Source of the DNA: Hymenobacter yonginensis
GTDB taxonomy: Bacteria > Bacteroidota > Bacteroidia > Cytophagales > Hymenobacteraceae
NCBI RefSeq assembly: GCF_027625995.1
Contig: NZ_CP115396.1
Coordinates: 186,001-250,000 of the forward strand
Length of the DNA: 64,000 nucleotides
Direction: 5' to 3'
Position numbers and translations under genes: made by a program
The notes under the pieces: model-generated
What the model saw: only the letters and a program-made list of their open reading frames with translations
Database searches by the model: none
What the model was told of the DNA's origin: nothing
Shown here: piece by piece, positions 1 to 64,000 of the stretch
Position numbering within the stretch: the first letter of the stretch is position 1
Layout of the letters: each line of letters starts with the position of its first letter

Positions 1-507
1 GGCCACGCCGAAGTTGCCGGCCTGACGGGCCAGACCGGCAACCGTGCCATCATCGTCATGACCGAAGCCGACCTCGACCAGGTGGACTTCTCGCGCCCCG
101 TGACGCTCTTCAGCCAGACCACTAAAAGCACGGCCGGCTTCTACCATATGAAAGCCGTGATGGAAGAGCGTATTCGGGCGGCCGGCGGCTCGCTGGAGTC
201 GTTCGATGCCAACGACAGCATCTGCCGGCAGGTAAGCAACCGCGAGCCGGCGCTGGCCAAGTTTGCGGTGCTGCACGACGTCATCATCTTTGTGAGCGGC
301 CGCAAAAGCTCCAACGGTAAGGCCCTGTTTTCGGTAGTCAACAAAACCAACCCACGCAGCTACTTCGTGGAAAACGAGCAGGAGCTGCTCGATGAGTGGT
401 TCCAGGATGCCGAATCCGTAGGAATCTGCGGCGCCACCAGCACGCCCATGTGGCTGATGGAGCGCGTGAAAGACCGGATTGAGGAAGTAGCCGCCAGCGT
501 GGCGTAG
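1..507 (+). CDS. ispH: 4-hydroxy-3-methylbut-2-enyl diphosphate reductase (IspH), 3' part, cut by window start
   Basis: Reading frame 1 is open from the first base, so the true start lies upstream; 168 codons of a family of roughly 300 are present. IspH is the [4Fe-4S] enzyme of the last step of the MEP pathway, making IPP and DMAPP. The segment NDSICRQVSNRE matches the region of the third cluster-ligating cysteine, followed by the substrate-binding run SGRKSSNGKALF and the typical C-terminal GATSTP motif. An internal ATG at 58 is not the start, because the upstream frame continues family-like sequence (GHAEVAGLTGQTG). Expressed left to right, ending in a probable terminator at 607-649. Identification is firm; only the N-terminal half is unseen. 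Confidence 0.93.
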   Translation, partial: GHAEVAGLTGQTGNRAIIVMTEADLDQVDFSRPVTLFSQTTKSTAGFYHMKAVMEERIRAAGGSLESFDANDSICRQVSNREPALAKFAVLHDVIIFVSGRKSSNGKALFSVVNKTNPRSYFVENEQELLDEWFQDAESVGICGATSTPMWLMERVKDRIEEVAASVA

Positions 508-510
508 GCC

Positions 511-735
511 CATGTAGCATAAGCTTCAGCCTGTGCTGTCTCGCGGCGGTGGCCGTTGCGCGCCGCTTCTCCTTCTTTGCAGGTGAAACACACCAACCTA
601 CCAGAAAAGCCCTCCGGCGTCAGTTTCCAAACCTGCTGCCGGAGGGCTTGGCGTTTTCAGCATCAGGAGGAAGAATAAGCTGCGCTACCCGCAACTGCAA
701 GCGTCTGACGGCACAGGCTGAAGCCTATGCTACAT
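511..735. repeat. Long inverted repeat enclosing the ispH terminator
   Basis: Arms at about 511-539 and 706-735 are imperfect reverse complements (shared core CACAGGCTGAAGC, then a block ending ATGTAG). They start just after the ispH stop and end a few bases before the next start. The interior of about 165 bp holds a separate hairpin (607-649). Looks like an intergenic mobile palindrome rather than a simple terminator. Confidence 0.6.
607..649 (+). terminator. Hairpin terminator after ispH
   Basis: Perfect 12-bp stem AAGCCCTCCGGC / GCCGGAGGGCTT with a 19-base loop, followed by a T-poor tail (ggcgttttc). Likely a factor-independent terminator or 3' stabilising hairpin. Confidence 0.5.
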
Positions 736-742
736 TTGCGGC

Positions 743-1297
743 ATGCGCAGACTGATCAACTACTTCCTCAACGGCTTCCTCATTGTGGCGCCCATCGGCC
801 TCACGATGTACATTCTCTACTCGCTGCTGCGTTGGCTCAACGACCTGTTTGCGGGGCTGAGCTTCGACGTGCCGGGGCTGGGACTGGTGGTGGCGGTGCT
901 GCTGATTACGGCCGTGGGCTTCGTGGCGAAGTCGTTTATGGTGCGGCCGTTTCTGGTGATTGCCGAGCGGATTCTGCACCGCACGCCGCTGGTGAGCATC
1001 ATCTACTCCAGCCTCAAAGACCTGTTCGACGCCTTCGTCGGCGACAACCAGAAGTTCAACTGCCCGGTGCTGGTGCGCCTCAACGCCCAGGACAACGTGT
1101 TCAAGATGGGCTTCGTCACCCAGGACGACCTGGCCGCGCTGCACCGCCCCGATCTGGTGGCCGTGTACTTTCCACACTCCTACAACTTCTCCGGCGAGCT
1201 GGTGCTGGTGCCGCAGGCTAGCGTCACGCACCTAGACCTGCCCAGCTCCGATGCCATGAAGTTCATTGTGTCCGGCGGCGTGTCGCGGCTGGGGTAG
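743..1297 (+). CDS. DUF502 family membrane protein
   Basis: 184 residues. Two hydrophobic segments (about residues 8-30 and 46-66) are followed by a soluble domain containing TPLVSIIYSSLKDLFDAF, the signature region of DUF502 proteins. The family is widespread and its biochemical role is not established. The ATG at 743 lies 7 bases beyond the right arm of the 511-735 palindrome, so its leader is very short. The next gene starts 66 bp downstream on the same strand and may be co-transcribed. Confidence 0.85.
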   Translation: MRRLINYFLNGFLIVAPIGLTMYILYSLLRWLNDLFAGLSFDVPGLGLVVAVLLITAVGFVAKSFMVRPFLVIAERILHRTPLVSIIYSSLKDLFDAFVGDNQKFNCPVLVRLNAQDNVFKMGFVTQDDLAALHRPDLVAVYFPHSYNFSGELVLVPQASVTHLDLPSSDAMKFIVSGGVSRLG

Positions 1298-1363
1298 GCG
1301 AGGGGCTCCGGGAACGGGGCCTGGTCGGATGCCGTACAGCCTAGCGCCATCTAGCTGCTGCCT

Positions 1364-2155
1364 ATGCCCACCCGTCTGCACTTTCAGAAATTCGGCTCCG
1401 GCCCGCGGGTGGTGCTGGCGTTTCATGGCTACGGGCAAAGCAGCGGGCACTGGCGCACGCTGGCCCCAGTGCTGGGTCCAGATTTGACGGTGTATGCCTT
1501 CGACCTGTTCTACCACGGCCGCAGCCAGCTGCTGAAGGCCGATGCGCCCCTGAGCAAGCAGCGCCTCGGCGAGTTGCTGGAGGAGTTTCTGCAGGAAAAC
1601 AGCATCGACACCTTTCACCTGCTAGCGTTCAGCATGGGCGCTAAGTTTGCCCTGACCCTGGCCGAACGGCAGCCGCAACGGGTGGAAGGTATCTGGCTGG
1701 TAGCACCCGACGGCCTGCAGCGGCAGTTCTGGTACGCGCTGGCCACCTATCCGCCGTGGATGCGCGGGGTGCTGGGGCGGGCCGTGCTGCGGCCGGAGCG
1801 GCTGCTGCGCTTTCTGGGGGCGCTGGGGCAGCGCCGGGTGGTGCCGCCCAACCTGGTGCACTTCGCTAAGTGGCAGCTCGACAGCCGCGAAAAGCGGCTG
1901 CGGGTGTACCGGAGCTGGGTGGGGTTCCGGCGCCTCACGTTCAACCTGCGCCAGCTGGCGCAGGTGCTGAACCGGCGCCCGACGCCCGTTACGTTCTTCC
2001 TGGGCCGCTACGACCTGGTGATTCCGCAGGCGGGCCTGGCGCGGTTTATCGGCTCGTTGCAGTCGGCGCGCACGGTGGTGCTGGAGGCCGGCCACGGCGG
2101 GCTGCTGGCGTACCTGGCCACCTATCTGCACCAGCACCCCGAAATGCGACTTTAA
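1364..2155 (+). CDS. Alpha/beta-fold hydrolase
   Basis: 263 residues with the N-terminal oxyanion-hole motif FHGYGQSSGHW, the strand-turn FDLFYHGRS and a nucleophile elbow AFSMGA. The elbow has Ala in place of the first Gly of GxSxG, a tolerated variant. A late Asp (GRYDLVIP) and a His (EAGHGGLLAY) could complete the Ser-Asp-His triad. No signal peptide, so probably cytoplasmic. The substrate cannot be read from the sequence; esterase, lipase-like or MhpC-like activity is possible. Its 3' end is 15 bp from the converging DoxX gene. Confidence 0.8.
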   Translation: MPTRLHFQKFGSGPRVVLAFHGYGQSSGHWRTLAPVLGPDLTVYAFDLFYHGRSQLLKADAPLSKQRLGELLEEFLQENSIDTFHLLAFSMGAKFALTLAERQPQRVEGIWLVAPDGLQRQFWYALATYPPWMRGVLGRAVLRPERLLRFLGALGQRRVVPPNLVHFAKWQLDSREKRLRVYRSWVGFRRLTFNLRQLAQVLNRRPTPVTFFLGRYDLVIPQAGLARFIGSLQSARTVVLEAGHGGLLAYLATYLHQHPEMRL

Positions 2156-2170
2156 AGGAGCAGCAAGCTG

Positions 2171-2620
2171 CTACTTGGTCTGGCGGAACACTTTGTTGTC
2201 GACGGAGTACCGGCCTGGGCCCACAATCATGAACATGAGGCACAGCAGCAGTACCAGCAGTGAAGTCCACAGCTCGGTGTTGGCCAGGTTGAAGCCGTTC
2301 TGGGAGTTCACCAGCAGTACGGCGCCCAGCAGAATCGGGAGCTGGCACATGAGGGCGAGGCGGGTGAGGGTGCCGGTGGCAATCATTAGCCCACCCACAA
2401 TGTGGAAAAAGCTCACGAATAGTGAGGTCTTTTTGAGGTCGGCCCAGGGCTGTTGCTGGCTGAGCAGGTAGTACACATCGGTGCTGTGGTCCAGAAACGA
2501 CAGCCCTTTGATGAGCAGGAACACGCCCAGTAGCAGGCGGAGGGCATCCAGCCAAACGGGGTTGCCGGCACTGGTCCGGTCTGGGCGGGAGGCGGCAGAG
2601 AATTGGGGGGTGAGTTCCAT
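2171..2620 (-). CDS. DoxX family membrane protein
   Basis: 150 codons from the ATG at 2620 (protein begins MELTPQFS). An ATG 28 codons further upstream would add a Cys/His-rich, non-hydrophobic tail and is less likely. Four hydrophobic helices are visible, with LRLLLGVFLLIKGLSFL first and FFHIVGGLMIATGTLTRLA in the middle, typical of DoxX/DoxD-like small integral membrane proteins. Family members are linked to quinone or thiol redox chemistry, but nothing here identifies a partner. Convergent with the hydrolase gene. Confidence 0.75.
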   Translation of the reverse strand: MELTPQFSAASRPDRTSAGNPVWLDALRLLLGVFLLIKGLSFLDHSTDVYYLLSQQQPWADLKKTSLFVSFFHIVGGLMIATGTLTRLALMCQLPILLGAVLLVNSQNGFNLANTELWTSLLVLLLCLMFMIVGPGRYSVDNKVFRQTK

Positions 2621-2719
2621 GGCGGGATGGGATAGGAAGTGGAGCAGAGCCGGCGCGTGGCATTGCATGCACCTTCTTTCAAGATACACAATTCCTGCCA
2701 CCAAATCACCTCTTAGTGC

Positions 2720-3304
2720 CTAGTTGGCAGGCAGTTGAAGTGCCTGCTGATAGAGCTGCTCGCTTTCCTGGTCGAATACCACAAACACCACTTCCTGCGG
2801 CCACGGGTGCTGCGCCAGAAATTCCCGCGCCTCCCGCACGGCAATGGCTGCCGCCGCCGGCTTGGGGTAGCCGTAGATGCCCGTGCTGATACCCGGAAAC
2901 GCCACGCTGGCCAGCTGCCGGTCGGCGGCCAGCTGCAGGCTGTTGCGGTAGCAGCTGGCCAGCTGCTGCGGCTGCTGCTTGTGGCCGCCGTTCCAGACGG
3001 GCCCCACCGTGTGGATGACATACGGCGCCGGTAGCTGGCCGCCCGTAGTGATTACCGCCTCGCCGGTGGCCAAGCCTTTGCCGTAGTGGCCGGCCCGCAG
3101 CTGCCGGCACGCGTCCAGCAGGGCGGGGCCGGCAGCTCGGTGAATAGCCCCATCGACGCCCCCGCCGCCAAGAAGGCTGGAGTTGGCGGCATTCACGATG
3201 GCCGCGGTGTCGAGCCGGGTGATGTCGCCGCGGTAGAGCAGGAGGCGGCCGAAGCGGTGGGCAGTGGCGCGCCAGTCGGCGGCAGGGGAGGAGGAATGGG
3301 GCAT
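2720..3304 (-). CDS. Macro-domain protein (ADP-ribose binding / O-acetyl-ADP-ribose deacetylase type)
   Basis: 194 residues from the ATG at 3304. The frame stays open to 3547, but that extension would overlap the divergent 2TM gene and has no family-like sequence. Motifs: [22 protein letters not shown] (ADP-ribose loop 1) and [10 protein letters not shown] (loop 2), as in the MacroD/YmdB class that hydrolyses O-acetyl-ADP-ribose or mono-ADP-ribosyl groups. It reads away from the 2TM gene at 3471, leaving about 165 bp for divergent promoters. Confidence 0.9.
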
Positions 3305-3470
3305 AGGATGGTAGGCAGATGCGGCCGGTATGGCTGCGTGGCAAGCTAACAGCTCAGGGCCGGTTTCCGACGCTTCAGCTGGCGCTGATACCGCCTGGGC
3401 AATATTCGATTTTGTATATTGAAGAGAACCGGTACGTTTGAGCATCATCCAGCCAAAAAAACACTTTTCC

Positions 3471-3761
3471 ATGGAAACCACCGACCGTGACCCCCAACTG
3501 TGGCGCATCGCAAAAGACCGCGCCAAATTCAAGTCGCACCTGCTCACTTACGTCGTTGTGAACCTGCTGCTCTGGTCCATCTGGGCCGTGACCGAGCACC
3601 ACGACCACCGCGGTATTCCATGGCCGGTATGGCCCACCGTGTTCTGGGGATTTGGCGTGTTCATGAACGGCCTGGGCGTATACGGCGGCTTCGGCAAAGC
3701 CCAGCTTTCAGAGCGCGAGTACGAGAAGCTGGTGCGCCGGCAGCGCGAAGGCCGGTTGTAG
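3471..3761 (+). CDS. 2TM-domain protein
   Basis: 96 residues from the ATG at 3471; an upstream TTG at 3438 is possible but unneeded. Two transmembrane segments (about 22-38 and 50-68) are preceded by a charged stretch with [18 protein letters not shown], the usual pattern of Bacteroidota 2TM-domain proteins, which sometimes occur fused to histidine kinases. It ends in basic residues ([11 protein letters not shown]). Role unknown; a small inner-membrane protein is the only safe statement. Confidence 0.75.
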
Positions 3762-3836
3762 AGTAATTGAGTAGCTGAGTAGACACGCTGAGTGCACATA
3801 TACTCAGTTGCTCAATTGCTCAGGTACTCTACTAGG
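3762..3836. repeat. Imperfect intergenic inverted repeat
   Basis: Built from GAGTAATTGAGTAGCTGAG-like units and their complement (CTCAGTTGCTCAATTGCTCAG). Could terminate the 2TM gene. Resembles in style the palindrome at 20549-20628. Confidence 0.45.
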
Positions 3837-3872
3837 CAACCTTCGCGGCGGGCTGGGGGTTGTAGGCAGTAT

Positions 3873-5006
3873 ATGACAACGCGCCCCCTTCTCTCCATGC
3901 TGCTGCTTGCCCCGCTGGTGCTGGCGGCTTCCGCGCCCGGCCGCCCAGTGGCCCCGGCCGCCGCCGATGCCAACCTGAGCAAGATCAAGCTCCCGGCCGG
4001 CTTCACCATCAGCTACTTTGCCCAGGGCGTGAAAAGCGCCCGGGAGCTGGCCGTGGGCCCCGATGGCACCGTGTACGTGGGCACCAAGGACGACAAAGTG
4101 TACGCCTTGCCCGACCGCAACAAAGACGGCCGCGCCGATGAGGTAGTGACCATCGCCACTGGTCTGAACGCCCCCAACGGCGTGGCTGTGCGCAACGGCG
4201 CCCTCTACGTGGCCGAAATCAACCGGATTCTGCGCTACGACAACATTGCGGGCACGCTCCGGCAGAAGCCCAAGCCGGCCGTGGTGTATGGCCAGCTGCC
4301 CAACAAGGACTGGCACGGCTACCGCTACATTGCCTTCGGGCCCGATGGCAAGCTGTACGTGCCGGTGGGCGCGCCCTGCAACTCCTGCCTGCCCGAGGAG
4401 CCCATCTACGGCACCATCAACCGCCTCAACCCTGATGGCAGCGGCCTGGAAGTGTTTGCCCAGGGTGTGCGCAACACGGTCGGGTTCGACTGGAGCCCCC
4501 AGGACAAAGCCCTTTGGTTTACGGACAACGGCCGCGACATGCTCGGCGACAACCTGCCCGCCGACGAGCTGAACCGCGCCGCCAGCGCCGGCCTGCACTT
4601 CGGTTTCCCCTACTTCTTCGCCGGCGACGTGCCCGACCCGCAGCTCAGCAAAGGCCGCTCCGCCGACACCTACCAGAAACCCGCCCGCAAGCTGGGGCCG
4701 CACGTGGCGGCGCTGGGCATGAAGTTCTACACCGGCAAGCAGTTCCCGGCGCAATACCGCAACCAAATCCTGATTCCGGAGCACGGCTCCTGGAACCGCA
4801 CCAGCAAGCTCGGCTACCGCATCACAATGGTGAAGCTGGATGCCAGCGGCAAGCAGGCCACCGGCTACGAAACCTTCGCCGAAGGCTGGCTGCAGGGCCA
4901 GAAAGCCTGGGGCCGCCCCGTGTGCCTACTGGTGCTGCCCGACGGCTCCCTACTCGTCAGCGACGACCAGAACGACGCCGTGTACCGCATCAGCTACAAA
5001 GGGTGA
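3873..5006 (+). CDS. Secreted PQQ-dependent sugar dehydrogenase / sorbosone dehydrogenase-like beta-propeller
   Basis: 377 residues from the ATG at 3873, which gives a clean signal peptide (TTRPLLSMLLLAPLVLAASA); longer starts read into the repeat upstream. The mature part has the repeated blade signature of the glucose/sorbosone dehydrogenase family: ARELAVGPDGTVYVGT, RYIAFGPDGKLYVPVGAPCNSC, LNPDGSGLEVFAQGVRN, then DNGRDMLGDNLPADELN and LIPEHGSWNR. Expected to be periplasmic, oxidising sugars if it binds PQQ. Many Bacteroidota homologues lack a proven substrate. It ends at a strong palindrome (5011-5108). Confidence 0.82.
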   Translation: MTTRPLLSMLLLAPLVLAASAPGRPVAPAAADANLSKIKLPAGFTISYFAQGVKSARELAVGPDGTVYVGTKDDKVYALPDRNKDGRADEVVTIATGLNAPNGVAVRNGALYVAEINRILRYDNIAGTLRQKPKPAVVYGQLPNKDWHGYRYIAFGPDGKLYVPVGAPCNSCLPEEPIYGTINRLNPDGSGLEVFAQGVRNTVGFDWSPQDKALWFTDNGRDMLGDNLPADELNRAASAGLHFGFPYFFAGDVPDPQLSKGRSADTYQKPARKLGPHVAALGMKFYTGKQFPAQYRNQILIPEHGSWNRTSKLGYRITMVKLDASGKQATGYETFAEGWLQGQKAWGRPVCLLVLPDGSLLVSDDQNDAVYRISYKG

Positions 5007-5010
5007 TTGT

Positions 5011-5108
5011 AATAGCCCATCATGCAGAGCGGAGCGAAGCATCTCGTCAGTGTGGTAAAATTACTACGCTGGCGCGATGCTTCGTTCCGCTCTGCATGAC
5101 GGGCTATT
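5011..5108. repeat. Palindromic element, family 2 (full copy)
   Basis: Arms of about 35 bp (AATAGCCCATCATGCAGAGC... and its near-complement ending ATGACGGGCTATT) enclose a core with TGGTAAAATTACTAC. The same core with different outer stems occurs at 27564-27657. Half-copies with GAGATGCTTCG-like ends occur at 54900-54945 and 63955-64000. Confidence 0.7.
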
Positions 5109-5133
5109 GAATGTTGGTAGTACATTTAAAGCC

Positions 5134-5610
5134 ATGAAAAAGCTGCGTGTACCAAAGCGGGTAGTGGGCCGGCGCGAGCTGGTGGATTTTCCGCAGTTTC
5201 AGCTGTGGGGCGTGGAGGCCAAGGTGGACACCGGCGCTTACACCAGTGCCATCCACTGCTCCAACATTCATCTGGCTACCCGGCCCGACGGCCGCCAGTG
5301 CCTGCACGTGCAATTGCTGGACCCGTCGCACCCGAATTTCGACGGTACGCCCATGGAATTCACCGACTTCAGTCTGCGCGACATCAAAAGCTCCAACGGC
5401 GACGTGCAGGAACGCTACGTTATCCGGGCAGTTATGCGGATATTTGGCGAGGATTTCGACACCGAATTCTCGTTGTCCGACCGGTCCGATATGAAGTATC
5501 CCGTGCTGTTGGGCCGTTTGCTGCTACGCCACGGCCGCTTTGTGGTCGATGTGACGCGGCGCAATGTATCCTACCGCGCCCAGCAGGCCGCGCAATCGTC
5601 GCCGTCCTGA
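5134..5610 (+). CDS. RimK-associated retropepsin-like zinc protease family protein
   Basis: 158 residues from the ATG at 5134. VDTGAYTSAIH carries the DTGA motif of the retropepsin-like fold named ATP-dependent zinc protease, and LLGRLLLRHGRFVVD is the typical C-terminal strand pair. It sits 59 bp before a rimK-type ligase, with an aspartoacylase-like gene next, an arrangement I recall as recurrent in proteobacteria and Bacteroidota. The natural substrate is not settled; processing of a RimK product is plausible. It opens this three-gene set right after a palindrome. Confidence 0.85.
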   Translation: MKKLRVPKRVVGRRELVDFPQFQLWGVEAKVDTGAYTSAIHCSNIHLATRPDGRQCLHVQLLDPSHPNFDGTPMEFTDFSLRDIKSSNGDVQERYVIRAVMRIFGEDFDTEFSLSDRSDMKYPVLLGRLLLRHGRFVVDVTRRNVSYRAQQAAQSSPS

Positions 5611-5669
5611 GCTGTGCGGCGCCTCCTCTTCCGAAGCTTCTGCTCCACTCCACTCTATTTTTTTGACTG

Positions 5670-6614
5670 ATGAAACTGGCGATTCTGTCGCGTGAGCCGA
5701 AGCTATACTCCACCACGCGTCTCGTGGAGGCCGCCGTCGCGCGGGGCCACGAAGCCGTGGTGCTGGACCATCTGCACTGCAACCTGGTACTTGAAAAGGG
5801 CAAGCCCGGTATCATCTATCATGGCCAGAAGCTGGAAGGCTTCGACGCCATCATTCCGCGCATTGGGGCTTCGGTCACGTTTTATGGCTGCGCCGTGGTG
5901 CGGCAGTTTGAGATGATGAAAGTGCGCACGGCCGTGGAAAGCCAGGCCATAGTGCGCAGCCGCGATAAGCTCCGCTCCATGCAGATTCTGGCCCGCGCCG
6001 GCGTGGGCATGCCCAAAACCGCCTTCACCAACTACTCCGACGAAGTGCCGGCCATGATTGAGCAGGTAGGCGGCGCGCCGGTCATCATCAAGCTGCTGGA
6101 AGGCACCCAGGGCCTGGGCGTAGTGCTGGCTGAGTCGGCCAAGGCCGCGCAGTCGGTGATTGAGGCCTTCCACAACCTCAAGGCCCGCATCATCGTGCAG
6201 GAATTCATTGCCGAAAGCAAGGGCGCCGACCTGCGGGCCTTTGTGGTGAACGGCGAGGTAGTTGGGGCCATGAAGCGCCAGGGCAAAGATGGCGAGTTCC
6301 GCTCCAACCTGCATCGGGGCGGCTCGGGCACGCTCGTGAAGCTGAGCCGCGCCGAAAAAGCCGCCGCCCTGCTGGCCGCCAAGTCGCTAGGCCTGGGCAT
6401 TGCGGGCGTGGATATGCTGCAAAGCAAGCGTGGACCTTTGGTGTTGGAAGTGAATTCGTCGCCGGGTCTGGAAGGCATCGAGAAGGCCACCGGCCTCGAT
6501 ATTGCCGGCAAAATAATCGAGTACACCGCGGAAATAGCGCAGAAGAAGAAAGCCAAAGCTGTGCCCAAGGCAGCCGTGGCCCAGCCCGACAGCCAGCCCG
6601 ATACGCCGCAGTAG
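5670..6614 (+). CDS. rimK: RimK-type ATP-grasp glutamate ligase
   Basis: 314 residues. N-terminal pre-ATP-grasp domain ([22 protein letters not shown]) and [15 protein letters not shown], then an ATP-grasp fold with [17 protein letters not shown], the metal-binding [15 protein letters not shown], and [15 protein letters not shown]. RimK adds glutamate residues to the C-terminus of ribosomal protein S6 in E. coli and can make poly-glutamate. The last 30 residues are Lys/Ala/Pro/Gln rich and unlike the core. Co-directional with the protease-like gene before it and separated from the deacylase-like gene by a palindrome (6627-6728), which may limit read-through. Confidence 0.9.
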
Positions 6615-6626
6615 CCCGCCGCCGGA

Positions 6627-6728
6627 GTGGTGCTACGACTTTTTTTGTCGTAGTACCACTATCGTTGAACGAGACGTGCAGCCATCAGCAATCATAGTGG
6701 TACTACGACAAAAAAGTCGTAGCACCAC
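6627..6728. repeat. Palindromic element with REPIN-like core, stem type GTGGTGCTACGAC
   Basis: About 33-bp arms (GTGGTGCTACGACTTTTTTT... / ...AAAAAAGTCGTAGCACCAC) enclose CGTTGAACGA (6663-6672) and CATCAGCAA (6683-6691). These are the reverse complements of the two inner blocks of the RAYT-linked elements, although the outer stem is unrelated. Confidence 0.75.
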
Positions 6729-6876
6729 GGCGCTGCTTCCCAAGTTTTCAGAAGTGACGCGGCAGTTTCTTATCTTCCTTCGCCATACCTGATTGGCGCT
6801 CCGGCCGGGTTGTGGCTGAAGCCGGGGTGGCGTCTGGCGCAAGCAGTGCGCCTGTATTTCTGTTTCTGACCTGCCC

Positions 6877-7947
6877 TTGACCCCAGCCTCCAACCCAGCC
6901 GCCATCTGCCTCAACGGCCTCACCATCCTGCCCGGTGAGCGGGTCCTGACGCGGCTGGTGATTTCGCGGCTGCCCTCAGGAACGGTCATCGACATTCCGG
7001 TGCACGTGTTCCGATCCACGGTGCCCGGCCCCACGGTGCTGCTGATGGCCGGCATGCACGGCGACGAGGTGAACGGCATCGAAATCATCCGGCGCCTGAT
7101 CCGGCGCGACTTGCTGCACCCGCTGCGGGGCACCATCATTGCCATTCCCATCCTCAACATCTACGGGTTCCTGAACTTCTCGCGCGATGTGCCCGATGGC
7201 AAGGACGTGAACCGCAGCTTCCCCGGCAACCCGCGCGGCTCGCTGGCCAGCCGCGTGGCGCACCGCTTCATGCGCGAAATCATGCCCCTGATTGACTACG
7301 GCATCGATTTCCACACGGGCGGCGCGGCGCGTTCCAACATGCCCCAGATCCGGTGCCTGTTGCACGAAGACCCCGAAACCGACGCCATTGCCGCCGCGTT
7401 TGCCGCGCCCTTCACGCTGCACTCGGCGCTGCGGGCCGGCTCGCTGCGCGAAACGGCCATGCAGCTCGGCAAGCGCATCATCGTGTACGAAACCGGCGAG
7501 TCCTTGCGCCTCGACGAGTCGGGCATTGACCTGGCCATTGCGGGCACGTTTCGGGTGCTGCACTATCTGGGCATGGTGGCCGATGCTTCGCGGCCCGAGC
7601 ACCCGGCCATCGTGTGCTTGCGCCATACGTGGCTGCGGGCCAAGTTTGCGGGCCTGTTCCGCAGCCACGTCCGCAACGGCGACTACATCGAGAAGGGCCA
7701 GATTTACGGCTCCGTGGCCGACCCCTACGGCGAGCACGCCGTGCGCCTGGAGGCGCCGGTAGCGGGCTACATCATCGGCCTCAACCACATGCCCGTCGTC
7801 AACCAGGGCGACGCGCTGGTGCACGTCGGCCGCCTCGATGCCGCCCCCAGCCGCATCGACCTGGCCCCGCCCTACGAGGAAAAGCCCATGAAGCCCCTCG
7901 AACACGAGCCCGAAGACCACGACGACGACGAGCCCGAAGCCCCGTAA
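6877..7947 (+). CDS. Succinylglutamate desuccinylase/aspartoacylase family protein
   Basis: 356 residues if the TTG at 6877 is used; no ATG lies before the conserved region, so an alternative start codon is needed and the exact start is uncertain. Zinc-site motifs: GMHGDEVNGIE (His and Glu ligands), then DVNRSFPGN and DYGIDFHTGG (third ligand His). C-terminal beta-rich region with EAPVAGYI, then an acidic tail (EHEPEDHDDDEPEAP). Members hydrolyse N-acyl amino acids. Together with RimK and the retropepsin-like protein this suggests a peptide-tailing and trimming pathway; that link is inference from context. Confidence 0.85.
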   Translation: MTPASNPAAICLNGLTILPGERVLTRLVISRLPSGTVIDIPVHVFRSTVPGPTVLLMAGMHGDEVNGIEIIRRLIRRDLLHPLRGTIIAIPILNIYGFLNFSRDVPDGKDVNRSFPGNPRGSLASRVAHRFMREIMPLIDYGIDFHTGGAARSNMPQIRCLLHEDPETDAIAAAFAAPFTLHSALRAGSLRETAMQLGKRIIVYETGESLRLDESGIDLAIAGTFRVLHYLGMVADASRPEHPAIVCLRHTWLRAKFAGLFRSHVRNGDYIEKGQIYGSVADPYGEHAVRLEAPVAGYIIGLNHMPVVNQGDALVHVGRLDAAPSRIDLAPPYEEKPMKPLEHEPEDHDDDEPEAP

Positions 7948-8014
7948 CCGTGGCCCGGACTTCAGTCCGTAGCCCAACGCGGCCACGCCACGCGCCGGGC
8001 CAACTGAAGTTCCA
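7948..8014. repeat. Degenerate copy of a GTGGCCCGG palindrome
   Basis: Starts GTGGCCCGGACTTCAGTCCG and ends near GCCGGGCCAACTGAAGTT. The left end resembles the arm of the palindrome at 19067-19166. Probably an eroded or partial copy. Confidence 0.45.
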
Positions 8015-8132
8015 GCCTGCTGCTGTCCGCAACCTGAGGGGCCGGGCATCAATAGTATCGGCAGACCTTCGTTTCTTTGGGACGCAGATTGCCCGTGCCG
8101 GGTGGTTGTCGACTTCTCTCCTTATTGTTCGA

Positions 8133-8780
8133 ATGAAAAACTCTCTTCAACTAGCCATCAATGCCGTCCTGGTTGTTGCGGTGGCGGTGCTGTTCTACCT
8201 GCATTTCTCCAACAAGCCGTCTGCCACGGCAGCCCGCAAAGCGCCCGTAGTGGTGCAAACCACCGACTCGACGGGCGCCACCACCGAAACCACCGTGGCC
8301 GCCGAAGACCCCGCCGTGGCCCTCGCCGACACCAACAAGGTGGCCTACGTGGAATCGGGCAAGCTGCTCGACGGCTACAAGGGCATGCAGGACGCCCGCA
8401 AGGCCTTCGAGGCCAAAGCCAAGCGCTGGGAAGCCCAGAACCAGACCATGGTGCAGAACTTTCAGTCGGCGGTGCAGCAGTACCAGAAGCAGGGTGAGAG
8501 CATGAGCCCCGAGCAGCGTGCCGCCACCGAGCAGAAGCTGGGCGCTCAGCAGCAGCAGGTTGGCCTCAGCCAGCAGAAGCTGCAGCAGCAGGCCCAGGAA
8601 GAAGAAGCCAAAATGACCCAGGCCGTGCTGGAGCGCGTGAACAAGCAGATCGAAAAATACGGCAAAGCCAACGGCTACCGCCTGATCCTGAGCGGCTCGC
8701 TGGCCTACGGCCGCAAAGACCTCGACATCACCCAGCCGGTGCTCAAATACCTCAACCAGGAGTATACGGCCAAGAAATAG
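8133..8780 (+). CDS. OmpH/Skp family periplasmic chaperone
   Basis: 215 residues from the ATG at 8133. The frame is open much further up (7614), but that part overlaps the previous gene. Residues 7-22 are a signal anchor (INAVLVVAVAVLFYL), followed by a Thr/Ala-rich linker. AYVESGKLLDGYKGMQDARKAFEAKAKRW is the OmpH family start, and residues 95-165 are a Gln-rich coiled coil (QQQQVGLSQQKLQQQAQEEE). It ends with the typical SGSLAYGRKDLDITQPVLKYLN. Expected to bind unfolded outer-membrane proteins in the periplasm. A good terminator follows at 8804-8838. Confidence 0.88.
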   Translation: MKNSLQLAINAVLVVAVAVLFYLHFSNKPSATAARKAPVVVQTTDSTGATTETTVAAEDPAVALADTNKVAYVESGKLLDGYKGMQDARKAFEAKAKRWEAQNQTMVQNFQSAVQQYQKQGESMSPEQRAATEQKLGAQQQQVGLSQQKLQQQAQEEEAKMTQAVLERVNKQIEKYGKANGYRLILSGSLAYGRKDLDITQPVLKYLNQEYTAKK

Positions 8781-8803
8781 CCTAGCCTCCCGGCTGCCGG
8801 TCT

Positions 8804-8838
8804 GCGCCTGCCTTTCCATCGGAAGGGCAGGCGCTTTT
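8804..8838 (+). terminator. Rho-independent terminator of the OmpH-like gene
   Basis: Stem GCGCCTGCC.TTCC / GGAAGGGCAGGCGC with a tight loop and a TTTT tail, 24 bp after the stop codon. Confidence 0.8.
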
Positions 8839-8946
8839 GCATGCCGCCGCCGCTGGGATACTGCTGGTACAGAATTATTTTAGTTGCTAACCAACCATTG
8901 CGCAGGCCGCCGGCCCTTTCTGCCAACTCCACCTTCCGCGACGACA

Positions 8947-9501
8947 GTGACTGCGCTGCCTCTCTCTCCCGACCCCTCCGACGAAACCTTGCTGCTGGCC
9001 GGCTGCCTGGCCCAGGACCGCACGGCCCAGCACCAGCTCTATCAGCGCTACAAGTCGGCCATGTTCTCGTGCGCCATGCGTATGCTCGGCAACGACCGGG
9101 AACTGGCCCAGGACGCGCTGCAGGAAGGGTTTGTGGATGTGTTCCGGCACCTGGGCTCCTTCCGGCAGCAGTCGACGCTGGGCGCCTGGATCAAGGCCAT
9201 CATGGTGCGCCGGGCGTTGCGGGTGCTGCGCCGGGAGCAGCGCATGGAAATCTACGACGACCAGCGCCACCCCGAGCCGATGGTGGGCTGGCACGACAGC
9301 CTCACCGGCGAGGCCCTGGACAAGGCCATCAGCGAGCTGCCGGCCGGCTACCGGGCCGTGTTCTGCCTAGTGGAAGTGGAAGGCTACCAGCACCGCGAAG
9401 TAGCCGAGCTGCTGGGCATCACGGAAGGAACCAGCAAGTCGCAGCTCTACCACGCCAAGAAGCTGCTGCAAGTGAAACTGCATTACTTATACCACGCATG
9501 A
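8947..9501 (+). CDS. ECF RNA polymerase sigma factor
   Basis: 184 residues from a GTG at 8947 (protein MTALPLSPDPSDETLLLAG). An upstream TTG at 8884 would add 21 residues with no family similarity. Region 2 contains LYQRYKSAMFSCAMRMLGNDRELAQDALQEGFVDVF; region 4 has ISELPAGYRAVFCLVEVEGYQHREVAELLGITEGTSKSQLYHAKKLL, a clear helix-turn-helix. Its stop overlaps the start of the next gene (ATGA at 9498-9501), implying coupled translation with a putative anti-sigma factor. Likely controls an envelope regulon including its own operon. Confidence 0.92.
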   Translation: MTALPLSPDPSDETLLLAGCLAQDRTAQHQLYQRYKSAMFSCAMRMLGNDRELAQDALQEGFVDVFRHLGSFRQQSTLGAWIKAIMVRRALRVLRREQRMEIYDDQRHPEPMVGWHDSLTGEALDKAISELPAGYRAVFCLVEVEGYQHREVAELLGITEGTSKSQLYHAKKLLQVKLHYLYHA

Positions 9502-10241
9502 GCCAGACCCCCGAAACCCCCGAACCCGGGCGGCAGCATCTGCGGCGGGCCCTGCACCAGTTGCCCACCCATGAGCCCGCGCCCGACACCTGGGCCCGCC
9601 TGCAAACCCAGCTGACGGCCGACGACGCCGTGGCCCGCGCCCTACCCCGGCTGCCCACCCACGAGCCCGACGACGACCTGTGGCAGGCCATTGCCAGCCG
9701 CCTCGACGCGCCTGCCGACACCACTGCTACCACCGCCGACTTGCTGCCTGTGCCGCCGGCTGCGCCGGTGCGCCACCTCTGGCCGGCCGCTACGTGGCGA
9801 CTGGTGGCCGGAGCCGCCGCCGCCGTGCTGGTGCTGGTGGGCGCGTGGTGGCTGCAACCCGCCCCGCACCCGGCCGTGGGAGTGGCCCAGACGGCCACTC
9901 CGCCTGCCGCCACTACCGCCCCGCGCGAAACCATTGCCTACAGCGAGGAAGTGGTACCGGCCCCGGCGGCCAGCCCCGCCGCCCCGGCCACCTTCGATCC
10001 GCTGGGCGAGCAGGGCATCAGCTTTATCGATGCGCATTGCACCTCCCTGCCCACCGTGTGCCAGTCCGACGAGTTCCGGCAGCTACGCACGCAGCTTTCG
10101 GAGCTGGAAACCCAGGAGCAGGGCCTGCGGCGCGACGTGCAGCGGTTTGGGGCCACGCCGGAGCTGCTGCAACACCAGGTTCGGATTACCACCCTCAAGG
10201 CCACCGTTACGCGGGAGCTGGTTCAACTGCTTATCTCATGA
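9498..10241 (+). CDS. Probable anti-sigma factor (single-pass membrane protein)
   Basis: 247 residues. The N-terminal cytoplasmic part contains two copies of a roughly 30-residue unit, each with LPTHEP (residues 22-27 and 52-57) followed by D-x-W. One transmembrane helix is at about 101-119 (RLVAGAAAAVLVLVGAWWL). A Pro/Ala-rich linker and a periplasmic helical tail (EFRQLRTQLSELETQEQGLRRDV) follow. No classical ZAS zinc motif is visible. Function is inferred from its position, overlapping the ECF sigma gene by 4 bases, and from topology. It overlaps the next gene by 4 bases as well. Confidence 0.7.
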   Translation: MSQTPETPEPGRQHLRRALHQLPTHEPAPDTWARLQTQLTADDAVARALPRLPTHEPDDDLWQAIASRLDAPADTTATTADLLPVPPAAPVRHLWPAATWRLVAGAAAAVLVLVGAWWLQPAPHPAVGVAQTATPPAATTAPRETIAYSEEVVPAPAASPAAPATFDPLGEQGISFIDAHCTSLPTVCQSDEFRQLRTQLSELETQEQGLRRDVQRFGATPELLQHQVRITTLKATVTRELVQLLIS

Positions 10242-11170
10242 ACATACACCCTCAAAACCTCCGTCTCTGGCCCACCCTGGCCACCAGCCTACTGCTGATG
10301 CTGGGGGCGGTGGCCGCGCCGGCCCAAACCAAAGTACAGGTGGTGACGCGCACCCTCGAGCAAACCCTGCCGTGCCCGGAAGGTACGCTGGTGCGGGTGC
10401 GGGCCGAGAAAGCCGCCGTGCGGGTGCAGGGCTGGGACAAGCCCACCGTGCGGGTGGTGCTCCGGCTGATAGCGCGGCACCCCGAGCGGGAAATTGCTGA
10501 ACAGGAGCTGCCCGTAGCCCGCTACCAGATAGAAAAAAGCGGCAGTGTGATTGATCTGGTCAACTACTTTGCCCAGGCGCCGGGGGCCGCGGCCGTGCGC
10601 AGCGACCTGCGGGCCGAGTACACGGTGCAGATGCCGGCCGGCAACCCGCTGCAGGTGGTGAATGCCTACGGCCAGACTTCCTTCACGGGCCTCACCGGCA
10701 AGCAGACGCTGGAGCAGGACTTTGGCCAGATTACGCTGCAGGACCTGCGCGGCAGCCTTTCGGCCACCGCCCGCTACGCCGACCTGAACGCCGCCAACCT
10801 CAACCTGACGTTCGTGTGCGAGGCCGATAAGTCGGCGCTGCGGCTCACGGCGGCCAGTGGCAGCTACACCATCCGCAACCGCTACGGCAGCGTGCTGCTG
10901 CAGCCCGGCTCCTACGTGAAAAGCATCTTCATTGATGCCCAGCGCACCGAAGTGAAGCTGGACGTGCTGCAGCCCGAGCAGTTCAGCTACAACCTGAGCA
11001 CCGCCCACAGCACGCTGATAGTGCCCTCCTCCTACGCCGATGCCGTGCGCAAAACCCCCGGCCAGCAGTCGTTGCGCCTGATCACGCCCGACGGGGCTCC
11101 GCTCATCCGGGTGCTCACGTCATACGCGCCCATCACCCTGCACGTGGTGCCGCTGATCATCAAGCATTAG
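10238..11170 (+). CDS. Secreted DUF4097-like beta-helix protein of the sigma-factor operon
   Basis: 310 residues from the ATG at 10238 (ATGA overlap with the preceding stop). Signal peptide about residues 1-30 ending in APAQT. Repeated short beta strands (VNAYGQTSFTGLTG, LRGSLSATARYADLNAANL, GSYTIRNRYGSVLLQPG) give the look of DUF4097/adhesin-like solenoids often encoded with ECF sigma/anti-sigma pairs in Bacteroidota. It could act as an envelope sensor or a target of the regulon; there is no direct evidence. Coupled translation with the two genes before it is likely. Confidence 0.65.
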   Translation: MNIHPQNLRLWPTLATSLLLMLGAVAAPAQTKVQVVTRTLEQTLPCPEGTLVRVRAEKAAVRVQGWDKPTVRVVLRLIARHPEREIAEQELPVARYQIEKSGSVIDLVNYFAQAPGAAAVRSDLRAEYTVQMPAGNPLQVVNAYGQTSFTGLTGKQTLEQDFGQITLQDLRGSLSATARYADLNAANLNLTFVCEADKSALRLTAASGSYTIRNRYGSVLLQPGSYVKSIFIDAQRTEVKLDVLQPEQFSYNLSTAHSTLIVPSSYADAVRKTPGQQSLRLITPDGAPLIRVLTSYAPITLHVVPLIIKH

Positions 11171-11188
11171 CTTTTCTACTTCTGCGAT

Positions 11189-11962
11189 ATGCGAACCAAC
11201 TCCATACGCCGGTTTTTGCGCCACACGCTACTGCTGGCGTTGCTGCCCGCTGCCGTGCTGGCCCAGACGGCGCCGGACTCTTCGCGAGTCAGCTACAGTG
11301 AGGAGACAGTCGCCCTGTCGGTGGTGCCCACTGTGCCTGCCACTGAGGGTAGCGGGCTAGGCCAGCAGTACCGTCGGCTCACCCGGCTGCAGATCGAGGA
11401 GCAGTGCCTTTGGAAACTGGGCCTCAACAACTTCGCCGCCGCTTACCTGGGCCGCGCCGATGGCTCCGATTCGCTGTTGTTTTCCCGCGTGGGCGTGCAT
11501 CTGGCCTACGAGCACAAGCTGAGCCCGGCCTGGTCGGTGCTGGGGGAGGTGAGCCCCGATTTATTGCGCTACCGCGACGCCGAAACCAGCGCTTTGCGCC
11601 GCGGCTTCGCTGTTCGCTCGCAGGTAGCCGGCCGCTACTACTACAACCTCAACAAGCGCATCCGCAAGGGCAAAAGCGCCAGCAACTTCTCCGCCAACTA
11701 CCTGTCGCTGGCTTTGGGCAGTGGCTTCGGCCGGCACTCCGACGAAACGCCTTTCTACGATTTCGCCCGTTCCGGCCAGGCCGTGCGCCTGAGTCTGGCG
11801 GCCGTGTATGGACTGCAGCGCCGTTTGGGCCGCTATGGCTTCGTCGATTTCAACATGGCTCTGCCCATGGCCCTGACGCCGGACCGCGGCCGCGAGGTGG
11901 TGCCGGGAATAAACATCGGCCTGGTGCTCAACCTACGCATCGGGCTGGCGTTGGGCCGCTGA
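11189..11962 (+). CDS. Exported protein of unknown function, probable outer-membrane beta barrel
   Basis: 257 residues with a signal peptide (LLLALLPAAVLAQT, cleavage after about residue 25). The mature part alternates polar and hydrophobic residues with aromatic ends (VGVHLAYEHKLSPAWSVLGEVSPDLLRYRD; YYYNLNKRIRKGKSASNFSANYLSLALGSGFG) and finishes NIGLVLNLRIGLALGR. It lies 18 bp after the DUF4097-like gene, so it is probably the fourth gene of the sigma operon. I do not recognise a named family. Confidence 0.65.
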   Translation: MRTNSIRRFLRHTLLLALLPAAVLAQTAPDSSRVSYSEETVALSVVPTVPATEGSGLGQQYRRLTRLQIEEQCLWKLGLNNFAAAYLGRADGSDSLLFSRVGVHLAYEHKLSPAWSVLGEVSPDLLRYRDAETSALRRGFAVRSQVAGRYYYNLNKRIRKGKSASNFSANYLSLALGSGFGRHSDETPFYDFARSGQAVRLSLAAVYGLQRRLGRYGFVDFNMALPMALTPDRGREVVPGINIGLVLNLRIGLALGR

Positions 11963-12013
11963 GCAGCCTCAGATTACTTATCAGCTTTTATCCTTCTTTT
12001 ACCGGCTTCCCAT

Positions 12014-12727
12014 ATGAAATCTATTTACTCTATTCTTGCCCTTGGCCTCAGTGCGCTGCCACTCACGGGCCAGGCCCAGCACCTCGAAGCCATTGGCGTA
12101 AGCGCCAGCTTCAATATCAGCCAGACCCAGGCGGAGCCCACCCAGATTCAGCTGGGGAAGTACACGTTCCACACCAACGACGACAACTCCCGGCTTGACG
12201 ATACTGGCAACCGCTACAGCGTGTTTGCGCGCTTCGGAATGGGCGAGAAACGCCTGTTTGTGCAGCCGGAAGTAGCCTATACCTCGGTGCTGGGTAACCA
12301 GTCCAGCATCAGCTGGCTGTCGGTACCGGATGCGCCGTTCGGCAACGTGCTGTACCTCTATCCCCGGCTGCGGCGCGTGGAAGTGGCGGCGCTGGCCGGC
12401 CTGCATCTGGGGCGCCGGCTGTATCTGGTGGCCGGGCCGGTGCTGGCTCGCTACCGCCGCGAAAACAGAGGTTCGGCCACGGAAATTGAAGCACTGCAGT
12501 CGGCTATCTACGGTAGTGCCGTGCGCTACCAGGCGCTGGGCCAGCTGGGCCTGGGCTGGCAGCTCGGCCGCTTCGACCTGAATGCCCGCTACGAGCGGAG
12601 CCTGACGCCCTACTCGCGCGCATTTGATTTTCAGGGTCAGACCTATGCCTTCCGGCAGCGTTCCGGGCAAGCGCTGCTCACGGCGGGCTTCCTACTCTAC
12701 GACAAGCACTGCCCCTGGCGCCGGTAG
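12014..12727 (+). CDS. Outer-membrane beta-barrel protein (porin/PorT-like)
   Basis: 237 residues, signal peptide ending GQAQ at about residue 22. The mature domain has NRYSVFARFGMGEKRLFVQPEVAYTSVLG, YLYPRLRRVEVAALAGLHLGRRLYLVAGPVLAR and FDLNARYERSLTPYS, the alternation expected of an 8- to 10-stranded barrel like the Bacteroidota OMP_b-brl families. No partner is evident. The same-strand gap of 51 bp to the previous gene allows co-transcription. Confidence 0.68.
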   Translation: MKSIYSILALGLSALPLTGQAQHLEAIGVSASFNISQTQAEPTQIQLGKYTFHTNDDNSRLDDTGNRYSVFARFGMGEKRLFVQPEVAYTSVLGNQSSISWLSVPDAPFGNVLYLYPRLRRVEVAALAGLHLGRRLYLVAGPVLARYRRENRGSATEIEALQSAIYGSAVRYQALGQLGLGWQLGRFDLNARYERSLTPYSRAFDFQGQTYAFRQRSGQALLTAGFLLYDKHCPWRR

Positions 12728-12823
12728 TCGCCGCCGACTTTTAGGAGGTATGGCATTAAACCTGACACCACGTTTTGCGTCTATAAAGAAGCCACGCCGC
12801 TAAACGGCTGGTATTGACCTCTT

Positions 12824-13096
12824 ATGAAAAAGCTTCTGAGAATTCCTGCGTTGTTGATTTTGCTGGCGGTTGGCAGCCTGCTTACCAGCTGCGTGGCCTC
12901 CGCCCCGGCCGTGGTGGCCGGCCCGCCGCGTCCCTACTACGACTCCTACTACCGGGTTGCGCCCCGGCCTTACTACCGCCCGGCGCGGGTGGTGGTGCGC
13001 CCCGCCCCCGTGATTGTGCGCCCTCGCCCCGTAATAGTGCGGCCCGCTCCGCGCTACTACCACGCCCGGCCGTACCGGGGCCATATCCGCTACTAG
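12824..13096 (+). CDS. Small Tyr/Pro/Arg-rich lipoprotein
   Basis: 90 residues. Signal peptide with lipobox LLTSC (Cys23). The mature part is almost wholly low-complexity: PRPYYDSYYRVAPRPYYRPAR, then near-tandem VVVRPAPVIVRPRPVIVRPAP and a Tyr/Arg end. Similar YRPARVVVRP-type small lipoproteins are common in Bacteroidota, with no known role; surface or peptidoglycan contact is a guess. It ends 14 bp before a strong bidirectional terminator. Confidence 0.7.
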   Translation: MKKLLRIPALLILLAVGSLLTSCVASAPAVVAGPPRPYYDSYYRVAPRPYYRPARVVVRPAPVIVRPRPVIVRPAPRYYHARPYRGHIRY

Positions 13097-13110
13097 CGGC
13101 TTTGCTCATA

Positions 13111-13150
13111 AAAAAACGCCCGCTCATCAGCTGATGAGCGGGCGTTTTTT
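13111..13150. terminator. Bidirectional rho-independent terminator
   Basis: Perfect 40-bp palindrome: AAAAAACGCCCGCTCATCAG and its exact complement. It separates the converging lipoprotein gene (+) and the gene at 13188 (-). Confidence 0.93.
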
Positions 13151-13187
13151 GTGGGCTGGCTACCGGCGTATCAGCCGGCGTGACTGC

Positions 13188-13760
13188 CTAGAACGTGAAG
13201 CGCAGGCTTACGGCCGCGTCGTTGTAGAGGCCGGTGTAGCCGTCGAACACCTCGAAGTAGGGTTTATAGTCGACGCCGACCACGAAGGGCAGGTCGGGCA
13301 TCTTATACTCCAGGCCCAGAATTAGGTCGGCTCCGAACACCACGTAGCTGCGGTCATCATTGACGTACACGTAATAGTCGCCGCGGTACTTGCCTTTGTT
13401 GTAGTAGTACAGGCGCTCCACGTAATAGTAGCGGCCTTTGTAGGCCCCGGCGTGGGCGCCGGCACCGTAGTAGAACTGCAGGCCTTTGAGGTCGGCTACC
13501 TGCAGGTGCTTTTCCAGGAGCACTGTGAGGCGGGCACCTTTGGCGCGGTACTCAGTGGTGAGCAGCGCTTCCAGCGCCACGTTGTTTTTGCCGCTGATGA
13601 AGTGCTTGAACGTCGCGCCCGACGAATAGCCGCCGGCGCGCAAACCCAAGCCGTTCTGGTAGCCGCTGCCGCCGCCGCTACTTTTCTTGCTTTGCGCCGC
13701 CGCCAGGTTCAGAACCCCGGCCAGCAGCACCAGCAACACACTAAAAGACAAACGCTTCAT
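13188..13760 (-). CDS. Exported beta-rich protein of unknown function
   Basis: 190 residues from the ATG at 13760 (MKRLSFSVLLVLLAGVLNLAAAQS signal region); the frame is open further up without a signal peptide. The mature part begins with a Ser/Gly linker (KKSSGGGSGYQ), then GLGLRAGGYSSGATFKHFISGKNNVALEALLTTEYR, FYYGAGAHAGAYKGRYYYVERLYYY and a C-terminal aromatic strand (AVSLRFTF). The final Phe and the strand pattern suggest a small outer-membrane barrel. A TACTTTTG promoter-like box lies 38 bp upstream. Confidence 0.7.
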   Translation of the reverse strand: MKRLSFSVLLVLLAGVLNLAAAQSKKSSGGGSGYQNGLGLRAGGYSSGATFKHFISGKNNVALEALLTTEYRAKGARLTVLLEKHLQVADLKGLQFYYGAGAHAGAYKGRYYYVERLYYYNKGKYRGDYYVYVNDDRSYVVFGADLILGLEYKMPDLPFVVGVDYKPYFEVFDGYTGLYNDAAVSLRFTF

Positions 13761-13797
13761 ACGTGAAAAATGAAAATGTACTAAGGTGATGTTCCGG

Positions 13798-13805
13798 CAA
13801 AAGTA
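13798..13805 (-). promoter_or_regulatory. Bacteroidota-type -7 box
   Basis: On the minus strand the sequence is TACTTTTG, an exact TAnnTTTG match, 38 bp before the start at 13760. A well-spaced -33 TTTG is not obvious. Confidence 0.4.
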
Positions 13806-13901
13806 CAAATCATTTCTGCGCCGCTCACGACAATCAACATAAAGCAGGTAACAGCCTAACGCTTGGCCCATGTCCGCCTCGGGCCGGCATGGCCCGGAAT
13901 G

Positions 13902-14570
13902 CTACCCGGCGGCCCGGCCCAGCGCCTCGATGGCGTCGGAGGGATGCACCTGGATGCCGGTGCCGTTCTGCTCAGCGGCGCGCAGCATGGCGCGGGCTAC
14001 GGCGGCGGCATCTATGGCACGGTAGCGGCGGAGCGGGCCGCGCAGCACCGGCCGCAGCACGCGCAGCAACACGGCCCCCAGCCGCTCGCCGGTGCGCTGC
14101 TCGCTCCGCTCGCCCAGCAGCAGCGAGGGCCGGAACAGGTGCACCGCCCGAAACGGCGTCTGGCGCACGGCCTGTTCCATTTCGCCCTTCACGCGGTTGT
14201 AGTACACCCGCGACTTCTCATCGGCGCCCATGGCCGATACCACCAGCAGCTGGGCGGCGAAGTTGCCGGCCGTGAGGGCCGCCAGCTTCACCACGTACAG
14301 ATAATCGACGGTGTAAAACGCCTTTTTCGAGCCGGCCTGGCGCATGGTGGTGCCCAGGCAGCAGTATACGTCGTCGGCAATCAACGCGAAGCGGTGCTCT
14401 TCCAGGTGGTCGAAATCGAGGAGGCGCTGCTCCAGCTTGGGGTGCACGATGGGCAGCGGCCGCCGCCCCACCGCAATGACTTTGGCGTAGCGGTCGGAGG
14501 CCAGCAGCAGCGGCAGCAGTTGGCTGCCGATCAGGCCGCTGGCTCCGGCAATAAGGGCGGTTTTCTGCAT
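13902..14570 (-). CDS. NAD(P)-binding atypical short-chain dehydrogenase (HTATIP2/TIP30-like)
   Basis: 222 residues from the ATG at 14570. Rossmann nucleotide motif GASGLIGSQLL at residues 9-19, then DDVYCCLGTTMRQAGSKKAFYTVDYLYVVKLA, where the YxxxV spacing replaces a canonical YxxxK, and LLVVSAMGADEKSRVYYNRVKGEMEQAV, whose YNRVK fits the Tyr-Lys pair. FRPSLLLGER is typical of the NAD(P)H-binding family near TIP30. A substrate cannot be deduced. Confidence 0.82.
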   Translation of the reverse strand: MQKTALIAGASGLIGSQLLPLLLASDRYAKVIAVGRRPLPIVHPKLEQRLLDFDHLEEHRFALIADDVYCCLGTTMRQAGSKKAFYTVDYLYVVKLAALTAGNFAAQLLVVSAMGADEKSRVYYNRVKGEMEQAVRQTPFRAVHLFRPSLLLGERSEQRTGERLGAVLLRVLRPVLRGPLRRYRAIDAAAVARAMLRAAEQNGTGIQVHPSDAIEALGRAAG

Positions 14571-14924
14571 GAGGAGAGGAAAAGACAACACCGGCCGGCC
14601 CGCTTCCGGGGCCGCGCCAGTACGTAAGACGACGGCCAGCGGCCAGGGGTTGTCTGGGAGTGGCGGCCAGCTGCCGGCTGGTGGTCGTTATCAGGCAATT
14701 CCTATTCACCCGGAGCGCCGCTACCAGGCCGGGAAATTGCTATTAGGGTATTACTTGTTGGTATAATTATATCAGAGTGAAATGACGCAGGATTTGCGGC
14801 CCGGCAGCTGAAACCGAAAAAAAGGAGGCCGGGAGCGGGCGGGACCTGCGGGGGCCTGCCTGTTCCCAGCCTCATCTTGGACTGATTTTCGTTTCGATGA
14901 AAAGACCTAGCGGCTACTCCCGGG
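14571..14924. other. Gene-free stretch of 354 bp
   Basis: Holds the leader of the minus-strand NAD(P)-binding gene. No ORF with codon structure, no clear hairpin and no tRNA. An AT-rich patch at 14740-14780 stands out in otherwise GC-rich DNA and may carry a promoter, but no exact TAnnTTTG box was found. Confidence 0.5.
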
Positions 14925-15764
14925 CTATTTGCCGGGCAGCAGCTGGGTGCTTTCGGGCTGGAGCTGCACCTGGCCGCGCTTGTAGAGCGTGCCGAGGGCC
15001 TTTTTGAACACTTTCTTGCTCATGCCCAGGCGGCGGTAGATGTCGTCGGGCTCACTTTTGTCGCCGAGCGGGAGCAGGCCGGCGGGGGCTTTGCGGAGGG
15101 CTTCCAGCAGGGTGTCGGCGGCGGCCAGGGCTTCGTCGTAGCCGGGGCGCTGGAGGCTGAGGTCGAGCTTGCCGTCGGGGCGGATGGTGCGCACGTAGCC
15201 GGTGTGCACGTCGCCGAGGCGCAGGGGCTTGAACACCTCATTGTGGTAGAGCAGGCCCTGGTGGGTGCCATCCACGATGACCTTGAAGCCCATATCGGTT
15301 TCGGCGGCCACAAACAGCTCGGCCGTGTCGCCGACTTTGCCGGGGTAGGGCTGGTCGCTGAGGAACCACTCCCATTTGGCCGAGGCCACAATCCGGTCGG
15401 TGGTTTCGTCGAGGTACACGAACACGGTTTCGCGCTGGCCGACGCGCAGGTCGTGGCGCTGGTTGCGGTAGGGCAGGAATAGGTCTTTTTCCAGGCCCCA
15501 TTCCAGGAAAGCGCCGTTGGGCGTCACGTCGCGCACGGTCAGGGCCGCAAACTGGCCCACGGTGGCCAGCGGCTCCAGCGTGGTGGCAATCAGCCGGTCC
15601 TCGGAGTCGCGGTAGACGAACACGCGCAGCACGTCGCCGATTTCGGTGCCTTCGGGCACGTATTTGCGCGGGATGAGCAGGTCGCCGTCGTCGGAAGAAA
15701 GGTAGAGGCCGAAGTCGACGGCGCGGGCCACTTCCAGGTCGTTGTAATCACCGAGCGCGAGCAT
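14925..15764 (-). CDS. CvfB-like S1 domain RNA-binding protein
   Basis: 279 residues. Tandem S1-like OB folds: LEVARAVDFGLYLSSDDGDLLIPRKYVPEG, VRDVTPNGAFLEWGLEKDLFLPYRNQ, MGFKVIVDGTHQGLLYHNEVFKPLRLGD. A winged-helix end follows (PDDIYRRLGMSKKVFKKALGTLYKRGQVQL). This order matches the CvfB family, known in Staphylococcus as an RNA-binding virulence regulator and present broadly in Bacteroidota. It is expected to be cytoplasmic. No partner gene lies close by. Confidence 0.9.
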   Translation of the reverse strand: MLALGDYNDLEVARAVDFGLYLSSDDGDLLIPRKYVPEGTEIGDVLRVFVYRDSEDRLIATTLEPLATVGQFAALTVRDVTPNGAFLEWGLEKDLFLPYRNQRHDLRVGQRETVFVYLDETTDRIVASAKWEWFLSDQPYPGKVGDTAELFVAAETDMGFKVIVDGTHQGLLYHNEVFKPLRLGDVHTGYVRTIRPDGKLDLSLQRPGYDEALAAADTLLEALRKAPAGLLPLGDKSEPDDIYRRLGMSKKVFKKALGTLYKRGQVQLQPESTQLLPGK

Positions 15765-15772
15765 GGGGAGGC

Positions 15773-15803
15773 AATTAAGAATTGAGAATTAAGAATTAAA
15801 AAT
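15773..15803. repeat. AT-rich short repeat (AATTAAGAATT units)
   Basis: Three to four near-copies of AATTRAGAATT in a row just upstream of the cvfB-like start. Such runs recur in Bacteroidota intergenic DNA from general knowledge. The rest of 15765-16066 shows no ORF, hairpin or RNA gene that I can support. Confidence 0.5.
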
Positions 15804-16066
15804 GAGCCGAGGGAGCTTTATCGGCCATTTTCAATTGCTACTGTAGGTGCAAAGCTACGCAAAGCCGGGGCGGGCACGAAAAAGCCTTTGCTGTGTGAGA
15901 TATGTAAGCGGCCGTTAGCGTCATTCAAGGCGCATATCAAAGCGTCCTTCTGTGACCTGCACGGTGCTTCCGTTGGCGGCTAGACCGGTGGAAATTGACG
16001 TGCCCGAGATGAGATGCTCACGAAGCGAAGCACAAAAGTTTCTTGTAAGCTGCCCAAGCCGCTAGT

Positions 16067-16771
16067 TTAAAAGTCGAAGGATGTGCCTATAAGCTGTACC
16101 GGCCGCCAAGCAAAAGTGGTGTGGGTGTTTTTATAGAAGGCTGTACCATAGCCAGGCACGTAACTACCATCTGGCAAAGTCTGCATACCAGTGTTGAGCA
16201 ACTGGTCGTTGAGGCGGCGGTAGGTAAGTGGGGCGGCCGTTTCGGCCAATACGCTCCAGCGCGGCGTGATGAAGAATTGCAGGCCCGCAAAAGGCCGGGC
16301 CTCTACCTGCCAGCGCTTACTGGTGTAGCGAGAATCGTATTCATAGGGGCCATTGGCGTTAGACCAAGCCACTACTTCCCGCTGGTTGCGACGGCCTACG
16401 CCGCCACCCAGTTCCAAGCCATAGAACCACTGGAAGCGGGAGCTGATGGACCGCTGCCACTCATAGCCTGCGTAGGCGTTGAGCTGCCATTCCCACGTAC
16501 CAGTTCCATCTTTTACTTGCGCATAGTTGGCCGTGTCGCGTCGGCTGTACTGCCCCACGAGGCGCATACGCAAGGCCTTATTAGATGTCAGTTGCCGCTT
16601 GTATATCAGCCCCAGCGGCAGGCTGCGGTTGTTTTTGAAGAAGCCATCAAGCACGGGGCTGGCCGTCAGGCCCAGTTGGTGGCGGTAGGTGGTGGCCGTG
16701 TCGGCGGGGGCTTGGGCGACGGCCGTGAACGGCAGGGCCAGGACGAGCAGGAAGGAGGATGTGGTTTTCAT
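16067..16771 (-). CDS. Exported protein, probable outer-membrane barrel
   Basis: 234 residues from the ATG at 16771 (signal TSSFLLVLALPFTAVAQAP). The longer frame to 17038 is a Pro/Leu-rich non-signal extension and was rejected. The mature part has YRHQLGLTASPVLDGFFKNNRSLPLGLIYKR, LRMRLVGQYSRRDTANY, WQLNAYAGYEWQRSISSRFQWFYGLELGGG and a terminal Phe (LIGTSFDF), all barrel-like. No named family recognised. The 299 bp upstream to 17070 hold no visible gene. Confidence 0.65.
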   Translation of the reverse strand: MKTTSSFLLVLALPFTAVAQAPADTATTYRHQLGLTASPVLDGFFKNNRSLPLGLIYKRQLTSNKALRMRLVGQYSRRDTANYAQVKDGTGTWEWQLNAYAGYEWQRSISSRFQWFYGLELGGGVGRRNQREVVAWSNANGPYEYDSRYTSKRWQVEARPFAGLQFFITPRWSVLAETAAPLTYRRLNDQLLNTGMQTLPDGSYVPGYGTAFYKNTHTTFAWRPVQLIGTSFDF

Positions 16772-17070
16772 GACAACAGAGAAAAAGGAAAGGCACAAAA
16801 AAGCCCCTGACGCACGGCGCAACGGACCGCCAAAACGGCAGCCTAAAACGCAGGGCAACAGGGGTAACAGGTGAGGCGGGCGCAGCGCCGCCCGGCGCGG
16901 GAGAGGATAGGTGCGGGCGGCAGCGGTAAAGCTAAATATCGGTAACTGGTGGTAAGAATAAGGATTTTCCGCGTTCATGGTACACGGCCGCAAAAAAATA
17001 AGCGGTAGTGTGAGCAGCAAAAAGCAGTTCCTACACAAAACAAGCGGCTAAACACGAAACCACGCCCCAC

Positions 17071-18990
17071 CTACTCGTAGCGCACCACGCCGGGCTGGCC
17101 GAAGCTGAAGTCGCTGAAGTCGTAGTAGGAGCGGGAGCTTTCGTAGATGCTGAAGCCGTTGGGCGTGGCCAGCCCGCGCGGGTAGAAGCCCAGCAGCAGC
17201 TGAAACGTGCGAATCGGCAGGTACTCGTTGCGGAAGCGCAAACCCGCCCCGAAGCCGGTGTAGGGCTTGTCGTGGAAGGGTAGGGTGCGGTTGGGCGTGC
17301 GCACGTTCAGCCAGGCGGCATCGGCAAACACCAGCATGGCCAGCCTAAAGCCCAGAAACGAAACGGGCGTAAACACGGTGGTTTCGTAGTTGAGCACCAC
17401 CCGGCTGGTGCCGCGCAGGTCGGTGGCCGGCGAGAAGCCCCGCAGGCCCCGGTCGCCGTTGATGGCCAGCAGCTGCTCGCCGGGGCGGCGGTTGAGGCCG
17501 ATGGCGTTGCGGCTCCACAGGAAGTGCCGCCACTGGAAGTTGCCGCGGTGGTAGAGCCGCGTGAAGTACAGCAGCTCAGTGCTCACGAGGCCCTGCTGCC
17601 AGTCGTTGGAGGGCCGCCGCACAAACGAGCCAAACTCGCCGCTCAGATACAGGTAGCCGCCGCGCGGGCTGTAGCTGGCCGTGGAGGCGCGCACGCCGTA
17701 GTAGTGGCGGTTTTGCTGGCTGTTCATCTCGTAGCCCACCGTGGCACTCAGCAACGTACCCGTCGGAATGTCCTCGGTGCGGCCGAAGCCGAACAGGTAC
17801 TTGTCTTTGTAGTAGCGCCGCACGCTGTAGCCCACGGTGGCCAGCATGGCCCGGGCATCCAGGTACTCGGGGGTGGGGCGGGCCGAGAAGCTGGTGCGCT
17901 GCAGGCGGGCCGCCACAATCAGGCGGGCCGGGTTTTCGTAGCCCAGGTCGTAGGAGGGCATGGGCAGGGAGCGACCCAGCCACACATCCTGGGTGGTGTA
18001 GCGGCGGGGCGTGTAGATGGGCGGCTGGCCTTCGGGCGGCTGCTGCGGCGAGCCATCGGGCAAGGGCAGCACCACGCCCTGGTCGTAGGCGTACACCGAC
18101 AGGGCCCCCGCGTACTTGGTGTTGATGGAATAGAAGCCCCGGCTGATGGTGAAGCCGCCGTACTTGTTTTCAAACTCGTTGTAGTAGCGCGCCTCACCCG
18201 TTACGAAGTGGCGGAACGGCACCTGGTAGCTGCCTTCGTAGCTCCAGGGCTGCGGCGAGCGGCTGCCGTACTGGTAGGAGTTGCGGAACTGGTGCCCCAG
18301 CCCCATAAAGTTCAGGTCGCGCAGCCCGATGATGCCCGCGCCCACGTCGCGCACTTCCCACGAGCCATTAAGGCTGAACACGTCCTTGGTCACGATTTCC
18401 ACGTCCACGCTGTCGGCGGTGCTGGTGCGCTCGTTCACAAACACCCGCGCATCGAGCAGCTCCGGCGTCTGGCGCAGCAAGCGCTCCGACTCGGCCAGGT
18501 CCTGCGGCTCCAGCTCGTCGCCCACCCGAAACAGCAGCACCTGCCGCACCCGCGTGCGCGAGGTTTTGATGTGCAGCGCGTTGCCGGTCTTCTCCAGAAT
18601 GTTGCGCGGCGTCCGTGTCGAGTCGGTGATGCTGTAGCCGAAGGCCGTGAGCGTGCGGATGTTGATCTGCCGCACGATTTTGTAGTTGTGCCGGTCGTAC
18701 TGCCGGTCGAGCAGCGCGGCGTCGAGGCCGGCCTGGTCCTCGCGGCGGGGTGTGAAGTTGAACAGGGCGGCGGCGGCCTTGCCGGCAATGGTTTTGCGAC
18801 GGGTGTAGGCCCGCAGGCCGTTGAGCAGGCGCTCCTGGTCGAAGCGGCGGCGCAGCGAGTCGGGGCGGGTGCCATTGGCGCGGCGCGTGGTGTCCACGGG
18901 AGCCACGGCGGCCTGCTGGGCCACGGCCGGGCCGGCCAGGCACAGCCAGGCCAGCGCCAGTATCCCCCAAAAAAGCCCCCAACTTTTCAT
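17071..18990 (-). CDS. BamA/TamA-like Omp85 superfamily outer-membrane protein
   Basis: 639 residues from the ATG at 18990, which gives a signal peptide ending PAVAQQ. The N-terminal third has POTRA-like sequence (YKIVRQINIRTLTAFGYSITD... VGDELEPQDLAESERLLRQTPELLDARVFV). A 16-stranded-barrel-like C-terminal half contains the lid-loop type sequence GDRGLRGF (variant of the xRGY/F motif) and ends with aromatic strands (FDAAWLNV; GAGLRFRNEYLP). The family inserts proteins or translocates substrates across the outer membrane; with a single POTRA-like region this one resembles the patatin-less surface antigen group. The essential bamA would be expected elsewhere. Confidence 0.82.
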   Translation of the reverse strand: MKSWGLFWGILALAWLCLAGPAVAQQAAVAPVDTTRRANGTRPDSLRRRFDQERLLNGLRAYTRRKTIAGKAAAALFNFTPRREDQAGLDAALLDRQYDRHNYKIVRQINIRTLTAFGYSITDSTRTPRNILEKTGNALHIKTSRTRVRQVLLFRVGDELEPQDLAESERLLRQTPELLDARVFVNERTSTADSVDVEIVTKDVFSLNGSWEVRDVGAGIIGLRDLNFMGLGHQFRNSYQYGSRSPQPWSYEGSYQVPFRHFVTGEARYYNEFENKYGGFTISRGFYSINTKYAGALSVYAYDQGVVLPLPDGSPQQPPEGQPPIYTPRRYTTQDVWLGRSLPMPSYDLGYENPARLIVAARLQRTSFSARPTPEYLDARAMLATVGYSVRRYYKDKYLFGFGRTEDIPTGTLLSATVGYEMNSQQNRHYYGVRASTASYSPRGGYLYLSGEFGSFVRRPSNDWQQGLVSTELLYFTRLYHRGNFQWRHFLWSRNAIGLNRRPGEQLLAINGDRGLRGFSPATDLRGTSRVVLNYETTVFTPVSFLGFRLAMLVFADAAWLNVRTPNRTLPFHDKPYTGFGAGLRFRNEYLPIRTFQLLLGFYPRGLATPNGFSIYESSRSYYDFSDFSFGQPGVVRYE

Positions 18991-19066
18991 GCGTGCAGCC
19001 GGCGGCGCTGCTGTGGCCGCCTGTGTGCAAGATACGCGCCTCCCGGGGGATTCGGAAAGTTGTAAT

Positions 19067-19166
19067 GTGGCCCGGGCTTCCGTCCGGAGCCCGAAGGCTG
19101 CATGCCGCGCGGGGCCTTTGTGGCCTGTCTGCAACGGGTAGGGCTACGGACGGAAGCCCGGGCCAC
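19067..19166. repeat. Long intergenic palindrome, GTGGCCCGGGCTTCCGTCCG stem
   Basis: Left arm starts GTGGCCCGGGCTTCCGTCCG and the right arm is its near-perfect complement ending CGGGCCAC; a core of about 55 bp lies between. Present between the divergent Omp85-like and radical-SAM genes. A degenerate relative lies at 7948-8014. Confidence 0.75.
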
Positions 19167-19275
19167 GGCGTAGCGCAAATACTTCAGTTTACCGGAACAT
19201 TTCCAATAAAATTAGTCTTTGTATATAGTGCGAATCTGCGCGCAAGATTCTATTTTTAAGCCTCGAAACTGCCCG

Positions 19276-20544
19276 ATGAACGAACAGCGTATCCAGGAAA
19301 AGCTAAGCATATTGGCAGATGCCGCCAAGTATGACGTGTCGTGCTCCAGCAGCGGCGGCAAGCGTAAAAACGTGGACAAAGGCCTGGGCAACGCGGAGGG
19401 AATGGGCATTTGCCACAGCTACACCGAAGACGGCCGCTGCGTGAGTCTACTGAAGATTCTGCTCACCAACCACTGCATCTTCGACTGCGCCTACTGCGTG
19501 TCCAGAAAAAGCAACAACGTGAAGCGTGCCGCCTTCACCGTCGACGAAGTCGTGGACCTGACCATGAACTTCTACCGCCGCAACTACATCGAGGGCCTGT
19601 TTCTGAGCAGCGGCATCTTCTCCTCGCCCGACTACACCATGGAGCGCCTCGTTCGCATCATCAAGAAGCTGCGCACCGAGCACCGCTTTAATGGCTACAT
19701 CCACGTGAAGGCCATTCCGGGTGCTTCGGAGGAGTTGATCCAGGAGGCCGGCCTCTACGCCGACCGCCTGAGCGTGAACATCGAGCTGCCCTCGGAAATG
19801 GCGCTGCAGAACCTGGCGCCTGAAAAAAATTACGAGGAAATCCTAACGCCGATGGCCCAGATCCGGGACGGCATCACCCAGAACAAGGAGGAAAAGGCGC
19901 TTTTCAAGAAAGTGCCGCAGTTTGCCACCGCCGGCCAGAGCACCCAGCTTATCGTGGGCGCTTCCGAGGAAAACGACCTGCAGATCATCAACCTCAGTGA
20001 CTCGCTCTACAAAGGCTACGGCCTGAAGCGCGTGTACTACTCCGGCTACATCCCGATTACCGACGACGCCCGCCTGCCCCAGGTGACCCAGCCGCCCCTG
20101 ATCCGGGAGCACCGCCTCTACCAGTCCGACTGGCTGATGCGCTTTTACGGCTTCCAGGCCGACGAAATCCTGGACCCGGCGCACCCCTTCCTCGACCTGG
20201 AAGTGGACCCTAAGCTGGCCTGGGCCCTGCGCAACCGCCACGTGTTTCCGGTGGATATCAACTCGGCTGATTTCGAGATGATTCTGCGCATTCCCGGCGT
20301 GGGTGCACGCTCAGCCAAGCGCATCGTGGCCGCCCGGCGCTTCGGCCCGCTCAGCCTCGACCACCTGCACAAGTTCGGCGTGGTGCTCAAGCGCGCCAAG
20401 TTCTTCCTGACCTGCCGCGGCCAGGCCCTTTCCACCCGCGACTACGACGAGCAGACCATCCGCCGTCAGATTCTGTTCGGGGCCGGCTCGGTCCGCTCCG
20501 CCCTCGTCACCCAGCAACTCGACCTCTTTGCCCAAGCTTCTTAA
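19276..20544 (+). CDS. Putative DNA modification/repair radical SAM protein (TIGR03916-like)
   Basis: 422 residues from the ATG at 19276. The radical-SAM cluster motif CxxxCxxC is C67-IFD-C71-AY-C74, preceded by KILLTNHC. A C-terminal helix-hairpin-helix DNA-binding motif is at about 325-350 (INSADFEMILRIPGVGARSAKRIVAARR). This combination fits the family annotated as putative DNA modification/repair radical SAM protein, which habitually pairs with a DUF4130-type partner as seen here at 20859. The reaction is not known to me. The leader is short after the 19067-19166 palindrome. Confidence 0.9.
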   Translation: MNEQRIQEKLSILADAAKYDVSCSSSGGKRKNVDKGLGNAEGMGICHSYTEDGRCVSLLKILLTNHCIFDCAYCVSRKSNNVKRAAFTVDEVVDLTMNFYRRNYIEGLFLSSGIFSSPDYTMERLVRIIKKLRTEHRFNGYIHVKAIPGASEELIQEAGLYADRLSVNIELPSEMALQNLAPEKNYEEILTPMAQIRDGITQNKEEKALFKKVPQFATAGQSTQLIVGASEENDLQIINLSDSLYKGYGLKRVYYSGYIPITDDARLPQVTQPPLIREHRLYQSDWLMRFYGFQADEILDPAHPFLDLEVDPKLAWALRNRHVFPVDINSADFEMILRIPGVGARSAKRIVAARRFGPLSLDHLHKFGVVLKRAKFFLTCRGQALSTRDYDEQTIRRQILFGAGSVRSALVTQQLDLFAQAS

Positions 20545-20548
20545 AGTG

Positions 20549-20628
20549 CTGAATGGCTGAATTGTTAAATGGCTGGCTGTGAAGCAGACCAGCAAAACAG
20601 CCAACCATTCAGCCATTCAACAATTCAC
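20549..20628. repeat. Intergenic inverted repeat between the radical-SAM gene and its partner
   Basis: TGAATGGCTGAATTGTTAAA and complementary pieces (CAGCCATTCAACAATTCA) form an imperfect stem in the short gap. It may attenuate read-through inside this probable operon. Confidence 0.55.
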
Positions 20629-20639
20629 CCATCAGCATC

Positions 20640-20816
20640 ATGACCATCTCCCATCGGGCCGCCGACGTGCCGTCCGCCGCCGAACTGGCCCAGCCTAAGA
20701 AAGTGGCCCGCATTGCGTGCTGCTGCAAGCTCTCCGATCTGCTGCCGCTGGTGCAGCAGCTGCACCGCGACTCGGTGCGGCCCGCCGCCAAATCCCGGCA
20801 GTCGGAGGCTGCGTAA
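20640..20816 (+). CDS. Small ORF of 58 residues between the two repair-like genes
   Basis: ATG at 20640, TAA at 20814-20816, in the gap between the radical-SAM and TIGR03915-like genes, same strand. Predicted product begins MTISHRAADVPSAAELAQ and has a conspicuous CCCK (residues 27-30) followed by LSDLLPLVQQLHRD, an amphipathic helix. GC-rich third positions match the neighbours. Three consecutive Cys could bind metal or be chance. No family recognised; coding status is plausible, not proven. Confidence 0.45.
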   Translation: MTISHRAADVPSAAELAQPKKVARIACCCKLSDLLPLVQQLHRDSVRPAAKSRQSEAA

Positions 20817-20858
20817 GGCGGTGGGCGGGCGTGGTTTTGTGTTCCAGTCTGTAGTGCT

Positions 20859-21806
20859 ATGAGTCATTCCCTGTCGCCTCTCAACCAGCCGCGTAACACG
20901 GCCGTCGGCCCGGCTGCCGCCCGCCGCCCGGGCGCACCCCAGCTCACCAATCCGGCGCTGGACTACACCTACGACGGCTCGTTTGAGGGCCTGCTGTCGG
21001 TGCTGTTCCAGATTTACGACCGGAAAGCGGCGCCCAATAGCATTCAGCCGGTGGGAGCGGTGCAGGGCGGCCTGTTCGTTCAGCCCGTGGAAGTGGACAC
21101 CGACGAAACAGCCGCCGCCCGCGTCTGGGACGGGCTGCTGCGCTACATGGACAAGGACGCCCGCACGCGCCTTTTCCACGTGTTTTTGAGTGAGCAGCCC
21201 GACCGGGAGCTGCTGCTTTTCCGCTACGCCGACCTGGCCATGCGCGCCGGCCGCGACATCTCTGAGCATTACGCCGACGACAACGTGCGCCGCGTGCAGC
21301 GCCTAGCCCAGCAGATGTACCGCGAGAAGCACCGCATGGAAGCCTTCGTGCGCTTCGAGAAAACCCAGGACGGCCTGTTTCACGCCACTATCGACCCCGA
21401 TTTCGACGTGCTGCCGCTGATAGCGCCGCATTTCACCAAGCGCTACGCCGACCAGCGCTGGCTGATCTTCGACAAGCGCCGCCGCTACGGCCTCTACTAC
21501 GACCTCACGCGCACCGACGTGGTGGAGTTTGAAAGTGCCGCGCCGCAACGCAACACCAGCGTGTCGGCCACGGTGCTCGATGAGCGGGAGCCGCTGTTCA
21601 AGCTGCTCTGGCAGTCGTATTTCGACCACGTGAACATCCCGGAGCGCAAGAATATGAAGCTGCACCGCCGCCATATGCCGCTGCGCTACTGGCGCTACCT
21701 CAGCGAAAAGCAGCCGCGTGAGCAGCCCTTCCGGCCTATCCAGAACAAGCGCCCGGTGCAGCCCGGCGGCCCAGCGCTGGGCGCGTCCACGGCCGCAGGC
21801 GAGTAG
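20859..21806 (+). CDS. TIGR03915 family putative DNA repair protein (DUF4130)
   Basis: 315 residues. YTYDGSFEGLLSVLFQIYDRK opens the family domain; LADLAMRAGRDISEHYADDNVRRVQRLAQQMYREKHRMEAFVRFEKTQDGLFHATIDPDFDVLPLIAPHFTKRYADQRWLIFD is the DUF4130 core. The N-terminal 28 residues and the C-terminal tail (PGGPALGASTAAGE) look unstructured. It is the usual partner of the radical-SAM/HhH protein encoded just before it. The function is presumed to be nucleic-acid modification or repair; the link is genomic context from family knowledge. Confidence 0.88.
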   Translation: MSHSLSPLNQPRNTAVGPAAARRPGAPQLTNPALDYTYDGSFEGLLSVLFQIYDRKAAPNSIQPVGAVQGGLFVQPVEVDTDETAAARVWDGLLRYMDKDARTRLFHVFLSEQPDRELLLFRYADLAMRAGRDISEHYADDNVRRVQRLAQQMYREKHRMEAFVRFEKTQDGLFHATIDPDFDVLPLIAPHFTKRYADQRWLIFDKRRRYGLYYDLTRTDVVEFESAAPQRNTSVSATVLDEREPLFKLLWQSYFDHVNIPERKNMKLHRRHMPLRYWRYLSEKQPREQPFRPIQNKRPVQPGGPALGASTAAGE

Positions 21807-21862
21807 GAGGGCGGCCGGAAAGGCGTAATTTGCGGCCTCATTCTGCCCCACGTCGTTACACT

Positions 21863-22714
21863 ATGCCTACTACTCTCGTTTTCGGTGGCGCCGGCCAGCT
21901 GGGCCAGTGCCTGCAGCACGTTGCCAAGGAGCGCAACCTGTCCGGCCTCGTTTTCCTGCCTGAAGAGCAGGCCAACATCCTCAACACCGAAACGCTGCGG
22001 GCCGTTTTTGCCGAGCATCAGCCGGCCTACGTCATCAACTGCGCCGCCTACACGGCCGTGGATAAGGCCGAAGACGAAGTGGAACTGGCCCGCAAGGTGA
22101 ACCGCGACGGCGCTGAAAACCTGGCCCGCCTCTGCGGCGAGTTTAACACCACGCTGCTGCACATCAGCACCGATTTCGTGTTTGCCGGCACCGGCAACCA
22201 GCCCCTCACGGAAACCGACGAAACCGCGCCCATCAGCGTCTACGGCCTCACCAAGCTGGAAGGCGAGCAGGTAATTCCCGAGCACACCGAGCGGTATTTC
22301 ATTTTGCGCACCAGCTGGCTGTACTCCGAGTACGCCAACAACTTCGTGAAAACCATGCTGCGCTTCGGCAAGGAGCGCGACGAGATGCGCGTTATCTGGG
22401 ACCAGCTGGGCACGCCTACCTATGCCATCGACCTGGCCGGCGTGCTGCTGCACATCATTGAATCAGGCAGCACCGCCTACGGCCTCTACCATTACAGCAA
22501 CGAGGGCGTCACGTCGTGGTACGACTTTGCGGTGGCTATCTTCGAGCTGGGCGGCCTGCCCACCCGCACCGTACCCATCCGCACCGCCGAGTACCCCACC
22601 AAAGCCACCCGCCCCGCCTTCTCCGTGATGGACAAGACCAAAGTGAAAACCGCGCTGGGCGTGGTTATTCCGCACTGGCGGGAGAGTCTGCAGGTGTGTA
22701 TGGGACGGTTATAG
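21863..22714 (+). CDS. rfbD: dTDP-4-dehydrorhamnose reductase
   Basis: 283 residues from the ATG at 21863. NAD(P)-binding GGAGQLGQ near the N-terminus, NCAAYTAVDKAEDE, STDFVFAGTG and the catalytic YGLTK (Tyr/Lys pair) are characteristic of RmlD/RfbD, which makes dTDP-L-rhamnose from dTDP-4-keto-rhamnose for surface polysaccharide. LGTPTYAIDLA and YHYSNEGVTSWYDFA support this assignment. Other rml genes are not in the window, so the pathway is dispersed. Confidence 0.92.
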   Translation: MPTTLVFGGAGQLGQCLQHVAKERNLSGLVFLPEEQANILNTETLRAVFAEHQPAYVINCAAYTAVDKAEDEVELARKVNRDGAENLARLCGEFNTTLLHISTDFVFAGTGNQPLTETDETAPISVYGLTKLEGEQVIPEHTERYFILRTSWLYSEYANNFVKTMLRFGKERDEMRVIWDQLGTPTYAIDLAGVLLHIIESGSTAYGLYHYSNEGVTSWYDFAVAIFELGGLPTRTVPIRTAEYPTKATRPAFSVMDKTKVKTALGVVIPHWRESLQVCMGRL

Positions 22715-22724
22715 TAGGGGGGGA

Positions 22725-23249
22725 TTATCTAGGTAAAATCACCGGATTGCCACTGCCATCTGTGGGCTGCACTTGAGGCTGATTATCTACAGTAAAGCGC
22801 CGTTCATATATTTCCTTGCAAGCACATGTTGCGGTAGATTCATAAGTGCTGTACGATACATTATCGATATCAAACTGACGGCCCGTAGCTGGTACGACTA
22901 CCCGATAACTCCATGGAGTTTTAGGTTGCGCATAAAGCGAAAAACGAAATTCATTGGTGCGCGGCTCTCTCGTAATGGTTAACCCCCGAAAGTCGATGGG
23001 TGGGGGATTGACTGTCGCTTGCCGCATCGTGTCAATTGGATTCTGTAATCCAGGTTTAGCGTATACAACCACGTATACTGACCGCAATTCGTCTTGACGG
23101 AAACCATTGCCCCCTAAGCTGTCAGCTGAGAATCCTAACCTTAAAAAGGAAGCCTCAACAGGTTGAATACAATCCATACAGCAGGATGCCGTAGCCATTG
23201 CGACGGTAAGTACAGCAAGTCTGGAGCCGTATGGCAGATAAGGTATCAT
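22725..23249 (-). CDS. Lipoprotein of unknown function, lower GC than neighbours
   Basis: 174 residues. Lipobox-like TASCC (Cys23) after a short hydrophobic segment. The body has LRSVYVVVYAKPGLQNPID, ITREPRTNEFRFSLYAQPKTPWSYRVVVPATGRQFDIDNVSY and CACKEIYERRF; a beta-sandwich is possible. Codon use is clearly more AT-rich than surrounding genes, which suggests later acquisition or weak selection. No family recognised. It converges with the rfbD gene at a 10-bp gap. Confidence 0.65.
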   Translation of the reverse strand: MIPYLPYGSRLAVLTVAMATASCCMDCIQPVEASFLRLGFSADSLGGNGFRQDELRSVYVVVYAKPGLQNPIDTMRQATVNPPPIDFRGLTITREPRTNEFRFSLYAQPKTPWSYRVVVPATGRQFDIDNVSYSTYESTATCACKEIYERRFTVDNQPQVQPTDGSGNPVILPR

Positions 23250-23344
23250 AAGAGAAGATGAAGCACGAGTTAGTATTCCAATCAGAGTAAAATAATCTTT
23301 ATAGGGTTGCAGGGGGCCGCGTACTTATTTGCTTATCCTAATCT

Positions 23345-24553
23345 CTACTGCCCGCTGCCCCGCCCGTAAAACCGATTCGTCAAGTACGCCACCGTGCCAA
23401 ACGCCAGCCCCACGGCGCACACGCCGGGCCACTGGAAATGGTCCCAGGCGAGGCCGCCCAGGAAGGAGCCAGCGGAGGCCCCGATAAAGCAGCCAGTCAT
23501 GTAGACGGTGTTGAGGCGGCTGCGGGCTTCGGGCAGCAGCATGAATATGCGGGTCTGGTTGGAAATGTGCGTCATCTGCTGGCCCACATCCAGAACGACG
23601 ACGGCCACCACCAGCCCCACCAGATAGGTGCCGCCGAAGCCCAGCAGCAGGTACGCCCCCAGAAACAGCAGAATCCCAAGGTTCAGCGCGTAGTCCGGCC
23701 CTTTCGTGTCGGCTGATTTGCCGGCGAAGGAAGCCGCCAGCGCGCCGCTGGCCCCGATGAGGCCGAACAGGCCGGCCACGTCGCTGTGGTAGTGGTAGGC
23801 GTCGCTTTCCAGGAAAAACACCAACGCGGTCCAGAAGGCACTGAAGCCGCCGAACATACAGGCCCCCACCAGCGCCGAGCGGCGCAGCACCGGCAGCGTG
23901 CTGGCCAGCGTGCCCAACGAGCGGAGCAGACTGCCGTAGCTGCCCTGAAACGTGGGCTGGTTGCGCGGCAGCATCCGGGCCAGAATGCCCGTGAGCAGCA
24001 CCATAATGGCCGCGCCCACCCAGAACATAGTCCGCCACCCGAAGTGCAGCCCCACGTAGCCGCTAATCGTGCGCGACACTAGAATCCCGATCAGCAGCCC
24101 GCTCATCACGCGGCCTACCACCCGGCCCCGGTCGGCGTCGGAGGCCAGCGAGGCGGCCATCGGAATCAGCAGTTGCGGCACCGCCGAAAACAGCCCGATA
24201 AACAGGCTGGCCGCTGCCAGCAAGCCGAAAGTAGGCGCGTAGGCCGCCGCAGCCAAACACACGGCCGCGCACAGCAGCAGACCCAGAATCAACTGTTTCC
24301 GCTCGCGCTTATCGCCGAGCGGCACCACAAACAGCAGCCCCAGGGTGTAGCCCACCTGCGTGACCGTGGCCACCAAGCTCACCTGGCTTTCGCCCAGCCC
24401 GAAGGTGCGTCCTATTTCGGCCAGCAGTGGCTGATTGTAGTAGATATTGGCGACCACCAGGCCGCAGGTAATTGCCATCAGCCAGACCAGGCCGGGGGCC
24501 AGCGGCGGAGGAGCCGGCGCAGTAACGGCGCCAGCCTGCACAGATTCTCTCAT
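23345..24553 (-). CDS. MFS transporter
   Basis: 402 residues from the ATG at 24553 (three codons inside the longest frame). Twelve hydrophobic segments; first-half signature VVANIYYNQPLLAEIGRTF and LGLLFVVPLGDKRERKQLI (the MFS loop 2-3 motif, GD-x-x-x-R-K). This is the DHA1-like clade often labelled only MFS transporter. It probably exports a small drug or metabolite; the substrate is unknown. No adjacent regulator of its own, although an AraC gene lies upstream on the same strand. Confidence 0.9.
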   Translation of the reverse strand: MRESVQAGAVTAPAPPPLAPGLVWLMAITCGLVVANIYYNQPLLAEIGRTFGLGESQVSLVATVTQVGYTLGLLFVVPLGDKRERKQLILGLLLCAAVCLAAAAYAPTFGLLAAASLFIGLFSAVPQLLIPMAASLASDADRGRVVGRVMSGLLIGILVSRTISGYVGLHFGWRTMFWVGAAIMVLLTGILARMLPRNQPTFQGSYGSLLRSLGTLASTLPVLRRSALVGACMFGGFSAFWTALVFFLESDAYHYHSDVAGLFGLIGASGALAASFAGKSADTKGPDYALNLGILLFLGAYLLLGFGGTYLVGLVVAVVVLDVGQQMTHISNQTRIFMLLPEARSRLNTVYMTGCFIGASAGSFLGGLAWDHFQWPGVCAVGLAFGTVAYLTNRFYGRGSGQ

Positions 24554-24635
24554 GAAACACAAAGCGCCACGGCAGGACGCCGTGGCGTAGATGAATGCAG
24601 AGAACTGCTAAACAGGGCAGAAGGTTGTGCTGTAC

Positions 24636-24797
24636 CGCGAAGCTCCGCTTCGCGACGAGCAAAGTGAGTAGCTACGAGGCCGTGCCAGTGGCGCGGTTCC
24701 GGTTACTCGCTGTACTCGTCGCGAAACGGACTTTCGCGGTACGGGCAAAGCCGGATACTCGCTTTGCTCGTCGCCAAGCTGGAGCTTGGCGTTACGC
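24636..24797. repeat. Cluster of three short hairpins around the AraC gene 3' end
   Basis: GCGAAGCTCCGCTTCGC, CGCGAAACGGACTTTCGCG and CGCCAAGCTGGAGCTTGGCG each fold on themselves. ACGAGCAAAGTGAGTA and TACTCGCTTTGCTCGT are inverted copies that enclose the middle. The last hairpin runs into the AraC stop codon. Confidence 0.65.
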
Positions 24798-25715
24798 TGC
24801 GCACTGGCGCTTATACACGCCGGGCGTGATGCCCTCGTACTGCTTGAACAGCTTCTGGAAGTAGGCCGTGTTGTTGAAGCCGGCCCGGAAACACACGTCG
24901 GCAACGGTGCTGAGCGGGTTGCGCAGCAGGCGCTTGGCTTCGGAAAGGCGCTCCTGAATGATGAACTCCACGGGCGTGAGGCCCAGTTCGCGCTTGAACA
25001 CCCGGAAGAAAGTAGCCTTGCTCATGCAGGCCAGCTCCGAGAGTTTTTCCACCGTAATCTGCTCGGTGAGATGCTGCTTGATGTACTGCACCACCGCCGC
25101 GAAGCGGTGCGAGGTGGCGTGCTGCTGGTAGTTGTGGAACAGCAGCTGCCGGGCCTGGGTCTGCATCAGGCGCACCAGCATTTCCTGAATCGTGAAGTTG
25201 GCCAGCACGTCCTTCACCCGGCCGGTGTCGCGGGAGAGCTGCACGAGGCGCTCCAGGGTGCTGGTCAGCTCGGGCGTGTTGTGAAAGTGGGCGTGCTCGG
25301 TGGTGTCCAGCTGCCAGGGCAGGTGGGCTTCGGCGCGGGGCTGGTCTTCGTTGAGCAGGTCTACGGTCTGGCGGATGGTTTCGATGGGAATGGCCACGGC
25401 CAGGCACTGCGTGGGCCGCTGCTCGTCGGCTTCCGGAAAGTCAATCACCATCGTTTCATTCTCGCCCACAATCACCGACTCGCCGGGCAGGTACTCGAAG
25501 GCCGGCCGGCCGGCCAGGTGCATCACCTTTTTGCCCTGCAGCATGGTGGTCAGCACCACGTGGCCCATGCTCAGCGGCACCTGGTGGGCGGTGCGGTGCG
25601 TCTCAAACACGTTCAGCTCGAAGGCCTCCAACGAGTACACCGTCCGGTTTTCTACCAGCGTGGTGAGCTGTTCGGGCTGGCGCAGGGCGATGGGAGCGGG
25701 CAGGTGGTGCGGCAT
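24792..25715 (-). CDS. AraC family transcriptional regulator
   Basis: 307 residues. N-terminal cupin-like effector domain of the AraC_N type (LSMGHVVLTTMLQGKKVMHLAGRPAFEYLPGESVIV). C-terminal double helix-turn-helix from about residue 205 (QYIKQHLTEQITVEKLSELACMSKATFFRVFKRELGLTPVEFIIQERLSEAKRLL... VCFRAGFNNTAYFQKLFKQYEGITPGVYKR). Divergently placed 291 bp from the aldehyde dehydrogenase gene, which it probably controls. The intergenic region is a mix of GC-rich and AT-rich DNA without an exact consensus promoter. Confidence 0.92.
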   Translation of the reverse strand: MPHHLPAPIALRQPEQLTTLVENRTVYSLEAFELNVFETHRTAHQVPLSMGHVVLTTMLQGKKVMHLAGRPAFEYLPGESVIVGENETMVIDFPEADEQRPTQCLAVAIPIETIRQTVDLLNEDQPRAEAHLPWQLDTTEHAHFHNTPELTSTLERLVQLSRDTGRVKDVLANFTIQEMLVRLMQTQARQLLFHNYQQHATSHRFAAVVQYIKQHLTEQITVEKLSELACMSKATFFRVFKRELGLTPVEFIIQERLSEAKRLLRNPLSTVADVCFRAGFNNTAYFQKLFKQYEGITPGVYKRQCAA

Positions 25716-26006
25716 AGCAACGAATAGATAAAAGCAGGCGGAATGCAGTGTTGATACGTCCGGAGCGCGGCGGCCGGCTGCTTGTGCAACAGCTAAAGCT
25801 AAGGACAGTTCGGGCGGAAAGCAACGCCGCCCGCGGCCGGCCCACCGTAAACAAACTCACCTGCCGGTGGAAGAGTTACACGCTGGGTGAGTGAGTACTT
25901 ACAAATTTGCGATAATAGGCGGGTTTTCTGCGAGAATACTGCAGTGCTTTCGGGGAATGAAAAGCCTAGCTTGGCCTACCATTAAACCCCCACCAAACTC
26001 TCGCCA

Positions 26007-27536
<1,530 letters not shown>

Positions 27537-27563
27537 TAGTGGCGGTTAAATCTGCGTAAAACA

Positions 27564-27657
27564 GAACGTCATGCTGAGCTTGTCGAAGCATCTCGCGTGC
27601 AATGGTAATTATTTACTACTGCGGTAGAGATGTTTTGGCAAGCTCAACATGACGTTC
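27564..27657. repeat. Palindromic element, family 2 (full copy)
   Basis: Arms GAACGTCATGCTGAGCTTGT... and complement ending AACATGACGTTC. Core TGGTAATTATTTACTAC matches the core of the element at 5011-5108, while the outer stems differ. Lies between the aldehyde dehydrogenase and DUF779 genes. Confidence 0.75.
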
Positions 27658-27681
27658 TCTCGTTTTTCAAACTTCCATTCA

Positions 27682-28089
27682 ATGTCCCAGACCCAAACTC
27701 CCCGCGTCCTCGTGACGCCCGCCGCCGAGGCCACCATCGATTTGCTACGCGACGAGCACGGCCCGCTGATGTTCCACCAGAGCGGCGGCTGCTGCGACGG
27801 CTCGTCGCCGATGTGCTTTGCCAAGGGCGAATTCCGCATCGGCGGCAACGACGTGTGGCTGGGCCAAATCCACGGTTGCGACTTTTTCATGAGCACCAGC
27901 CAGTTTGAGTACTGGCAGCACACCCAGCTCACCGTAGACGTGGTGAAAGGCCGCGGGGCCAGCTTCTCGCTGGAAATCCCGCTGGGCGTTCGGTTCCTGA
28001 TTCGCTCCCGGCTGTTCACGCAGGAAGAAGAAGCAAACATGGCCCCCGCACTGCAAGGCGAAGAATACCTGGAAAGCCAGCAGGCGTAG
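27682..28089 (+). CDS. DUF779 protein
   Basis: 135 residues from the ATG at 27682. Contains the family signature FHQSGGCCDGSSPMCF and FFMSTSQFEYWQHTQLTVDVVKGRGASFSLEIPLGVRFLIRSRLF. The Cys-rich GGCCDG patch could bind a metal or be redox active; the biochemical role is not established. Commonly encoded beside aldehyde dehydrogenases, as here, so an accessory role in aldehyde oxidation is likely. Terminated by a strong palindrome at 28118-28167. Confidence 0.9.
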   Translation: MSQTQTPRVLVTPAAEATIDLLRDEHGPLMFHQSGGCCDGSSPMCFAKGEFRIGGNDVWLGQIHGCDFFMSTSQFEYWQHTQLTVDVVKGRGASFSLEIPLGVRFLIRSRLFTQEEEANMAPALQGEEYLESQQA

Positions 28090-28117
28090 CAGCAAGCCTG
28101 CATCCAGCCCAGGCACC

Positions 28118-28167
28118 AAAACGCAAAGCGCCCCCGACAACTCAGTTGCCGGGGGCGCTTTGCGTTT
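28118..28167. terminator. Strong bidirectional-looking terminator
   Basis: AAACGCAAAGCGCCCCCG... and its complement ending CGCTTTGCGTTT form a stem of about 20 bp with A and T ends. Serves DUF779 (+) and possibly the lipoprotein gene (-). Confidence 0.85.
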
Positions 28168-28220
28168 CAACAGATAAAATCGGCCAGTGAAGCCGGCCAG
28201 ATAAAAGCGGCGCCGGCCAC

Positions 28221-28262
28221 AAAATCCGTGCAATCCGCTTAAATCCGTGCTAATCCGTGATC
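28221..28262. repeat. AATCCGTG tandem repeat next to a stop codon
   Basis: Four near-copies of AATCCG(T/C)(G/T) at 10-11 bp spacing, ending directly at the stop codon of the minus-strand lipoprotein gene. This type of motif recurs in Bacteroidota intergenic DNA from general knowledge. Confidence 0.55.
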
Positions 28263-28727
28263 CTAGTTGGCCACTTTCACGGGCAGGCCTTCGAGCTGCA
28301 CGTAGCTGAGCTTCCAGGCGTTTTTGGCGTTCTTTTTCCAGAGCAGGATGAAGTTGCCTTCGCCCTCACCGCGGGGCTGACCTGGGGCTTCGGGCAGCAC
28401 TTCCGTGGAGAACGTGCCGGCCTCGTAGGCCATGGTGGCGTCGGAGCCGGTGGAGGTGCCGTAGAGCTTCAGGTCGGCGATGGTGCCCATGGTGGCGCGC
28501 ACCCACTTATCGGCCACTTCCGACTTGCCGTTGAAGCGCGTAGCGCCCTGGGCGTACTGCACGTCGTCGGCCAGCAGCGAGTCGATCTGCAGGGTGTTCT
28601 TGGCGTTCCAGGCTCCCACGAACTGCTGGTTGAGCGTTTTTATGTCGACGGCGGCAGCTTCAGGAGCAGGTTTAGAGCAGGAGGCCAGCAGAGCGCCCCC
28701 GAGCAGGAGACCGAGAAAGGGTTTCAT
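28263..28727 (-). CDS. NTF2-like (SnoaL/DUF4440-type) lipoprotein
   Basis: 154 residues from the ATG at 28727. Lipobox LLASC (Cys17). VDIKTLNQQFVGAWNAKNTLQIDSLLADDVQYAQGATRFNGKSEVADKWVRATMGTIADLKLYGTSTGSDATMAYEAGTFS is the cone-shaped NTF2/SnoaL fold pattern. Such lipoproteins of Bacteroidota have no assigned substrate. A solitary gene between two terminator-like structures. Confidence 0.75.
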   Translation of the reverse strand: MKPFLGLLLGGALLASCSKPAPEAAAVDIKTLNQQFVGAWNAKNTLQIDSLLADDVQYAQGATRFNGKSEVADKWVRATMGTIADLKLYGTSTGSDATMAYEAGTFSTEVLPEAPGQPRGEGEGNFILLWKKNAKNAWKLSYVQLEGLPVKVAN

Positions 28728-28802
28728 GAGAACAGGTTTTGGTTGGAGAAAAGGGAGAGAGCAGAGCAAGGGGAAAACCGAAAGCTAAGCGGCGGCCTAA
28801 CA

Positions 28803-28832
28803 GAAAACCCAGGCCCGAAGACCTGGGTTTTC
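28803..28832. terminator. Hairpin terminator of the Gly-zipper gene
   Basis: GAAAACCCAGG / CCTGGGTTTTC stem with an 8-base loop, 21 bp past the minus-strand stop at 28853. Confidence 0.75.
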
Positions 28833-28852
28833 GGTAGCACAAGGCTGGAAAT

Positions 28853-29377
28853 CTACCAGCTCTTCCGGCGCACTTCCGACGAAGGGTAAGCAGCGTTGCG
28901 GTTGCCGTACGACTCGTTGGGCAGGTAGCCGGTGCTCATGGCAAAGGCCGATGGGCTGGAAGCGGCGGGAGCCAGGCTGTTCATCATGGAAGGAGCAGCG
29001 GCGGCGGCAGCCGTAGCGGCCATGGCGTTGTTGTTGTTAGCGCGGGCCGTAGCGTTGCCTTTGGCAATGCCAGCACGGTAGGCAGCGGCGCGATTGGCCT
29101 CGGCGCGGCGGGCGGCGGCTACGCGGGCCGCTTCAGCACGGCGCTTGTTGTCGGCGTTGCGGCCAATGACGTAACCCAGGCCACCACCGGCAGCACCACC
29201 CACGGCACCACCCACTACGCGGTTTTTCTTGTTGATGAGGGCACCGGCAGCAGCGCCACCTAATCCACCAATAATAGCTCCTTTAGCGCTGGAGCTCACC
29301 TTGCGGTCCTGAGCGTAGCCGCTGAAGATGGTGGAGAAGAACATCACAAATGCGAGAAACAAACTTGCCTTTTTCAT
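28853..29377 (-). CDS. YMGG-like glycine-zipper protein
   Basis: 174 residues with a signal peptide (ASLFLAFVMFFSTIFSGYAQ). Glycine-zipper region GAIIGGLGGAAAGALINKKNR... GGAVGGAAGGGLGYVIGRNADNK, then an Ala/Arg helix and poly-Ala (AMAATAAAAAAPSMM). Glycine zippers oligomerise in membranes; YMGG-like proteins are common and of unknown function. Its own terminator lies downstream. Confidence 0.8.
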   Translation of the reverse strand: MKKASLFLAFVMFFSTIFSGYAQDRKVSSSAKGAIIGGLGGAAAGALINKKNRVVGGAVGGAAGGGLGYVIGRNADNKRRAEAARVAAARRAEANRAAAYRAGIAKGNATARANNNNAMAATAAAAAAPSMMNSLAPAASSPSAFAMSTGYLPNESYGNRNAAYPSSEVRRKSW

Positions 29378-29573
29378 GACTAAGGAGAATTAAGTGTTGG
29401 GGGCCTGTGACCCGGTTTCGGGGAAAGAATTACAAGCACCATGCCAATACGAACGGAATGCGCCCGAGGTTGGCCTGCCCCGTAGCCGCCAGCCAACGGC
29501 CCCGTAGCGTCGGCCAGAGCCCCAAAATAGCGCTTCAATCGGCGGGAAAGCGCATTTGCGCGTATGAACCGCT

Positions 29574-29873
29574 ATGCAAGAAAAATTACTTTTCCGGGTG
29601 GCAAAAAGTTTTTCGCTGCCCGGACTCGGGATATTACTTTTACCGGAAACCGCCCCGCCGGCCCTGTCCGGGCTGGCCCTGCACACCCACCTGCGCCTAC
29701 ACCTGCGCCACCCCGACGGCCGGCAGACGGCCACCATTGCCAGCCTAGAAGAAATAGCCGGCCCCGACACACCCGAAACCCGCACGCTGCTCCTGACCGA
29801 GCCTGACGCCCAGCCCGTGCTCAGCGGCACGGAAGTATGGTGGGCCGGCGAGGAGGAACCGGCAGACTGTTAG
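29574..29873 (+). CDS. Small hypothetical protein
   Basis: 99 residues, MQEKLLFRVAKSFSLPGLGILLLPETAPPALSG..., with a C-terminal acidic end EEEPADC. Codon usage matches its neighbours and it fills the space between a divergent and a convergent gene exactly, stopping next to the esterase stop. No family recognised; the pattern of short beta strands (LHTHLRLHLRHPDG, TATIASLEE) fits an OB-like small domain. Moderate support only. Confidence 0.5.
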   Translation: MQEKLLFRVAKSFSLPGLGILLLPETAPPALSGLALHTHLRLHLRHPDGRQTATIASLEEIAGPDTPETRTLLLTEPDAQPVLSGTEVWWAGEEEPADC

Positions 29874-30794
29874 CTACGGCGCGAGCCAGCCGTTGGCGTC
29901 GAGCCAGTTCTGCAGCCGCTCGTGCCAGCTGTCTTTGGTGGTTTTGTTGTTCAACCCGAAGCCGTGGCCGCCTTTGGGGTAGAGGTGCATTTCGGCGGGC
30001 ACGCTGTGGCGCACGCAGGCCTCGTAAAACCGCACGCTGTTGAGCACGGGCACCGTTTGGTCGTCCTGGGCGTGCACCAGGAAGGTGGGCGGCGTCTGGG
30101 GCGTTACGTGCTGCTCGTTGGAGTAGAGTCGGAGCTGGTCGGGGGTGGGGGCGGGGCCGAGTAGGCTGCGGCGCGAGCCGGCGTGGGCCAGGCTATCGGT
30201 GAAGCTGATGACGGGGTAGAGCAGCACCAGAAAATCGGGCCGGACGGAGGTGGCGTCGGCGCTGGTGCCCACGGGCTGCGTGAAGTGGGTGCCAGCCGTG
30301 GATGCCAAGTGTCCGCCCGCCGAGAAGCCCATCAGCCCAATTCGGGCCGGGTTGAGGCCGTAGTCGGCGGCGCGCTGGCGCACCAGCCGGATGGCCTGCT
30401 GGGCGTCCTGCAGCGGCGCGGTGGTTTTGTCGGGCTGGAGCTGGTCGTTGGGGAGGCGGTATTTGAGCACGAAGGCGGTGATGCCCATTTCAGTGAGCCG
30501 CTTGGCCACGTCGGAGCCTTCGTTGTCCATGGAAAGCCGCACGTAGCCGCCGCCGGGGCAGATGATAACGGCCGTGCCGTTGGCTTTGCCCTGGGCCGGC
30601 CGAAACACCTGCAGCGTCGGCTGCACCACGTCAGACACCCGAATGCCGCCGTTTTCGAGCGTGATGGTCTTTTCCTGCAGGCTGCTGGGCCGGGAGTTCG
30701 GGATGGTGTTGGAGTAGATGGAAAACGGCGCGCCTTGCGCGTGCAGCAGCAGGGGCAGGCATCCCATAACAACGGTGGACCAGAGGGCTTTCAT
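29874..30794 (-). CDS. Secreted alpha/beta hydrolase, acetyl-esterase type
   Basis: 306 residues, signal peptide ending LLLHAQ. Oxyanion motif VIICPGGGYVRLSM, nucleophile elbow GFSAGGH, acid/base region HAQDDQTVPVLNSVRFYEA and HLYPKGGHGFGLN. This matches the BD-FAE/xylan acetyl-esterase-like group, active on acetylated plant polysaccharide. No polysaccharide utilisation genes lie nearby, so the substrate is a guess. It ends directly at the hypothetical gene's stop. Confidence 0.82.
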   Translation of the reverse strand: MKALWSTVVMGCLPLLLHAQGAPFSIYSNTIPNSRPSSLQEKTITLENGGIRVSDVVQPTLQVFRPAQGKANGTAVIICPGGGYVRLSMDNEGSDVAKRLTEMGITAFVLKYRLPNDQLQPDKTTAPLQDAQQAIRLVRQRAADYGLNPARIGLMGFSAGGHLASTAGTHFTQPVGTSADATSVRPDFLVLLYPVISFTDSLAHAGSRRSLLGPAPTPDQLRLYSNEQHVTPQTPPTFLVHAQDDQTVPVLNSVRFYEACVRHSVPAEMHLYPKGGHGFGLNNKTTKDSWHERLQNWLDANGWLAP

Positions 30795-30851
30795 ACAGCC
30801 GGAAAAGAGGTGGAATCAGACGAAAGCAAATACGCGCGGCGGCAGCGTAAG

Positions 30852-33800
30852 TTAGGCGCTAAGCAGGCCAGCCGTGGCTTTCTTCAGCGTGGCCGAGCTG
30901 CTCCAGGCGCGCAAATTCTGCTGCACGGCCTCCGGTACTGCCTGCCGGGTGCGGCCCTGCAGGTCGGCGTAGGCTTCAATCAGCTTGCGGGTGTTGCGCA
31001 GCGGTGCGGCCGGCAGCAGCGGCAGCAGGCTATCCAGCAGCTGGCGCAGCGCGTCATCCACCAGCGCGCTGATGGCACGGGCCTGGGCCAGCGCATCGGT
31101 AAGGCGCTGCACGGGCGCGAAGCCAGTGTCCAGCAGCTGGCCCAGAACAGTGCCCAACGCCCCCGGCACCAGCCGGCCGTTGTCAACGGCGGCCAGCAGC
31201 ACTTCCAGCGCCACGGCCCGGCAGTTGGGGGCGGCGTGCGTGAGGCTCAGGGCCAGCAGCAGCGTGGCAGCTTCGGTGAAGGCCGGCCCCGGCTGCAGCA
31301 GGCTGTGCAGCACCACCCGCAGGGCATCCTGCGACGACGTGTCTTTGTCGGCGGTGCGGCAGCCGATGCGGATCAGGTGCCAGTACAGCGGCTCGGGGTG
31401 GTTGGGCAGCAGCGTGAGCAGAAACGGCAGGTCCGTGGCCGTAGCCCACAGCGAATAGTTGTTGCGGGCCGCCACACTGGCGTGCAGCGAATACAGCAGC
31501 AGGCCGGAAGGCAGCTTGTGCTGCGGCGTCGGCACCTCTACCACCAGCTCCTGCCAGTATTCGGTCACAACGGGCTTCTCTTTGTTCCAGGTTTGCTTGT
31601 AGGTGTGCGAGTTCTGCTGGATTTTCCAGGTGGGCTGCCAGGGCATATCCACGCCGGGGTAGGTGGCGCAGTGCTGCAGAGCCGGCAGCGGGGCGTGGGG
31701 CTGGCGGGTGCGGGCCGCTACTGCCCACAGCCAGGGCAGCGTGGCGGTGCAGTCGGGGCTGGCGGCCGGGGCGGCCGTGTTGCGCAGAAACGGAATCAGC
31801 TGGGCCAGCCGGCCCGAAAACCGGCGTTGCGGCGGCTTCGGCAGGGTGGTCGGTAGCGCTACTTCCGGGGTGGGAGGCCCGAGAAACGACGTCAGCAGCT
31901 GGCGCAGGTCGGCGTTTCGGAAGCGGGGCAGCAGGTTGCGGGCCGTGGCCGCGTCGTCGGGGGCAGACAGGGCAGTGCGGGCCAGGGCCAGGCACAGGTC
32001 GGCGGAGTTGGGCTCTTGGCCGGCGGCCTCATAGTCCAGCAGCTTCTGCACCAGCACGGAGGGCGCCACCCAGTGCGGCGAGTGGGTGGGCGTACTGAGC
32101 AGCGGCAGCGGCGCGGCAAAAGCCCACAGGGCTTCCTCCACGGCGGCCAGGCGCTGCTGCTCCACGCGTAGCAGCGGGTCGGGGTGGTGGTACTGGGCGG
32201 AACTCAAGGACACCTGCGGCACTTTCAGGTGCGGAAACCCCAGGTACCAGCTCATAAGCAGGGCCAGCAGCAGCTCCTGCTGCCCGTTGTGGTTGCCGAA
32301 GGAAAACGTGAGCAGCGCCGCCCGCGTCTCGTCTTCCAACTTGCCCTGCAGCACCCAGGGCAGCGCCTGCACCAGATACGGGTGCAGCTGCCGGGCATAG
32401 TCGGCTGGAAACTGGCCGCGCAGGCGCAGCAGGCCATCTAGCCAGCGCTCCACTTCCGCTGGCTGACGCTGCTGCACGAGCTGCCCGGTCAGAAACAGCA
32501 ACTCGTGCCAGTCGCGCACCGGCGCTATGGCCGTGGCGGCGGAAATATCAGCCACGAAGCCGGTTTGCGGCACGTAGGATACAGCGTCGCTGAAAGACGA
32601 ATCATCGTCTTCCAGCGGCAGGTAGGGCAGGAGCAGGGCGCGGGCGGCCGGGGCCAGCAGGTCGGCGTAGAGGCAGAGGCCGGCGATGGTATCGGCCGCT
32701 TCGGCGGCCGTGAGTAGCGGCTTGGGGGCGCTGAGCAGGGTTTTCAGGAGCTTGGCGGCGCGCTCCTGAACGGCGGCATCGGCGTGGGCGAGGGCCGTGG
32801 AAGCCAGTGCCGCGAGCGTGGGCGCCACGCCGGCCTCGCGCTTCAGCAGCTTCTCCAGCCCGCCAAACAGGGTCCGGATACCGGTTTTGACATCGTGGCG
32901 GGTAAGCAGGCTTTCGGCGTAGAGCAGGGGCGGGGCCGAGGCGAAATCAGAATGCGCCCACAGGTCCTTGAGCTGATCCAGCGCGAAGTTGACGACCAGC
33001 GGCAGCGGATGGGCCAGCAGGTCTACCAAATCGGCTTGGCGAGCCAGCCGCTCGGCCAGCGTCGGCTGCAGGCCCAGAAACAGGTTTTTGAACCACGTCA
33101 GGAGCGGGCGGCGGAAGTCGCGGCGCAGCGCCAGCAGACAGCGGCTGAGCAGGTCGGCGCGCTGCAGGTGGCCAGTGCGCTCCAGCTCCAGCAGCACGTC
33201 CAGCCAGGTTACAATCTGGCGCGGGTGCCGCGTTTCCCAGTGCTGCCAGGCGTATTGGCCCAGCGCGTTTAGCTGGTCTTTCTGGGTCATGGGTGGCTGC
33301 ACGTGGCCCTGCTGCCCGTCGACGAAAGTGTCGTAGTCGAATAGCAGCGGCAGGTCGCGGGCCAACAATACGGGGTCGGCGGCCAGGCGGGCGGCCATGG
33401 CGGCGGTGGCGTTGGCCGGCACCGGCGTGAGGCGGCTCAGCTCCGTGCCCAGCTCTGAAACCAGCCCCGGCAGCGCGTGGGCAAACAGGCGCGGCTGGTG
33501 GGCCAGAAGCTGCCGGTTTTCCAGCTCCCGCAGCAGCGCGTAAGACGGCCGGTCCCAGCTGTTGCGGTCGGCCCGCAGGGCGTAAAAGTCGGCCAGCCAA
33601 TCGGGGCGGGTGTGCTCCAGCACGGCCCAGAAATAGGGCATATCCTTCGGCTGCAGCTCCCAGATGCGGAAGCTGGCACTCAGGGCCTCCTTGCGGGAGT
33701 AGGTGCGCAGGCCAGCCAGCAAGAGCATCAGCAGCTGCTCCGGCGTGCTGGTGCGGCCCCAGCTGCCGCCGCCCAGGTCGCGGAACTGCTCCAGCTCCCG

Positions 33801-33926
33801 CTGCAGCTGCCGGGTTTTCTTCCGGACCGCCACTACTTCATTTTTGGGGAGCTGCAGCAGAAAAGGCACCAGCTGCGCCGGCTTCTGGCGGCGAATAATG
33901 TGCTCGAAAGTTTCGATGGTGGTCAT
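30852..33926 (-). CDS. Large DUF6493-like HEAT/alpha-helical protein
   Basis: 1024 residues from the ATG at 33926. Start MTTIETFEHIIRRQKPAQLVPFLLQLPKNEVVAVRKKTRQL; long runs of helical Leu/Ala repeats (LLERLARQADLVDLLAHPLPLVVNFALDQLKDLW) suggest an alpha-solenoid. I believe this is the family called DUF6493; no enzymatic motif is visible. It follows the SWIM-domain gene on the same strand by 57 bp, a probable operon. From memory, SWIM proteins in other phyla cluster with MoxR ATPase and VWA genes, but none is present here. Confidence 0.72.
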   Translation of the reverse strand: MTTIETFEHIIRRQKPAQLVPFLLQLPKNEVVAVRKKTRQLQRELEQFRDLGGGSWGRTSTPEQLLMLLLAGLRTYSRKEALSASFRIWELQPKDMPYFWAVLEHTRPDWLADFYALRADRNSWDRPSYALLRELENRQLLAHQPRLFAHALPGLVSELGTELSRLTPVPANATAAMAARLAADPVLLARDLPLLFDYDTFVDGQQGHVQPPMTQKDQLNALGQYAWQHWETRHPRQIVTWLDVLLELERTGHLQRADLLSRCLLALRRDFRRPLLTWFKNLFLGLQPTLAERLARQADLVDLLAHPLPLVVNFALDQLKDLWAHSDFASAPPLLYAESLLTRHDVKTGIRTLFGGLEKLLKREAGVAPTLAALASTALAHADAAVQERAAKLLKTLLSAPKPLLTAAEAADTIAGLCLYADLLAPAARALLLPYLPLEDDDSSFSDAVSYVPQTGFVADISAATAIAPVRDWHELLFLTGQLVQQRQPAEVERWLDGLLRLRGQFPADYARQLHPYLVQALPWVLQGKLEDETRAALLTFSFGNHNGQQELLLALLMSWYLGFPHLKVPQVSLSSAQYHHPDPLLRVEQQRLAAVEEALWAFAAPLPLLSTPTHSPHWVAPSVLVQKLLDYEAAGQEPNSADLCLALARTALSAPDDAATARNLLPRFRNADLRQLLTSFLGPPTPEVALPTTLPKPPQRRFSGRLAQLIPFLRNTAAPAASPDCTATLPWLWAVAARTRQPHAPLPALQHCATYPGVDMPWQPTWKIQQNSHTYKQTWNKEKPVVTEYWQELVVEVPTPQHKLPSGLLLYSLHASVAARNNYSLWATATDLPFLLTLLPNHPEPLYWHLIRIGCRTADKDTSSQDALRVVLHSLLQPGPAFTEAATLLLALSLTHAAPNCRAVALEVLLAAVDNGRLVPGALGTVLGQLLDTGFAPVQRLTDALAQARAISALVDDALRQLLDSLLPLLPAAPLRNTRKLIEAYADLQGRTRQAVPEAVQQNLRAWSSSATLKKATAGLLSA

Positions 33927-33983
33927 AGCCGGGGAAAGAATAACGGAGGGTAGAAAATGGATAAAGGCTGAATTCAATGGCCG

Positions 33984-35333
33984 CTAGCTCTGCACGAAGC
34001 GCAACTGGGCGGCCAGTACGTGCTTACAGGGGCCGCGCTGGCCCTGGTGGCCGCTGTACCAGGGGCAGGTGCAGCGGGCCGGCTCGGGGCCGCCCACCAG
34101 CACGGTGTACCACACGCCGGTGCCGCGCACCCGGGCCTCGGTGCGGCCCTCGGGCCCGATGCTCACCAGCTGCACATCGTCGGCGGCCGTGAGCAGGGCG
34201 CGGGCGTTTTTCAAGCGCGGGTTGAGGCTCAGGATGCGCTGGGTTTTGAAGGGCAGGCGGCGGTAGAAATACTGGTTTTCGAGCAGGTCGAAGCCCAGCA
34301 GGCCCATGGCCGAGAGGCTGGCGCAGAGGCGGTCCACGGTGTCGGGGGCGAGGCCGTGCTCCAGGGCAAACAGGGTGGGGTTGAAGGTTTCGTTGCCCCG
34401 GAACAGGGCGTTGGCCCCGGCCACCCACTCGGCGGGCAGCTCTTCGGCCAGGGTTTCCAGCTGATTGCCCTCGCCCGAAAACCCGCGCCACGCATCCGCT
34501 GACAAGGCCAGCACAAACTGCTGCCCGCCGCCCAGCTCCAGCACGAAGGCCGCCGCCTGCCCGCTGGGGGCGGCGTACACGCGCAGGGCCTCGCACAGCG
34601 GCAGCAGGCCTTCCAGCAGCCGCAGCCGGTGCACGCCGCCCACCCGCACTGCGCCGGGGCTGGCCACGGCCGCAAAGCTGGGCCGCATGCCGCGCATCAC
34701 TAGGAAAAAATCGGTGCGGGCGGTGCCGGCGGGCAGGCTCTGCACCAGCTGCACGGCCTGCAGGCGGGTGAGGCGCAGCTTTTCCTCCATCTGGGCCAAG
34801 TAGCCCTGCACGGTGGTCAGGCCCTTGATCCAGCGCTCCGGCAGGGCCACTTTGCGCTCGGTCACGCGCCCTTCGGCCCGCTCCAGCACCACTTCTTGCT
34901 CGCCCACCGACAACAGCACCGGCTCGGTGCGCGAAATGCGGGCCAGGGCATTCACCATGGGCTCGTTGAAATCGACGTTGGTGGTGCCGCTGCACAGAAA
35001 CTCGCCGTCCAGCGCCTCGGGGCCTAGGTCGAGGCGGGCGTATACGCCATTGCACGACGAAAACGCCTCGAACCGCAGCCGCCCGGCCCCGGCCGTCACA
35101 ATCGGGTCGCGCAACACGGCGCTCTGGGGCACGAAGCGGGCGGCTACCACTTTGGCCAGGGTGCTCAGGCCCCGCGCCGCCAGCCAGGAGTCGCGCAAAC
35201 GGCCGCGGAAAAAGCAGGCCGTACCGGCTGCATCAGCAGCGTTTTCCGCAAAGGCCGACAACAGCAGGGCCTGGCCCTCGGGCCCCGTTTCCAGCGCCGA
35301 CGGCCGGGCGTAGGCATAAGCAAAATCAGTCAT
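33984..35333 (-). CDS. SWIM zinc-finger domain protein
   Basis: 449 residues. C-terminal CxCx(n)CxH motif: R-CTC-PWYSGHQGQRGP-C-K-H-VLA, the SWIM signature that binds zinc and DNA or protein. The N-terminal three quarters have no recognised domain but are rich in Ala/Leu/Val (LQAVQLVQSLPAGTARTDFFLVMRGMRPSFA). Encoded upstream of the DUF6493-like gene in the same direction. The upstream leader (35334-35480) is strikingly AT-rich and presumably carries the promoter. Function unknown. Confidence 0.82.
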   Translation of the reverse strand: MTDFAYAYARPSALETGPEGQALLLSAFAENAADAAGTACFFRGRLRDSWLAARGLSTLAKVVAARFVPQSAVLRDPIVTAGAGRLRFEAFSSCNGVYARLDLGPEALDGEFLCSGTTNVDFNEPMVNALARISRTEPVLLSVGEQEVVLERAEGRVTERKVALPERWIKGLTTVQGYLAQMEEKLRLTRLQAVQLVQSLPAGTARTDFFLVMRGMRPSFAAVASPGAVRVGGVHRLRLLEGLLPLCEALRVYAAPSGQAAAFVLELGGGQQFVLALSADAWRGFSGEGNQLETLAEELPAEWVAGANALFRGNETFNPTLFALEHGLAPDTVDRLCASLSAMGLLGFDLLENQYFYRRLPFKTQRILSLNPRLKNARALLTAADDVQLVSIGPEGRTEARVRGTGVWYTVLVGGPEPARCTCPWYSGHQGQRGPCKHVLAAQLRFVQS

Positions 35334-35480
35334 AGCAATGGCAGTTGATTACGATGCCAAGTAAGCGAATTATTTTGGCAAATGCTAATTTTGTTAGTAG
35401 AAAATAATTGATGTTTTAGAGGTGAATAGCTAAATAATTTAGTTAGATATTATGTGTGGTGAAGCAGGTTGTAATGCCTT

Positions 35481-35643
35481 TAGAGACGCGTATTCGCGTC
35501 TTGTCGTTGCTGAGGTTGTTTACATGGATCGTTTGTAGTCATTCAGTAGCAAGGCGCGTGTATATGTGCCGAATTTGCTAAATCCGCTGGGGTTGCGTGG
35601 TGCCGGGTCGTCCAACGACGAGACGCGAATACGCGTCTCTACA
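35481..35643. repeat. REPIN-like element A (variant stem GAGACGCG)
   Basis: Left end TTAGAGACGCGTATTCGCGTC, then TCGTTGCTGAGGTTGTT (35504-35520). Right end CAACGACGAGACGCGAATACGCGTCTCTAC (35613-35642, in two pieces of palindrome). Same architecture as elements B-F but with CGCGTATTCGCG loops, a longer interior, and GTAG at only one end. Confidence 0.75.
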
Positions 35644-35652
35644 CCGGGCACG

Positions 35653-35687
35653 AAAAAGCCCCGGCAGCAGGTGCTGTCGGGGCTTTT
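35653..35687. terminator. Terminator of the efflux operon
   Basis: AAAAAGCCCCGGCAGC / GCTGTCGGGGCTTTT hairpin with a small loop, 145 bp after the minus-strand RND gene. Confidence 0.8.
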
Positions 35688-35704
35688 GGGGAAAGTAGCA
35701 GAAC

Positions 35705-35823
35705 GGCTCCGGTCCGGCGGCTGTTGAAGCCGTTGGGCCGGTCGGTGTATGCTGATGTTGTATAACCGGATTGTTCTTGCGACGACCGGCCCGACGGCTG
35801 AAAAGAGCCGCCGGACCGGAGCC
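35705..35823. repeat. Palindromic element M with REPIN-like core, stem GGCTCCGGTCCGGCGGCT
   Basis: 18-bp outer arms at 35705-35722 and 35806-35823 are perfect complements, with secondary complementary blocks (GCCGTTGGGCCGGTCG / CGACCGGCCCGACGGC). The interior carries GCTGATGTTGTA (35751-35762), shared with the RAYT-linked elements. Lies between the RND gene and its terminator. Confidence 0.75.
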
Positions 35824-35831
35824 AAACCATA

Positions 35832-38800
35832 TTAGGCTGGTTGTGGGGCGGCGGAATGGTCGTCTTCGCCGGGGCCGGCTTCTTGGGGGCCGCCGTGCTC
35901 TTCGTCGGGTTTGTAGTTGGCTTCCAGCTCGGCCAGCTTCTCCTTGCCGTAGGCGAAGCGGGTGATGAGCACGTAGAGCACCGGCACGATGAAGATGGCC
36001 AGCAGGGTGGCCGAAATCATGCCGCCGAGCACCGTCCAGCCAATGGTCTGGCGGCTCTGGGCACCGGCACCGGAGGCGAATACCAGCGGTAGCACACCCA
36101 GGATGAAGGCCAGCGAGGTCATGATGATGGGGCGCAGGCGCAGGCGCACGGCTTCCAGGGTGGCATCGACCAGCGGCATGCCCTTATCCACCCGTTCCTT
36201 GGCAAACTCGATGATCAGAATGGCGTTCTTGGCCGACAAGCCGATCAGCGTAATCAAGCCAATCTGGGCATACACGTTGTTGGTGAGCTTGGGCAGGAAA
36301 ATCAGCGCCAAGATAGCCCCGAACGCGCCCAGCGGCACGGCCAGCAGCACCGAAAACGGTACCGACCAGCTTTCGTACAGCGCCGCCAGGAACAGGAACA
36401 CGAACGTGAGCGACAGGGCGAAGATGTACACCGTCTGTCCGCCGGCCAATTGCTCCTCGCGGGTCAGGCCCGAAAACTCGAAGCCGTAGCCGGCCGGCAA
36501 CGACTCGGCCGCCGTTTCCTGCAGGGCCTTGATGGCGTCGCCGGAGGAGTAGCCGGGAGCCGCGTTGCCGTTGATTTCGGCCGAGCGGAACAGGTTGTAG
36601 TGCGAGATAAGCGGGGCCGACTCGTTGCGCTTGTAGCTGGTGAGCGTGCTCAGGGGCACCATGCCGCCGCTGCTGTTGCGCACGTAGTACTGGCCCAGGT
36701 TGCTGATGTCGCCGCGGTACATGCTGTCGGCCTGGGTTACCACGCGGAAGTTGCGGCCGTACACCGTGAAGTCGTTCACGTAGGCTGAGCCCAGGTAGGT
36801 GCGCAGCGCGGTGCCGATATCGGAGATAGACACGCCCAGCTTCTTGGCTTTCTCGCGGTCAATGGTCAGCTCGTAGCCGGGCGTATTGGCAGTGAAGAAC
36901 GAGAAGGCCCCTGTGATTTCGGGCCGCTTGCGCAGGGCGCCGAGGAAGTTCTGCAGCTGCGCGTCGAAGTTCTTGATGTCGCCGCCCGCCTCGCGCTCCT
37001 GAAGCACGAACGAGAAGCCGCCGGTGTTGCCCAGGCCCGGAATAGCCGGCGGCGAAATCACTACTACGTTGGCTTCCTTAAAGCGGCTCATGCGCTTCTG
37101 GATGGTGGCAATCAGGCCCTGCAACTGCAGCTCCTTGTCCTCACGCTCTTCCCAGGGCTGCAGCTGGCAGAATACGGTGCCGCTGTTCGATTTTGAGGAG
37201 AAGTTGACGGCGTTCAGGCCGCCCAGGCCGGCGTAGTGCCGGATGCCTTTTACCTCGCTCAGCTCCTTCATAATGCCCTTGAGCGTGCTCACAGTGCGCT
37301 CGGTAGAGGCGGCTTCGGGCAGGTTGAAGGTGATGATGATGCGGCCCTCGTCCTCGGTGGGGATGAAGCCGCCGGGCTTCTTGGCAAACAGCAACCCGGT
37401 GCCGGCAATGATGCAGACCAGAATCACGACTACGAAGCGGCTGTGCTTGATGCCGCGCTGCACGCCCCGGCCGTACTTGCTGGTCACCTTATCGAACCAG
37501 GTATTGAACTTGTAGAAGAGCTTGTCGAGGCCTTTCGAGTTTTCGTCGCGCTTGTGGGGCTTGAGCAGCAGCACGCACAACGCCGGCGTGAGCGACAGGG
37601 CCACAAAAGCCGAGATAATCACGGAAATGGCAATGGTGATGGCAAACTGCTGGTACAACCGCCCCGTGATGCCCGGAATGAAACCTACCGGCACAAATAC
37701 CGCCGCCAGAATCAGGGCAATGGCAATAACCGGGGCCGAAATTTCGCGCATGGCGGCCAGCGTGGCATCCAGGGGGCTCATGCCCCGCTCGTTCATGTTG
37801 TGCTCCACGGCTTCCACTACCACAATGGCGTCATCCACCACAATCCCGATGGCCAGCACGAAGCCGAACATGGTGAGCGTGTTGATGGTGAAACCCAGCG
37901 GGATAAACATGATGAACGTGCCGATGATGGACACCGGAATGGCCAGCACCGGAATGAGCGTGGAGCGCCAGCTCTGCAGGAACAGGAACACTACGATGAT
38001 TACCAGCACCAGGGCTTCCACCAGCGTGTGCAGCACTTCCTCGATGGACACTTTCACGACCGAGGCGGCTTCAAACGGCACCACGTAGTCGAGGTCGGCG
38101 GGGAACTGCTTTTTGAGCTGGTCCATGGTCGCCACCACGTTTTCGTAGGTTTCGAGGGCGTTGGCGCCGGGGGCCTGATACACGAGCAGGTAGGCCGAGC
38201 GTTTGCCGTCCACGAAGGAGTTGTTGGCATAGTTGAACTTGCCCAGCTCCAGTCGCGCCACGTCCTTGAGGTATACCACCGAGCCATCGTCGGGGCGGGT
38301 TTTCACGATGACGTTGCCGAACTCCTCGGTGTTGGTCAGGCGGCCCTTCACGAACACGATGTACTCAAACGTCTGGCCCGTCTGGGCCGGGGGCGCGCCG
38401 ATGGAGCCGGCCGCAATCTGGGCGTTCTGCTCCTGAATGGCGGCCGTGACTTCCTGGGCCGTTACGCCGAGCTGGCTGAGCTTATCGGGCTTGAGCCACA
38501 CGCGCATCGAGAAGTCGTCGGCGCGGCTCACGATGTCGCCCACGCCTTTGGTGCGCAGCAGCGCGTCCTTCACGAACACGTTGGCGTAGTTGTCGAGGAA
38601 GGTGGTGCTGTGGGTGCCTTTGGGGGCGTACATGGCCACCAGCATCAGAATGCTGGGGTTCCGCTTGCGCACCACCAAGCCCAGACGCTGCACTTCCTGC
38701 GGCAGGGTGGGCTGGGCAATACCCACCCGGTTCTGCACATCAAGAGCGGCAATGTTGATGTCGGTGCCGACTTCAAAGTTCACCGTCATGCTCATCTGCC

Positions 38801-39059
38801 CATTGCTGGTGCTGTTGCTTTGCAGGTAGGTCATGCCGGGGGTGCCGTTCACCTGCACTTCCACGGGCGTGGCCACGGTCTGCTCTACGGTCTGGGCATC
38901 GGCGCCGGTGTAGGTTCCGCTCACGGATACGGTGGGCGGCGTAATCTCCGGATACTGCCCCACGGGCAGGTTCAGGATGGCCAGCACGCCCACCAGCACA
39001 ATCACCAGGGAGGTGACAATGGCCGTCACGGGACGCCGGATAAAGGTTTCTGCAATCAT
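35832..39059 (-). CDS. RND efflux transporter permease (AcrB/HAE1 type)
   Basis: 1075 residues, full-length RND. Start MIAETFIRRPVTAIVTSLVIVLVGVLAILNLPVGQYPEITPP is classic; the TM4 proton-relay region is GIVVDDAIVVVEAVEHNMNERG, with the repeated second half. Pumps drugs or toxins out across the inner membrane into an AcrA/TolC conduit. It is the last gene of a tolC-adaptor-permease operon (minus strand). The C-terminal tail is acidic (GPGEDDHSAAPQPA). No regulator is adjacent. Confidence 0.95.
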   Translation of the reverse strand: MIAETFIRRPVTAIVTSLVIVLVGVLAILNLPVGQYPEITPPTVSVSGTYTGADAQTVEQTVATPVEVQVNGTPGMTYLQSNSTSNGQMSMTVNFEVGTDINIAALDVQNRVGIAQPTLPQEVQRLGLVVRKRNPSILMLVAMYAPKGTHSTTFLDNYANVFVKDALLRTKGVGDIVSRADDFSMRVWLKPDKLSQLGVTAQEVTAAIQEQNAQIAAGSIGAPPAQTGQTFEYIVFVKGRLTNTEEFGNVIVKTRPDDGSVVYLKDVARLELGKFNYANNSFVDGKRSAYLLVYQAPGANALETYENVVATMDQLKKQFPADLDYVVPFEAASVVKVSIEEVLHTLVEALVLVIIVVFLFLQSWRSTLIPVLAIPVSIIGTFIMFIPLGFTINTLTMFGFVLAIGIVVDDAIVVVEAVEHNMNERGMSPLDATLAAMREISAPVIAIALILAAVFVPVGFIPGITGRLYQQFAITIAISVIISAFVALSLTPALCVLLLKPHKRDENSKGLDKLFYKFNTWFDKVTSKYGRGVQRGIKHSRFVVVILVCIIAGTGLLFAKKPGGFIPTEDEGRIIITFNLPEAASTERTVSTLKGIMKELSEVKGIRHYAGLGGLNAVNFSSKSNSGTVFCQLQPWEEREDKELQLQGLIATIQKRMSRFKEANVVVISPPAIPGLGNTGGFSFVLQEREAGGDIKNFDAQLQNFLGALRKRPEITGAFSFFTANTPGYELTIDREKAKKLGVSISDIGTALRTYLGSAYVNDFTVYGRNFRVVTQADSMYRGDISNLGQYYVRNSSGGMVPLSTLTSYKRNESAPLISHYNLFRSAEINGNAAPGYSSGDAIKALQETAAESLPAGYGFEFSGLTREEQLAGGQTVYIFALSLTFVFLFLAALYESWSVPFSVLLAVPLGAFGAILALIFLPKLTNNVYAQIGLITLIGLSAKNAILIIEFAKERVDKGMPLVDATLEAVRLRLRPIIMTSLAFILGVLPLVFASGAGAQSRQTIGWTVLGGMISATLLAIFIVPVLYVLITRFAYGKEKLAELEANYKPDEEHGGPQEAGPGEDDHSAAPQPA

Positions 39060-39106
39060 AGCGGTGAATCTTGGGGCGAGTGCGCCGAATGGACGAGAGC
39101 TAGAAA

Positions 39107-39246
39107 CTAGCTCCCCTCCTTGGAAAGGAGGGGCTGGGGGTGGTTGACACCGCCAGAACGAAGGATAGAACTAAAAGCTAGTTTTTAAAGGCCGTTCAAC
39201 GATTGTCAACCACCCCCAGTCCCTCCTTTCCAAGGAGGGGAGCTAG
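39107..39246. repeat. Palindromic element J inside the efflux operon
   Basis: 42-bp near-perfect arms (CTAGCTCCCCTCCTTGGAAA... and complement ending GGGGAGCTAG) between the adaptor and permease genes. Right inner part has GGCCGTTCAACGATTGTC, shared with the RAYT-linked elements. May modulate transcript continuity to the permease. Confidence 0.8.
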
Positions 39247-39260
39247 CTTTTAGCGTGTGC

Positions 39261-40415
39261 TTACTTGGCGGCTGCGGCAGGGGCGCTGGCGCCGGCTGTG
39301 GATGGCGCACCGGTGGTAATCTGGCCGCCGTCGCGGAGGCGGTTGAGGCCTTCGGTGACTACTTTGTCGCCGTCCTTGATGCCGTTCATTATCACGATTT
39401 GGTCGCGGAGGCGGGGGCCGAGCTGCACTTTGCGCTGCACGGCCTTGCTGCTGTCGCCGGCGATGAACACGAAGTTCTCGCCCATCTGCTCCACTACGGC
39501 CTTAAACGGCACCACCAACCGGCGGCCCGACTGCCGGTTGAGCACATTGAGCACGGTGCTCATGCCGTCCTTCAACTCCCGCTTGGGGTTGGCAAACTGC
39601 ACCCGGATCTGCACGGTGGCCGTCTGCTGGTTTACGCCCCGGTCGATGGCGAGCATCTTGCCGGGCTGGGCGTAGCGCGTGCCGTCGGGCAGCACGAGGC
39701 GGAACGTTGAATCCTGGCGGCCGCCGCCCTGGCGCTGCAAATCGGCAAAGCGGCTCAGGTCGGTGTCCGGAATCACGAAGTCCACGCCCATCGGGTCCTC
39801 GGCGCTGATGGTGTTGAGCAGCGTGGTGCCGGGGCTCACCTGCGCCCCCAGCCGCACCTGCGAAATGCCGATGCGGCCCGTAAACGGCGCGTTAATCACG
39901 GAGTAGTCGAGGTCGGTGCGGGCCAGGGCCACGTTGGCCTGGGCCTCGGCCACTTGGGCCTGGGCGGTGGAGTAGCTGGTGGCGGCGTTGTCCACAATCT
40001 GCTTGGCAATGGCGTCCTGCTGGGCCAGCCGCTGATAACGGTTTAGGTTCACCTGGGCGTTCTGCACCACGGCCTGGGCGCTGCGCAGGCCGGCCAGGGC
40101 CTGTTGGTAGGCGGCCTGGTACTTGCGGCGGTCAATCTCATAGAGCGGCTTGCCCTTCTGCACCAGGTCGCCATCCTTGAAGTAAATCTGGGTGATGAAG
40201 CCGGCCACCTGGCTGCGCAGCTCCACGTTGTTGAGGGCTACCACGGTGGCGGGGTACTCATCGTAGTATACGGCGTCGGTGGTGCGGGCGGCCACTAGCG
40301 TCACGGGCGTAGCCGGCGGCGGCCCGGCAGCTTTTTCGTCTTCTTTCTTGCCGCAGCTGGCCAACGCCAATATGCTGGCAGCAAAGGCGAGGGGGCGGAG
40401 GAGGGTATGGTTCAT
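39261..40415 (-). CDS. RND efflux periplasmic adaptor (AcrA/HlyD type) lipoprotein
   Basis: 384 residues. Lipobox LASC (Cys21) after MNHTLLRPLAFAASILA. Hairpin region with YQAAYQQALAGLRSAQAVVQNAQVNLNRYQRLAQQDAIAKQIVDNAATSYSTAQAQVAEAQANVALARTDLDYSVINAPFTGRIG, typical of MFPs. C-terminal beta-barrel with VVPFKAVVEQMGENFVFI. Middle gene of the operon between tolC-like and permease genes, each junction carrying a palindrome. Confidence 0.93.
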   Translation of the reverse strand: MNHTLLRPLAFAASILALASCGKKEDEKAAGPPPATPVTLVAARTTDAVYYDEYPATVVALNNVELRSQVAGFITQIYFKDGDLVQKGKPLYEIDRRKYQAAYQQALAGLRSAQAVVQNAQVNLNRYQRLAQQDAIAKQIVDNAATSYSTAQAQVAEAQANVALARTDLDYSVINAPFTGRIGISQVRLGAQVSPGTTLLNTISAEDPMGVDFVIPDTDLSRFADLQRQGGGRQDSTFRLVLPDGTRYAQPGKMLAIDRGVNQQTATVQIRVQFANPKRELKDGMSTVLNVLNRQSGRRLVVPFKAVVEQMGENFVFIAGDSSKAVQRKVQLGPRLRDQIVIMNGIKDGDKVVTEGLNRLRDGGQITTGAPSTAGASAPAAAAK

Positions 40416-40511
40416 ATCGGAAAGCAGGAGCGGCAGAAGGAGGGTGATTGAGGCGGCGGGTGCGCGGGTGCCCAGGGTTGAAACCCTGGGCTACGGAGTG
40501 CGGTGTTACAC

Positions 40512-40619
40512 GATGTAGAGACGCAATATTTTGCGTCTCGTCGTTGCTGATGTTGTTACGTCAATCGTCTGGCAGTGCCGTTCGACGACGAGACGCAAAA
40601 TGTTGCGTCTCTACATCGT
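40512..40619. repeat. REPIN-like element B (GTAG-flanked GAGACGCAA palindromes)
   Basis: Left REP GTAGAGACGCAATATT-TTGCGTCTCGTCG; core TTGCTGATGTTGTTA (GCTGATGTTGTT at 40546-40557) and TGCCGTTCGACGACGAG; right REP ends GCGTCTCTACATC. GTAG tetranucleotides sit outside both palindromes. Located between the tolC-like and adaptor genes, 3 bp from the tolC-like stop. Confidence 0.88.
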
Positions 40620-40621
40620 TC

Positions 40622-41980
40622 TCAATACTCCGTCGGCAGCTCGCCGAGGGCGCGGAGCAGGTCTACTTTGCTGCTCAGGAGCTGGAACAGGGCGGTGTAG
40701 TAGTTGAGCTGGGAGGTACGGAGGGTAGTCTGGGCCACAATCAGGTCGATGTAGGCGCGGATGCCCTCTCGGTATTGCAGGTTGATGACCTCGTACACTT
40801 CCTTGGAGGCTTCCAGGTTGCGCTTGCCCAGCATGTACTGCGTGTAGTAGCCCTTGTAGTTGGCCAGCGCGGTGGCGTACTCGGTGTTGATCTGGTTTCG
40901 GGTGTTGCTCACGTCCTCGTCGAGGCGGGTGTTTTCGAGGCGGGCGCGGCGCAGATTCTGGGTGCGCCGGAAGCCGGTAAACAGCGGCAAACCGAGCTGC
41001 AAGCCGGCGTAGGAGTTCGGGAAGCGGGTGCGGTACAGGTCGCTGGCCGAGTTGTTCTGGAACACCGAGTTGTAGTTGCCAAACGCCGACAACGACGGCA
41101 GGAAGCCCAGCCGGTAGTAATCCACCGTAATGTCCTGCAACGACTTCTGGGTCTGGAGCTGCTGGATTTCGATGCGGTTGTTGATGTTCAGGGCCACGGC
41201 CGTGTCCATGGTGGCGGCCAGCTCCAGCTTCAGGGTATCGTACTGCAGGGCCAGGGGGCGCTCGGGCGGCAGGCCCATCAGCTGCTTGAGGTAGGCCAGG
41301 CGCGCCTTAATGGCTTCTTGGGCCTGCTTGCGGCCGGTGAGGGAGTTGTTGAGCGAAATTTCGGCCTGCAGGTACTCGGTTTTGTCGGCAATGCCGGTTT
41401 CGTAGCGGGCGCGGGCGTCGCGGTAGTTGCGCTGCAAGCGGGCAATATCCTGGCTGAACACCTCCAGCTGGCGCTGGGCCAGCAGCACGTCGTAGAAGCC
41501 CTTACTCACGTCCGAGACGGTGGCAATCTTCACGTTTACCGTGTTTTGGGTGGCGGCCTGGTTGTTGAACCGCTTGCTGCGGGCGGCCAGGTACACGTCG
41601 TTGTTGTAAATCACCTGGGTGCCGCTCAGGCCCACCGTCGTCACGTTGCGCACGCCAATCTGGCGGGGCGTGAGCGTGCCGGTGGTGGGGTCGGGGAAGA
41701 TGGTGAACGGCAGCTGGAAATAGTGCTGGGCCGTGCCCTGCACGCCCACTTGCGGCAACCAGCCGGCCAGCGCCACCTGGTTATTGGCCTGGGCAATTTC
41801 CTGGTCGATGCGCGCCTGACGCACCACAGGCTGATTAGCCAGGGCCACATTCAGACACTGATCGAGAGTGAAAACCTGGTTGGTAGGCTGGGAAGGAGGG
41901 GCCGACTGGGCCAGCGCCACGCTGGGCGCAAGCCATAGAAAGCCAAGCAGAAGCCTGAGCGCCTGGTGTAGGTGTGTCAT
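40622..41980 (-). CDS. TolC family outer-membrane efflux protein
   Basis: 452 residues from the ATG at 41980 (signal ending VALAQS); the frame continues upstream without signal-peptide character. The two OEP repeats: LDQCLNVALANQPVVRQARIDQEIAQANNQVALAGWLPQVGV and LEASKEVYEVINLQYREGIRAYIDLIVAQTTLRTSQLNYY. First gene of the efflux operon (tolC-like, adaptor, permease). Leader 41981-42266 contains no obvious regulator gene. Confidence 0.93.
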   Translation of the reverse strand: MTHLHQALRLLLGFLWLAPSVALAQSAPPSQPTNQVFTLDQCLNVALANQPVVRQARIDQEIAQANNQVALAGWLPQVGVQGTAQHYFQLPFTIFPDPTTGTLTPRQIGVRNVTTVGLSGTQVIYNNDVYLAARSKRFNNQAATQNTVNVKIATVSDVSKGFYDVLLAQRQLEVFSQDIARLQRNYRDARARYETGIADKTEYLQAEISLNNSLTGRKQAQEAIKARLAYLKQLMGLPPERPLALQYDTLKLELAATMDTAVALNINNRIEIQQLQTQKSLQDITVDYYRLGFLPSLSAFGNYNSVFQNNSASDLYRTRFPNSYAGLQLGLPLFTGFRRTQNLRRARLENTRLDEDVSNTRNQINTEYATALANYKGYYTQYMLGKRNLEASKEVYEVINLQYREGIRAYIDLIVAQTTLRTSQLNYYTALFQLLSSKVDLLRALGELPTEY

Positions 41981-42266
41981 ACGGAAGGAAAAGCAGTTAC
42001 TCCGATACGTAACTGAGCGGTTCAGGGCTGGGTGACCCAATAGAAGCGGTAGGGCGAATGTCCCGAGGGACACCGGCAGCCGGGGGGAGGCTGCACGAAG
42101 AGCGGAGGCAGAAACCAGTTTAGACGGACGCAAAAACAGCGGTCCGGGTTACGGTTGGTGCAGGGCGGAAGCAGGTTAAACTAGCCGCGCGCCGGAAGGT
42201 TTTCGGGCGGCGTTAAAAAGCTGCCAGCCGCATGGTTCAGCTTATGGGCTTTATGGACGTGCGCGC

Positions 42267-42393
42267 AGTAGCGCGAACTTTGTAGTTCGCGTCTCGGCAC
42301 GATCAGGGCGGTGCGGGGCAATATCACGCGGCGCGCGGAAACACACGTAAGGCAACGGCGCGGAGACGCGAACTACAAAGTTCGCGCTACTAC
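42267..42393. repeat. Palindromic element G (stem GTAGCGCGAACTTTGTAGTTCGCG)
   Basis: Ends AGTAGCGCGAACTTTGTAGT... and complement ...GTTCGCGCTACTAC; the right end coincides with the TAG stop of pbpC (42390-42392). Interior lacks the GCTGATG/CGTTCAACG core. The GTAG next to each palindrome foot resembles the RAYT elements, so it could be a separate REP family. Also the tolC-like gene's upstream region. Confidence 0.75.
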
Positions 42394-44801
42394 TCTAGCT
42401 CCGTCACCGTCACCAGCACGTCGGTATTGCGGCCGTGGTCGTCGGCGCAGGAGATTTTGAGGGGGCCGGGCCGGGGTCGGAAAAACACCCGCTCGGTGGC
42501 CCGGGCCGTGCGCAAAAACTGGTCGTTCACGTACCAGTGCACCTGGCGCACTTCGTTGTCGGTGGTGCAGCTGAGCAGGAGCTGTTGCTGCTCGCGCCGG
42601 TTGAGCACGTACTCAGTGTTGGCGGTGGGTGAGGTAATGCTGGGGGCCAGTTCCGGACCGCCGCGCACCAGCTGGCACTGCGGGTTATGGGGCGGCAGCC
42701 GGCGGTACGGAATGCCCTGGGCTTCCTTATAGGCTGCCACCTCGGGCAGCAGGTTGGGGTACAGCTCGCGCCGGTAGCCGGCCGCCGGAGCGCAGGCCCG
42801 GCAGTAGGCAAACCCGCCATCGGCCGATACCAGCACCTCGCGCTGGTGCTGGCAGCGCTGCCCGCTGCTCACGTTGGGCAAGAAGTAGTCGATTACCTGA
42901 TGGGGGCAGTTTTCACCCGGCACCAGCCCGCTTTCGGTACACACCAGCCGGAAATCCAGCGCTGCCGGGGGCGCAAACCAGTCGTTGGGCGAGTTGTAGG
43001 CCAGGGCGTTGAAGAGGTCGAACAGCAGCGGCGTGGCCACGTCGGCCCCGGTGAGGGCGGGGCTGCCCTGGCCGCTGAAGTTGCCCACCCACACGCCGAT
43101 GGTGTATTGCCGGTTGTAGCCGATGCTCCAGGCGTCGCGGCGGCCGTAGCTGGTGCCGGTTTTCCAGGCTACTTTGGGCAGGCGCATGCTGCTGGCCGCA
43201 CCCAGCGGCAAATCGGGCCGGGTAAGCTGGCTGAGGATGTCGGTGGTGAGAAAGGCGGCGGATTCGGAGATGAGCTGGTTGCCGTTCTGTTGGAGGACCC
43301 CACCCCCCGGCCCCCTCCCCTCCGGGAGAGGGGGAGTCGAATGATTTCGTTCAACGTCTTCATCACGCTCCCCCTCTCCCGGAGGGGAGGGGGCTGGGGG
43401 GTGGGGTGCCCGGTAACGCAGCGGCGCGTAACGTCCCTCATCGGCCAGCGTCACATACAGATTTGTCAGTTCTTCCAGGCTGGCGCCACAGCCGCCCAAA
43501 ATGCTGCTCAAACCCAGCTTAGTGCGGTTGCGCGTGACGCTGTGGAAGCCGGCCTGGCGAAGCTTGTCGGTGAAGGCGGGTACGCCGAGTTGGTTGAGCA
43601 CGCGCACGGCCGGGATGTTGAGCGAGTAGGCCAGGGCGTGTTCCAGCGTTACTTCGCCGTTGCAGTGCTTGTCGAAGTTCTCGGGACGGTAGCCCTGGAA
43701 GTTGGTGGGCACATCGGGCAGCAGCAGCTTGGGCGTCACGAGGCCCTGGTCCATAGCCAGCGCGTACAGAAACGGCTTGAGCGTACTGCCCGGCGAGCGG
43801 ACGGCCACCACGCCGTCGTTCTGGCCCTGGCTGGCGAAGTCGCGGAAATCGGCCGAGCCCACGTAGGCTTCCACCTGCCGGGTGCGGTTATTCACCACCA
43901 GCACGGCCGCCTGCGTGATGCCCAGCTCGCGCAGGCGGCGCACGTAGCCCAGGGTCAGGTCTTCGGCCTTGCTTTGCTTGCTGCGCTGCAAACTGCTGCT
44001 GATAATGGCCGCGTGCGGAAACTGCCGCACCAGCCGCCGCGAGAGGTGCGGGGCCAGGGTGGGCGCGGGGTGGCGCTGCACGTCCAGGGGTTCCAGCAGG
44101 GCGTCGGCCACGTCCTGCGCCGGGAATAGCCCGGCCGCTCCGAAGCGCCGCAGCCACCGGTTCCGTTCCCGGAGCACGGCCGCGTTGTTCTTGCCCAGCA
44201 CCAGCCCCCGCGGCCGGTTCGGAATGATGGCCAAGGTCACGGTCTGGGCCAAAGAGAGGTAGTCGGGCGTTTGCTGGAAATAGAGCAGCGCGGCCGATTT
44301 CACGCCTTCCACGTTGCCGCCGTAAGGCACCAGGTTCAGGTACAGCTGCAAGATTTCGTCTTTGCTGTAGTGGGCTTCCAGCTGCACAGCCCGGGCCATT
44401 TCCAGCAGCTTGTTGGGCAACGTGCGCTCCTTGGGTTCCAGCAGCCGGGCCACCTGCATGGTGATGGTGCTGGCCCCGGTGGTGCGCCCCGTGCCAAACA
44501 GGTTGCGCCCGGCCGCCTGTACCAGGGCCACGGGGTTAACCCCAAAATGCCACCGAAACCACCGGTCCTCCTTCTCGATGATGGCCGCCCGCAGCACCGG
44601 CGTAATCTCGCGCAGCTCCGTCTTCATCCGCCACTTCTGAGTGGGGTTGAGGTAGGCGTGCAGCACCGAGCCGTCGACGGCCAGCACCAGGGGCGAGTAC
44701 TGCGGGGCCGGCGGCACCGGAAACGCCCAGTCCAGCCCCAGCAGAAGCAGTAGCAACAGGCCAAAGCCCGCCAGCAGACGGTAAAGGGGGCGGCGTTTCA
44801 T
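42390..44801 (-). CDS. pbpC: Penicillin-binding protein 1C with an in-frame palindrome insertion
   Basis: 803 residues. Glycosyltransferase domain (EKEDRWFRWHFGVNP, TGASTITMQVARLL), transpeptidase with SxxK in SPGSTLKPF and KTG in WKTGTSYG, and C-terminal BiPBP-type domain. PbpC polymerises peptidoglycan in the inner membrane and in proteobacteria is usually co-encoded with the alpha-2-macroglobulin YfhM, as here. Residues about 465-502 (43297-43407) encode HPPAPSPPGEGE... from a perfect palindrome of 111 bp, an in-frame insertion between APLRY and the conserved LISESAAFLTTDIL. Its start is 3 bp from a REPIN-like element, and its stop lies in element G. Confidence 0.92.
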   Translation of the reverse strand: MKRRPLYRLLAGFGLLLLLLLGLDWAFPVPPAPQYSPLVLAVDGSVLHAYLNPTQKWRMKTELREITPVLRAAIIEKEDRWFRWHFGVNPVALVQAAGRNLFGTGRTTGASTITMQVARLLEPKERTLPNKLLEMARAVQLEAHYSKDEILQLYLNLVPYGGNVEGVKSAALLYFQQTPDYLSLAQTVTLAIIPNRPRGLVLGKNNAAVLRERNRWLRRFGAAGLFPAQDVADALLEPLDVQRHPAPTLAPHLSRRLVRQFPHAAIISSSLQRSKQSKAEDLTLGYVRRLRELGITQAAVLVVNNRTRQVEAYVGSADFRDFASQGQNDGVVAVRSPGSTLKPFLYALAMDQGLVTPKLLLPDVPTNFQGYRPENFDKHCNGEVTLEHALAYSLNIPAVRVLNQLGVPAFTDKLRQAGFHSVTRNRTKLGLSSILGGCGASLEELTNLYVTLADEGRYAPLRYRAPHPPAPSPPGEGERDEDVERNHSTPPLPEGRGPGGGVLQQNGNQLISESAAFLTTDILSQLTRPDLPLGAASSMRLPKVAWKTGTSYGRRDAWSIGYNRQYTIGVWVGNFSGQGSPALTGADVATPLLFDLFNALAYNSPNDWFAPPAALDFRLVCTESGLVPGENCPHQVIDYFLPNVSSGQRCQHQREVLVSADGGFAYCRACAPAAGYRRELYPNLLPEVAAYKEAQGIPYRRLPPHNPQCQLVRGGPELAPSITSPTANTEYVLNRREQQQLLLSCTTDNEVRQVHWYVNDQFLRTARATERVFFRPRPGPLKISCADDHGRNTDVLVTVTELE
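43297..43407. repeat. 111-bp palindrome inserted in frame in pbpC
   Basis: 40-bp arms (43297-43336 and 43368-43407) with a single mismatch, rich in C/G (ACCCCACCCCCCGGCCCCCT...). The central 31 bp holds TTTCGTTCAACG, close to the CGTTCAACGA of the other elements. Length is exactly 37 codons, so the frame is kept. Confidence 0.85.
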
Positions 44802-44804
44802 GGG

Positions 44805-44938
44805 ATGTAGAGACGCAATATCTTGCGTCTCGTCGTTGCTGATGTTGTTATAAAGAGCAATGGGGTTATTCCCTAGCTTTAGAATCGGTTGGTTCGATGT
44901 CGTTCAATGACGAGACGCAAGATATTGCGTCTCTACAT
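44805..44938. repeat. REPIN-like element C, right flank of the RAYT gene
   Basis: GATGTAGAGACGCAATATC-TTGCGTCTCGTCG on the left, core GCTGATGTTGTT at 44838-44849 and CGTTCAATGACGAG, right end ATTGCGTCTCTACATC. Ends 3 bp before the RAYT stop, begins 4 bp from the pbpC start codon, so pbpC's ribosome-binding region lies in the element. Confidence 0.88.
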
Positions 44939-44941
44939 CCT

Positions 44942-45490
44942 TCAGCGGAACAAGCCGTCTGCTTTCTCATGGTCAGCCGACCACTGAGAAGGATTATTGC
45001 GAATGTATTCCCGCGCCTTCTGTAGCTCGACTTCGTTGCGTACCACCCGGTCAAAATACCCCTGCTGCCACATGAATTCCACGCCATTGCGCGTTGCCCA
45101 CGCCTTCACGCCTACTTTGAAGCCTCGCACGACAGCCGCCAGATTCTGGCTTTGTGGGCCGAACGTGGCAGCGGCTTCCGTATTCGTATCCGGTTTGTGG
45201 AAGAAGATGATGCCGTGTACATGGTCAGGCATCACGACAAAAGCGTCCGGTACTGCAAAAGCAAAGTGGTCCGGTATTTCCTGCCAACATGTCAAGGCCC
45301 GCTCTGCCAGAGGAGTGGGAGTCAATACTGCTGCTTTACCTATGGCTTGTCCAGCTTGTATCTCCCCAAAATACCGGCGTCGTTTATGCGTGCAGATAGT
45401 GACGAAATACGCACCGTTCTGGCTGTAATCGTATACATGCCAGCGGGTTGAAGCAATACGGTATTTATCCTGATACAGCCCGGAGTCCAT
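44942..45490 (-). CDS. REP-associated tyrosine transposase (RAYT), HUH/Y1 family
   Basis: 182 residues from the ATG at 45490 (MDSGLYQDKYRIASTRWHVYDYSQNGAYFVTICTHKRR); the frame is open further into element D but without family sequence. HUH motif MPDHVHGI has H90 and H92; catalytic tyrosine is Y145 in WQQGYFDRVVRNEVELQKAREYIRNNPSQW. Y1 enzymes nick single-stranded DNA at hairpin feet; RAYTs of E. coli act on REP hairpins next to GTAG. The gene is flanked by inverted elements C and D that have precisely this GTAG-plus-hairpin layout. Apparently intact, so possibly active. It separates the alpha-2-macroglobulin and pbpC genes. Confidence 0.93.
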   Translation of the reverse strand: MDSGLYQDKYRIASTRWHVYDYSQNGAYFVTICTHKRRRYFGEIQAGQAIGKAAVLTPTPLAERALTCWQEIPDHFAFAVPDAFVVMPDHVHGIIFFHKPDTNTEAAATFGPQSQNLAAVVRGFKVGVKAWATRNGVEFMWQQGYFDRVVRNEVELQKAREYIRNNPSQWSADHEKADGLFR

Positions 45491-45516
45491 AGGTGAGACA
45501 TAAAGCAATTGCAACG

Positions 45517-45617
45517 GTGTAGAGACGCAATATTTTGCGTCTCGTCGTTGAACGGCCCGGTGACGTGCTATACAAACAACATCAGCAACGACGAGACGCA
45601 AAATATTGCGTCTCTAC
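45517..45617. repeat. REPIN-like element D, left flank of the RAYT gene (inverted)
   Basis: GTGTAGAGACGCAATATT-TTGCGTCTCGTCG, then GTTGAACGGCCCGG and AACAACATCAGC (45575-45586), reverse complement of the B/C core order, and the right end ATTGCGTCTCTAC. Orientation is opposite to C. The stop codon of the upstream alpha-2-macroglobulin gene (45614-45616) is part of the element's terminal GTAG on the minus strand. Confidence 0.88.
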
Positions 45618-48600
45618 CGCACCCGTACCACGCCGGCTCCATTATAGCTGTGGTACTCGGCGTTGTACATAGCGTCAGCACTCACCGGGCCGAGCTTGAA
45701 GGTGCCTTTGCTCACGGCGCGGCAGAGGTAGTAGAACGACTTGGGCTGGGGGGTGACGGTGGTGAACAGGTTGATTCGGTCGTCGCGTACGTCGAGGTAG
45801 TCGGGTTGGGCGGCGTCGGTGGCCCAGGTGATGTCGCGCACGGCCCCGATACGTGGGTTTTCGATTTCCAGGCCGGCGGGGAGCAGGTCGGTGATGGCCA
45901 CGTTCTTCACTTCACCGGCGCTTTCGGCCGATTGGATGGTGATTTTCACGACCACCAAATCGTTCTGGCGGAAGCTGGTGCTGCCTACGGGTTGGCCGGT
46001 ACGGTTGAGGAACTGGCGGCGCACCTGCAGGTAGGCGTCTTCCTCACGCACTTGGCCGGTGGGCGAGATGCCCTCGGTTTCCCAGAAGTAGTAGAGGCTG
46101 CCTTTGCCGCTGGTGCGCAGGGCCAGCTGGCGGTTGGCCACGTTGCTTACCGTGAGGTCCTTGCCCGAGAAGTTACCGATGGCTTTGCCGTCGGCCAGCA
46201 GACTGGCTGTGACGGTGCTGCCGGCGTTTTTGCGGGCCAGCTTGCCCAGGGCCAGCAGCGCGAAGGCGCGTTCCTGGGTGCTGAGCCAGTTGGCCTGCTT
46301 CACCTGGCGGCTGAGCTGGCGGGCCAGCACGTTCACCTGGGCGTTGGCGGGGTCGGCGGCAAGCAGGGCGTTGAGCACCAGCGCCTCGTCGCGGATGGGG
46401 GAGGAGAAGGCGCCATCGAGCTGGCGGCCGGCTATGGACTGCACCCCGAAGCGGGTGGGCAGGGTTTCGCGGTAGCTGCGCTGGTTGCCGCTCAGGGCGA
46501 AGGCGCAGGCCAGCACCCAGCGCGAATCTTCGGGCAGCAGCTTGCGGTTGGCTTTGTAGTAGTTGAGGCCCACGGCATCGGGGCGGCCGGCCAGGGCCAG
46601 CACGTACAGCGAGTAAGCAATTTCCTTTTTGGCCAGCGTCACGGGCTGAATCACGCCGCCGGTCTGGATGATGTTGTAGGTGTCGGTTTCGCGCTTACGC
46701 ACCCGGGCCTGCAGGTAGCGGAGCACCCGGTCCAGCACGTTCTTGTTTACATCGAAGCCGGCTTGCTGGGCTTCCAGCAGGAAGTGGGCGGCGTAGGCCG
46801 TGGCCCACCAGTTGTCGTAGTCGCCGCCGGGCCAGTAGCTGAGGCTGCCGTTGTACATTTGCTGGGCTTCCACCTTGCGGATGGCTTCCTGCACGTGGTA
46901 GTTGGGGTTGAACAGGCCGGCTTTACCAGTTTTGCCGGTTTTCTGGCCCAGCGTGGCGGCTAGGTCGCCGTAGTAGAGCTGCGGGAAGGCGGCCGACACG
47001 GTTTGCTCCAGGCAGCCGTAGGGGTATTGCAGCAGGTAGCGCAGGTCCTTGGCAAACTCCGTCATCGGGGAGCGGCTCACCACCAGCTGGCTGCGCAGGG
47101 AGGCAGGCAGGAAGTCGGTGCGCAGGTTTAGCTGCTGGGCCGCGCCGCCCGCTACCACGCCCGCCCCCGTCCGCTTCTGCAGCGGCGAAGCGGGGCGGAT
47201 GGGCAGTTCGATGGTTTCGGTGAAGGCTTCCTTACTACCTGTTGTAGAGAAGATGATTTCCACCTTCGCGTTACCAATCTTGGGTTTTGCGCACAGGTAG
47301 AATACAACACGTTTTTCGCTGCCTGGCTGTAACAAGGCACTATAGGAGTCGGAATAGTCGAAGCTTTTCTGACCAACTTGAACTACACTCAAGGGCTCCT
47401 CCCGTGGATTCACCTTGATGATTACTGTACCCTTAATAGCTGCTCCCGTTGTATTCGTCAGCGTAACTGGCACGTCAATCGTGTCGCCGGGGCTGAGGAA
47501 GCGGGGGAGGGCCGTTGAAATAACCACCGGGTCGGCCACTTTCATGGTGTGTTCGGCCGAGCCGAAGGCGTCGCCTTTGTAGGCCACGGCCATGATGCGG
47601 ATGGCCCCGCTGAACTGCGGGATCTGCAGCTTGTAGCGCACCTTGCCGCTGGCGTCGGCGGTGAGTACGCCGCTCCATTTGGCCAGCAGGCGCACGCGGC
47701 GGTTAGGCACGGGCGTGGTGCGGCGCGAGAGGTCGTAGCCGTCGCCACCGGTGCTGCTGCTGCCCAGCTCGGGCAGCAGGAAGGGGTACACGTCGAAGGC
47801 CTGCACCTCCAGGGCGCGCTTCTGGTAGAAGTAGCCGTAGGGGTCGGGCGTGCGGTAGTCCTTCATCTGCAGAATACCCTCGTCCACCATAGCCAGCGTC
47901 ACCTGCGCGCCGGGGGCGGTGGTTACTTCAATGGTCTGGGCGGTCTGGGAGCGGCTTTGGGCGGGGGCGTTGACGGCGACTTGCAGGCGGGCGCCGGGCT
48001 TCTCCACCGTGAGGGGCACGAAGCCCCGGGCCACCGTGAGCGGCAGGCGGTTGTCCTTGATTTCGCGGATGGCGGTGGCCGTCACGTAGATGTTGGGCAC
48101 GTGGTTGCCCCGGATGGGCACGTCCACCTTGGCCGATTTTTCGTCGGTGGTCACGTAGAAGTGGTCGAGCACCCGGTCCCGCTCCACGGTCACGAGCACC
48201 CGGCCGGGGAAGGGCGTTTTCAGCAGCAGGTGGGCCACGTCGCCGGGCTGGTACTTAGGCTTGTCGGCCTCAATGGTCACCTCGCCCTCGTTGTTCACCT
48301 CGAAAGAGTTGCTCTGGGTGTCGCCGTAGCCGTAGGCGTACACGCGCCGGGCCACGTAGGTCACGGCCCCGGTGCCCGATACCCGGATTTCGTACTCGCC
48401 GGAGTAAGTGGGCGTGAAGTTCAGGCCGGCATCCTGGCCCGCGCCTTTCACCGACACCACGCGGTTCAGCACTACTTCCTCCCGCTTCTGCGAGTTGTAG
48501 ACATAGCGGCCGCCCTGGCGCTCAATCACCGTTTCCCAGAGCAGGCGCACCACCTGCACCCGGGCCTGGGCCGTGGTGGGCTGGCCGGCCGGCGTGAGGG

Positions 48601-51139
48601 CCGCCAGCTGCACGGCCAGCGGCTGACCGGTGCTCACCAGATCATCGGCGCTCCGGATGCCGAACAGTACCGGCTGGGTCTGCACCTCGAAGGTGGCCAG
48701 GCGGTTCACGGGGCGGCCGGTTTCATCGAATACCGTGGTGAAGGCCGCGCCTTCCAGCGTGCCCAGGTCGGTGTAGTCGGGTACCTGGTAGGTGGCGGTG
48801 CCGCGGCCGGCGGCGTCGGTGGTGCCTTCGCGGGTGGTTTTCTCGAACCGGTCGGAAATGGGCGTCGATTCCAGGTCGCCGTAGTTGCCGCGCCGCCGCT
48901 CCCCGCTGTTGATGGCGAAGGTGAACTGCTCGAAGCCTTTGGGGTTGAAGGCCTTTTCCTTCAGCGAAAACTCGACTTCAAACTTGCGGTCGGCGGCCGG
49001 GGGACCGAACAGGTTCTGGGCCGTAATCAGGGCCGAAACCGACTGGCTGGGCTTCACCACGGCGCGGTCGGCCTTCACCGTCACCTTCATGCGGTCCGGA
49101 ATAAACTCCTCCACCGACAGCTGGCGCGAGGTCAGCAGCACATCGTTGCCGGTCAGCACTTCCAGAGTATAAAGGCCGGTCATTACGGCCGGGGGCAGGA
49201 TGAAGCGGGCCTCGAAGGAGCCGGCCGCGTTCAGCGTTTTCTGCAGGCTGGCATACTCCTTGCCGGTGGGCAGCAGCAGCCGGATTTTTACCGGCAGCCC
49301 TTTGGGCGGGGCCTGCCAGGCGTCGGTGCGCAGTACGGTGTTGGTCTGGATGGTGTCGCCAGGGCGGTACAGGTCCCGGTCGCCGTAGAGGAAGGCCTGG
49401 TAGCGGGCGGCGTTGGTTTGCAGGCCGCCCACCTCGAAGCGGGAGGTTTCCACCCGGCTGCGGCTCAGGTCGAGGAAAGTGAAGTCGTTGCCCTGCTGGG
49501 CCATCACCATGCCCAGCCGGAAGCGGCCGTTGGCGGCCGTGCTGTCGAAGCGGGCCACGCCCTCGTGGTTGCTGAGGCCGGTGCCCATCACCTGGTTGTT
49601 GGTGCTGATGTAGCGCAGCTCCACGCCGGAAAGCGGCTTGGCGTTGCGGATGGAGTTGGCAAACACCAGCGTGCTACCACCTTTGCCCTGCTTCACAATC
49701 AGCCCGATGTCCGACACGGCCACCAGCTTGCTCACCTGCAGCCACTGCCGCTCGGTGTCCTGCACGCGTATCACGTACAGGCCCTTCAGCCCGCCCGAAA
49801 ACTCCAGGTCCTTCAGATTTAGGTTCAGCAGCCGCAGCCCCTGCGCCTTCGGCAGCCCCGACACGGTGTAGGTGCGCTCGGTGAGGACGTTGCCCAGGTT
49901 TTCCACGTCGTAGTACTGGAAGGAGCGGTCCACGTATTCGCCGCCGTCGCCTTCTTCCTCGCTGCTTTCCTCGCCGTCGTACTCGGGGTAGCCGTACTGG
50001 CTGCCGCCGCGCAGCAGCTGCTGAATGTTGTTGGCGTACACCTTGGCAATGGTCACCTTCACCTGATTCACCTCGTTGATGCGCACGCCCAGGTTGCGCG
50101 AGCCCAGGGCATCGAGGTACATGGCCTTCTCGGCGCTGCCGAAGCTGATGGTGGGCCGCTCGTCGGAGAAGCTCACCGACTGCGTCACGCCCTCCCCGAG
50201 CATCCCGCCCAGCGCCCCGCGCAGGCCCTGGTTCACGCCAATCTGGTAGGTGCGGCCCACCTCGAAGCCGCCCTTCAGCCGCACGCCGTTTTCCGTTTCC
50301 TCCACCTCGTAGGCCACCTGCGGCGACACGGTGAGGTAGCTCTGCAAATCGGTAGCCGTGACGGGCTGGTTGGTGGTGATGAGCACCATCGGGTCGGCGT
50401 TTTTCAGCGAGCCTTCGATGGTGGTTACCTGCAGGGCCTCGGGGTCGGGCACCGTTACCTGGGTTTCGTAGTCGGCGGTGCTGGGCTGGTCGCTGCCCAC
50501 GGCGTGCAGGCCCTGGGCCAGCGCCACCGTGAGCGGCGTGCCGGGGCGCACCTGCTGGTTGAGGCGCACGCGCACCACTTCGCCGGGCTCCCCGCTGACC
50601 TCGAAGGCCACGGGCTGGCCGTCCTGCGTCACGCGCAGCAGGGGCTTCACGTCGGCGGGCTTCACGGCATAGTTGAAGGGCAGTTCCACGCGCATCTCGG
50701 CGGTGCCGGCCGCCCGGCTAGAGCGGCCCCAGAACGCCTGCGGCTCCTGCAGCTCCAGGTAGGGCGTGTGGAATTTCTGGCGGTTCTCGGGCAGCTCGGC
50801 GTTGCGCTTGCCCTCCGGCAACGCCTCCTTGCGCAGCGTGGCCGTGAAGTTGGTGCTGGGCTTAAACGGCGTGCTGGGCGAGAAAATCAGCTCCCGGTCC
50901 GACGTCCACTTGAACTTGCCGCGCACGGCCGGCTCGAAGCTCACCACCTGCACCGTATCCCAGCGGTCCTGCAGCTCAGGCGTCACCACGGCATCGGCAA
51001 ACTGGAATACGAGGTTCTGGTACGGGTCAATTTCCTCGCCGTTGGGGTCTTGTCCACCGTCGGAACCAGACTTGGAGCAGGCGCACAGCACCGCCAGCAA
51101 CACCAGCAGCGGCAGGCGGGAAAAGGAGCGAAACAGCAT
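45614..51139 (-). CDS. Alpha-2-macroglobulin family lipoprotein (YfhM-like)
   Basis: 1841 residues. Lipobox LCAC (Cys21) puts it on a membrane, probably periplasmic face. MG-type beta domains fill the middle (e.g. YRPGDTIQTNTVLRTDAW, VTVERDRVLDHFYV). The thioester motif is intact: YPYGCLEQT with Cys1376-Leu-Glu-Gln1379. Bacterial homologues trap proteases invading through the envelope, working with PBP1C on repair. Here pbpC is downstream on the same strand, with the RAYT unit between. The TAG stop is supplied within element D. Upstream gene-poor DNA begins at 51140. Confidence 0.92.
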   Translation of the reverse strand: MLFRSFSRLPLLVLLAVLCACSKSGSDGGQDPNGEEIDPYQNLVFQFADAVVTPELQDRWDTVQVVSFEPAVRGKFKWTSDRELIFSPSTPFKPSTNFTATLRKEALPEGKRNAELPENRQKFHTPYLELQEPQAFWGRSSRAAGTAEMRVELPFNYAVKPADVKPLLRVTQDGQPVAFEVSGEPGEVVRVRLNQQVRPGTPLTVALAQGLHAVGSDQPSTADYETQVTVPDPEALQVTTIEGSLKNADPMVLITTNQPVTATDLQSYLTVSPQVAYEVEETENGVRLKGGFEVGRTYQIGVNQGLRGALGGMLGEGVTQSVSFSDERPTISFGSAEKAMYLDALGSRNLGVRINEVNQVKVTIAKVYANNIQQLLRGGSQYGYPEYDGEESSEEEGDGGEYVDRSFQYYDVENLGNVLTERTYTVSGLPKAQGLRLLNLNLKDLEFSGGLKGLYVIRVQDTERQWLQVSKLVAVSDIGLIVKQGKGGSTLVFANSIRNAKPLSGVELRYISTNNQVMGTGLSNHEGVARFDSTAANGRFRLGMVMAQQGNDFTFLDLSRSRVETSRFEVGGLQTNAARYQAFLYGDRDLYRPGDTIQTNTVLRTDAWQAPPKGLPVKIRLLLPTGKEYASLQKTLNAAGSFEARFILPPAVMTGLYTLEVLTGNDVLLTSRQLSVEEFIPDRMKVTVKADRAVVKPSQSVSALITAQNLFGPPAADRKFEVEFSLKEKAFNPKGFEQFTFAINSGERRRGNYGDLESTPISDRFEKTTREGTTDAAGRGTATYQVPDYTDLGTLEGAAFTTVFDETGRPVNRLATFEVQTQPVLFGIRSADDLVSTGQPLAVQLAALTPAGQPTTAQARVQVVRLLWETVIERQGGRYVYNSQKREEVVLNRVVSVKGAGQDAGLNFTPTYSGEYEIRVSGTGAVTYVARRVYAYGYGDTQSNSFEVNNEGEVTIEADKPKYQPGDVAHLLLKTPFPGRVLVTVERDRVLDHFYVTTDEKSAKVDVPIRGNHVPNIYVTATAIREIKDNRLPLTVARGFVPLTVEKPGARLQVAVNAPAQSRSQTAQTIEVTTAPGAQVTLAMVDEGILQMKDYRTPDPYGYFYQKRALEVQAFDVYPFLLPELGSSSTGGDGYDLSRRTTPVPNRRVRLLAKWSGVLTADASGKVRYKLQIPQFSGAIRIMAVAYKGDAFGSAEHTMKVADPVVISTALPRFLSPGDTIDVPVTLTNTTGAAIKGTVIIKVNPREEPLSVVQVGQKSFDYSDSYSALLQPGSEKRVVFYLCAKPKIGNAKVEIIFSTTGSKEAFTETIELPIRPASPLQKRTGAGVVAGGAAQQLNLRTDFLPASLRSQLVVSRSPMTEFAKDLRYLLQYPYGCLEQTVSAAFPQLYYGDLAATLGQKTGKTGKAGLFNPNYHVQEAIRKVEAQQMYNGSLSYWPGGDYDNWWATAYAAHFLLEAQQAGFDVNKNVLDRVLRYLQARVRKRETDTYNIIQTGGVIQPVTLAKKEIAYSLYVLALAGRPDAVGLNYYKANRKLLPEDSRWVLACAFALSGNQRSYRETLPTRFGVQSIAGRQLDGAFSSPIRDEALVLNALLAADPANAQVNVLARQLSRQVKQANWLSTQERAFALLALGKLARKNAGSTVTASLLADGKAIGNFSGKDLTVSNVANRQLALRTSGKGSLYYFWETEGISPTGQVREEDAYLQVRRQFLNRTGQPVGSTSFRQNDLVVVKITIQSAESAGEVKNVAITDLLPAGLEIENPRIGAVRDITWATDAAQPDYLDVRDDRINLFTTVTPQPKSFYYLCRAVSKGTFKLGPVSADAMYNAEYHSYNGAGVVRVR

Positions 51140-51206
51140 GGAAGGGGGAGGAGTTAGGAAAGACGCCGGAAGGTATAGAAAAACGGCGTTTCTGCTATGT
51201 TTTGTA

Positions 51207-51214
51207 TAGGTTTG
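51207..51214 (+). promoter_or_regulatory. Bacteroidota-type -7 box
   Basis: TAGGTTTG matches TAnnTTTG, 41 bp before the ATG at 51256. No clean -33 partner. Confidence 0.35.
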
Positions 51215-51255
51215 AATAGGGATAGTTATTAGTTTTTTGTCAACTTATATGGGTC

Positions 51256-51687
51256 ATGAAGAATAAAATAGAGGTAGCTAATCGTATAATAAGCACGCTT
51301 TTGGTTGATACCCATGTTGAAAGCTTTGGTGTGCTTCATCAAAGCCCATACATCCAGTTTAGAGGGGAGCATGGTGACATAGAGCTTTACTTCGATTCTG
51401 GTATTGCTTTCTATCCTCAGCGGGATGATAAGTTGAGTGAAGCAGAGTGTATGCTGCTGGGAATGAATAGCGTCAATCTGAAGCGAGTAGCGGATGCTTT
51501 CTGTACCGATACCGCAGATTTAGAAGTGCGTTTTGATGACGGCTCATGGTTCAGAATTAACGGTACTTCTGAGGAAGGAAATGAGCCTTGGCAATTGTCA
51601 GATGGTACAAGCGTAAATGAGGGCGGTATTTTGCTTATAGCCTCATCAGGAGACTCAAACTACGCTGTCTGGGGAGGTCTTGAATAG
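51256..51687 (+). CDS. Low-GC orphan protein, possibly acquired
   Basis: 143 residues: MKNKIEVANRIISTLLVDTHVESFGVLHQSPYIQFRGEHGDIELYFDSGIAFYPQ..., ending SGDSNYAVWGGLE. Acidic and Ser-rich with alternating beta strands (LEVRFDDGSWFRINGT). The gene is visibly AT-rich against its neighbours and has its own promoter-like box. The profile is reminiscent of polymorphic-toxin immunity proteins, but I recognise no family and there is no toxin gene adjacent. Cytoplasmic, no signal. Confidence 0.65.
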   Translation: MKNKIEVANRIISTLLVDTHVESFGVLHQSPYIQFRGEHGDIELYFDSGIAFYPQRDDKLSEAECMLLGMNSVNLKRVADAFCTDTADLEVRFDDGSWFRINGTSEEGNEPWQLSDGTSVNEGGILLIASSGDSNYAVWGGLE

Positions 51688-51763
51688 TTTAGCGCTGTCT
51701 CCAGCCACTCAACGTCTAACTCCAGCAACATGTGTGTTGCAGAAGATACATAGAAATGCAGAA

Positions 51764-51789
51764 AGCCTACCCACACATGTGAGTAGGCT
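51764..51789. terminator. Hairpin between the orphan and the next gene
   Basis: AGCCTACCCACACATGTG-AGTAGGCT gives an 8-bp stem AGCCTAC/GTAGGCT with a loop in between; weak T tail. Likely ends the gene at 51816 (-). Confidence 0.5.
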
Positions 51790-51815
51790 GCTGTCTGGCA
51801 GAAAGCACCTAAAAC

Positions 51816-52172
51816 TCAGCGCCGGGTGAAGTGCTGGTAGACGCCTTTCAGAAACTGAAAGCCACCAAAAATGACAGCGCCCCAAGTCATAACGTAAGAG
51901 CCGCCGTCGGAAGCCAGCGCGAACGTCACGCCGGTAACTGCGCAGCCGCCCAGCAACCACAAGCCGCCGTGCAGCATGTTCTTGCGGGCTTCCTTGCGTT
52001 GGTAGGCAGCAAACTCCTCACGTAGGCTGCTGGTGATTGTCGTAGCACTTTCAGTGTCCAGTCCTTGCTCTCGCAGCTGATTTTGAATCGTTTCATCAGG
52101 CAAGCCTTTGGCCATCAGGCCGGCGGCGAAATCATACACTTCCTGAGTAGCCTGTTGTACAGCAGTTTCCAT
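51816..52172 (-). CDS. Small two-helix membrane protein
   Basis: 118 residues. N-terminal amphipathic part METAVQQATQEVYDFAAGLMAKGLPDETIQNQLREQGLDTESATTITSSLREEF, then hydrophobic segments at about 68-88 (LHGGLWLLGGCAVTGVTFAL) and 92-110 (YVMTWGAVIFGGFQFLKGVY). The first part resembles short UBA-like three-helix bundles. Family unknown. Divergent from the LysR gene at 52420. Confidence 0.6.
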   Translation of the reverse strand: METAVQQATQEVYDFAAGLMAKGLPDETIQNQLREQGLDTESATTITSSLREEFAAYQRKEARKNMLHGGLWLLGGCAVTGVTFALASDGGSYVMTWGAVIFGGFQFLKGVYQHFTRR

Positions 52173-52419
52173 AATAAAACAATTGTATAGTTTGTGGCTA
52201 ATATAGGGAGAGGCGGACTAGCCCTCTGATTTTTTTAACTCGTAGCGGGACAGATTTAGCGTTTCTGCTGCCCTCGGTGCAAACCGCTGCGAGAACGTAC
52301 GATTGTGCCGCCGGTATCCGCGCGTCCATTCATACTGGCTATCCAATGGCAGGCGTTACGCAGCGCAGTTCGTGCCCCAACACCGCCCAAAAACCAGCCG
52401 GGCGCGTACCTTCGCCGCC

Positions 52420-53328
52420 ATGCTTTCCCACGCGCACGAAGTCTTTCTGGAAGTTGCCCGGCAGTTGAGCTTTACCAAAGCGGGACAGACGCTGTTTCTG
52501 AGCCAGTCGGCGGTGAGCAAGCGGGTGCGGGCGCTGGAGGAGCACTACAAGACGGGTTTGTTTGAGCGACTCGGCAATGCGGTGCAGCTCACGGCCGCCG
52601 GCGAGTTGCTGTACCGCAAGCTGCTGCTGGCCCGGCAGCTGCAGCACGAACTGGAGCAGGAGTTCACCGAGCTGAGTCCCGAGTTTCAGCCGCGCCAGCA
52701 GATGGTAATCGGGGCCAGCACTACTATTTCGCTCTACGTCATTCCGCCGGTGCTTTCGGCGTACCTGGGCCGCTACCCGCACACCCAGCTCACGCTCAAA
52801 AACCGCAACTCCGAAAACATCCTCAAGGCTTTACTGGAACACGAAATTGACCTGGGCATTATTGAGGGCATCCACAAAGTCAGCCACGTCACCTACACTC
52901 CACTACTCACTGATGAAGTGGTGGCCGTGTGCTCGGCCCGCAACCCGCTGCACCGCCGCGAGCTGGAAGCCCAGGACCTGCGCCGCACGCCCGTGGCGTT
53001 GCGCGAAACCGGTTCGGGTACGCTGGCCGTGCTGGAAGAAGCCCTGCAAACCCACGGCATCCGCCTCACCGACTTGCTGGTGAAAGTGCGCCTGGGCGGC
53101 ACCGAGGCCCTCAAGAACTTCGTGCGGGTGGATACCTGTTTGGCGTTTCTGCCCCGGCAGTCGGTGATGAAAGAGCTGGCCGCCGGCGAGCTGGTGGAAG
53201 TGCCCGTACGCGACCTGAACTTGGTGCGCCACTTCGATTTCGTGCAGCGCAAAGGCACCGAAAACAACCTGCCCTACAAAACCTTCGTGCAGTTCGCCCG
53301 GCGGTATTATGGCAACGCGCAGCGGTAA
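52420..53328 (+). CDS. LysR family transcriptional regulator
   Basis: 302 residues from the ATG at 52420; the longer frame from 52303 lacks family sequence. N-terminal winged helix: HEVFLEVARQLSFTKAGQTLFLSQSAVSKRVRALEEHYKTGLFERLGNAVQLTAAGELLYRK. The effector domain follows (QQMVIGASTTISLYVIPPVLSAYLGRYPHTQLTL). Cys-B-like features are not definitive, so the ligand is open. The closest same-strand gene is threonine synthase across repeats E, which may or may not be its target. Confidence 0.92.
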   Translation: MLSHAHEVFLEVARQLSFTKAGQTLFLSQSAVSKRVRALEEHYKTGLFERLGNAVQLTAAGELLYRKLLLARQLQHELEQEFTELSPEFQPRQQMVIGASTTISLYVIPPVLSAYLGRYPHTQLTLKNRNSENILKALLEHEIDLGIIEGIHKVSHVTYTPLLTDEVVAVCSARNPLHRRELEAQDLRRTPVALRETGSGTLAVLEEALQTHGIRLTDLLVKVRLGGTEALKNFVRVDTCLAFLPRQSVMKELAAGELVEVPVRDLNLVRHFDFVQRKGTENNLPYKTFVQFARRYYGNAQR

Positions 53329-53333
53329 CCTGG

Positions 53334-53375
53334 CACGTCATTCCGAGCCTGCGAGGAATCTCGCGTGCTGATGCC
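53334..53375. repeat. Half-copy of a family-2-like end
   Basis: ACGTCATTCCGAGCCTGCGA-GGAATCTCGCG resembles the GTCATGCTGAGC...GCATCTCGCG end of family 2. Directly abuts element E. Confidence 0.5.
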
Positions 53376-53380
53376 TGCCG

Positions 53381-53485
53381 GGTGTAGAGACGCAATATTT
53401 TGCGTCTCGTAGTTGCTGATGTTGTTTAGAATGTGCGGTTCCGGGCCGTTCAACGACGAGACGCAAAATGTTGCGTCTCTACACC
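53381..53485. repeat. REPIN-like element E
   Basis: GTGTAGAGACGCAATATTT-TGCGTCTCGT, core GCTGATGTTGTT (53415-53426) and CGGGCCGTTCAACGACGAG, right end TTGCGTCTCTACACC. Sits upstream of the threonine synthase gene. Confidence 0.88.
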
Positions 53486-53570
53486 GTTCATCATTCCAAA
53501 CGGGCATAGGCTATTCCAAGAAGGCGTTTGGTTTGGGCATAGGGCGGCGGGAGCTTTGCGTTGAACTTCC

Positions 53571-54776
53571 ATGACCACCCTCGAAACCACTACCCAATCC
53601 CGTTTGCACGCGCTGCACTGCGCCGCCTGCCACGCCCCCCACGACGCCTTCACGCTGCAGCGCGTTTCCACCTGCTGCGGCCAGCCGCTGCTGGCCCGCT
53701 ATGACCTCACCGCCCCACTCACCCCCGCCGACGTCATCAACCCGGCCGATAACTCCATGTGGCGCTACCGGGCTCTATTGCCCTTGCTCGATGACGCCAA
53801 CCTCGTGACGCTGGGGGAAGGCTGGACGCCGCTACTGCCGCTGCCCCGGCTGGCCGCCCGCCACGGTTTGCGCAGTTTGTTGCTCAAGGATGAAGGCCAG
53901 AATCCCACCGGCTCGTTCAAGGCCCGGGGCCTGAGCATGGCCGTTTCCAAGGCCAAAGAGCTGGGCGCAACGGGCTGCATTATTCCCACGGCCGGCAACG
54001 CGGGCGTGGCGCTGGCCGCCTATTGTGCCCGGGCTGGCCTGCGTTGCGTGGTGGTGATGCCCCGCCACACGCCCACGGCCTTTAAGGAGGAATGCTACTG
54101 GTACGGGGCCGAGGTGCACCTCGTGGACGGCCTCATCAACGACTGCGCCGCCCGGGTGCGGGAGCTGAACACTGCCGGCGAGCTGCTCGACGTATCCACC
54201 CTTAAGGAGCCCTACCGCCTCGAAGGCAAGAAAACCATGGGCTACGAGCTGGCCGAACAGCTCAGTTGGTCGTTGCCCGACGTGCTGCTGTACCCGGCCG
54301 GGGGCGGCACCGGCCTCATCGGCATCTGGAAGGCGCTGCGCGAAATGCAGGAACTGGGCTGGCTGCCGCGCCACGCCAAGCTGCCCCGGATGATAGCCGT
54401 GCAGGCCGCCAGCTGCTGCCCGCTGGTGGAAACCCGCGCCGGCCGCCAGCCCAACTGCCACGCCTACGTGGGCCAGCCCTCCATTGCCAACGGCTTGGCC
54501 GTGCCCCGCCCCCTGGGCGAACCACTCATGCTGGATGTGCTGGATGAGTCTCACGGCCTGGCCCTGGCCATCACCGATGAGCAGATGCTAGCCGGCATGC
54601 GCGAGCTGAGCCATCTGGAAGGTCTGTTCGTGGCCCCCGAAGGCGGGGCGCTGTGGAGCGCGGCCCTGCACCTGCTGCACACCGGCCAGATTCGGCCGGA
54701 GGAGCAGATTCTGTTGCTCAATACCGGTTCGGCCCAGAAGTATCTGGATAACGTGCTGGGCCGGGCCAACGGCTAG
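53571..54776 (+). CDS. thrC: Threonine synthase (PLP-dependent)
   Basis: 401 residues. N-terminal zinc-ribbon cysteines C17, C20, C35, C36. PLP lysine is Lys117 in NPTGSFKARG; phosphate-binding and serine-type motifs PTAGNAGVALAAY and GGGTGLIGIWKAL are in place. Makes threonine from O-phosphohomoserine; the Zn-ribbon form is a long variant common in Bacteroidota. REPIN elements flank it on both sides. Only thr gene in the window. Confidence 0.92.
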   Translation: MTTLETTTQSRLHALHCAACHAPHDAFTLQRVSTCCGQPLLARYDLTAPLTPADVINPADNSMWRYRALLPLLDDANLVTLGEGWTPLLPLPRLAARHGLRSLLLKDEGQNPTGSFKARGLSMAVSKAKELGATGCIIPTAGNAGVALAAYCARAGLRCVVVMPRHTPTAFKEECYWYGAEVHLVDGLINDCAARVRELNTAGELLDVSTLKEPYRLEGKKTMGYELAEQLSWSLPDVLLYPAGGGTGLIGIWKALREMQELGWLPRHAKLPRMIAVQAASCCPLVETRAGRQPNCHAYVGQPSIANGLAVPRPLGEPLMLDVLDESHGLALAITDEQMLAGMRELSHLEGLFVAPEGGALWSAALHLLHTGQIRPEEQILLLNTGSAQKYLDNVLGRANG

Positions 54777-54786
54777 CAACCGGCCC

Positions 54787-54890
54787 GGTGTAGAGACGCA
54801 ATAGTTGGAGTCTCGTCGTGGCTGATGTTGGGCTGTCTGAGCGAACCTAACGGCGCAGACGACGAGACACGTAGGGTCGCGTCTCTACAA
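54787..54890. repeat. REPIN-like element F (degenerate)
   Basis: GTGTAGAGACGCAATAGTTG then GCTGATGTTG, interior CTAACGGCGCAGACGACGAGAC and right end GCGTCTCTAC. Mismatches in the palindromes suggest an old copy. Confidence 0.75.
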
Positions 54891-54899
54891 CCGGGCAAC

Positions 54900-54945
54900 G
54901 AAGCGGTAGAGATGCTTCGGCAAGCTCAGCATGACGTTCTTTTCC
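54900..54945. repeat. Half-copy of family 2
   Basis: GCGGTAGAGATGCTTCGGCA-AGCTCAGCATGACGTTC is nearly identical to the right arm of the element at 27564-27657. Confidence 0.7.
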
Positions 54946-54961
54946 CTGACGGTTGCAAAAT

Positions 54962-56164
54962 CTAGCTCCGCAAACCCATCACCCACACGTACACCAGCGT
55001 GCCGCCCAGAAACGCCAGAAACAGCGGCCCCTCACCCGGCAGCGCCAGCACATCAAAGCCGATGGCCAGTACGCCCACGGCCGCCAGCCCCCAGCCAAAC
55101 CACATTGACTGCTGCCGCCGCTTGAGGTGCCACTGCCGCTGCGTGCCCACCAGCGGAAACAGCAGCCCCAGCCCCACAATGCCGGCCGTGGTCAGCGGGC
55201 CAACATGGGCGTAATGGCCCGCGCCCAGCAGAGCCAGCGCGCTTAGCAGCAAAGCCAGAAACTGATTGGAATTACGCGTATCGGCCTCGCTGAGGGCAAA
55301 GCGGCCGTAGCGGTTGAAGCGCAGCAATGAGTTGAACAGGGGCTCGGCAAACCAGCTCATATACACCAGCACGAGGTACAGCGGCAGCAGCCCCGGCACT
55401 ACCCGCGAGAGCAGAAACAGCCCAATAAACAGCCCCTGCCGGGTGCCCGGGCTCAGCGTTTGGGTCCAGACCATGAAGCGGTAGAAGCCGTTGTAGAGCC
55501 AGAAACGGGCTTTCAGGGCTGATACCAGGCCTTCCCGGGCGTAGTCGGAGGTGGGGTTGAGGCGTAGGGCTTCGCGGAAGTGGCCGGCGGCCTGCTTGGC
55601 GCGGCCGCGCTCCAGGGCCACCCAGCCCAGGTCGGCGTGGGTGCCGGCGTCGGTGGGGCTGTGGCGCAGGGCTTCGTCGAGGTCGGCGGATGCTTCGTCG
55701 CGGCGGCCGAGGCGGGCCAGGCAGCGCGCCCGCAGGCCCAGGCAATCCACGTGAGTAGGATCAGCCTGCAGCCCGGCTTCGGCGGCGCGCAACGCGGCGT
55801 GTAGTTGCCCTTGCTGAAACCGCAGCTGGCCCAGCACGTGCTGGTAGTCGGCATCTTCGGGGTCGAGGGCCAGAGCCTGCTCAATGGCTTCCAGCGCCGC
55901 CGGTAGCTCGTGCTGGCGCTGCAGGGTGGCGCTCAGCACGTAGAAGGCAAAGCTGCTTTCGGGGTCGAGGTAGATGGCCTGCTCGGCTTCAGCCTGGGCC
56001 TCGGGCAGCTGGGTGAGCTCCATCAACGCCAACGCCAGCAAACAGTGCAAAAAGCTGTTGTCGGGGTCGTCGCGGAGCTGGCGGCGGGCTTCCTGCTCGG
56101 CCTCCTGGGGGCGCTTGTGCTGCAACAGTAACTGGACGCGGCTAATCGACTGATAGGAATCCAT
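54962..56164 (-). CDS. TPR membrane protein, last gene of the TPR-AAA+ operon
   Basis: 400 residues from the ATG at 56164. N-terminal TPR array, about 1-215, with units such as PEAQAEAEQAIYLDPESSFAFYVLS and LRARCLARLGRRDEASADLDEALRHSPTD. C-terminal hydrophobic segments (LFIGLFLLSRVVPGLLPLYLVLVYMSW; FLALLLSALALLGAGHY; LFLAFLGGTLVYVW), about five. Paralogous to the two genes upstream; together with the ATPase it forms a compact operon (gaps of 18, 36 and 7 bp). No enzymatic motif. Confidence 0.8.
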   Translation of the reverse strand: MDSYQSISRVQLLLQHKRPQEAEQEARRQLRDDPDNSFLHCLLALALMELTQLPEAQAEAEQAIYLDPESSFAFYVLSATLQRQHELPAALEAIEQALALDPEDADYQHVLGQLRFQQGQLHAALRAAEAGLQADPTHVDCLGLRARCLARLGRRDEASADLDEALRHSPTDAGTHADLGWVALERGRAKQAAGHFREALRLNPTSDYAREGLVSALKARFWLYNGFYRFMVWTQTLSPGTRQGLFIGLFLLSRVVPGLLPLYLVLVYMSWFAEPLFNSLLRFNRYGRFALSEADTRNSNQFLALLLSALALLGAGHYAHVGPLTTAGIVGLGLLFPLVGTQRQWHLKRRQQSMWFGWGLAAVGVLAIGFDVLALPGEGPLFLAFLGGTLVYVWVMGLRS

Positions 56165-56182
56165 GGATAGAGGCAAGAGCGG

Positions 56183-57439
56183 TTAATCGAGATAAGAAAA
56201 GGCCAGCAAATAGAGCCAGGTTCCGAGGTTGAAATACAGCATCAGGGCTCGCCAGCTCAGGCCGTACGCGGACTGTAGCGCAACCAGCACCACGGCCAGC
56301 AGCAGCAGCCCGGCCGCGCAAAGGTAGCCCACCCGGCGGCCCGGCACGATGCTGAGGGTTTGCTGGCCCACGACCACCGCCGTCAAGCTCAGAACAAGCA
56401 GCATCCCGCCCCCGCCTGCGGTGCCCGGTAGCAGCAGGGCCGCCAGGGTAAGGTAGAACGCCAGTATGGCCCCGGCCTCCACGGCCAGCAGCCGGCTGTG
56501 GGGAGGCGGCAGAATGTGGCGTGTAGCGGGCCGCAGCAACTGCCAGCTCAGGTGCAGGGTTTTGAAGCTGGCAATCAGCAAAGCGGGCGAGAGAAACAGC
56601 AGTACTGCCCCGGCTAGCACCGGTAGCGCATATTGCCGCAGGGTGGCAGCTTCCACATCTTCCAGTGCGGCATAAAGCACCACCAGAAACATCAATACAA
56701 AAGGGGCAATCAGGAAAAAACCGGCCCGTTTGTCTTCAACAAACCACGGTTTGGGGGGCTTAGGCTGGGGAGTTAAGCCCGCGCGTGAAATGGCCGTGGA
56801 TACCACGCCCGCCCGGGCCTCCTGCGAAGTGGGGTCGAGGGCCAGGGCCTGCAGAAAATGCGCTTCGGCCTGCTGAAACTGGGCGTGCTCCAGGTGGCTG
56901 AACCCCAGATTGACGTATGTTGGCGCAAACAGAGGTGCCTCGCGCAGCGCCTGCTGGTACTCCGGCTGCCAGTCGGCCTCGCCACCCAGCCTGGACAGGG
57001 CCCGCGCCCGGAGGTTGAGGCATTGCACGTGCTGCGGATGCAGCCACAGACCCCGGTCGGCGGCAGCCAGGGCAGCTTCCGTATGGCCTTCGGCGAAAGC
57101 CACGGAGCCCTGCAAGAAATGGTAGTCGGGCACGGTGGGCTGCAGCTGCAGGGCCGTGGCAATATGCAGAGCGGCCTGCGGCAGCTGCCCATTCTGCAGG
57201 CAGGCGATGCTGAGCACGTAGAAGGCGAAGTCGTTCTGCGCGTCCAGCGCCACGGCCCGCTCGGCGGGCGGGCAGCTTTCGGCCGGCTTGTGCTGGCGAA
57301 TCAGGCTCAGCCCCAGAAGCGCCTGCAACTGGCTGGATTCCGGAAAACGGGCCAGTTGCCGCCGGGCTTCCGTTTCGGCCAGATCGGGGCGTAGCTGGCG
57401 CAGCAAAACCTGAATCCGGCGCGGCTGAGGGGTATCCAT
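56183..57439 (-). CDS. TPR membrane protein, middle paralogue
   Basis: 418 residues. TPR-like repeats in the first half (LARFPESSQLQALLGLSLIRQHKPAES; HPQHVQCLNLRARALSRLGGEADWQPEYQQALREAPL; ALALDPTSQEARAGV), closely similar in wording to its neighbour's LRARCLARLGR. Multiple transmembrane helices follow (GFFLIAPFVLMFLVVLYAALEDV; VLAGAVLLFLSPALLIASF; FYLTLAALLLPG). Transcribed with the ATPase on the minus strand. Topology suggests TPRs exposed to cytoplasm. Confidence 0.8.
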   Translation of the reverse strand: MDTPQPRRIQVLLRQLRPDLAETEARRQLARFPESSQLQALLGLSLIRQHKPAESCPPAERAVALDAQNDFAFYVLSIACLQNGQLPQAALHIATALQLQPTVPDYHFLQGSVAFAEGHTEAALAAADRGLWLHPQHVQCLNLRARALSRLGGEADWQPEYQQALREAPLFAPTYVNLGFSHLEHAQFQQAEAHFLQALALDPTSQEARAGVVSTAISRAGLTPQPKPPKPWFVEDKRAGFFLIAPFVLMFLVVLYAALEDVEAATLRQYALPVLAGAVLLFLSPALLIASFKTLHLSWQLLRPATRHILPPPHSRLLAVEAGAILAFYLTLAALLLPGTAGGGGMLLVLSLTAVVVGQQTLSIVPGRRVGYLCAAGLLLLAVVLVALQSAYGLSWRALMLYFNLGTWLYLLAFSYLD

Positions 57440-57475
57440 GGAACACGTGATAGAGAAAGCAAAAAGGGGCGGCTA

Positions 57476-58741
57476 CTATGCCGCTGCCCGGGCTCGGCGA
57501 AAGACCATAAACCCGGCCCAGCTAGTGAGCCCCAGTATTCCCAGCGGCCCATATGGCCAGGTTGCCGGCCAGCTTGCGCACGTAATACTAAGTGCCAGCG
57601 CCAGCGCGGCTGCCAGCACCTTTCCCAGGGGCGACTTTTCAGGCAACGGCTGCTCGGAGGCGTGTTTGAAAGCGGCCCAAATGGCCATAGCCACCGTAGT
57701 AAGCCCACCCGTGAGGCCTGGCCCCAGGCTGCTTTCCGGGACGCCCAGCCACACCAGCAACCAGAATACGCCCGTGAGCCAGGCCAGCAGCACCAGCGTA
57801 AAAGCCGCCACCGGTCCATACCGCCAGAATGTTTGCTGCGCGTACGGAAGGGCTTGGTCGGGGCGGTTGCGCAGGCGCCGTACCTGCGGGTGCAGCCGCC
57901 AGTACACGGTCTCAAACCCCATGAAAAGCAGGATTGGGATGCATAGCAGACTCAGCGGAATCAGAATCAGCAGGAAATGCCCCCAGGCCTTCAGCTTGCC
58001 TTGCTTGGTGCCTTCCGAGATGAACGTCAGATAATTATCTAGCCACACGGCCGCGCGGCCAATCCAGAGCTGGCGGCGGATTGCCTGACTGGCTCCTTGA
58101 AGGGCCGTGGCATCGGTGGGAGCCAGGCGCAACACCTCCTGAAAATGCGCCTGGGCGGCTGCATAGTACTGCCGCCGCATCGCCTCGCGGCCCAGCAGCT
58201 GGTGCGCTTTCGGCATAGTAGGATGCGCCGCCACCAGCTGCTGCAGCACCGGCGCCAGGTCTGGCCAGCGCTTCTGTTCGTGCAGCGCATTCGCCAGCGC
58301 AATCAGGCAGCCGGCATGGACTGGGTTGTTGGCGAGGCCACGCGCGGCAACTTGCTGCGCTGCGGCTGGCTGGTTTTGGTGTAAGTGAAGCTGAGCCTGC
58401 GCCGCCAGGTATTTAGGGTTGAAGGGCTGCAGGCGGAGGGCCTCCCGCAACGCCACGGCCCGAGCAGGCACCTGTCCGGCTTGGTCTTCCACCAGAAACA
58501 GCACGTAAAATGCCTCACTGGCGGTTGGGTTCAGGGCCAGCGCCTGCTGAGTTACTTGCCGTGCCTCTTCCAGCCGATTTTGTTGGTACAGCGCAAAGCT
58601 GAGCAGGATGTGCGCAAACACATCCTGCGGGTTGCGCGCCAGCTGCTGCCGAACCAGCTGCTCGGCCTGCTCCGGGCGATGTATATCCAGCAGGTTCTGC
58701 ACCGCGCTATGCCACTGCGCGGCCGGGGTTCCGGGCATCAT
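57476..58741 (-). CDS. TPR membrane protein, first paralogue after the ATPase
   Basis: 421 residues. TPR array over about 1-240 (LLDIHRPEQAEQLVRQQLARNPQDVFAHILLSFALYQQNRLEEAR; ALALNPTASEAFYVLFLVED; GRGLANNPVHAGCLIALANALHEQKRW; EVLRLAPTDATALQG), then TM-rich C-terminal half (AWGHFLLILIPLSLLCIPILLFMGFETVYW; AFTLVLLAWLTGVFWLLVWL). Sits 7 bp from the ATPase stop, so translation is likely coupled. Function unknown; scaffold or membrane receptor for the ATPase is inference. Confidence 0.8.
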   Translation of the reverse strand: MMPGTPAAQWHSAVQNLLDIHRPEQAEQLVRQQLARNPQDVFAHILLSFALYQQNRLEEARQVTQQALALNPTASEAFYVLFLVEDQAGQVPARAVALREALRLQPFNPKYLAAQAQLHLHQNQPAAAQQVAARGLANNPVHAGCLIALANALHEQKRWPDLAPVLQQLVAAHPTMPKAHQLLGREAMRRQYYAAAQAHFQEVLRLAPTDATALQGASQAIRRQLWIGRAAVWLDNYLTFISEGTKQGKLKAWGHFLLILIPLSLLCIPILLFMGFETVYWRLHPQVRRLRNRPDQALPYAQQTFWRYGPVAAFTLVLLAWLTGVFWLLVWLGVPESSLGPGLTGGLTTVAMAIWAAFKHASEQPLPEKSPLGKVLAAALALALSITCASWPATWPYGPLGILGLTSWAGFMVFRRARAAA

Positions 58742-58748
58742 GGCAAAG

Positions 58749-60125
58749 CTATTTCTTGATGCCCAAGTAGGTCAGGATGTCGTTGTAAGTGCCGCCTTCG
58801 TTGGAGTAGAGGGCGTAGTTTTTGGCCGTGGCAAACCACTCCTTGGTGCTAGGGCGCACCTGCTTGGCGGCGGCCAGTAAGTGGCTCTGCTGCACCGGCC
58901 GCACCTGTCCCGCCTTCATCGACTCGCGCAGACAGGCTTCCACGGCCGTGTCCACCACGGCCTGCAGGTCGGCGCCGGAGAGGCCGGCGGTTTGGGCGGC
59001 TAGGGCAGGCAGGCGCAGGTCGGCGGCCACGGGCTTGTTGCGCAGCAGCACTTCCAGAATGGCCACGCGGGCGGGCTCGTCGGGCGGGGTCACCAGCACA
59101 ATCCGGTCGAAGCGGCCGGGGCGGCGGAAGGCGGGGTCGAGCTGCCAGGGGGCGTTGGTGGCGGCCAGGATGAGCACGCCATCGTTGGAGCTGCGGGCGC
59201 CGTCCAGCTCCTCCAGAAACTGGTTGATGAGGGTACGGCCGGCGCTCTGGCGCAAGTCGTGGCGGTTGGCGGCCAGGGCATCCACCTCGTCGAAAAACAG
59301 CACGCAGGGCGCCTGCATGCGGGCCAGCTCAAACAGCTCGTGCAGCTTCTTCTCGCTCTGGCCCATCCACATGTCCAGAATGTCGTTGATGCCAACGTGG
59401 ATAAACGAGGCCTGCACCTCGCCGGCCGTGGCGCGGGCCAGGTAGGTTTTGCCGCAGCCGGGCGGGCCGTACAGCAGCAGCCCGCCGCCGGCCGCCTTGC
59501 CGTAGGCTTTGTAGAGGTCGGGATGCAGCAGCGGCTGAATCATCTTCATCCCAATTTCCTCCTTCACCGCGTCCATGCCGCCCACATCCTGAAACGTAAT
59601 TTTCGGCTTCTCCAGGCCCGCAAACAGCACCTTTTCATCCAGGCCCTGGTCCGAAACGTGAGTGGCGTTGTAGTCGGCGGCGGGGCCGCCCCCGGCGGGG
59701 CGGGCGGCCGGGCGGAGGCCCAGCTGCTCGTCGAGGTCCTGGTCGCGCAGGCTGCCGTCCAGCTGCAGGGCCTGCTGGTAGGCGGCGCGGGCTTCGTCGG
59801 GCGGGCCGCCGGCGCGGGCCAGCACCCGGGCATGCAGCAGGTGGGCGCGGGCGTGGTCGGGGTGGGCGCGCAGCACTTCTTCCAGCACCACCAGCGCGGC
59901 CGAGGTTTTCAGCAGGGACGCGTAGGTTTCGGCCAGCCCCAGCTGCAACTCCACGTCATCGGGGGCCTGGCGCAACCCCAGGCGGTAGTGGTCTTCGGCT
60001 TCGGCAAAGCGGCCCATCTGGCGCAGCAAACCGGCTACGTGGCGGCGCAGGGGTACGTTTTCGGGCGAAAACTGCAGCGCGTCGAGCAGGGGTTGTAAGT
60101 CGGATGGATTGGGTAAGGCGGCCAT
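58749..60125 (-). CDS. TPR-AAA+ ATPase
   Basis: 458 residues. Residues 1-140 are TPRs (EAEDHYRLGLRQAPDDVELQLGLAETYASLLKTSAALVVLEEVLRAHPD...), then a Gly/Pro linker, then one AAA+ module: Walker A GPPGCGKT (220-227), Walker B VLFFDEVD (275-282), sensor AATN (321-324), arginine fingers R335/R338 in RRPGRFDRI. The pore loop DMWMG (251-255) is aromatic, as in Cdc48/FtsH-type unfoldases. Single module, no protease domain. It opens the operon; the downstream paralogues supply TPR partners. Substrate unknown. Confidence 0.88.
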   Translation of the reverse strand: MAALPNPSDLQPLLDALQFSPENVPLRRHVAGLLRQMGRFAEAEDHYRLGLRQAPDDVELQLGLAETYASLLKTSAALVVLEEVLRAHPDHARAHLLHARVLARAGGPPDEARAAYQQALQLDGSLRDQDLDEQLGLRPAARPAGGGPAADYNATHVSDQGLDEKVLFAGLEKPKITFQDVGGMDAVKEEIGMKMIQPLLHPDLYKAYGKAAGGGLLLYGPPGCGKTYLARATAGEVQASFIHVGINDILDMWMGQSEKKLHELFELARMQAPCVLFFDEVDALAANRHDLRQSAGRTLINQFLEELDGARSSNDGVLILAATNAPWQLDPAFRRPGRFDRIVLVTPPDEPARVAILEVLLRNKPVAADLRLPALAAQTAGLSGADLQAVVDTAVEACLRESMKAGQVRPVQQSHLLAAAKQVRPSTKEWFATAKNYALYSNEGGTYNDILTYLGIKK

Positions 60126-60310
60126 AATCTACACGATAAAGAGAGGCCGCAAGCTACGGGTTTTGCGGCCAATTGGCGCGGCAGAAACAAGCTCCATTGT
60201 TCGCAAATCCAGCTTTTTCGGTTCCGCGGTTTCGGTGAAGCTCCCGCCGGCCCGCCAGGCCCCTGCGGGGCTTCGTACCTTTGCCCATCAACCTGTCTGC
60301 CTCGTTTCCT

Positions 60311-62149
60311 ATGCGTATTCTGCACGTGCTGTCTGCCAACTTCTTCGCCGGTTCGGTGAGCTACGCCGTGCATCTGGCCGAGGCGCACCACGCCCAGGGC
60401 CACGAGGTCTGGCTGCTGTCGGACGCGGCCACGCTGCCCACGGCCGCGCACGTCGAGCAGCTGCCTATCAGCAACCGGCGGCACCCGCAGCGGCTGCGCA
60501 ACATCCGGCGCATCCGGCAGCTGGTGCAGCAGCAGCAGATTGAGGTGGTGCACGCCCACTCGCGCGCTGCCAGCTGGGTGGCCTATTTCGCGCTGCGGGG
60601 CCTGAAGGTGCCGCTCGTGAGCACCGTGCACGGCCGCCAGCACCTGCACACCAGCACCAGCCTCTTCGACATCTACGGCGACAAAGTCATTGCCATCTGC
60701 GAAAACCTGCGCCAGCATCTCATCGAGGAAGTGAAGATGCGCCCCGAGAAAATCGTGCAGCTGCCAAACGGGGTGGATTTCGGTGAAGGAGCCCGTGGCA
60801 ATGCGGGTTCTTCCGAGCTTCGACTGTCCTTTATCGGACGCTTCAACGGCGGCAAGGGCGAGCGGGCGGCGGCTCTGCTGCAGCAGGTGTTTCCGGCGCT
60901 GCTCACCGGGTTTGCGGGTTTGCGGCTGGCGCTGGTGGGCGGCGAGCTGGAGCATCTGCCCGAAGCTGGCAAAATAGCCCTGGCGGCGCTGCAACAGCAG
61001 TTTGGCGAGCGGGTGGAGGTGGTAGGCTTCACTGATAATGTGCCGGGCTGGCTGCGCCGCTCCACGCTGGTGATAGGGGCGGGGCGGGTGGCCATTGAGG
61101 CGCTGGGCGCGGGCGTGCCGGTGCTGGCCCTGGGCGAGGCCACCTGCGAAGGCATCGTGACGGAAGCCAGCTACCCCACGGCCGCCGCCTCCAACTTCGG
61201 CGACATCTCGGCGCAGGTCGGCACCAGCTCGCACGTAGACTATCCGGCGCTGCTGGCGCAGGTGCAGGCGTTTTTAGTGGCCCCGGCGGCGGTGCCGGCC
61301 ATCCTGCAGCAGCGCGTGCGCACCGAGTTCAGTCTGGCCCGCATCAGCGCCGAGGTCCTGACGGTGTACCGCTCGGCCATCATGAAAAAGCGGCTGCCAG
61401 GCTTCCTGCCGGTGCTCATGTACCACAAAATCCCGACGGAGCCGCTGCAAACCAAGCACCGCATCTTCGTCACAAAAGACCGGTTTGAGGAGCACCTGCG
61501 CTTTTTCCGGCAGCAGCAGTTCACGCCCATCACCTTCCTCGACTACCTGGCCTTCGCCAACGGCGAGCGGCCCCTGGCCGACTTCCCGGCCCGCCCGCTC
61601 ATCCTCACCTTCGACGACGGCTACCTCGACAACTACACCAACCTGCTGCCCCTGATGCAGCAGTACGGCTACCGCGGCGTGCTCTACCTACTCGGCGACC
61701 CCGCCATCCGCTACAACTACTGGGACGTGGACACCGACCCCACCGAGCCACGCTCCGACATCATGGACGAAGCGCAGAAGCGCGCGTTTGTGGCTGCCGG
61801 CTGGGAAATTGGCGCCCATACCATGCGCCACGCCCGTTTGCCGGAGCTGCCCGCCGCCGAGGCCGCCCAGGAAATCCAGTACAGCAAAACGGCCCTGGAG
61901 CAGGCCCTGGCCACGCGCATCGTGTCCTTTGCCTACCCCTACGGCGCCCTCACGCCCGAAACCAAGGCCCAGGTGCACGCGGCCGGCTTCGCCTTCGGCG
62001 TAGCCACCGACACCGGCGGCCTGCACCTCGAAGACGACCGTATGCAGGTGTTCCGGGTGAACATGTTTCCGGAAGAAACCACGGCCACGCTGCGCAAGAA
62101 AACCTCGTTCTGGTACCGCGCCTACTACCGCTGGAAGCGCGGCAAGTAA
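60311..62149 (+). CDS. GT4-type glycosyltransferase fused to a polysaccharide deacetylase
   Basis: 612 residues from the ATG at 60311. Residues 1-355: MRILHVLSANFFAGSVSYAVHLAEAHHAQGHEVWLL, VVHAHSRAASWVAYF, QLPNGVDFGEG, FIGRFNGGKGE and VVGFTDNVPGWLRRSTLVIGAGRVAIEALGAGVPVLAL, a GT-B glycosyltransferase of family-4 type. Residues 358-612: NodB deacetylase with LMYHKI, TFDDGY (about 433-438) and HTMRH. An internal ATG starts the second domain (M358), so an unfused version is easy to imagine. Likely adds and trims a surface glycan. Upstream DNA is divergent from the ATPase operon. Confidence 0.87.
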   Translation: MRILHVLSANFFAGSVSYAVHLAEAHHAQGHEVWLLSDAATLPTAAHVEQLPISNRRHPQRLRNIRRIRQLVQQQQIEVVHAHSRAASWVAYFALRGLKVPLVSTVHGRQHLHTSTSLFDIYGDKVIAICENLRQHLIEEVKMRPEKIVQLPNGVDFGEGARGNAGSSELRLSFIGRFNGGKGERAAALLQQVFPALLTGFAGLRLALVGGELEHLPEAGKIALAALQQQFGERVEVVGFTDNVPGWLRRSTLVIGAGRVAIEALGAGVPVLALGEATCEGIVTEASYPTAAASNFGDISAQVGTSSHVDYPALLAQVQAFLVAPAAVPAILQQRVRTEFSLARISAEVLTVYRSAIMKKRLPGFLPVLMYHKIPTEPLQTKHRIFVTKDRFEEHLRFFRQQQFTPITFLDYLAFANGERPLADFPARPLILTFDDGYLDNYTNLLPLMQQYGYRGVLYLLGDPAIRYNYWDVDTDPTEPRSDIMDEAQKRAFVAAGWEIGAHTMRHARLPELPAAEAAQEIQYSKTALEQALATRIVSFAYPYGALTPETKAQVHAAGFAFGVATDTGGLHLEDDRMQVFRVNMFPEETTATLRKKTSFWYRAYYRWKRGK

Positions 62150-62266
62150 CCGTCGCTAAACCCTATAAGGCTGGAAAGTAAACCTATGCCTCCCCAATGG
62201 CGAAGTAATAGGCATGTCCTTTGTGTATGTGTTGTTTTTGACGAAATGGGTGTATTTATTAGGGTC

Positions 62267-62292
62267 TATTTTTGGTATTTAAGGTATTTTTG
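62267..62292 (+). promoter_or_regulatory. Two TATTTTTG boxes upstream of amtB
   Basis: TATTTTTG at 62267-62274 and again at 62285-62292, both TAnnTTTG, in an AT-rich leader (62150-62389) with a TTTG at 62237. Spacing to a -33 box is not ideal. Confidence 0.35.
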
Positions 62293-62389
62293 AGGATATA
62301 GGGGCTAAATACAAGGGGGTGTTGCTTGTGAAAAGGTATTTTGTTGTTAAATTGCCTTTGCATAACGCACTGCACCGATTCCTGTGGAC

Positions 62390-63769
62390 ATGATTGCTCC
62401 TTCAAAAAAGCTTACCAGTCTGAGCATGTTTTCGCTGGTGACGCTGGTCGGGCTGGCGGCGGTGGCGGCCTTCACGGAACTGCCGCACCCGGCCGCGCTG
62501 GCCGGCTCGCTCAACGGCGCCGATGTGGCCTGGATGCTGACGGCCACGGCCTTCGTGCTGATCATGACGCCGGGGCTGTCATTCTTCTATGGCGGCATGG
62601 TGCGGCCCAAAAACGTCATCAGCACCATGCTGCAGAGTTTTGTGGCCATGGGCGTGATTACGCTGGTGTTCTACTTCGTAGGCTTCTCGCTGGCCTACGG
62701 CGACTCCTGGCACGGCCTGATCGGCAACCCGCTCACGTTCATTATGCTGCGCAACGTAGGAACCGCGCCGAATCCGGCGTTTGCGGCCACCATTCCGTTT
62801 GTGCTCTACTTCGCGTTTCAGCTCAAGTTTGCCGTCATCACGCCGGCCCTGATCACCGGCTCGTTTGCCGAGCGGGTGCGCTTTAAGGGCTATCTGGCCT
62901 TTATGGTGCTGTTTTGCCTGTTCATCTACTGCCCGCTGGCCCACTGGACCTGGCACCCTGAGGGCTTCCTGCGGCAGTGGGGCGTGCTCGACTTTGCCGG
63001 CGGCACGGTGGTGCACATTTCGGCGGGCATTGCAGCGCTGGCCGGCGCCATGGTGCTGGGCCGCCGCACCACGCACGTGCGCAAAGCCGCTTTTTCCACG
63101 CCCAACGTGCCCTACGTGCTGCTGGGTACCGGGCTGCTGTGGTTCGGGTGGTTTGGCTTCAATGCCGGCTCCTCGCTGGCCGCCAACGAAGTAGCCGCGC
63201 TGGCCTTCGTGAACACCACGCTGGCCTCAGGCGCGGCCCTCACGGCCTGGCTGCTGGTCGAGACGGTGCACGGCGGCAAGCCTACCGCACTGGGCGCCTG
63301 CATTGGGGCCGTGGTGGGGCTGGTGGCCATCACGCCGGCGGCGGGCTTCGTGCAATACGGGCACAGCATTTTCATCGGGGTGCTGGCGTCGCTGATCAGC
63401 TACGGCGCCGTGCACTGGAAAAACAACCGCACCACTATCGACGACACGCTCGACGTGTTTCCGTGCCACGGCCTGGGCGGTATCGTGGGTATGCTGCTCA
63501 CGGGCGTATTCGCCGATAAAGTGGGTCTGGTCCACGGCTCAGCCACCGTGTTCGGCTACCACGTGCTGGGCCTGCTGATTGTAGTGACTTACTCCTTCGT
63601 AGGCTCCTGGCTGCTGCTGAAGCTCACCGACCGTCTCTTCGGGCTGCGCGTGAAGCTGCAGGACGAAGAGCTGGGCCTCGACCTGAGCCAGCACGAGGAG
63701 TCCACCTACCACATCGATGAAGAGTTTGAACGCAGCTACCGCCGCGAGCCGATGGTAGAAGGCGTGTAA
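62390..63769 (+). CDS. amt: Ammonium transporter (Amt/MEP/Rh family)
   Basis: 459 residues from the ATG at 62390; a GTG two codons upstream is an alternative. Eleven-plus hydrophobic segments; Amt motifs MTPGLSFFYGGMVRPKNVIS, FAGGTVVHISAGIAAL (with the twin-His type region) and FNAGSSLAANEVAALAF. C-terminal cytoplasmic tail is acidic (LDLSQHEESTYHIDEEFERSY). Moves ammonium/ammonia into the cell for nitrogen assimilation. glnK is not visible inside the window. Terminator follows at 63843-63879. Confidence 0.93.
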   Translation: MIAPSKKLTSLSMFSLVTLVGLAAVAAFTELPHPAALAGSLNGADVAWMLTATAFVLIMTPGLSFFYGGMVRPKNVISTMLQSFVAMGVITLVFYFVGFSLAYGDSWHGLIGNPLTFIMLRNVGTAPNPAFAATIPFVLYFAFQLKFAVITPALITGSFAERVRFKGYLAFMVLFCLFIYCPLAHWTWHPEGFLRQWGVLDFAGGTVVHISAGIAALAGAMVLGRRTTHVRKAAFSTPNVPYVLLGTGLLWFGWFGFNAGSSLAANEVAALAFVNTTLASGAALTAWLLVETVHGGKPTALGACIGAVVGLVAITPAAGFVQYGHSIFIGVLASLISYGAVHWKNNRTTIDDTLDVFPCHGLGGIVGMLLTGVFADKVGLVHGSATVFGYHVLGLLIVVTYSFVGSWLLLKLTDRLFGLRVKLQDEELGLDLSQHEESTYHIDEEFERSYRREPMVEGV

Positions 63770-63842
63770 GTATCACCCGGCCACTGGCCCTCCGGCTCCG
63801 GAAAGCGGGGGCGGCCCATGCCGGGTGTGTTGAGGAGTGGGG

Positions 63843-63879
63843 AGAAAAAGCCGTCAGGGGGGAATCTGACGGCTTTTTC
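63843..63879 (+). terminator. Terminator after amt
   Basis: AGAAAAAGCCGTCAG / CTGACGGCTTTTTC stem with a short G-rich loop and T tail, 73 bp after the stop. Confidence 0.8.
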
Positions 63880-63954
63880 GTGTTTAAGGCAAACAACCAA
63901 CTCTTTGTGAGGGGCAGCCGAAGCAGAGAGTGGGCTGAGGTGGCAGTGGTAATG

Positions 63955-64000
63955 AGTACTGCGCCAGCGAGATGCTTCGCCTCCGGCTCTGCATGACTGG
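63955..64000. repeat. Half-copy of family 2, cut by window end
   Basis: GCGCCAGCGAGATGCTTCGC-CTCCGGCTCTGCATGACTGG resembles the GATGCTTCG...GCTCTGCATGACGGGC arm of the element at 5011-5108; the other arm may lie beyond the window. Confidence 0.55.

Follow-up and report, generated by a model that had tools for sequence, protein, structure and literature searches.

What is the small transposase gene that lies between two inverted hairpin elements in Hymenobacter yonginensis, and how is it related to the similar elements dispersed around it? The stretch analysed, called here the window, comprises 64,000 nucleotides, and all positions given for it count from its first letter. We consider it very likely that the locus is a REPtron, in which an inherited RAYT gene is accompanied by two cognate REPINs and acts in trans on a population of dispersed REPINs. 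The unit seems to represent a repeat-spreading system of a known type, here in a lineage that has received little study.

The RAYT gene and its hairpin elements

The features used in the analysis are as follows.

44942..45490, minus strand: RAYT (TnpAREP-like HUH/Y1 transposase), an intact ORF of 182 aa from ATG
44807..44936, plus strand: REPIN C, with REPs at 44807-44831 (+) and 44912-44936 (-), GTAG feet outward and an 80-nt spacer; downstream of the RAYT stop
45519..45617, minus strand: REPIN D, with REPs at 45519-45543 (+) and 45593-45617 (-) and a 49-nt spacer; lies upstream of the RAYT and is inverted with respect to C
40515..40614, plus strand: REPIN B, dispersed, of the RAYT's own stem class
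53384..53482, plus strand: REPIN E, dispersed, of the RAYT's own stem class
54790..54888, plus strand: REPIN F, dispersed, decayed
35480..35642, plus strand: REPIN A, which has TTAG instead of GTAG as its left foot and belongs to the 12-nt GTATTC class, a stem class other than that of the RAYT
42390..44801, minus strand: pbpC-like gene (penicillin-binding protein 1C; Pfam Transgly, Transpeptidase, BiPBP_C), which marks the conserved RAYT locus
45614..51139, minus strand: bacterial alpha-2-macroglobulin (A2M) gene (Pfam), on the other side of the RAYT

The protein carries an HUH motif (H90/H92) together with the single Tyr of the Y1 transposase fold, and its top fold match is E. coli TnpAREP (PDB 4er8); a single-sequence search of PDB gave one weak, unrelated match. 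The first-pass annotation had correctly recognised an intact RAYT ORF with this HUH motif between C and D. It had also assigned the tyrosine to Y145, which does not hold. Across two alignments, F replaces it in 8 of 28 and in 16 of 51 proteins, whereas Y162 is invariant in both (28/28 and 51/51), as are H90 and H92 in the set of 51. Y162 also aligns with the tyrosine of the TnpAREP motif YIYINP. Y145 was therefore rejected as nucleophile, and the catalytic tyrosine is probably Y162. W141-Q142 and R151 are the counterparts of TnpAREP W94, Q95 and R104. The annotation model NCBIfam NF047646 scores 60.9 bits, below its curated cut-off of 80, and the IS200/IS605 model NF033573 scores 17.7 bits against a cut-off of 55. 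Active-site residues are invariant across the aligned, stop-free relatives; stops are present in some members of the family (L038, L041, L051 and L257).

In both C and D, two GAGACGCAA-nnnn-TTGCGTCTC palindromes stand in inverted order, each with GTAG at its outer foot, so that the gene has inverted GTAG-foot REPs on both flanks. These REPs are perfect 22-nt hairpins. The anatomy given in the first-pass annotation stands, with exact GTAG-to-CTAC limits at 44807-44936 and 45519-45617, as does the mutual inversion of the two elements, visible in their inner ends (GTTGCTGATGTTGTT in C, GTTGAACGGCC in D). D has GTCGTTGCTGATGTTG inside one end and GTCGTTGAACG inside the other, and C carries GTCATTGAACG; since the two ends of an element differ inside, the element has a direction. 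Each folds as a single long structure in single-stranded form, 44803-44940 (C) at -44.2 kcal/mol (z -11.8) and 45513-45621 (D) at -41.1 kcal/mol (z -10.9). With up to three mismatches allowed, GTAGAGACGCAANNNNTTGCGTCTC has 17 matches in the window, corresponding to nine hairpins, eight of which match on both strands; 100 dinucleotide shuffles of the window give no match. No REP lies inside the window's own RAYT gene.

Four further copies had been proposed, at 35481, 40512, 53381 and 54787. Those at 40512 and 53381 are indeed of the RAYT's stem class; the one at 35481 belongs to the GTATTC class with its TTAG left foot and the one at 54787 is decayed. A second type of GTAG REPIN, an inverted pair of GTAGCGCGAACTTTGTAGTTCGCG, is present at 42267-42391. 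The same hairpin flanks a different RAYT clade at L087 (G054) and L276 (G044).

Inheritance of the locus

Comparisons were made across 120 Hymenobacter genomes (G numbers), the nearest to the window being G001, with 24% of sampled 31-mers in common. Both pbpC and A2M flank the RAYT in G001, G023, G052 and G006. Within 1.5-2 kb of the 43 fetched RAYT loci, both neighbours are found at 10, one at 5 and neither at 28. The RAYT therefore adjoins at least one of them at 15 of the 43 loci, at RAYT identities as low as 49%, and this persistence in distant species argues that it is inherited in place and is not a moving cassette.

A different explanation is that the REPIN-RAYT-REPIN block is an IS-like transposon which moves as a unit. 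The terminal inverted repeats on both flanks of the gene would suit such an element, as would the 28 loci with neither neighbour. We nevertheless regard this as highly improbable. Apart from the shared locus, matches to the window RAYT (P0001) are single in 41 of the 51 genomes that have one, which is not the behaviour of a self-mobile multicopy gene of the IS200/IS605 kind. In the genomes with two fetched members of the family (G018, G021, G067, G068, G106 and G114), the two differ in class or clade in all six cases, and no identical cassettes occur at different loci of one genome among the fetched loci.

The orientation of the gene can change within the locus. At L042 (G009) and L044 (G100) it is turned round with respect to pbpC and A2M, while in their close relative L049 (G008) it has the usual direction relative to A2M. 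Such an inversion is what recombination between the inverted flanking REPINs would produce. The neighbouring pbpC gene also contains, in an otherwise intact ORF, a palindromic insert of another repeat family (window 43297-43407); this is absent in G001, and G023 and G052 have another palindromic sequence at the site.

Repeat copy number, stem class and turnover in Hymenobacter

G001 has 92 matches of GTAGAGACGCAAN{1,8}TTGCGTCTC (reversed control 0) and one P0001-like match. A wider pattern, GTAGAGACGCN{3,12}GCGTCTC, is found in 111 of the 120 genomes (controls 0), and relatives of P0001 at E<=1e-3 in 51. Genomes were counted as RAYT+ if they had a relative at 41% identity or above, which gave 36; among them are G018, G062 and G106, whose listed match has a stop, and G066 and G116, which have flanking hairpins of another type. 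The remaining 15 with matches (33% or less, except a 50-residue fragment at 37%) were placed with the RAYT- genomes. At least 20 REP copies are present in 35 of 36 RAYT+ genomes and in 22 of 84 RAYT- genomes (Fisher p 4e-14, uncorrected for species phylogeny), with medians of 54.5 and 8 copies. Copy number thus tracks the RAYT, a relation that the first-pass annotation had proposed to test.

The element is, on average, far from equally abundant without the gene, yet 13 of the 84 RAYT- genomes keep at least 40 copies, and these speak against a strict dependence of the REPs on the RAYT. In all 13, the pbpC-A2M interval contains no RAYT detectable by tblastn or by a profile that found its positive controls, and in 12 of them it contains no strict REP. 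The simplest reading is that the whole cassette has been lost and the dispersed repeats survive. E. coli genomes without RAYT are reported also to retain REPINs, in lower number (PMC8049555). Loop cohesion was considered as a sign of activity. By eye, the TATT loop accounts for 62 of 92 copies in G001 and, in the RAYT-less G064, G092 and G014, for 23 of 41, 33 of 57 and 22 of 45, respectively. The direction fits but, with one RAYT+ genome only, this indicator was dropped.

The repeats also match the RAYT in type. Strict REPs lie within 400 nt of the gene on both sides at 35 of the 43 fetched loci, on one side at 1 and on neither at 7; the window RAYT has them on both sides, which brings the total to 36 of 44. 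The GAGACGC REP occurs at none of 30 loci of other RAYT types. Other Hymenobacter RAYT types (L267, L268, L269, L274, L275, L074, L075, L079, L080 and L086) have their own tagged hairpins nearby, namely GTAGGAACGCGCC, GTAGGGGCGCG, GTAGCGCGGACT, GTAGCGCGCAGC, GTGGCTTTCGGAGT and GTAGnACTCACTCGGC.

Four stem classes were defined over 37 labelled rows: A (AAnnnnTT), B (GACACTTC), B2 (GACCCWTC) and C (12-nt). On the RAYT tree (37 labelled of 44 rows), the four classes require three changes, the minimum possible, and none of 500 shuffles was as low for any of the four. Linkage alone could give this congruence, and classes were therefore also counted genome-wide, A as AANNNNTT, B as exact GACACTTC and C as ATANTT only, leaving out B2 and other 12-nt loops. 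At least 10 copies of the class are found in 9 of 9 genomes with a class A RAYT against 5 of 23 of another labelled class; for B the figures are 8 of 10 against 4 of 22, and for C 10 of 12 against 6 of 20. When classes were permuted among the 32 labelled genomes, none of 10,000 permutations reached the observed score, a procedure that ignores species kinship. The agreement is not complete: the commonest of classes A, B and C differs from the resident RAYT class in 6 of 27 genomes. With repeat class as well as copy number following the RAYT over 120 genomes, the REPIN-RAYT unit first proposed for the window is supported.

G013 has 59 class A repeats and, among its matches, only a class B RAYT; either an A-class RAYT has been lost or there is cross-mobilisation. 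Hairpins of the GACACTTC class also occur within Hymenobacter RAYT coding sequences (L058 at 1813, G013 at C1:1516428, L121 and L127). They match the flanking class, and the copies in L121 and L127 have mismatches.

How old are the dispersed copies? The four dispersed window elements were compared with G001, G023 and G052; 10 of 12 comparisons could be placed, and a REPIN, in some cases decayed, is present at the same site in all 10. The window's dispersed copies are therefore old insertions, and the view of them as progeny of an active or recently active unit finds no support in these comparisons. The REPIN B site is filled in G001 and G052 and holds a GACACTTC-class REPIN in G023. That of REPIN E is filled in G001 and G052 and decayed in G023, with the element inverted in G001 and G023. 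At the REPIN F site, G001 has REPs of the GACACTTC class and G052 has AATACTTT together with GAAGTATC; the site could not be placed in G023. At another intergenic site (39099-39254), each of the window, G001, G023 and G052 has a different palindromic element, that of G023 being a GTAGAGACGC-type REPIN.

Comparison of the relatives with each other shows turnover at other sites. Of 15 REPIN pairs in 538 kb of G001, 11 could be assigned a position in G023, and for 6 of these 11 the G023 gap contains no REP at up to two substitutions. Three of the six gaps are tight intergenic spaces (63-118 nt, against 141-231 nt) and three are of 1.3-2.0 kb. The other comparisons, which weigh against the REPtron reading, give few REP-less gaps: 1 of 8 from G001 to G052, 1 of 6 from G023 to G001 and 1 of 6 from G052 to G001. 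No clean empty site with readable junctions was found in 538 kb of G001, 518 kb of G023 and 246 kb of G052; the spacers have diverged, which makes the junctions unreadable. Five apparent empty sites were discarded because they arose from two solo matches of 22-24 nt with the same length between genomes, and a sixth (a G023 pair against G001) because REPs were found in that G001 gap.

The limits of the unit can be seen in a set of 128 distinct paired elements that includes orthologous copies. Complementarity continues beyond GTAG in excess of expectation at positions -1 (87 observed, 66.9 expected), -2 (56, 35.6), -3 (74, 56.9) and -4 (48, 37.0) and is near expectation from -5 onward. Since the excess stops after -4, the REPIN has defined edges. 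Spacer lengths in this set peak at 48-50 nt.

These observations bear on two further explanations. In the first, the repeats are kept for a host role (protection of mRNA 3' ends, attenuation or nucleoid binding), the RAYT is a bystander or regulator, and spread is mainly by descent and gene conversion. Sites common to relatives, with class switching and inversion in place, agree with this, and so does the persistence of REP populations in the 13 RAYT-less genomes. A host role alone does not predict that the genome-wide class should be that of the resident RAYT or that copy number should rise with the RAYT, and no rho-independent terminator-like site with a T tract is present in 44700-45800. 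We think it unlikely as a sufficient account; it overlaps with the preferred reading, since a host role is compatible with rare spread driven by the RAYT. The second, in which the association goes back solely to long-standing linkage and common ancestry, with a RAYT that is no longer active, seems to us less likely still. The associations were computed without phylogenetic correction and some family members have stops, as this would allow. Against it are the invariant active-site residues of the stop-free relatives, the 6 of 11 placeable G001 REPINs with no REP at the G023 place, and G021, which has two RAYT classes and holds both repeat classes (A 11, B 47).

Possible mechanism and relation to other RAYT systems

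For the preferred reading, a REPtron acting in trans, we infer the mode of action by analogy, and this covers binding, cutting, REPIN movement, its rarity and the bases of specificity. The substrate would be single-stranded DNA with GTAGAGACGCAA hairpins. As in E. coli TnpAREP, the RAYT would bind these through the GTAG foot and the GAGAC base of the stem, and Y162 would cut beside the hairpin. The REPIN of about 100 nt might then, rarely, be copied or moved to another intergenic site. Each lineage would owe its specificity to hairpin length (20 or 22 nt) and to the inner stem pair, which at stem position 8 is A-T or G-C. In its described features, the E. coli REPtron (4er8, PMC8266576) has the same HUH/Y1 fold and Tyr motif, the W-Q and R counterparts, inverted GTAG REPs adjoining the gene and dispersed REPINs. 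E. coli REPs have a bulged stem while those of Hymenobacter are perfect palindromes and, unlike the window RAYT, the group 2 proteins of E. coli are extended at the C terminus by a segment which contacts the last GTAG bases (PMC8266576).

The head of the hairpin, GTAGAGAC (GTAG plus the base of the stem), is conserved well beyond Hymenobacter. Among the best 80 of 562 confirmed RAYT loci, hairpins starting with GTAGAGAC lie in the 400-nt flank or inside the RAYT gene at 64, in at least nine named phyla, several of which rest on single metagenome contigs; the control gave 1 of 148 windows. With a looser pattern, a hairpin of this type lies inside the RAYT gene at 32 of the same 80 loci, one of which (L158) has a stop. 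Repeat copies are present in 13 of 14 genomes tested, among them Mucilaginibacter, Spirosoma, Rudanella and Flavobacterium. A Pedobacter genome has none, a Bacteroides bin has four, all within 400 nt of one contig, and a cyanobacterium has 16, with one control match. We tentatively propose, with a little less than even confidence, that this RAYT clade reads GTAGAGAC as an eight-base address which has stayed the same in at least nine named phyla. Loop length and the inner stem pair would act as a second lock, one that changes fast and pairs RAYT and repeat anew, and a gene carrying the repeat might be cut or regulated by its own product.

Judged by its motifs, the window RAYT may belong to either of two published TnpAREP subclasses (PMC6006769). 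Subclass 2.4 (RAYT group 4) is described from Cyanobacteria and Bacteroidetes with WQ and YIxNNP, which WQ and YIRNNP of the window RAYT match; it has long and double-foot GTAG REPs and also REPs inside RAYT genes, as found here in relatives. It differs in its HUH motif (NH[IFV]H against DHVH), in HUH-Y distance (published median 88 against 70) and in the bottom of the stem (three G-C pairs against GAGAC). The motifs given for subclass 2.7, [ND]HVH, WQ and YI[LR][NQ]NP, agree with DHVH, WQ and YIRNNP; D and R replace E100/H101 in both and the REPs are long, canonical and of the GTAG type, although the published length is 213 aa against 182 aa. The motifs fit 2.7 better. REPs inside the gene are, in the published description, a mark of 2.4 and of some of 2.8, and because those in relatives point to 2.4 we leave the assignment between 2.4 and 2.7.

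RAYTs with GTAG REPs have already been placed in Bacteroidetes (PMC6006769). GTAG repeats have been reported for Proteobacteria, Cyanobacteria, Chloroflexi and the PVC group, Bacteroidetes being unnamed in that part of the source (PMC3733652), and the RAYT-REP pairs given as biochemically tested are from E. coli, Stenotrophomonas and Marinomonas (PMC8266576). A literature search pairing Hymenobacter with 'repetitive extragenic palindromic' found nothing, figures and supplements being outside the search. Among publications containing GTAGAGACGC, no title concerns REPs, and the sequence may be in print in figures or supplements. Among the matches listed for RAYT with Bacteroidetes, for the cyanobacterial-type stem and for REPIN with transposase, there is no further work on the Hymenobacter system. 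The novelty is modest; what is useful is the conservation of the eight-base head, the matching of classes and the orphan REP populations. Several stem classes with RAYT clades to match occur in Hymenobacter, together with genomes that have kept repeats but no RAYT and others that have two RAYT classes, so that two questions become testable: which bases determine specificity, and what happens to a REPIN population after loss of its RAYT.

A close parallel in population behaviour is with the REPINs of Pseudomonas and E. coli as described in PMC3116915 and PMC8049555. There too, an inverted REP pair is the unit, and copies are more numerous in RAYT+ genomes and persist in RAYT- genomes; the RAYT is single-copy and vertically inherited, as that of Hymenobacter appears to be. 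The Hymenobacter REPs differ from them in sequence and fall into several stem classes and, unlike the Pseudomonas and E. coli REPINs, a site common to relatives can hold different classes.
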